Virus record (IMG/VR): IMGVR_UViG_3300032083_003939
Span: 1-23,567 of that record
Strand: one strand, 5' to 3'
DNA length: 23,567 nucleotides
Source of the DNA: a virus
Shown here: positions 1 to 23,567 of the stretch, piece by piece
Position numbering within the stretch: the stretch's first letter is position 1
Layout: every line of letters begins with the position of its first letter
Position numbers and translations under genes: made by a program
Notes under the pieces: model-generated
Database searches by the model: none
What the model was told of the DNA's origin: nothing
What the model saw: the letters and a program-made list of their open reading frames with translations, nothing else

Positions 1-666
1 TGCAGATCCAGTTTTATAAGTATCTGTAAACCTATATAGTGAGCCAGTGGAGGTTTTAAGCTGACCGCTAACAGATCCTGTTAAAGTAAAGGTACTCTGC
101 CCAACAATTGGATTTCCAGAACCGTCTCTAACTACGGAAGAGCATCTGGCTGTCCATCTTTCAGTTGGAGCATTTGAATCAAGAACATCTAAAAGATTGT
201 ATTCTCCACACTCTCCAGATGCAACTGATCCATTTCCAATATTAGAAGTAGAAGCAGAATATCTTTTGCCGCCTTGATCGCCTATAGAGCTACCCTGCAG
301 TTCTAGATGTCCAGTTTCTGGATCCACTCTATAATCATATTTTGAGCTAAAAGAAGAACTGTCTATTTTAGCTTCAACTCCCTGCAAAAGAACTCCATTT
401 AATCTGACTTCAGTTCTTCCACTTACCAATGGAGCTTCTTGTATTAAAAAGTATCTTCCGTCTGGATTTCCGCTTGGGCTAACTGAAGCCACTCCATCCA
501 ATCCGCTTCCTTGTGCAGACTCTACTAAAGTCTGTTCTTTTTTTCCTTCACCCATAATGGTCAAGATTCTTAAACCACCAGGTAATGATACACCTTTAGA
601 AACAACTCTATCTCTAGCAAAAGCTCCAGGTTGGATGTATCCTGATATTCCAGGTATGTTAGCCAT
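1..666 (-). CDS. Putative contractile tail sheath protein, N-terminal part (runs off window)
   Basis: The gene reads leftward from an ATG at 664-666 and stays open to base 1, giving 222 visible residues; the 3' end lies outside the window. A strong GGAGGT Shine-Dalgarno site (673-678) sits six bases upstream and fixes the start. The N-terminus reads MANIPGISGYIQPGAFARDR, followed by a Gly/Pro-rich strand segment (SLPGGLRILTIMGEG, about residues 27-41). In my recollection of the family, phage tail sheath proteins begin this way, with an N-terminal arm followed by a beta-rich domain. The sheath polymerises around the tail tube and contracts on infection. Its place just after a putative tail terminator gene fits a myovirus tail module. 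The C-terminal sheath domain, which would be diagnostic, is not visible, so a different tail protein with a similar start remains possible. Confidence 0.6.
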   Translation of the reverse strand, partial: MANIPGISGYIQPGAFARDRVVSKGVSLPGGLRILTIMGEGKKEQTLVESAQGSGLDGVASVSPSGNPDGRYFLIQEAPLVSGRTEVRLNGVLLQGVEAKIDSSSFSSKYDYRVDPETGHLELQGSSIGDQGGKRYSASTSNIGNGSVASGECGEYNLLDVLDSNAPTERWTARCSSVVRDGSGNPIVGQSTFTLTGSVSGQLKTSTGSLYRFTDTYKTGSA

Positions 667-720
667 TTTAAAACCTCCGATAATCTATTATCAAATCATA
701 TGTTTTTTATTAGTATAATA

Positions 721-1530
721 TTAATTTGTGTCTGTCAGTTCAACTAAGTCTGAAAACTTATACTTAATTGGAGAAACTGGACCACTACTTATTATAGATG
801 GAGTCTTAGTAGATTCGAAGTAAAAATTTACTCTCTCAACAAGATTTTCTATTGGAATCTCAACCCTCCATTCTGATCTGCAATTAATAGTGATGCTGTG
901 ACTATATACAAAATCATTCGCATAAGGTTCTGCATTTTCTCCAGAAAAATTAAGAGTCTTAATAAACAATCCATTTGCCCTAAGATCTCTCCACGCCCTG
1001 TACTGTAAAATCATTGTTATTATTTCTGTCAACTCTTCTAATTCAACCATACTCTCAGAGTAGACAGAAACATCAAAATTAACTTCCCAAGCTCCATCTA
1101 AAACTATATGGGTTGGTATGCTAACTCTTTTTTTAGTTCCAAAATCATCTTCAATTATATCATTCCTATATTTTGTAGTCTGATTTTGATTAAATGATAT
1201 AGGCTTATATGAGCCTCCAGAATTTTTAATAATAATCGCAGGGAAAAATCTTGCATCAAATCTATAAGTATCAGTAATCAAAATCTCTGTGCTAAGTTCA
1301 GTATCTGGCTCTGTTCCAGATAAATCTCTAACTAACGGAAACCCGTATTCGTCAGATCTATAAGTATAAGTATTGTCAAAAGAAAAGTAATGCCTTAGGG
1401 TATCAATTAGAAGATTTTTCGGATGATGTATGGCAGAATTTTGAACGATGTAATTATCTTCAAAAAAGTTTGAATAGACCATGTGGTCCGAATTAGTTCC
1501 CATATTTGGATTATTTAATTTTATCTTCAT
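721..1530 (-). CDS. Putative tail terminator/sheath-completion-type structural protein
   Basis: This 269-residue protein starts at ATG 1530, overlaps the end of the upstream gene by 20 bases and ends 54 bases before the tail sheath gene. It has no signal peptide or membrane segment. It looks like a mixed alpha/beta fold: an N-terminal helix region (LIDTLRHYFSFD, about residues 41-52), then beta-rich sequence, a long helix (VELEELTEIITMILQYRAWR, about residues 162-181) and a final beta region around NCRSEWRVEIPIENLVERV. This strand-helix-strand pattern and the position next to the sheath resemble phage neck or tail-completion proteins that cap the tube or sheath, such as T4 gp15-like proteins, but I see no diagnostic motif. 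Virion protein is likely; the exact role is inference. The SD is weak (AGAATAGAG), so translational coupling with the overlapping upstream gene is plausible. Confidence 0.5.
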   Translation of the reverse strand: MKIKLNNPNMGTNSDHMVYSNFFEDNYIVQNSAIHHPKNLLIDTLRHYFSFDNTYTYRSDEYGFPLVRDLSGTEPDTELSTEILITDTYRFDARFFPAIIIKNSGGSYKPISFNQNQTTKYRNDIIEDDFGTKKRVSIPTHIVLDGAWEVNFDVSVYSESMVELEELTEIITMILQYRAWRDLRANGLFIKTLNFSGENAEPYANDFVYSHSITINCRSEWRVEIPIENLVERVNFYFESTKTPSIISSGPVSPIKYKFSDLVELTDTN

Positions 1531-1858
1531 ACTCTATTCTTCTAATTAGCTCTTTGTACTCAAAGTTCTCAATCTTCTGGGCGTTGTCACAGAAATCTTT
1601 AATTTCAAAAATAACTTTGTCTAGCTTTTTTCTATCATTTAAAATATCTTCATTAATAGGAATTACCTTTTTTACAATTAGCTCTATATTGTAACCCTCA
1701 GTTAACTCTACCTTTCCACTACATACTTCAGTTGACTCAGAATCTTTTACAACCTTAATGGTTTCATCAAAAGATCCCTTCATATACTTTATAAAATTAT
1801 TAACTGTTTTTTTAGCAGCAGAGAAATTATCGCCAAGATTAAATTTTACACTAAACAT
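1511..1858 (-). CDS. Hypothetical small protein in tail gene cluster
   Basis: This encodes 115 residues from ATG 1858, with a GAGGT Shine-Dalgarno site about seven bases upstream. The stop of the preceding gene and this start overlap as TAATG, and its 3' end overlaps the next gene by 20 bases, so the three genes look translationally coupled. The protein is charged and soluble, with a Lys-rich helical N-terminus (AAKKTVNNFIKYMKGSFDE), a central strand pair and a helical, acidic/basic C-terminus (ending RRIEYEDKIK). There is no signal peptide, membrane segment or recognised motif. Its place between the regulatory-domain protein and the putative tail completion protein suggests a tail assembly or minor structural role, but I do not recognise the family. 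Confidence 0.75.
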   Translation of the reverse strand: MFSVKFNLGDNFSAAKKTVNNFIKYMKGSFDETIKVVKDSESTEVCSGKVELTEGYNIELIVKKVIPINEDILNDRKKLDKVIFEIKDFCDNAQKIENFEYKELIRRIEYEDKIK

Positions 1859-2364
1859 TATTTCACCTCAAATGAAGTCATTGACTTATCTAAAACTATA
1901 GAGCGCTCTATAGTTTTAAAATTAGAGTGATCCATAGTAAGCCTATACCTTCCAGGTGGAAGTCTTGCATCCCAATACCCATCTCTATCCGTTAAAACAT
2001 TTCTAAGAAGTTTATTATCAAAGCTAAACACTTTAATGTTTACATCTGGTATAGGCTGCTTTGCTGGAGTTAACATTCTTGAGAAAACTTTTACCTTTCC
2101 GATTACAAACCCTCCTGATTTTTCAGGAACCTGTTCCTTTACGGAAGATTCTCCATCTTTTGTTGCAACGTTTGTATATGTAGAAGAAAAAGGTCTTTGC
2201 TCTGGTTGGGGCAAAGCCTTTGGTTCCTCAGCAATTATTTTATTCAGCTTATTATTCATTAGTGCAAGCTGCTTATTTAAAAGTTCATAATGCTTTTCCA
2301 CTGTCTTAATTCTCTCAAGAACTTCGTAGATAGAATCTATCGCTGATAACTCTCTTTTCTTCAT
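1858..2364 (-). CDS. Coiled-coil protein with C-terminal carboxypeptidase-regulatory-like beta domain
   Basis: The start is set at ATG 2364, giving 168 residues, because GGAGT lies just upstream (2369-2373). An extension to 2463 is open but would run inside the preceding fiber gene without a ribosome site. Residues about 10-45 form a likely coiled coil (heptads in YEVLERIKTVEKHYELLNKQ). Residues 46-85 are a Pro/Glu/Ser-rich linker. Residues 86-168 look like a beta-sandwich of the CarboxypepD_reg/PEGA type, with the characteristic turn region LTDRDGYWDARLPPGRYRLT and a following beta pair. Such domains occur in surface and virion proteins as rigid spacers or binding modules. The gene sits 16 bases after the shorter giant fiber and is stop/start coupled to the next gene, so it may be a trimeric fiber-attachment or baseplate accessory protein. 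That role is inference. Confidence 0.7.
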   Translation of the reverse strand: MKKRELSAIDSIYEVLERIKTVEKHYELLNKQLALMNNKLNKIIAEEPKALPQPEQRPFSSTYTNVATKDGESSVKEQVPEKSGGFVIGKVKVFSRMLTPAKQPIPDVNIKVFSFDNKLLRNVLTDRDGYWDARLPPGRYRLTMDHSNFKTIERSIVLDKSMTSFEVK

Positions 2365-2380
2365 AAAAACTCCTTTTTTG

Positions 2381-5300
2381 TTATGGGACTCCTTCAAATA
2401 AATTATTCGTTTCTGATAAATTAGAAGTTTCAAACAAACCAGAAAAGAAAAATGGAACAACAATCACATTTGGATCATTTGAGCCATAGGAGCCTGCAAG
2501 TATTGTTCCAGGAGTATATACAGAAATTTTATCCGACGTAAAACAGTTATTATAAATCATTATGTTTTGTAAAGTATCAGTGTTATCAGTTCTTATTACA
2601 AATGTAATAAGTCCAGGTGCTCTATTTCCAGAGTTAAAAAATTGATTAGAGTGAACCTTTATATTTCTATATATTGCCCCATTATATAACTCTTGAGTTT
2701 CTTCATCTACCGACAAACATACTATTGGCATGTCCAATATATATGGATCTGTCAACAAAGTTCCTGCTAAAAAATTATCTGGACCTTCAAATGTGCAGTT
2801 ATCTATTTCTAATCCACCATTTTGATTTGCAGCATAATTCAAATGTGACAAAATAGAGCAAGTAATCCCTTGTGAGTTGTTTTTAAATCTAATATTACTT
2901 ATTCTTGTTTTTCCAGAAAAGAAAAAGTTAAAACTACCAATGTTACCTATTTTAACTAAGCAATTGTCATAATTAAAAGGGTCAGTAATAATTTGTGATA
3001 GATTTATATAATTAGAATCTCTATATATACTTACATTTCCTACACCAATTAGTTCTACGTAAGATTCTACTCTAAGAGGCTCAGTGATTATGTATTCTCC
3101 CTCTAATATATTAATCCTTGTAATTTTATTTTTAAATATTTTTTCAGAAAAATTACAAAAGTCAAGTGCATCTTGTATACTTGAAAAATTACAATTTTCA
3201 TTATTTTGAGATACTGTGATACTATCTAAAGATTTTTTATAATCTAAGTTCTTCAAGTCTATAGCAAGTTTGGAAATTCTTCCAAAGAATAAGTTTATAT
3301 GGGCCAAATGAAGTACATCTTGACCTTTATAAGGTGATATATTACCTTCTATATTGTAAGGATCATTTACTTCATCAACTATTTCCATACATCCATCTCT
3401 ATTGAATATAATATAAAAGTTTAAAGAAGTTTGATATTGTATATTTTGCTGTCCATAATATACATATCTTATTCCATTTACATAAATTACACCTGGCTGG
3501 ATATCGAATTCTGCAATATTTGTAGTTGAATTATATGTGTAGTTTACAATTTCGCACCCTCTTATAATTCCACTTCCTCTTATCTCATTTCTCGGTCCCT
3601 CTATGAACTTTTCTATAAAACTTTCGGATATTTCTGATTCAGATATAACTCCCTTTTTTCTTTTGTCTTTAATTACAGGAATTCCGCTTTCTTCTCTTAG
3701 TCCAATTATTTTACCTAAACTAGTTGTATATGGAAACCTTCCAATTGAAACCACTGATTTGGGAAGCTCTGGATATCCGTATATTTCTGAAATTATTTGG
3801 GTAGATAAATTTGTACCATTTGAAAATACATCTAGGGTTACAAAAAATAACCCCGTTGGATCAAAAACTTTAAAAGATCCGCTTGATCCAATAAAAACTT
3901 CATCCCCAAATAATCCATTTGGATCTTGCAATCTTGCCTTCAAATCAGTAGATATATTTAGTCTATATAAATCTTCTGTTAAAAAACCTTTGCTAACATC
4001 GCTTATGCAAAATGAAAAGTTTAAGTCAAATTGTAAATTTGAAACTTCTAGCCTTTTCGTTAAACCAAGCTCTCCTCTATCTGAAATGAATATATCAGCT
4101 AGTATTTCGCCATCTCTTTCATCTATTTCTTGAAACTCTAATTCTGATATATTTAGACAATTTTTTAAAAATATAAATTTAGGATTTGCATTTGAATCAA
4201 AAGAAAAATTGTCATACGTATCAAGAGTTACCGTAGTATCATCCATACTTCTTATTGAGTAAGCCCCACTGTTCGTTCCATAATCTTCAATTACAACAAA
4301 TGAATTTTTATCAATGTTTAAATCGCTTAGTTTTCCAGATACGACAGACAGTTTTCCGCTAAGATTAGAGACATTTATACTGGCAGAGTCCAGTATGACA
4401 GGAGAGTCTATTGATGTAAATTCTCCATTTACAAAGGCAGACTTTGAGTTTTCTCCATATACTTCTAGGTCTATATATCTATCCAAGCCTATTGCGCTTG
4501 CTGTACCAGATAATATCTTAATGTATCTGTCTTTTATATCTCCATAAAAGTTTGGAATCATATGAGATAAAACTATTGCATAGCAACTATCATATCTTAT
4601 CTTTGTGGCAATCAATGGTATATAATTATCTGATGAGTATTGATTTATTGATAATATAGCAGTATCTATATTTTTAAACGGAAGACTTAGGGATGGATTT
4701 ACAAGCGGAATATTATGAGTATTTCCATCTACTTCAATATTTAATACATCTGAATTATTTAAGAACTGAAAATATAATGGTTCTCCTACTATCGTTGCAG
4801 AAGATGGATCTATAACTATTGCGCTAGATATATTTGAAGTTGTAACATTGGGTCTTACGGCTGGCAAAAAGGAAGCCATATTGAAGCTTTTATAATAGTT
4901 TTTATATATAGAGCAAATTGTACTTATAGAGTATTCAAAAGCTGGAGTTCCAAATACTCTAACGGAGTCTATCTGACCATTATTTACGGAAAAATCTTTT
5001 ACTAAAAAATATTGATCTCCAATCGACCCCTCTGCGTGAATTTTAAGTATATCCATTTTAGATATACCAGATAATGGGGACTGAGGGGAGTTCATGTATA
5101 TATCTGTATAGGGAAGAGAGTCGATTATATAGTTACAGCCAGTGGAATTAACTACATATTCCCCTTCTGAATCAGAGTAAGAGTCATAAATTTTACCTCT
5201 TCTAAGTATCCCGTTTGAACATATTTTTAATAAAGTTTTTGCGAAAGAAACAACTTCTAAATTTGAAAGCTCTTCTATTGCGCTTTGTACGCTAAAACCC

Positions 5301-5950
5301 TCTATGTTTTCTGATCTAGAAGAATCAAAAAATATTTGATCTGCCTCATGAGCATTATTCAGAGAAGATACAGATGATGCATTTAAATTTATATGAGTTG
5401 ATACGATTTCAGTTAATAAAGATTGAAGATCTTGCTCTTCAAAAGATGATCTAGATGTTGAAGAAGAAGCATTAGTTATTCCCTTTACATTTATAGACTT
5501 TGCGTTATGCCTATTGGGGAAGTCTTCTGTAAGGTGTGAGGACAAACTTCTATTTATTTCTTCTAATTTATCTAAAACATCTTTTAACACTCCAAATGTT
5601 CCGCTTATTTCACTATACAGTAATGATGTAGGGTAATCTAATTTTATTTTTGATTCTTTAATATTTGCAGAATCAGATACGTCCCTATCTGTTATTGGTC
5701 CAGATAGAAGCCCCATTTTATTTATAGCTTCTGTTTTTATATTTCCAGAATCATCTAAAGATTTATCTAGTCTTATAGATACAGTGGAAGCTGGACCACC
5801 CTGCGGATTTATGCCTAGGGTTTTTTCTATATTTAAAATAGCTGATCTAAGAGAATTAATTATTGAAGAATTTATTTGTGTAACGTTATCTCTGACCGCA
5901 GGCAATTCTACCGAGGTATCTATTTGATTTGGATATTTTGATTTAGACAT
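2381..5950 (-). CDS. Giant tail fiber/receptor-binding protein B, beta-helix type
   Basis: This 1189-residue protein starts at ATG 5950, with a purine-rich GAGAAA site upstream. Residues 1 to about 125 are nearly the same as the start of the neighbouring 1725-residue fiber (both begin MSKSKYPNQIDTSVELP), which suggests a common anchor to the same virion site. About residue 200-230 is a phage-fiber-like phrase (ADQIFFDSSRSEN ... VQSAIEEL). The middle is beta-rich and Ser/Asn-rich. About residue 820-835 has a GVIYVNGIRYVYYG module that the paralogue also carries. From about residue 908 a pectate-lyase-like right-handed parallel beta-helix begins (SIQDALDF; ILEGEYIITEPLRVESYVEL; LEIDNCTFEG) and continues nearly to the end. 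Beta-helix tips in phages bind or cut host polysaccharide; no catalytic residues can be assigned by eye. There is no signal peptide. It lies 20 bases after the paralogue and is surely co-transcribed. Confidence 0.8.
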   Translation of the reverse strand: MSKSKYPNQIDTSVELPAVRDNVTQINSSIINSLRSAILNIEKTLGINPQGGPASTVSIRLDKSLDDSGNIKTEAINKMGLLSGPITDRDVSDSANIKESKIKLDYPTSLLYSEISGTFGVLKDVLDKLEEINRSLSSHLTEDFPNRHNAKSINVKGITNASSSTSRSSFEEQDLQSLLTEIVSTHINLNASSVSSLNNAHEADQIFFDSSRSENIEGFSVQSAIEELSNLEVVSFAKTLLKICSNGILRRGKIYDSYSDSEGEYVVNSTGCNYIIDSLPYTDIYMNSPQSPLSGISKMDILKIHAEGSIGDQYFLVKDFSVNNGQIDSVRVFGTPAFEYSISTICSIYKNYYKSFNMASFLPAVRPNVTTSNISSAIVIDPSSATIVGEPLYFQFLNNSDVLNIEVDGNTHNIPLVNPSLSLPFKNIDTAILSINQYSSDNYIPLIATKIRYDSCYAIVLSHMIPNFYGDIKDRYIKILSGTASAIGLDRYIDLEVYGENSKSAFVNGEFTSIDSPVILDSASINVSNLSGKLSVVSGKLSDLNIDKNSFVVIEDYGTNSGAYSIRSMDDTTVTLDTYDNFSFDSNANPKFIFLKNCLNISELEFQEIDERDGEILADIFISDRGELGLTKRLEVSNLQFDLNFSFCISDVSKGFLTEDLYRLNISTDLKARLQDPNGLFGDEVFIGSSGSFKVFDPTGLFFVTLDVFSNGTNLSTQIISEIYGYPELPKSVVSIGRFPYTTSLGKIIGLREESGIPVIKDKRKKGVISESEISESFIEKFIEGPRNEIRGSGIIRGCEIVNYTYNSTTNIAEFDIQPGVIYVNGIRYVYYGQQNIQYQTSLNFYIIFNRDGCMEIVDEVNDPYNIEGNISPYKGQDVLHLAHINLFFGRISKLAIDLKNLDYKKSLDSITVSQNNENCNFSSIQDALDFCNFSEKIFKNKITRINILEGEYIITEPLRVESYVELIGVGNVSIYRDSNYINLSQIITDPFNYDNCLVKIGNIGSFNFFFSGKTRISNIRFKNNSQGITCSILSHLNYAANQNGGLEIDNCTFEGPDNFLAGTLLTDPYILDMPIVCLSVDEETQELYNGAIYRNIKVHSNQFFNSGNRAPGLITFVIRTDNTDTLQNIMIYNNCFTSDKISVYTPGTILAGSYGSNDPNVIVVPFFFSGLFETSNLSETNNLFEGVP
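5576..5950 (-). repeat. Fiber anchor module, copy B (paralogous N-terminal domain)
   Basis: This part encodes residues 1 to about 125 of fiber B. It matches residues 1 to about 125 of fiber A (10774-11148) almost without gaps. The longest identical runs include GLLSGPITDRDVSDSANIKE and LDYPTSLLYSEISG. The DNA is clearly related but has drifted mainly at third codon positions, so the duplication is old and maintained by protein-level selection. Confidence 0.85.
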
Positions 5951-5970
5951 TTATTTTCTCGTTTATATTT

Positions 5971-8900
5971 TTAAGTTATCAAAGTAATCGTAACAGCTTT
6001 CTTTGGACCAAAGTCTGGTATGCCAGCATCTTCGGCTAATCCAGCAGATGCATTATTTGCTCCAGATGGAAGTATAAAGTTATTAGAAATAGGCCTAGAG
6101 TAGGCATCCAGTCTTGTAAAATACCTAAAAGATACGGTTACGTGAAACCCATAATTATAAAATTCAAAACTATTTGGTCCGCCAGATTGGTATGTTACAT
6201 TTGCATCAATCTTTCCAAAAATAGGCAAAATGCTTATTAGGTCTCCAGCAGAAAATGACATTTTATATTTAAGCATATCTTTTGTAATTATAACCGTATC
6301 ACCTCTATCTTTAAACTTTGGAAAAGGAGAGGTATAAGAGCTCCAAGTGTCTGACTCTAAATTTTGATTATTCATTCTTGCTATATACTCTTCTGCATCA
6401 CTCCAATAGCTTGGCTCGTAAGCCTCAGAGCCTCTTGGAAAATCATTATCTCCAGATATATTTACATTTCTCATATAGGTATATAAAACTTTTCTTCCAT
6501 CATTAATATTAGGGTTTTCCAAATATTTATTTAGAGTGGACTCGCTCTCATTTGTCCCAGATTGTAAAATGTTATTTAAAAACCATATTTTTTCCAAGAC
6601 CCAATCAGTACCTGTTGTTGCTTTTATAACTATTTTGTCTATATATCCATCATAAGGAGCTGTCATAAAACAGCTTCTTGGTACAAGATAATATAAATCC
6701 TGATCTTCTTCTGACCTTATGCCATTTAAATCGGCTTCTGATTTATATATAGTATTTGTTTTATACGGAGGTGACGCATCCCAGGTCTCGCCACTATCTG
6801 GATTCTCTTCGGTAAAAGAACTGGTTTCAGATAACCCAACCCAAGCAAAATACTGACCATCTGCCGTATACTGATAATCTGGAAAAAAAGAACAAAAGAC
6901 GCTTCTTGTGTGAATTCCATGATCTATTGCTGGTAATTTTCTTAGATGATCCCAGTCTGTAGATCCAGAGTTAGGATGTCCAAGATCAGCAGCAGTATAA
7001 ATATTAGAATTCTTTCTTTTTATTACCCTATACTGGTTATCTGTAACTAGAGGAGTGGTTCTACCAGTTAGAGTCTCTCCGTAGCCATATAATATAGGCC
7101 CCTCTGTCTGTGCAGATAAAAATGATGTCATCTTTCCAGTTTCAGAAACTACATCATCATTTGCAATTATTGAACCACCAGTAGAAGTTATGTTTCCAGA
7201 CGCTATTATTTCTGAACTGGTAGTTATATCTCCCTGAGATATTAAACCGCCATTTTCTATAGTTATATCTCCATTCAAACATCTTATATAATCTGAGGCG
7301 GTTATGCTTCCAGTTGTTACAGATCCGTTTAGATTTATTGGCCCACCATTTACTTCGAAGATACCTCCTTCCAATATTAATGAGTAGCCATTTTTTATAT
7401 AAACATTTGTATAAAACTCAGATAAATTAGAATTTGAAATACCTGCGTTAGATATATTTCCAACTTTTATATCACCATGAATATTTATTCCAGTTGGTAC
7501 AGTTGATACCCAATAAGAATCTTGAGAAGTAGTTTTACCCCTATTCCCAATATATGTATTCCCAAATATTTTTGGAGCATAAGAACTCGTAGTCTCCATG
7601 AAAGAGGCTAGAATTCCTGATGTCTCAATAAAAACCCTTTGACCAGGATTTTCTACAACATTGTTAGATATATTTAAGAGAAGAAATCTATCTTCTGCAT
7701 TGTAGTATGAGGCATTATTTGGAGATGTAAATAGAATATTTGTATATTTAAAGTAACAATTATTTACAGTAAGACCACCTATGAAAATATTTTCTCCAGG
7801 AGATATACTTTCTTGTCTATTGTATATGATCCCAGGTCTATAAACTTGCCTTTGATCATCAACTAAAACTTCTTCGAATTTACAACTATCGAACTCTATA
7901 ATTCCTGAGTTTATTTCGTTTGAAGAATTAAGTAATACATCAGTATCATATAATACTACTGAAGTATTTAAAAATCTAAGATTAAAAAACCTAACTTTTC
8001 CTGAAGACAAATTTTGATACCCAGGATAAACTGGAAATGTTTGAAGGTTTGAACCTCCAATTCCCAAGAACCCCTTTTTGGCTATAAGTCTATCTGAAGC
8101 GTTTGTATTTGACCAATCTTCTATTGCGTTATAGTTTAGGATTACCTCTATAGAAGTTGAGTTTCCTTCTCCAATTATATTTACGGGAAAATCTATCCAT
8201 AGACCTTCTTTTGCCAGGCTTGTTATTAAGCTTTGATCCACATATCCAGAGAAAAATACTGGGTTAGCATTTGGAGGGAAGTCCAAAGTCGTATCTACTT
8301 CGTAGACATAATGTCCAGATTTAATATAAACTTCTGCATAATCAAAGTGAGTATATATTTCATGCATTCTTTTTGCAAACTTTAGGGCTTCACCCACATT
8401 GTTAAAGTGGCCAAACCCATACTCTTTGGATACGATAATTGGCCCAAAAACTTTTCTGTCAATGTCTGCTATCAAAAATCTAGTATCATAAACCTCTGCG
8501 GTTACCCCGTCATATTCAACTATACCCACAACTACATTTCTAACATTATCTTTTGGAAAATAACACTCTCCCAAAGAATTAGTCTTTGAGGGAGCAGTCT
8601 TTACAACTCCATTTTCATCTATATAAATAAATATTTTGTCATTTGAAGTAAGTACTGTTCCGCAATAGATTTCGTTTGAAGAAACCTCTATTCTTCTACC
8701 TTGGATATAACAAACTCCGCTTCCAATATTAAATGAAAAAGTTGTATCGGAATTCAAAGAAATATTAGATACTCTGCATCCAGATGCAACACCAGAAGAT
8801 CTGGTTTCAAGAAATGGTAGTTCAATATGTTTTTCTTTATATCTTGAAGAAATATTTTTTTCTACTACAGAGCCTTTTTCAGCAAGATTTCTATAGTATA

Positions 8901-11148
8901 GGTGACCTGGGCCTGAAAACCTTCCGTTAAATCCATTGTAATTTAACCTTCCTACAATTAAATTACTTAAATCTGAGACTTGCTCGTTCATCTCGCAAGT
9001 CATAATTAAATTTTGCCCAATTGAATCTATATAATTAATTATCGTTTCAGAACTTTGAATCCATAGATCCAATGAAACACCAAACTCTGAAGATCTTAGA
9101 TTAATAAAATAATCTTCTGCATTCTTAAGAGAGTGCTTTTCTTCATCAATATAAATCTCTATAGTATCAGAAGACACTTTGTCTATGTGTACCGAAAAGC
9201 TTTCCGAAAAACCTCTAAAATCAATAATTCTTGCAATTGAGTCATTTGCTACAACATAAGCTTTATACTCCAGTCTTGATGAAAAATAACACTTATTACT
9301 TTCATCTAAAAATACATCACCAACCAAGGCTTTATACGTTCCAGATATTTTTTTAAAGTTTTCATTTGAAAGAGAGCAGGTATTATTTATAATAGAAAAA
9401 GTGGGCGTGTTTGTTTCTGCACTAAAGCCCGTTGACATATCTAGAGTAAGCTGACCAGCAGTTACTTTTTTAATTATATAACTTCCACTATTTGAAGCAG
9501 AACCAGTGATGTGAAGTATATCATTTATTTTTATTCCAAAAGTTCTAAGATCCGTATCTGAAGATTCGACAATATTTGTTCCAGGGCTTATAATTAGATT
9601 TGCTGTATTTAACTTTTTGGAAAAAGAAGAATATTTTGATCCTCCGATCATATAACTATGGTTATAAATTCCACTAAACGGCACTCCTTCCGCATAAGAT
9701 AATCCAAGGCTATCTATTCCGTCATCAGTACCCCTCTCTATCTTTAAAGTATGTTGTTCAGAATTTGAATTTGGAACCCTGCAATAGAAAACTATTTCCA
9801 AGTTTCCTTCTATAGTTGCCGTTGTTGCTGCAAATAATGCGTTTAGTTCAGAAGCCCTCTCGTTTATCGCTTCAACGATTGTAAATGGAGTCTGAGAAGA
9901 TACAGATGGAAGATGGCAAGATATATTGTAAGTTACTGCGTCAACACTAATCACTATATTGCTTGAGGATGAAGACACCAAGGAATGATTTATTCCTCTA
10001 GATGCAATAGTTGTAGAGTTCGGACTTATTAGCTCAACTATATTTTTTGAGGTTAAGTTAGGATTGCTTATATACGCCAAGCCAAGAGAGCTATCTGACA
10101 AATATCCTTTTTTATTCTCTGTTACAGTTATTTCCCCAGAGAAATTTTCGGTTAAGTTTCCAAATACTTCTATGTTTGTAGATACTCCATCTTCTGTAAT
10201 TTTATTTACTTGAAATGGGGTAACTTGACCTCCAACCTCTGCATAAACAACATCAGACTTTTCAATACCTGTAAAGACAGAGTCTATTGAAAAGTTAGAA
10301 TATTGGCTATCTGAAATTGTAGAGTACGCGATTCCTTCTGCGTTTGTAGTTGTTATAACCTCAGAATTAAATTCATTTATGTCTCCATAATTATAATCAT
10401 AAGACAAAACTGCATTTCCATGAAGTATATCCTGGTGATCCTTTACAGATGTATCAGAAAAAGAATTTATTTCAGAAATAGCATCCTGTACATTGTCAGC
10501 CAAAAGTTCAGTTTCTGTATTGTCAAAAAATATTTGATTTGCAGTGTGAGAATTGTTTGATAGAGATATTCCGTTTCCAGAATAATTGATGTGCCCAGAT
10601 ACTATCATCTCAATGGCCATTTGTAAATTTTGCTCTGACAGGCTATTTGTAGATGTATCAGAAGAAACTCTAAATATTTCCTCTAGTTTTATAGCCTTTG
10701 CCAAATGCTTATTTATGGCTTCTTCACTTATGTGAGAAGATAACTCTCTATTTATTTCTAAAAGCTGAGATATAATGTTTTTTAGCTCGCCAAATATACC
10801 GCTAATCTCACTGTACAACAGTGAGGTTGGGTAGTCAAGATTTATTTTAGATTCCTTTATATTTGCAGAGTCAGAAACATCCCTGTCTGTTATTGGGCCT
10901 GACAATAAGCCTATAGAAGAAATTGCTTCTTTTTTTAAGTTTCCATTATCATCTAGAACTCTATCTAATCTTTGAGAAAGAGTCTGACTTGGAGAACCTT
11001 GAGGGTTTATCCCTAAAGTTTTCTCTATATTTATAACAGCAGATCTCAAAGAGTTTATGGCTTCAGATCCAAGTTGAAGAATATTATTTCTAACCTGCGG
11101 CAGCTCTACTGATGTGTCTATTTGATTTGGGTATTTTGACTTTGACAT
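5971..11148 (-). CDS. Giant tail fiber/receptor-binding protein A, multidomain, 1725 residues
   Basis: This is the largest gene in the window, starting at ATG 11148 with an AGAGAG site upstream. Residues 1 to about 125 are the anchor shared with fiber B. About residues 200-230 carry the NVQDAISEI phrase typical of fiber shafts. The middle is Ser/Asn-rich beta sequence. A GVCYIQGRRIEVSS module (about residue 825) precedes a predicted parallel beta-helix from about residue 913 to 1186 (YGFGHFNNVGEALKFAKRMH; EVYIKSGHYVYEV; NIIGEGNSTSIEV; LTVNNCYF). Residues about 1256-1346 form a regular Gly/Asn/Ile-rich stack (GDITIENGGLISQGDITTSS), probably a triple-stranded beta shaft. The last roughly 380 residues, rich in aromatic residues, form a tip domain that fiber B lacks. 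The protein is expected to trimerise and bind the host surface. No chaperone or autocleavage motif was recognised. Confidence 0.82.
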   Translation of the reverse strand: MSKSKYPNQIDTSVELPQVRNNILQLGSEAINSLRSAVINIEKTLGINPQGSPSQTLSQRLDRVLDDNGNLKKEAISSIGLLSGPITDRDVSDSANIKESKINLDYPTSLLYSEISGIFGELKNIISQLLEINRELSSHISEEAINKHLAKAIKLEEIFRVSSDTSTNSLSEQNLQMAIEMIVSGHINYSGNGISLSNNSHTANQIFFDNTETELLADNVQDAISEINSFSDTSVKDHQDILHGNAVLSYDYNYGDINEFNSEVITTTNAEGIAYSTISDSQYSNFSIDSVFTGIEKSDVVYAEVGGQVTPFQVNKITEDGVSTNIEVFGNLTENFSGEITVTENKKGYLSDSSLGLAYISNPNLTSKNIVELISPNSTTIASRGINHSLVSSSSSNIVISVDAVTYNISCHLPSVSSQTPFTIVEAINERASELNALFAATTATIEGNLEIVFYCRVPNSNSEQHTLKIERGTDDGIDSLGLSYAEGVPFSGIYNHSYMIGGSKYSSFSKKLNTANLIISPGTNIVESSDTDLRTFGIKINDILHITGSASNSGSYIIKKVTAGQLTLDMSTGFSAETNTPTFSIINNTCSLSNENFKKISGTYKALVGDVFLDESNKCYFSSRLEYKAYVVANDSIARIIDFRGFSESFSVHIDKVSSDTIEIYIDEEKHSLKNAEDYFINLRSSEFGVSLDLWIQSSETIINYIDSIGQNLIMTCEMNEQVSDLSNLIVGRLNYNGFNGRFSGPGHLYYRNLAEKGSVVEKNISSRYKEKHIELPFLETRSSGVASGCRVSNISLNSDTTFSFNIGSGVCYIQGRRIEVSSNEIYCGTVLTSNDKIFIYIDENGVVKTAPSKTNSLGECYFPKDNVRNVVVGIVEYDGVTAEVYDTRFLIADIDRKVFGPIIVSKEYGFGHFNNVGEALKFAKRMHEIYTHFDYAEVYIKSGHYVYEVDTTLDFPPNANPVFFSGYVDQSLITSLAKEGLWIDFPVNIIGEGNSTSIEVILNYNAIEDWSNTNASDRLIAKKGFLGIGGSNLQTFPVYPGYQNLSSGKVRFFNLRFLNTSVVLYDTDVLLNSSNEINSGIIEFDSCKFEEVLVDDQRQVYRPGIIYNRQESISPGENIFIGGLTVNNCYFKYTNILFTSPNNASYYNAEDRFLLLNISNNVVENPGQRVFIETSGILASFMETTSSYAPKIFGNTYIGNRGKTTSQDSYWVSTVPTGINIHGDIKVGNISNAGISNSNLSEFYTNVYIKNGYSLILEGGIFEVNGGPINLNGSVTTGSITASDYIRCLNGDITIENGGLISQGDITTSSEIIASGNITSTGGSIIANDDVVSETGKMTSFLSAQTEGPILYGYGETLTGRTTPLVTDNQYRVIKRKNSNIYTAADLGHPNSGSTDWDHLRKLPAIDHGIHTRSVFCSFFPDYQYTADGQYFAWVGLSETSSFTEENPDSGETWDASPPYKTNTIYKSEADLNGIRSEEDQDLYYLVPRSCFMTAPYDGYIDKIVIKATTGTDWVLEKIWFLNNILQSGTNESESTLNKYLENPNINDGRKVLYTYMRNVNISGDNDFPRGSEAYEPSYWSDAEEYIARMNNQNLESDTWSSYTSPFPKFKDRGDTVIITKDMLKYKMSFSAGDLISILPIFGKIDANVTYQSGGPNSFEFYNYGFHVTVSFRYFTRLDAYSRPISNNFILPSGANNASAGLAEDAGIPDFGPKKAVTITLIT
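10774..11148 (-). repeat. Fiber anchor module, copy A (paralogous N-terminal domain)
   Basis: This part encodes residues 1 to about 125 of fiber A and is the partner of 5576-5950. The conserved text (NSLRSA, NIEKTLGINPQG, TDRDVSDSANIKESKI, YPTSLLYSEISG) is far closer between the two genes than the rest of the proteins. The conserved part is therefore probably the docking domain, while the outer parts have diverged. Confidence 0.85.
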
Positions 11149-11181
11149 TTCACTCTCTTTGTTACACCTATTTTATAAAAA

Positions 11182-11610
11182 TTAGTATTGTATTACAGTG
11201 TCGTTTACTTTGTCTGCCATCAAAATGCTGGCTACCGTAACTGAAACTCCCAATACAAATATCCCTATATCTCTATATTCAGATGCTGTCTGAATTTTAT
11301 TATACTTATCAAGCCTTTTGTCTTGAAGGTTAACAATTGTAGAATATCTATCTATTTGATCTTTATATAAAGATTCATTTACTTTGTATAGATCAATCTT
11401 TGAATCTTTTACTTCGCAAAGCACCTTATATTCTTCAAGAAGATCTTCTTTTTTTTCTAGCTCAAAAATTCTGGCCTTGAGCTTTTCTGCTTCTTCTATT
11501 GTAAAAACAACAGAGTCTTCTTTTAAAACCTGACCTGCTTCCATTATTTCGCTTGCACTAGAAATCCTTGGAAACAACAGCAATATCGCCAATAGCGCTC
11601 TCTGAATCAT
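11182..11610 (-). CDS. Small membrane/secreted coiled-coil protein, spanin-like layout
   Basis: The start is placed at ATG 11610 (142 residues), with an AGAGAG Shine-Dalgarno-like site about six bases upstream; a TTG at 11631 in the same frame is less likely. The N-terminus (MIQRALLAILLLFPRISSAS) looks like a signal peptide with possible cleavage after SSAS. A long charged coiled coil follows (about residues 37-105, for example EAEKLKARIFELEKKEDLLE). A C-terminal hydrophobic segment (DIGIFVLGVSVTVASILMA) is a likely transmembrane helix. A signal plus periplasmic coiled coil plus C-terminal anchor recalls unimolecular spanins, but those carry a lipobox cysteine, which is absent here. It overlaps the preceding small gene by 53 bases. 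It could be a lysis, envelope-spanning or superinfection protein; function is not established. Confidence 0.65.
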   Translation of the reverse strand: MIQRALLAILLLFPRISSASEIMEAGQVLKEDSVVFTIEEAEKLKARIFELEKKEDLLEEYKVLCEVKDSKIDLYKVNESLYKDQIDRYSTIVNLQDKRLDKYNKIQTASEYRDIGIFVLGVSVTVASILMADKVNDTVIQY

Positions 11611-11764
11611 AACTAACTCTCTCTGGATCAACTAACTTAATAAGTTCTTCTATGCTTACCACAATCTGATCATTAGAGGTAAGCTTTTTTGCAATTGACA
11701 TCAATGAAATTTTATATTTTTCATCGTCAATTTTATTTGCCAATTTTTTAATTTTTTGAAACAT
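11558..11764 (-). CDS. Small hypothetical helical protein in membrane-protein cassette
   Basis: This encodes 68 residues from ATG 11764, chosen because GAGGT lies just upstream and because the preceding gene stops at 11766, leaving one base between stop and start. A longer in-frame version would overlap the neighbour by about 80 bases. The protein is helical and charged (MFQKIKKLANKIDDEKYKIS; SIEELIKLVDPERV) and has no signal or membrane segment. The downstream gene overlaps its 3' end by 53 bases. It lies between two coiled-coil membrane proteins and may act with them, but I do not recognise the family. Confidence 0.65.
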   Translation of the reverse strand: MFQKIKKLANKIDDEKYKISLMSIAKKLTSNDQIVVSIEELIKLVDPERVSYDSESAIGDIAVVSKDF

Positions 11765-11765
11765 A

Positions 11766-12074
11766 TTAAAAACCTCGCTTTTTAAAGAAATCTCCAAGCT
11801 CTTCCTTGTCTTTTCTATTCTTGATTCTTTCAATATTGTCTTCAATGTTATCTTCTTCGTCTTCCAACTTTAAGATATTTTTATCATTATAATCAATTAC
11901 GCCTTCATTTCTTGCAATATTTAGCTTTTGATCTTCAATTTCTTTCTTTAATTCTTCATCTTGTTTTTTCTGAACAAAGACATATAAGGCTATGCCTGCA
12001 ATTGCAACTGCAAGCCCGCCTATAAATTTAAAAAAATTTTTTAATTCTTTAACCATTTTCTTTATTTTTTTCAT
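11766..12074 (-). CDS. Membrane-anchored coiled-coil protein, inner-membrane-spanin-like topology
   Basis: This 102-residue protein starts at ATG 12074 with GGAG about six bases upstream. A Lys-rich N-terminal tail (MKKIKKMVKELKNFFK) is followed by one hydrophobic helix (about residues 17-35, FIGGLAVAIAGIALYVFVQ) and then a highly charged coiled coil to the C-terminus (KKEIEDQKLNIARNEGVIDY and onward). This N-in, C-out layout with a short coiled-coil ectodomain matches inner-membrane spanins of the Rz type, but many phage membrane proteins of other function look alike. It overlaps the end of the preceding two-helix protein by 26 bases and is followed at once by the 68-residue gene. The role as a lysis component is inference from topology and neighbours. 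Confidence 0.7.
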   Translation of the reverse strand: MKKIKKMVKELKNFFKFIGGLAVAIAGIALYVFVQKKQDEELKKEIEDQKLNIARNEGVIDYNDKNILKLEDEEDNIEDNIERIKNRKDKEELGDFFKKRGF

Positions 12075-12312
12075 TTGCTTCTCCAGCAGAAGATCTATCG
12101 GTCCATCTTCTTGTTACGTATGCTCCAAATGTTGCAGCAAGGTATGCTGTCATAGTTCCTGAATCCATGCCTTGAAAAGAAAAATTTAATTTCCCAAATT
12201 CAAAGTGTCCTAATGTAGCCAAAAGAATGTTTGCAGTAACAACCGCGAAGCTAACTGTGGCAAAGGTAAGCATAGCATCTTTCTTACCAGATGTGTTTTT
12301 TATCCAATACAT
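12049..12312 (-). CDS. Two-helix small membrane protein, candidate holin
   Basis: The start is ATG 12312 (87 residues), fixed by a perfect GGAGGT at 12317-12322; an extension of four codons upstream has no support. There are two hydrophobic segments: about residues 13-35 (AMLTFATVSFAVVTANILLA) and about residues 50-66 (DSGTMTAYLAATFGAYV). They are followed by RRW and a hydrophilic, charged C-terminal tail (ending KNKENG). Small size, two transmembrane helices, a charged tail and adjacency to spanin-like coiled-coil membrane proteins fit a class II-like holin. There is no endolysin gene in the window to confirm it. It follows the 655-residue virion protein across a short AT-rich gap that holds an inverted repeat. 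Confidence 0.65.
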   Translation of the reverse strand: MYWIKNTSGKKDAMLTFATVSFAVVTANILLATLGHFEFGKLNFSFQGMDSGTMTAYLAATFGAYVTRRWTDRSSAGEANEKNKENG

Positions 12313-12330
12313 AATAACCTCCAATGTATG

Positions 12331-12357
12331 TTATATTATTACGTATTAATAATATAA
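12331..12357 (-). repeat. AT-only inverted repeat spanning the stop codon of the 655-residue gene
   Basis: Eleven-base arms TTATATTATTA (12331-12341) and TAATAATATAA (12347-12357) are perfect reverse complements around a five-base spacer. The repeat covers the TAA stop of the gene ending at 12339. It has no G/C in the stem and no T-run after it on the minus strand, so it is a poor intrinsic terminator. It overlaps a 15-base sequence that also occurs at 16065-16079. Confidence 0.6.
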
Positions 12358-14306
12358 TTAAAATGATATATTAAATCAGTTTTATCCAGCCTTTTAAGAG
12401 ATACCTTTTGTCTTCCAAAATGTTTATACATTATTTTTTCTCTACTTACATTTAATACTTCGTAGAAAAATTCCTGGTCCCCAGAAAAATCGAATCTAAC
12501 GATTACATCTCTATCCCTTATTGTTGGGATCGGTAAAGTCCAACAGCTTGGCTCATATACTTGCTCAAGATGACTTTTGGGGTCTAACTTCAAATCTTCA
12601 ACCGTATCAGGGAATGACATCATCATTAACTTATCCTGCCTTCTTCTGTTTATGAATTGGTCATAGCCTCCTACAAAACCAGTTCCATAACATTTACTAC
12701 AAGTTCTTGCCTTTGGCTTTCCTCTTCTACTGGTGACACAATCACAAGTTAGCCCATCCCATTTTCTTTTTAATAAAACCACGGGTTCTCCAACTTGATC
12801 CAATATAACCTCTTCTCTATTTAACATTCTGTCGTAAATATTAAACCCTCTAGATCCATTAAATTCTCCTCCAAGATATGACCCACAGTCGTCTATACCC
12901 TGAAGAACTCTATCTGGTAGAGCCTGGTGATATCCGCAAAAATCAAAGCCTTGAAAGAACTTTGAATCTTGATCTTGATAATCCGTTACAACAAATCCAG
13001 TGCCAGCATATTCCCTATCTGTCTGATATCCATCTTCGTAAGTTGGGGTCCCCATTATAACATTATCATTTGAATCTTGACACTTCAAAAATAATTTTAC
13101 TTCATCTCCAGATACAAATACACCCTTAGAGGTATTATTTAATCCTCTTTGAGATATTACAAAGTAATTTTCATATCTGTTTATTGACTCGTATCTTACA
13201 ACTTCTGTTTGCCCAATAACCAGAAGGCCTTTATCTGGATATCCATCTGTACTATCTGAATAAAGAACTAATGCATCAGAATCAAATTCTGCAAATACAG
13301 AAGTTGGATTTGGGATTAGATATCCGTTATCAACAGAATCCATCCCTGCAAAGTCAAAAACACCCTTATATGATTCAAGACATCTTACTGCCCAATATAA
13401 CTGATCATTTGGCTTTAATCCGTCAATTAAAATTGTTTTATTTGAAGTTATTACTTTTGGTTCATATCCGAAAAAATCTTTATTTCCGTTATTATAGTAT
13501 ATAAGATAAAAGACTTCAGATTTATTTGATCTGGGTAATATATCTGGTGACTCAACTTCTATCGAATCTCCAATTCCAACGTTTCTTGCAAACATAATCC
13601 CTTTTGTTGGACCAATAAAACCCGACATTGGAAAGGCATCTGGAAAAATTACTTTCTGTATATCTACTTCAAACTTTAACCTTCCAACTTCTGTGTTTCC
13701 AGCAGAATTAGATATACTGTATTTCAAGTTATACTTTGAGTTTCTAAAAAACTCTGGGTGGTCTATCTTTACAACCAAAGTATCTGAGTTTACTATTGAT
13801 GATCCTAAGTTGTCAAAAAAACTTTCAAATTGACCATTGGTTATAACTTTGTTTTCATCAATTGTAATAGACAGAGTTGATGGATCTATATTATAATTTG
13901 AGTCTGCAAATTCCAAATAAAATATAGAGTTTTCGGTTATTTTTGTATTTAAATTTGTATTAATCAAAACTGGAGTTGATTTATCTATATAAAAAACATA
14001 TTTGTCATTAAATCTTTTGTTTCTTAAGTTTGATGCGGTTACTTCAACGGTGACAATTTCGTCTAATGAAAAATTATATGATCTATTTAAAACTACGCTT
14101 AAGTCTAAATTTATAAATTCAATTGTTGATTCAGAAAAGTTATTTTTAAAAGATCCATTTACAAAGGCAACTTCGCCATTTACTTTTATAATGATGGAAT
14201 TAAGCTTAATGCCATATTCATCACTTTTTATAAAGAATGAAATATCTGAGTCTACTGGATTATTTTTTTCACCTGGTGCAGGACTTTGTCCTATTAATTT
14301 AAGCAT
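12339..14306 (-). CDS. Virion structural protein with Ig-like repeats and a CxC/CxxC zinc-binding motif
   Basis: This 655-residue protein starts at ATG 14306 with GGAG five bases upstream, inside the end of the preceding gene. The N-terminal part (about residues 1-220) resembles successive bacterial Ig-like/cadherin-type beta-sandwiches (opening SPAPGEKNNPVDSDISFFI; SILTI-type strands; YSISNSAGNTEVGRLKFEVD). The middle carries more beta-rich modules, including a fibronectin-like phrase (ILIDGLKPNDQLYWAVRCLE). Around residues 519-540 is CDC, then 12 residues, then CSKCYGTGF, giving Cx1Cx12Cx2C as in DnaJ-type or rubredoxin-like zinc knuckles. The C-terminus (EFFYEVLNVSREKIMYKHFG) is mixed alpha/beta. 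Ig-like arms plus a C-terminal particle-binding region suggest a neck, baseplate or decoration protein. Which of these it is cannot be told from sequence. Confidence 0.7.
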   Translation of the reverse strand: MLKLIGQSPAPGEKNNPVDSDISFFIKSDEYGIKLNSIIIKVNGEVAFVNGSFKNNFSESTIEFINLDLSVVLNRSYNFSLDEIVTVEVTASNLRNKRFNDKYVFYIDKSTPVLINTNLNTKITENSIFYLEFADSNYNIDPSTLSITIDENKVITNGQFESFFDNLGSSIVNSDTLVVKIDHPEFFRNSKYNLKYSISNSAGNTEVGRLKFEVDIQKVIFPDAFPMSGFIGPTKGIMFARNVGIGDSIEVESPDILPRSNKSEVFYLIYYNNGNKDFFGYEPKVITSNKTILIDGLKPNDQLYWAVRCLESYKGVFDFAGMDSVDNGYLIPNPTSVFAEFDSDALVLYSDSTDGYPDKGLLVIGQTEVVRYESINRYENYFVISQRGLNNTSKGVFVSGDEVKLFLKCQDSNDNVIMGTPTYEDGYQTDREYAGTGFVVTDYQDQDSKFFQGFDFCGYHQALPDRVLQGIDDCGSYLGGEFNGSRGFNIYDRMLNREEVILDQVGEPVVLLKRKWDGLTCDCVTSRRGKPKARTCSKCYGTGFVGGYDQFINRRRQDKLMMMSFPDTVEDLKLDPKSHLEQVYEPSCWTLPIPTIRDRDVIVRFDFSGDQEFFYEVLNVSREKIMYKHFGRQKVSLKRLDKTDLIYHFNYIINT

Positions 14307-14308
14307 TT

Positions 14309-14824
14309 TTACTCCAAATAATCTTTTAGCTCTTCTATTTTTTCATCTCTTTTGTTTTCTGGAAAATCGTGAAACTCCATTAGTTCATCTAAATATTTGT
14401 GAACACTTTTTATTCCATTTTCTTCTGCATCATAAAGTATTTGCCATTTAAAAGCTTCTATCTCTTCTTTGTTATCAAGATATCCTTTATCTTTATTTGA
14501 CTTTTTACCTTTAGATTTTTGATTTTTTATATGCTGACAAACATGTACAAATTCGTGAACAACATATCTCATTATAGTATCAAAAGATTTTGACATTAAT
14601 TCTTTGTTTAAAACAACTTCACCATTTGTAGTTTTTGCAGTTACGTCAAGATCTTCGTCAAAAACTATACTAAATCCATTTACAATATCTTCTTTAAGGT
14701 TAAATTCTTTTAAAATTTTCCTTACAATATCATCTTGCTCCATAGCTTCTTTTATCTTTGAAACTAAAAGTATTTCTTCCTTAATTTTTCTATCTATTGC
14801 GGTTTTTATCATGTAAGTTTTCAT
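14309..14824 (-). CDS. Putative zinc metallopeptidase (HExxH) of phage structural operon
   Basis: The start is taken at ATG 14824 (171 residues) because GGAGA lies nine bases upstream; the ATG at 14833 directly abuts that site. Residues 90-94 read HEFVH in the helix YVVHEFVHVCQH, a full HExxH zinc-peptidase signature with both histidines and the glutamate. A downstream acidic helix, NKEEIEAFKWQ (about residues 118-128), offers the third ligand expected in gluzincin-like folds. The N-terminal half has helices and then a beta region (FSIVFDEDLDVTAKTTNGEV), the usual layout before the active-site helix. There is no signal peptide, so it acts in the cytoplasm or within the particle. It could process virion proteins or act as a structural protein with a relic zincin fold. 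It overlaps the preceding small gene by 35 bases and ends two bases before the 655-residue gene. Confidence 0.65.
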   Translation of the reverse strand: MKTYMIKTAIDRKIKEEILLVSKIKEAMEQDDIVRKILKEFNLKEDIVNGFSIVFDEDLDVTAKTTNGEVVLNKELMSKSFDTIMRYVVHEFVHVCQHIKNQKSKGKKSNKDKGYLDNKEEIEAFKWQILYDAEENGIKSVHKYLDELMEFHDFPENKRDEKIEELKDYLE

Positions 14825-15011
14825 TTGAAACATTCTCCTTTATTGGATTAGAGTTTTTAACCAAAAACTTTGTTTGCTCTAGTAAAGAAATTTTTTCTTT
14901 AGCTTTTCTTATCAAATTTTTCAACCCAAGTATCTCAAAGTCTACTTCTTTTTCCGAAGATGGATTTTCATACCCACAATATTGCAAGATTCTGTTTTGT
15001 GGTTCTCTCAT
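14790..15011 (-). CDS. Small coiled-coil hypothetical protein
   Basis: This encodes 73 residues from ATG 15011, two bases after the stop of the preceding gene, with a weak AGAGAT site inside that gene's end. The middle is a likely coiled coil (ILGLKNLIRKAKEKISLLEQ, about residues 27-46) and the C-terminus is Asn/Lys-rich and probably disordered. It overlaps the zinc-peptidase-like gene by 35 bases, suggesting translational coupling. There is no recognised family; a small assembly or scaffold role would fit the place but is a guess. Confidence 0.6.
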   Translation of the reverse strand: MREPQNRILQYCGYENPSSEKEVDFEILGLKNLIRKAKEKISLLEQTKFLVKNSNPIKENVSNENLHDKNRNR

Positions 15012-15013
15012 TA

Positions 15014-16027
15014 TTATCTCTTTAATTTGTAAATAATTTCATCTATGTAATCTGCTTTATCTTGCATTCCTTTTTCATCAAAAAAATCAGCAAGCTTTAG
15101 TAAATTTTTATACTGAGATCTTTGAGCTTGTTTATTTCTCGAAGAAGAATATTCTTCATCTAGATCAGAGTAACTTTTACTCATACTTTCAATTGTATCA
15201 TATGCAAAACCTGTCTCGGCTTCAGGTAGGGCATTTCTGTCTATAATATCATAAAGTGTTCTCAAAAGAGCATCATTTTTAGAATTCTTATTATAAGTTT
15301 TAATCCTTCCATCTTTAAGCCTTACTGTTACAGAAGTTATTAGGCCGTTTTCATCAGATACTCTAGTTACCGTTCCCCAACCTATATCCCCCCTTCCACC
15401 TTGAGGTTCACCTTGTTCCTTTGCAGTTTGTTTGTACTCCTCTTTGGTTTTTTGAGGATATACATTCATTGCCCCTTTTTTTTCTTTTAGCTCACCTATT
15501 GCATAGGTGTAAGCAAGAATAAGCCCCCTCTGAACACCTTGTGGTTGTGGATTAATTTCACTCACGTTTATGGTGCAAGCTTTTGAAAAAAAATTCTCCT
15601 GAAAATAAACGTAAACTGCTATATTTTCATATATAGAACTACCAACATAGGTCCCATCGGTTGGGTAGTTATTGTTAAAAAAATTAAGATTAAGGGATGA
15701 GCTTGTTGAGTCTTTAAGACTTTCTATCATTTCTGAACTCAAACCAGCAGCCTCCATTAGTCTTTTTGAAAAACTACCCACGTTATCTAAATATGCTCTC
15801 ATTTGATTTATTCCAAAGTTTTTAGACACGGTGATTGACTTTGGACCTGTATCAGACATATTATTCGGATCAACAAGTGTTGCTGGAACTACGCCCAAAT
15901 TTTTTTTTAGCCCTTTTTTATATTTCGAGATGTATTTATTTAAAATTGAATCTTGTGGATCTAGTTCTTTTAATGTGTTATACTCTTCAATTAAGTTTTT
16001 TAGTTGTTCTGCACCAGATGTAGACAC
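15014..16027 (-). CDS. Hypothetical virion-cluster protein with C-terminal LADxxDxKGxxxxADYID motif
   Basis: The 337-residue protein begins with GTG at 16025-16027, supported by a strong GGAGG five bases upstream. The N-terminal region is helical (EEYNTLKELDPQDSILNKYI) with basic residues. The middle holds mixed alpha/beta sequence, including a beta stretch IYENIAVYVYFQENF and a conspicuous SVTVRLKDGRIKTY hairpin that resembles an SH3-like or KOW-like turn. The C-terminus ends in an amphipathic helix pair, LLKLADFFDEKGMQDKADYI, with alternating Leu/Asp/Lys. In my recollection this type of motif occurs at the ends of various large-phage and bacterial proteins. There is no signal or membrane segment. 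It sits between Ig-like virion proteins and the peptidase-like gene; function is unknown. Confidence 0.75.
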   Translation of the reverse strand: MSTSGAEQLKNLIEEYNTLKELDPQDSILNKYISKYKKGLKKNLGVVPATLVDPNNMSDTGPKSITVSKNFGINQMRAYLDNVGSFSKRLMEAAGLSSEMIESLKDSTSSSLNLNFFNNNYPTDGTYVGSSIYENIAVYVYFQENFFSKACTINVSEINPQPQGVQRGLILAYTYAIGELKEKKGAMNVYPQKTKEEYKQTAKEQGEPQGGRGDIGWGTVTRVSDENGLITSVTVRLKDGRIKTYNKNSKNDALLRTLYDIIDRNALPEAETGFAYDTIESMSKSYSDLDEEYSSSRNKQAQRSQYKNLLKLADFFDEKGMQDKADYIDEIIYKLKR

Positions 16028-16064
16028 TGTGCCTCCTATATAGTTTTATTCTTTTATTATAATT

Positions 16065-16079
16065 TTAATAATATAATTA
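16065..16079 (-). promoter_or_regulatory. Shared AT-rich junction element, possible phage promoter part
   Basis: On the minus strand this reads TAATTATATTATTAA. The identical 15 bases occur at 12346-12360, and close variants at 17430-17443 and 712-726. Each copy lies at the 3' end of one gene and about 35-90 bases before the next start on the same strand. Recurrence at gene junctions suggests a regulatory or promoter element. Low sequence complexity in an AT-rich genome is the main caution. Confidence 0.3.
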
Positions 16080-16082
16080 GCC

Positions 16083-16991
16083 TTATATAATTCTTCTTGC
16101 TCTAAGATGCCTTAATCTTGCAAAAGCTGGGGAGCCGCTAGTTAAGTTTGTGTAAGTTCCAAAGCCTTTTGGACCTGGCCTTATATTATTCTTTATAAAT
16201 TTAACTCTTTCTCTATAGTTGCTCAAAAAGTTATTATATTGAGACGCCAAGAAGTCTCCTAGAGCTGGAGGCTGATATGACACCCCTCCATCTGATATCG
16301 TAAAGTCTCTACCCTTTTCAACTAAGGCTTGAGATGCCATAGCAAAAACCATAGCCGCTTCGACAATAATTTGACTAAATGTTGTAAATATGATTCTGTC
16401 TGCAAAAGAAAATGTTGTAAAAAATGGTATCATGTTAAATTCTGACAATGCTTGACAGAGAAAGCAGACAAGAAGCTCATCTGAGAATACATTGCATTCA
16501 ACATACACTATTTCTCCATTTTCATCTCTAACAAAAGCTCCATATTCGTCTCTTTTTGGCTTTCTACCATCTGATCTAAGTCTTGCTTTTAAGTATTTTA
16601 ACAATATATTTATACCAGCAAGTTCTTCTTCTGAGAAATCAAACGCTACATCATCTCCAATTCTAACTGATCCAAGTTCTTCTGACCCTGGAGTTATCAC
16701 CAAAAAGTTAAAGGCATCAGTTATACTAACACCTTGTATTTGAGCATTCCATGTATCTATCCACATTCCAGAACCAGAATCTGAAGCTACATAATAATCA
16801 TAATAATATAATCCAGTTTCAAGCTTTGTTACGCCTTCGCTGGTTTCAGCGATAATTACATCGCCATTTACATCTCTTATTTCAATAGACGGCGTGAAAT
16901 CCGCATCGGATGGAAGTCCATCTATTCCGTAGTACTGAACATTTAGCCTTACCGTTTCACCTTTTTCTGCTGAGTTTCTGTTATTAGCCAT
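16083..16991 (-). CDS. Virion structural protein with N-terminal Ig-like module
   Basis: This 302-residue protein starts at ATG 16991 with GGAGGA about ten bases upstream. Residues 1-100 look like an Ig-like beta-sandwich (KGETVRLNVQYYG ... LETGLYYYDYYV ... FNFLVITPG). The following region is helical (ELAGINILLKYLKARL), then a cysteine-containing segment (VECNVFSDELLVCFLCQAL) and a hydrophobic helix, FTTFSQIIVEAAMVFAMASQ. The last part is basic (NFLSNYRERVKFIKNNIRPG; RLRHLRARRII). The basic tail and helical core suggest contact with other particle proteins or DNA. The N-terminal module is similar in layout to the whole of the next upstream gene (17018-17341). I take it as a neck or baseplate structural protein; the exact part is unknown. 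Confidence 0.72.
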   Translation of the reverse strand: MANNRNSAEKGETVRLNVQYYGIDGLPSDADFTPSIEIRDVNGDVIIAETSEGVTKLETGLYYYDYYVASDSGSGMWIDTWNAQIQGVSITDAFNFLVITPGSEELGSVRIGDDVAFDFSEEELAGINILLKYLKARLRSDGRKPKRDEYGAFVRDENGEIVYVECNVFSDELLVCFLCQALSEFNMIPFFTTFSFADRIIFTTFSQIIVEAAMVFAMASQALVEKGRDFTISDGGVSYQPPALGDFLASQYNNFLSNYRERVKFIKNNIRPGPKGFGTYTNLTSGSPAFARLRHLRARRII

Positions 16992-17017
16992 TTTTTTATA
17001 TCCTCCATTTTATTACC

Positions 17018-17341
17018 CTACCTAGCCACTGCTTTTGGCAAAACTGCGGAGTAACCAAGGGATACAGTAAATTGCTCCATAGAGCTATAAGTGACTCCAT
17101 CTAACTGAAATGTAAATATTACTATATAGTCGCCAACTCTGGATGGCTTATAATCTAATGTAAATACAGAAAACTCACTATCTGTAAGCTCCATGCTTTG
17201 AGGAAAATTGGAATCAATACTTTTATCTGGAAGTATTATCTTATTAACCTTAGGGTTAGAGATATATGGTATTGGTATTGAGTTTTCTGTAACTTGAAGA
17301 GCTAACCTTGCGGTATCTCCCAGTGTATAATTTGAAGACAT
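17018..17341 (-). CDS. Single-domain Ig-like structural protein
   Basis: This encodes 107 residues from ATG 17341 with a modest AGGT site about nine bases upstream. The sequence is one beta-sandwich (LGDTARLALQVTENSIPI; KIILPDKSIDSNF; FTLDYKPSRVGDYIVIFTFQ; SSMEQFTVSLGY). It mirrors the N-terminal 100 residues of the downstream 302-residue protein: both have G(D/E)T(A/V)RL, a late aromatic strand and a final FxV strand. There is no signal peptide. It could be a decoration or spacer protein of the particle that pairs with its neighbour. The gene follows a 106-base AT-rich gap and may begin a transcription unit. Confidence 0.7.
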   Translation of the reverse strand: MSSNYTLGDTARLALQVTENSIPIPYISNPKVNKIILPDKSIDSNFPQSMELTDSEFSVFTLDYKPSRVGDYIVIFTFQLDGVTYSSMEQFTVSLGYSAVLPKAVAR

Positions 17342-17447
17342 AAACTGAACCTAAATTTTATTATATATTATATTCACAAGAATTAAAAATGAAATTTTTT
17401 ATTTATCCTTTATTATTATTAAAATTAGCAATAATATTAATTAGATA
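17342..17447 (-). promoter_or_regulatory. AT-rich intergenic gap with a candidate promoter
   Basis: This is the longest gene-free stretch in the window. On the minus strand a TATAAT hexamer lies at 17372-17367, about 25 bases before the next start, with a GTGAA stretch just before it and no good -35 box. The gap also contains GGATAAATAAA, similar to a T4-type late promoter core, and a variant of the AT-rich junction element. It also holds weak AT-only hairpins that are not convincing terminators. A promoter for the 17018-17341 gene is plausible but unproven. Confidence 0.3.
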
Positions 17448-18290
17448 TTAAGGCATTGTGCTTTTATATGGATGATCAGAAGGTAAAAGCCCACTTAACC
17501 CCCACTTGTGAGCAAGGTAACCTTCTGCTTTCTCAACGTCTGTAATATCAGAACCTCCTGATCCAGGTAAATCTGCCACTGAAAAAAACTCAGCAAATCG
17601 TCCGTCTAATCTTCTGTTTGCTCTATTCCTCATAATTCTTAAATCTTGATTTGACGAAAGTGAATTATCATAATCGCTAACTGGAGTAAAAGCATATCCC
17701 CCATCTACCCTTACGGCAATTTGATTCCCAGTTTTATTAAAAATTGCAACTACGATGTGCCAGTTATCCAAACTTATTGCAGAGTCAAAACCTTTTTTAT
17801 TTCCTATAGTAGAAGATATTCTGTTTGAAGACAAGGAATCTAAATCCAGTTCTCCTGGCCACGTATTGTTGCTTGCTGCGGACGAGATGGCATAATCTCT
17901 TTTTGGAGATTGATTCGTTTCATAAGACCAAAAAGAATCCTGAGTGTGATCAACCGTATCCGCTAAGAATAAACCTATGGCCCAATGGTTACCATTACTA
18001 TCTACCTGAGTTTCAAAAGAATCACTAATAAGCGACGATGTACCATCAAAGTCAAATACGTTATAGCCATTTAGGCCGCCAGAAACAACAGTTGGGCCGT
18101 TAATAATATCCATATTATATGTTCCCACTTTATCAGTAATTGAAGTTAAAGTACTACCACCAGTAGTGTAACTTTCTGTATCTGACGCATCAAACCATGC
18201 TACAACCTGTATGAAGCTAGGACTCCACTGTTCTGCTTCAGAGGAAGGCCTCATACCTGCAAAAAAACTTTTTGAAAATCTAGAAAACAT
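17448..18290 (-). CDS. LamG/concanavalin A-like lectin-domain protein, putative adhesin
   Basis: This 280-residue protein starts at ATG 18290, three bases after the preceding fiber gene's stop. The N-terminal VVAWFDASDTESYTTGG and the C-terminal EGYLAHKWGLSGLLPSDHPY (about residues 256-275) are, together, the hallmark of a common LamG-like beta-jellyroll family in phages, planctomycetes and marine bacteria. Between them are strand segments such as DNWHIVVAIFNKTGNQIAVR and FAEFFSVADL. The domain fills nearly the whole protein. These folds bind carbohydrates. Directly after a repeat-bearing fiber gene, it probably forms a fiber tip or side adhesin. There is no signal peptide, as expected for a virion protein. 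The SD is weak, so coupling to the upstream gene is likely. Confidence 0.75.
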   Translation of the reverse strand: MFSRFSKSFFAGMRPSSEAEQWSPSFIQVVAWFDASDTESYTTGGSTLTSITDKVGTYNMDIINGPTVVSGGLNGYNVFDFDGTSSLISDSFETQVDSNGNHWAIGLFLADTVDHTQDSFWSYETNQSPKRDYAISSAASNNTWPGELDLDSLSSNRISSTIGNKKGFDSAISLDNWHIVVAIFNKTGNQIAVRVDGGYAFTPVSDYDNSLSSNQDLRIMRNRANRRLDGRFAEFFSVADLPGSGGSDITDVEKAEGYLAHKWGLSGLLPSDHPYKSTMP

Positions 18291-18293
18291 ACT

Positions 18294-19937
18294 CTAACCA
18301 AATGATACCATTTGACCCATCACAATGTATGAGGAGCTAGTTCTTAAAATGCTAAAGCTAAACACATCTTTTTTGTTTGAGTTACCAGATGGAGAAGAAC
18401 CACCTTCCCAATTTATAGTAAGAGAAGAACCGCCATTTACGGTGATTGAATTAGGCATATATGCAGAGGACCCCTGATCTATTATCACAGTTATATTTGC
18501 AGCTTCTCCTACCTCTGCTCCAAAGTTAGTTAAGTTTACTGAAAAATTTGAAGATACATTTTCATGATAAAATATATGCCCATTTGAACAATCGTGAGAT
18601 GACTCTCCACTTTTTTCTTCAAAAGATTCGTATACTCCTGATGAAACACTAATGCTTCCAGACAGATCTAGCTTTGAACCGTTGAAGGTAAGGTTTGCAG
18701 AATCCTGAAGATCACCATTTGAGTCTGAAAAAGCTACCCTTTGATTGGTTAATCCAGAAGAAGACAAAAACCCTGACAGATCTGGCGGAGTATAAGATAA
18801 CACGCCGCTTGAACTATTATAGGATAGGTTTGCAGTCCCAGCCGAAAGAACAGATACAGAAATATCTGTTAAGTCAATAAATCCACTATCATTTGTTAAT
18901 TCACTAACGTTTAAGCCAGATATTCCAGAGATATAACCACTGTCATTTGTTAAATCGCTTATGTTTAATCCAGAAATTCCAGTGATATAGCTGCTTAAAT
19001 CTGGGGGCGTAAAGGTTAATACTCCGTTTAAATTATCATAAGATAATCCAGACGCTCCAGCTGCTTGCGTAGATACAGAAATATCTGTTAAACCAATAAA
19101 GCCGCTGTTATTTGTTAAATCACTGATATTTAAACCAGATATTCCAGTGATAAATCCACTGTCATTTGTTAAGTCACTAACGTTTAAACCAGATATTCCA
19201 GTGATATAACCACTGTCATTTGTTAAGTCACTAACGTTTAAACCAGATACTCCAGTGATATAACCGCTATCATTTGTTAGCTCACTAACGTTTAAACCAG
19301 ATATTCCAGTGATGTAGTTGCTTAAATCTGGAGGTGTATACGTAAAAACTCCAGTAGCTGTAGAGTAAGCTAATCTTGCATTTCCAGGTGTCGCATTAAT
19401 TACAGAAAAGTTTGAAAAATCAGTTGAAGAAGAACTGCTTGAAGAAGAGCTGCTTGAAGACCCGCTTTCTTTTATATATGATATTACAATTATATCTTCG
19501 TCAGAAATAATTTCAGAATATTCATTTTTTATTGAAAATGATCTATTTCCAGTTTCAGATATATCAGAATTTATATTTAAGCCATTTATATAAACAGATA
19601 GTGAGTTTGTTTTATAATTATATGTAGAAAGAAATGAAAGGCTTCCTGGACTTAATTGATCTGATATATTTTCAATAAAAAAATCTGCAGACGCAGTTAT
19701 TTCATTTTGTATAATGTTTTGTACAGTTAAATCAACCTCTGTAGCAACAGTCTCTTGAACAATTCCTTCAACTGTTTCAGAACTAATTAAATTTTTTGAA
19801 ATAGATTTTTCAAGAGAATCCTCTATTATGTTAGATCTGTACTCTATAGAATTTGTTTCAGAATTAAAAAACTGATAGGTTTGTTGAACTAAACCGTCAA
19901 CTATTCTTGCAGGCCTTCTAACTTCAATTACAGGCAT
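18294..19937 (-). CDS. Tail fiber with 18-residue LTNDSGY repeats and polyserine linker
   Basis: This 547-residue protein starts at ATG 19937 with GGAGT a few bases upstream. Residues 1 to about 95 form a helical, probably trimeric N-terminal region (SLEKSISKNLISSETVEGIV). A beta domain follows (LSFLSTYNYKTNSLSVYING), then a linker of 12 consecutive serines. The shaft has six 18-residue repeats of the type SGLNVSELTNDSGYITGI in two blocks (four and two), separated and flanked by three modules ending in TPPDLS. The C-terminal part (about residues 440-547) is a compact beta domain with ITVIIDQGSSAYMPNSITVN and VFSFSILRTSSSYIVMGQMV, seen at the ends of many phage fibers. The LTNDSGY repeat is a well-known phage fiber shaft motif. 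The gene comes right after the 19967-19994 terminator, so it should have its own promoter or depend on read-through. Confidence 0.85.
   Translation of the reverse strand: MPVIEVRRPARIVDGLVQQTYQFFNSETNSIEYRSNIIEDSLEKSISKNLISSETVEGIVQETVATEVDLTVQNIIQNEITASADFFIENISDQLSPGSLSFLSTYNYKTNSLSVYINGLNINSDISETGNRSFSIKNEYSEIISDEDIIVISYIKESGSSSSSSSSSSSSTDFSNFSVINATPGNARLAYSTATGVFTYTPPDLSNYITGISGLNVSELTNDSGYITGVSGLNVSDLTNDSGYITGISGLNVSDLTNDSGFITGISGLNISDLTNNSGFIGLTDISVSTQAAGASGLSYDNLNGVLTFTPPDLSSYITGISGLNISDLTNDSGYISGISGLNVSELTNDSGFIDLTDISVSVLSAGTANLSYNSSSGVLSYTPPDLSGFLSSSGLTNQRVAFSDSNGDLQDSANLTFNGSKLDLSGSISVSSGVYESFEEKSGESSHDCSNGHIFYHENVSSNFSVNLTNFGAEVGEAANITVIIDQGSSAYMPNSITVNGGSSLTINWEGGSSPSGNSNKKDVFSFSILRTSSSYIVMGQMVSFG
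18870..19320 (-). repeat. Tandem 54-base (18-residue) repeats within fiber gene
   Basis: Six units of 54 bases encode SGLNVSELTNDSGYITG-like text. Four are contiguous (about 19092-19314) and two lie further on (about 18873-18990), with a TPPDLS module between. Neighbouring units differ by only a few bases, for example NVSDL/NVSEL and SGY/SGF, so recent unit duplication or gene conversion is likely. Unit boundaries are approximate. Confidence 0.85.
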
Positions 19938-19966
19938 AAAAACTCCACTTAAACTTAAACTTTAAA

Positions 19967-19994
19967 AATTGGGCGTGGAATTCCACGCCCAATT
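19967..19994 (-). terminator. Rho-independent terminator after the decapeptide-repeat fiber gene
   Basis: A 28-base perfect palindrome folds as an eight-base GC-rich stem (GGGCGTGG/CCACGCCC) with an AATT loop. On the minus strand it is followed by a run of five Ts (19968-19964). It lies 16 bases after the stop of the gene ending at 20011, so it terminates that gene's transcript. It is the strongest GC island in this AT-rich gap. Confidence 0.88.
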
Positions 19995-20010
19995 ATATAA
20001 ACGCAATTTA

Positions 20011-21192
20011 TTATGCGCCGTAAACAAGAGTTACTATATCTTCTCCGTTGACCAAAACTCCATCAGGGAAATAAAGCTCACCTGATGAAGTATCGAATAG
20101 GCAGTCAGCCTGATTAGGTAAAATGCTCCCTATGTTACCAGTGCCATTTTCAACTGCATGTTGCTGAAGAACCCCATTCAGATAGACTTGGAAAAATCCA
20201 CTACTTGTAGATGGGCTTGCAGTGGTTCCATCTCCCGCAGCTGCGTCATAAAAAGTAGCAACTTTTTCGTAGTTAGTTGAGCTAATTACAGCTCCTTCAC
20301 TTTCAATGTCTCCACTGTAATAGTTAAAATTGGTTGCAGTTTCTATGTTTAAAGAAAAGTTAGAACCAGTCTTTTTTACGCCATTATCTGCAGAGAAAGA
20401 TCCCGCTCCAGAAAACTGAGACCAAGTAATTGCAGTTGTACCCAAAGTAATAGTGCTATCTTGAGTCATTACAAACCCAGCGTCAGCATTAACGTCACCT
20501 CTTTCAACAAATGTAAATGCACCAGATGTAATGTTTACCCCAGCTGAAGCTGGATCTGAATCATTAAAGTCACTTGCTCTAGTAAGCGTAAGTGTAGCGC
20601 CATCTAATGCTCCAACTGTATATATACCATTCCATTTGTTATCGACACCAGTACCACTTGAATTAACACCATCTTTAATCAAGATTCTATCGTTCTCAGC
20701 ATAAGAAACGTTGTCGTGAATAAAAGTGTTGGCAGTTGAGTCGAAGCCACCTCCACCAGCTCCAGTATGGCCACCTTCTCCATTTGCAAGAACAAGTGTT
20801 GAACTAGATGCAGTTGAAGCCATAGTGAATGACGCTGTTGTAGCACCAAGAACTGATTCTTTTACATCTAAACCTTCAGCAACAGAATCAACATATGCTT
20901 TTGTCGCAGCATGAGCATCTGCACTTGGAGTAGCAACAGAGACTGTTCCACTTGAAAAATCAAATGTGTCAGTGAGGTCAATTTTAGCCGCAGTTACTGC
21001 GTTACCTGCAATTTTTGCTGTTTCAACTGCTGAAGTACCAAGCTTTACATTAGTAACCGCACCATCATTAATTTTTGCTGTTTCAACTGCTGAAGCACCA
21101 AGCTTTGCAGCAGTGATTGCACTGTCTGCAATTTGTGTTGTACCAACCGTTCCATCTACAAGCTGATAACCTTTTAGTTTCGTAATAGCCAT
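20011..21192 (-). CDS. Fiber-type virion protein with N-terminal decapeptide repeats
   Basis: This 393-residue protein starts at ATG 21192 with GGAGA upstream. After a short start (MAITKLKGYQLVDGTVGTTQ) come five ten-residue repeats at residues 22-71 (ADSAITAAKL, GASAVETAKI, NDGAVTNVKL, GTSAVETAKI, AGNAVTAAKI). ATKAYVDSVAEGLDVKESV follows, a phrase common at fiber hinges. A middle beta domain (NRILIKDG-type start, then NKWNGIYTVGAL, LTLTRASDFNDSD, FTFVERGDV, TLGTTAITWSQFSG) matches a module of many aquatic-phage fibers. The C-terminus has FFQVYLNGVLQQHAVENG and ends DIVTLVYGA. Codons are less AT-biased than in the neighbouring fibers and the protein is Ala/Gly/Thr-rich, like the capsid gene, which suggests high expression. 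It may be an abundant fiber, whisker or head decoration. A strong terminator follows. Confidence 0.8.
   Translation of the reverse strand: MAITKLKGYQLVDGTVGTTQIADSAITAAKLGASAVETAKINDGAVTNVKLGTSAVETAKIAGNAVTAAKIDLTDTFDFSSGTVSVATPSADAHAATKAYVDSVAEGLDVKESVLGATTASFTMASTASSSTLVLANGEGGHTGAGGGGFDSTANTFIHDNVSYAENDRILIKDGVNSSGTGVDNKWNGIYTVGALDGATLTLTRASDFNDSDPASAGVNITSGAFTFVERGDVNADAGFVMTQDSTITLGTTAITWSQFSGAGSFSADNGVKKTGSNFSLNIETATNFNYYSGDIESEGAVISSTNYEKVATFYDAAAGDGTTASPSTSSGFFQVYLNGVLQQHAVENGTGNIGSILPNQADCLFDTSSGELYFPDGVLVNGEDIVTLVYGA
20980..21129 (-). repeat. Five 30-base repeats encoding decapeptides
   Basis: The five repeats encode the (A/G)xxAVTxAK(L/I) decamers of the 393-residue protein. A higher-order 60-base period is visible: 21010-21047 and 21070-21107 match nearly base for base. 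Every third to fifth position is small or hydrophobic, as expected for a stacked beta or coiled shaft. Confidence 0.8.
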
Positions 21193-21208
21193 AATATTTT
21201 CTCCTATA

Positions 21209-21583
21209 TTATCTAAAAATCTTTTCTATAATTTGAATTATACTTAACCTAAAGTTTGAAATTGGAAAAATTTTAGTTCCATCTCTTATAACTTTTGAAT
21301 TAGCAGGAGGCCAAACTTGGGATTCTTTTTGAGACAAAAGAACCATTTGACTTCTACCTTTCTTATCAGTAACGTACCCAACCCCATTTGAATAGTAAAC
21401 TTCTACGTGATCAGAATTTATTATTACAGATAAAACTAAAACTCTTTTGCCATCATCATACTCTACAATGTCTCCAATACAAGGTAAGATAATGGCATCA
21501 TCTTCTATTTTAACAAAAAAATAATAAAATGATTTTACTTTATTAACAAAATAGTCTTTAATTTCTTTTAAATAACGAAACAT
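21209..21583 (-). CDS. Hypothetical protein with central beta-barrel-like segment
   Basis: This encodes 124 residues from ATG 21583 with AGGT a few bases upstream, six bases after the previous stop. The N-terminus is basic and aromatic (MFRYLKEIKDYFVNKVKSFY) and may be an amphipathic helix. Residues about 33-75 (LPCIGDIVEYDDGKRVLVLS; VEVYYSNGVGYVTD) look like an SH3-like barrel. The C-terminus is helical and hydrophobic (LSIIQIIEKIF). No family is recognised. It lies between a DUF5659-like gene and the decapeptide-repeat fiber, so a virion-linked role is possible. Confidence 0.72.
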   Translation of the reverse strand: MFRYLKEIKDYFVNKVKSFYYFFVKIEDDAIILPCIGDIVEYDDGKRVLVLSVIINSDHVEVYYSNGVGYVTDKKGRSQMVLLSQKESQVWPPANSKVIRDGTKIFPISNFRLSIIQIIEKIFR

Positions 21584-21589
21584 AAAACC

Positions 21590-21817
21590 TCAAGAGTAAA
21601 CCATTTTCTTTAAAGTTTTCAAGTTATTGTCAAACTTATAAAACTCTGAATTTATAAATTCCATTTTATACTCATCAGCTTTTCTGTCTGGGTCTTCTAT
21701 CTCAAAGTGATATCTGCCACTAGGCTTTCTTTCCGCCTTGAGCAATCTCATACCTTTTGTTACCATATAGGCAGCAAGAGCTAAGTCTGATGTTTGAAAT
21801 ATATTATTCTGATTCAT
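21590..21817 (-). CDS. DUF5659-like small protein
   Basis: This encodes 75 residues from ATG 21817 with a GGAAAG site upstream, overlapping the end of the preceding gene by 14 bases. The sequence TSDLALAAYMVTKGMRLLKA, then RKPSGRYHFEIEDPDRKADE, and a C-terminal FINSEFYKFDNNLKTLKKM helix, matches my memory of the DUF5659 domain, which is common in phages and in bacterial mobile regions. That domain has an N-terminal helix pair, a beta hairpin and a C-terminal helix, filling the whole protein here. The function is unknown. No catalytic motif is seen. Confidence 0.7.
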   Translation of the reverse strand: MNQNNIFQTSDLALAAYMVTKGMRLLKAERKPSGRYHFEIEDPDRKADEYKMEFINSEFYKFDNNLKTLKKMVYS

Positions 21818-22121
21818 AATTTCTTTCCATTATTATACAATCTTGTTCAACACTATCTTTAGTAATATCATTAAAATTAGCATCACCGCCATCTTGTGCA
21901 ATATTTTTATTTTCTTGTTCAGCATATTGCTCAGATGCGGATTTTAAATCATTTAAGTTTTCCTCAAATTCAAAGAAATCCTCATATACATCATTAGGGT
22001 GTTCTTCTTGTTTTATAGTATTATTAGTATCTCTTCTAGAAAATTTTTGAAAACTAGCTCTGTCTTCTAATTTTTTAGATTGTTTATATACAGTTCTCTG
22101 TTTTAATTTATCTGGTGTCAT
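21804..22121 (-). CDS. Hypothetical acidic, probably disordered protein
   Basis: This encodes 105 residues from ATG 22121. The start lies one base from the GTG start of the divergent metallophosphoesterase gene, and no Shine-Dalgarno site is visible upstream. The N-terminal third is basic (KLKQRTVYKQSKKLEDRASF), the rest is acidic and Asn/Glu-rich (EDFFEFEENLNDLKSASEQY) with little hydrophobic core. There is no signal or membrane segment and no recognised family. It could be a small assembly factor or a regulator of the operon. It overlaps the DUF5659-like gene by 14 bases, which supports it being a real coding gene. Confidence 0.62.
   Translation of the reverse strand: MTPDKLKQRTVYKQSKKLEDRASFQKFSRRDTNNTIKQEEHPNDVYEDFFEFEENLNDLKSASEQYAEQENKNIAQDGGDANFNDITKDSVEQDCIIMERNYESE
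22080..22107 (+). promoter_or_regulatory. Candidate promoter for the plus-strand phosphoesterase
   Basis: TTGTTT (22080-22085) and TTTAAT (22102-22107) are 16 bases apart and resemble -35 and -10 boxes of the sigma-70 type. They lie inside the start of the divergent gene. Transcription would begin near 22114, leaving a leader of only about nine bases before the GTG. AT-rich sequence gives many chance matches. Confidence 0.3.
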
Positions 22122-22122
22122 A

Positions 22123-22791
22123 GTGAAAAAAGATTATGTTAGATTAGTGGTTTCAGACTTACATTTTGGAAGCCATAATTCAAAAGAAAAAGAGTTTTTT
22201 GAATTCATAAAAGAAAAAGAATTTGATGAATTAATATTAGCAGGCGACATAGTTGATTTTATTAAAATACCATCATTTACAGAAGAAACTTACAATATAT
22301 TAAATTATATTATAAGGAATGACAAAAAGATTATATACATTATAGGAAATCATGATAATTCTTTTGATAAATTCGATAATAAAATTTTGGGTAATATAAA
22401 TTTTAAGTCAGAATATAATTTTAATTACGATGGAAGAACCTTTCATATTGAACATGGGCACAGGCTTGACTCTGGAGTTGTGGGCTGGAATTATCTTATA
22501 AAATTTATATCTATAGTGCAAGATTTCTTTGAAAGAAAATTTAACTTAGAGTTATCTAAATATTTAAAGTACTTAACTACATCTAAGAAAAGAGTTATGA
22601 GGGTCTGGGACTTTTTACATAAAAGCAAATATGATGTATTTATAATTGGACACACTCATTACCCAGAAGCTTTAATTTGGGTAGATGAAGATGAAAATAT
22701 AAAAACATATATAAATACTGGTGACTGGGTTGAGCATTCAACGTATGTTGAAATAAAAAACGGACAAACTCACTTGAAAAAATATAAATAA
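22123..22791 (+). CDS. LpxH-like calcineurin-type metallophosphoesterase
   Basis: This is the only plus-strand gene, 222 residues, starting at GTG 22123. All metal-binding motifs of the calcineurin-like phosphoesterase fold are present in order: SDLHFGSH (D12, H14), AGDIVDF (D42), GNHDN (N76, H77), EHGHRLDSG (H111/H113) and GHTHYPEAL (H177, H179). They are followed by NTGDWVE (residues 198-204), which is typical of the LpxH/UDP-diacylglucosamine-hydrolase branch. It should be a soluble, two-metal hydrolase of a phosphodiester or pyrophosphate; the substrate is unknown. No SD site is visible before the GTG. Its orientation, its place between a terminated capsid unit and the next unit, and its metabolic type of function mark it as a moron-like insertion. 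Cargo could be nucleotide or lipid A precursors, which is inference. Confidence 0.88.
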   Translation: MKKDYVRLVVSDLHFGSHNSKEKEFFEFIKEKEFDELILAGDIVDFIKIPSFTEETYNILNYIIRNDKKIIYIIGNHDNSFDKFDNKILGNINFKSEYNFNYDGRTFHIEHGHRLDSGVVGWNYLIKFISIVQDFFERKFNLELSKYLKYLTTSKKRVMRVWDFLHKSKYDVFIIGHTHYPEALIWVDEDENIKTYINTGDWVEHSTYVEIKNGQTHLKKYK

Positions 22792-22792
22792 A

Positions 22793-22820
22793 AAGCCCCA
22801 CAGAATTAACTGCGGGGCTT
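22793..22820 (-). terminator. Rho-independent terminator of the capsid gene
   Basis: The arms AAGCCCCACAG and CTGCGGGGCTT (plus strand) pair over 11 positions with one exception. Read on the minus strand that exception is a G-U wobble; on the plus strand it is an A-C mismatch. The minus strand continues into a T-rich tract (TTTTTATTTATATTTTTTC), while the plus strand does not. It therefore terminates the minus-strand capsid transcript, 28 bases after its stop. Confidence 0.88.
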
Positions 22821-22848
22821 GCATGAAGTTTAATCTTCTAATTCAAGA

Positions 22849-23567
22849 TTAGGAAGCACCGTCAACTTCACCCATTGCAACACCACGTGGGTTCACAATA
22901 CCGATACCAATGATTTCGGATACTACGAATCCAAGCTTAAGTTGCTTAGGCTCATCTGCAGGAATAACTTCGATATCTTGTCTTACTGGCATAACACCAA
23001 CGAACTCAGGATCAGCGCAAGCAAAAGATGTACCAGCAGGAACAATCTTAGAAACGATGATATCTGCACCGAAGATGTGACCATAAAGACCAGTTTGAAG
23101 CAATTCACGCTGAGTTACAGGATCAACTTGAGAAGCACCAGCTGCACCAGCAGATTCCCAAGAAAGAATGTCTGTAAACTCATTGATGTTAAGGAAGTAC
23201 TTAGAGGTAACCAAGTCCCAACGATCAATTTGACGCTTAAGGTTCAACATACCATTTTTGGTAAGAATTCCAACTGATCCTGAATCAAGATCTTGCTTTG
23301 TGTTCTCACCACCAAGAGTAGATTGACCAGCAAACTCAAGAGCAGAAAATACGTTAGCATCTTCTTGTGCTTGAATTTCTTGGCGAGCTTTTTGTTGAGC
23401 ACGATCAATAACATTGAAACGTCTACGCTTAACTTCAGCAATTCTTACAGTTGGGTTTGAAACAATTTCAAACTCAGGAATAGTCACGCGATCACCGAAA
23501 ACTCTTGACTCAGGAGCAGTACCATTAGATGATACAACAACTGCAGCCACATCGATATCACGATCAT
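22849..23567 (-). CDS. Major capsid protein, C-terminal part (runs off window)
   Basis: The frame is open to the right edge, so the true start is outside; the GTG at 23548-23550 is internal, with DRDIDV read before it. About 239 residues are visible. The sequence IPEFEIVSNPTVRIAEVKRR, then LVTSKYFLNINEFTDILSW, LLQTGLYGHIFGADIIVSKI, CADPEFVGVMPVRQDIEVIP and IGIGIVNPRGVAMGEV has the look of an HK97-fold major capsid protein of large phages. It has a helix-rich region first and the beta-rich axial and peripheral domains after. Its codons are clearly less AT-biased than in the rest of the window, as expected of the most abundant virion protein. It ends at TAA 22849-22851, just before a strong terminator. 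I am confident it is a head protein and fairly confident it is the major one. Confidence 0.78.
   Translation of the reverse strand, partial: DRDIDVAAVVVSSNGTAPESRVFGDRVTIPEFEIVSNPTVRIAEVKRRRFNVIDRAQQKARQEIQAQEDANVFSALEFAGQSTLGGENTKQDLDSGSVGILTKNGMLNLKRQIDRWDLVTSKYFLNINEFTDILSWESAGAAGASQVDPVTQRELLQTGLYGHIFGADIIVSKIVPAGTSFACADPEFVGVMPVRQDIEVIPADEPKQLKLGFVVSEIIGIGIVNPRGVAMGEVDGAS

Follow-up and report, generated by a model that had tools for sequence, protein, structure and literature searches.

A single gene inserted in reverse orientation at a hotspot beside the capsid gene of a marine phage probably encodes an active di-metal phosphoesterase of the LpxH2-like type, for which a nucleotide or a nucleic acid is the favoured substrate. 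We hold this reading as a whole at about even confidence. The DNA analysed, a tailed-phage fragment of 23.6 kb (23,567 nt) from a marine IMG/VR record, will be referred to as the window, and its features around the phosphoesterase gene are collected in Table 1. The nearest named-phage match of its capsid protein is gp27 of Bacillus phage G (47.5% identity), and the window phage is a marine relative of this giant Bacillus phage. The phosphoesterase ORF is the sole plus-strand gene of the window, the other long plus-strand ORFs being shadows of minus-strand genes, and its GTG at 22123 is separated from the opposing ATG at 22121 by the single base 22122; in both respects the earlier note on this DNA was confirmed. 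An exact search of the viral collection with the 19-nt start junction retrieved no second copy.

Table 1. Features at the start junction and the capsid end of the window, with the evidence for each.
Feature	Position	Strand	Evidence
LpxH2-like calcineurin-type metallophosphoesterase CDS, 222 aa, GTG start	22123..22791	+	PF12850, PF00149; viral homologues; AF2 model
Weak Shine-Dalgarno-like GGTG, 5 nt before the GTG	22114..22117	+	anti-SD duplex -5.4 kcal/mol
105-aa CDS, conserved gene normally after the capsid gene	21804..22121	-	dozens of related contigs with a homologue behind the capsid gene; alignment at the ATG
Candidate -10-like CATAAT, 11 nt before the ATG of the 105-aa gene, within the phosphoesterase CDS	22133..22138	-	consensus match; 37 upstream regions
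Intrinsic terminator of the capsid gene	22793..22820	-	11-pair stem then TTTTTATTTATA on the minus strand; dG -20.7 kcal/mol, z -5.7
Major capsid protein, 3' part, 5' end beyond the window edge	22849..23565	-	phrog_2522 5.8e-49, NF042927 5.8e-39

Two further observations concern the remainder of the window. The adjacent very large genes 2381-5950(-) and 5971-11148(-) have near-identical starts (MSKSKYPNQIDTSVELP...), which suggests duplicated tail-fibre-like proteins, and a 54-bp tandem repeat of four copies (90% matches) is present at 19096-19313 within a gene for a 547-aa protein (18294-19937(-)).

At its 3' end the phosphoesterase gene is convergent with the capsid gene, the stem 22793-22820 lying in between. 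It had been proposed that the two genes run towards each other up to a terminator. The convergence and the strong stem were both found, but the T-run is present on the minus strand only, just TT following the stem on the plus-strand side, so that the terminator serves the capsid gene.

In IMG/VR the capsid protein has 166 relatives, and the contigs of the best 80 reach lengths of up to 335 kb. The gene next to the capsid gene in about 37 non-redundant related phages is a homologue of the 105-aa gene, in most cases with a gap of 40-140 nt, and the N-termini of these homologues align exactly at the window ATG. An accidental start of the 105-aa ORF through N-terminal truncation was considered and rejected, as its N-terminus coincides with the conserved start of its relatives. 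At the C-terminus of most of these homologues there is a conserved Cys...CKRQAPK...C..H motif that may bind zinc and is missing from the window protein and from those of L068, L014, and L025. Besides the window, no phosphoesterase homologue was detectable by sequence around the capsid gene in the flanking DNA of the best 80 of the 166 capsid loci; four other capsid relatives carry one elsewhere in the genome (43-47% identity). In some lineages the junction behind the capsid gene holds other cargo, namely a full seryl-tRNA synthetase (L055:8829-10148(+), TIGR00414 1e-142), a full adenylosuccinate lyase, PurB, together with other genes (L074:10850-12160(+), TIGR00928 3e-147), an HNH endonuclease (L080), or proteins of unknown function. 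By its varied gene content, this junction is an insertion hotspot.

The phosphoesterase thus sits as an extra gene between two genes that adjoin in most relatives, and its interpretation as a moron was strengthened by this reverse-strand insertion at a junction where most relatives lack it. As to the promoter and terminator of its own that a moron would be expected to have, no promoter for the gene exceeded chance in the region scan, and the T-run of the stem lies on the minus strand only. Flanked as it is by the capsid gene and other virion-region genes, the gene might alternatively have a structural or morphogenetic role in this phage group and lie on the other strand by chance. We consider this very remote, as the junction is empty of the enzyme in nearly all relatives examined, homologues in related genomes are located far from the capsid gene, and the protein belongs to an enzyme family. 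The refuting condition set in the earlier note, homologues in the same place in all related phages acting as a structural gene, was thus not borne out.

Only one other phage with the phosphoesterase reversed at the capsid junction was found, L125, which was located through the enzyme search. Its gene order is a 157-aa homologue of the 105-aa protein (-), a 55-nt spacer with GGGGGAGAG and a strong Shine-Dalgarno sequence for the phosphoesterase, the phosphoesterase gene (+), a sulfotransferase-like gene overlapping its end (L125:8665-9297(+), Sulfotransfer_4, 6e-6), a terminator-like stem, and the capsid gene (-). A common clade for the L125 enzyme and that of the window was not rejected (p-AU 0.52), and a single ancestral insertion common to both with later loss of the spacer in the window is therefore possible. 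The GC and GC3 contents of the phosphoesterase gene match those of the rest of the window (GC3 21.6), giving no sign of fresh acquisition. Recent acquisition from a host was rejected on these grounds and because the viral homologues form one clade apart from the bacterial proteins (100/100).

The GTG start is supported by the homologues, whose starts coincide with it or deviate by a few residues; that of L107 starts MKKDYIRLVISD with its ATG exactly at the place of the window GTG. No in-frame ATG, GTG, or TTG precedes the GTG at 22123. The absence of a Shine-Dalgarno sequence on both sides, as previously described, holds for the 105-aa gene, which shows no pairing before its ATG (anti-SD duplex energy +1.8), but not for the phosphoesterase gene, since its GGTG falls between the 5% and 10% tails of random 20-mers from the window. 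For the remaining window genes tested, the values range from about -2 to -12. A promoter suggested at 22080-22107 (TTGTTT-16-TTTAAT) could not be substantiated: it shows 8/12 consensus matches, its -10 element has no A at position 2, and it was not reported by a promoter scan in which the promoter-like sites of the region, 14 compared to 11.7 in shuffles, were at chance level. Because the start regions overlap, any promoter of either gene would lie in the coding sequence of the other. A better case for a near-leaderless transcript can be made for the opposing 105-aa gene than for the plus-strand gene. Among 37 non-redundant upstream regions of 105-aa gene homologues, including those of the window and L125, 19 contain a -10-like element with its end 5-19 nt upstream of the ATG compared to 7.4 in mononucleotide shuffles, and 18 carry a motif resembling a Shine-Dalgarno sequence. 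This excess, together with the placement of the CATAAT and the missing Shine-Dalgarno sequence, makes a near-leaderless start of the 105-aa gene plausible, if only as a pattern. A GTTCA motif was observed immediately in front of the phosphoesterase start codon, or a few bases away from it, at 16 of 23 loci of the lone-gene clade (L128, L130, L134, L141, L145, L146, and others).

The one-base spacer, the GTG start, the weak Shine-Dalgarno sequence, and the lack of a promoter above chance in the scanned region would also be expected of a decaying or unexpressed gene, in which loss of the spacer removed the promoter and the Shine-Dalgarno sequence and left the frame intact but silent. This is rather improbable, since the frame is full length and retains every catalytic residue in a gene that has no close relatives, and a weak Shine-Dalgarno sequence is still present.

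The membership of the protein in the metallophosphoesterase superfamily is clear from its scores of 47.7 bits against PF12850 (Metallophos_2, 2.1e-12) and 45.5 bits against PF00149 (Metallophos, 1.5e-11), with curated cut-offs of 27 and 21.5 bits. Searches with the single protein gave nothing significant in the PDB (phmmer), one match of 25% among the named phages (tblastn), and no match in the viral scan; homologues were found instead with a five-sequence alignment, which detected 70 viral loci, 69 of them full-length, at 41-52% identity. Bacterial relatives (26-32% identity) derive mostly from Bacteroidota and Verrucomicrobiota and carry GNHD and GDW. Viral and bacterial proteins are split in the tree with support of 100/100, the phage clade being placed on a long branch. 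Two homologues from metagenome-assembled genomes (L177, TMED69; L178, WOR-3; 48-50% identity) group inside the phage clade and probably represent phage sequence, either binned with these genomes or integrated in them. In an alignment of 84 sequences (the window protein and 83 homologues), the D-x-H, GD, GNH(D/E), H, and GHxH motifs are invariant. The full set of metal ligands noticed earlier was verified, D12, H14, D42, N76, H111, H177, and H179 being present in the window protein and unchanged in all 84 sequences. The enzyme is probably active, and a canonical two-metal mechanism is expected from its superfamily.

A structural model computed by AF2 from the 84 sequences reached a pLDDT of 84 and a pTM of 0.81; an earlier model from 5 sequences (pLDDT 51) was set aside. 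In the structural alignment the first 23 rows are all LpxH (Z 16.8-18.8), followed by the small subunit of DNA polymerase delta at 15.1, and a profile including the bacterial relatives matches LpxH chains over the full length at 6e-17. Ranking and profile matches together indicate an LpxH-like fold, and among known structures the modelled fold is closest to LpxH, in agreement with the original description. The viral structure library yielded distant metallophosphoesterases only, which does not argue that closer viral structures are lacking. A role as a proofreading subunit, suggested by the small subunits of Pol delta and Pol D (Z about 15, next after LpxH), was set aside, as it would rest on the shared superfamily fold only. 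The helical insertion typical of LpxH is present, with helices at residues 113-167 between the motif IV His and GHxH, and the LpxH alignments span residues 6-222. The insertion is modelled at a pLDDT of 52-73, so its details and the substrate pocket are uncertain.

Despite this fold, the protein does not appear to be an LpxH. All known LpxH enzymes are recognisable by an Arg where GNH(D/E) has its His (PMC5016852, PMC3087551); the window protein has GNHD at residues 75-78, with His in all 84 sequences where E. coli LpxH carries Arg. It scores 27.4 bits against NF003743 (cut-off 134) and does not match TIGR01854 (cut-off 190) at E 0.001. With the Arg absent and the equivalog scores far under the cut-offs, membership in LpxH fails, and the GNHD motif and the fold leave a resemblance to LpxH2, bacterial LpxH paralogues that keep GNH(D/E) and whose function is not known (PMC3087551). 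We therefore found no support for the suggestion that the enzyme acts on lipid A precursors, i.e. that it hydrolyses UDP-2,3-diacylglucosamine like LpxH and alters outer-membrane synthesis of the host during infection. This possibility draws on LpxH being the nearest solved fold over the whole length including the helical insertion, on the profile match given above, and on chlamydial LpxG, a GNHD metallophosphoesterase able to carry out the same reaction (PMC4807358). Owing to LpxG, the GNHD motif alone does not decide against lipid A, which keeps some probability. We nevertheless regard it as improbable: the Arg is missing throughout the family, the equivalog cut-offs are missed by about 100 bits, LpxH is matched by a viral-only profile at no better than E 0.003, and an Lpx gene was recognised among the neighbours in none of the loci inspected. 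In addition, work cited in PMC3087551 describes that LpxH2 of P. aeruginosa, which has GNH(D/E), fails to complement an E. coli lpxH mutant. With the hallmark Arg absent, the phage enzyme most likely acts on another, perhaps nucleotide-like, molecule.

A substrate of this kind is also what the neighbouring genes of the homologues point to. Among 53 loci, many of which belong to one phage clade, DnaE is found within three genes at 7, ThyX at 19, a dUTPase-like cluster at 21, Fpg at 10, and a HhH-GPD-like gene at 17, and 30 of the 53 have any of these or a related neighbour cluster. The neighbours in the lone-gene clade are ThyX, dUTPase_2-like, Fpg, and HhH-GPD-like genes together with a nucleoside deoxyribosyltransferase-like gene, and in several phages with the closest enzymes the next gene downstream is that for DNA polymerase III alpha. 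By such guilt by association, a nucleotide or nucleic acid is the favoured substrate, although in the window and in L125 the phosphoesterase is not near nucleotide genes. The solitary orientation recurs as well: at 23 of 50 non-redundant viral loci, mostly from one phage clade, the gene is opposite in strand to both neighbours, which makes it a habit of the family. At L107, the gene after the phosphoesterase (8728-9720(+)) is adenylosuccinate synthetase-like (Pfam 9e-81), scoring 113 bits against the PurZ model (cut-off 300) and 246 against purA (cut-off 396); a 2-aminoadenine DNA pathway in this phage is conceivable. The same locus has a sulfotransferase-like gene by eye (13323-13985) a few genes from the phosphoesterase. 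A role as PAP-phosphatase alongside the sulfotransferases of L125 and L107 was dropped, as there is only one match each.

Lone, mobile, and non-structural cassettes at hotspots are often counter-defence genes, which counts for a reading in which immune escape is aided by an enzyme that breaks down nucleotide immune signals or targets nucleic acid of the host. Mycobacteriophage A10ZJ24 encodes a metallophosphoesterase, Gp48, that impairs the integrity of host DNA and dampens anti-phage genes (PMC12287305), making counter-defence a serious if unlikely rival. A few homologues weakly match models of anti-phage phosphoesterases, but these matches are far under the cut-offs, and the gene is widespread and in many phages has replication and nucleotide genes as neighbours, which fits housekeeping equally well.

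Returning to the reading that we favour, the cassette would have entered in reverse between the capsid gene and the conserved next gene of a phage-G-like marine phage. Loss of a spacer such as the 55 nt of L125 may then have brought both starts within one base, an original insertion at that very point being the alternative. The phosphoesterase would be expressed as its own transcription unit. By analogy, the seven ligands would bind two metals, probably Mn2+, and a metal-bridging hydroxide would attack the phosphorus with the assistance of His77 of GNHD, where LpxH uses Arg; the helical insertion probably selects the substrate. As a bolder and tentative extension with a modest chance of being correct, a phage family with the LpxH fold may have exchanged lipid A chemistry for a nucleotide or nucleic acid substrate and spread as a self-contained reverse-strand cassette, for example as a phosphodiesterase of immune signals or as a nuclease partnering the phage DNA polymerase III alpha.

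Taken together, the gene is real and its product probably active, the case for lipid A being weakened and that for a moron strengthened. A stand-alone enzyme with the LpxH fold has been kept repeatedly in this group of marine phages and in large phages without this capsid type. Its substrate would reveal a phage route into envelope synthesis of the host or, with greater probability, a phosphoesterase that serves nucleotide metabolism or counter-defence. It would also bear on the function of bacterial LpxH2, and a true exchange of substrate would point to that of LpxH2. As a correction, an LpxH-like fold need not mean lipid A. The divergent pair of starts one base apart offers a small test case for overlapping promoters and for weak Shine-Dalgarno or near-leaderless starts in compact phage genomes.

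Among known systems, Gp48 of A10ZJ24 is likewise phage-encoded and non-structural and is comparable at the level of the superfamily, but its phage belongs to a different group (PMC12287305). The SbcD/gp47-type exonucleases of phages share the superfamily as well; the larger related genomes have frames of 390-410 aa of this general kind, putatively SbcD judging by size, at another locus, compared to 222 aa for the window protein. LpxH (PDB 5B49, 5K8K, 6PH9, 8QJZ) has the same calcineurin-like core, the same seven ligands, a helical insertion between motifs IV and V, and a match over the full length, whereas the window protein differs in His77 for Arg80, GDW for GAW near the C-terminus, a shorter insertion, and an identity of ~18%. 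LpxH2 shares with the phage enzymes the retained GNH(D/E), an LpxH-like size, and the insertion; from the bacterial relatives, which may be LpxH2, the phage enzymes are set apart by a long, fully supported branch of their own.
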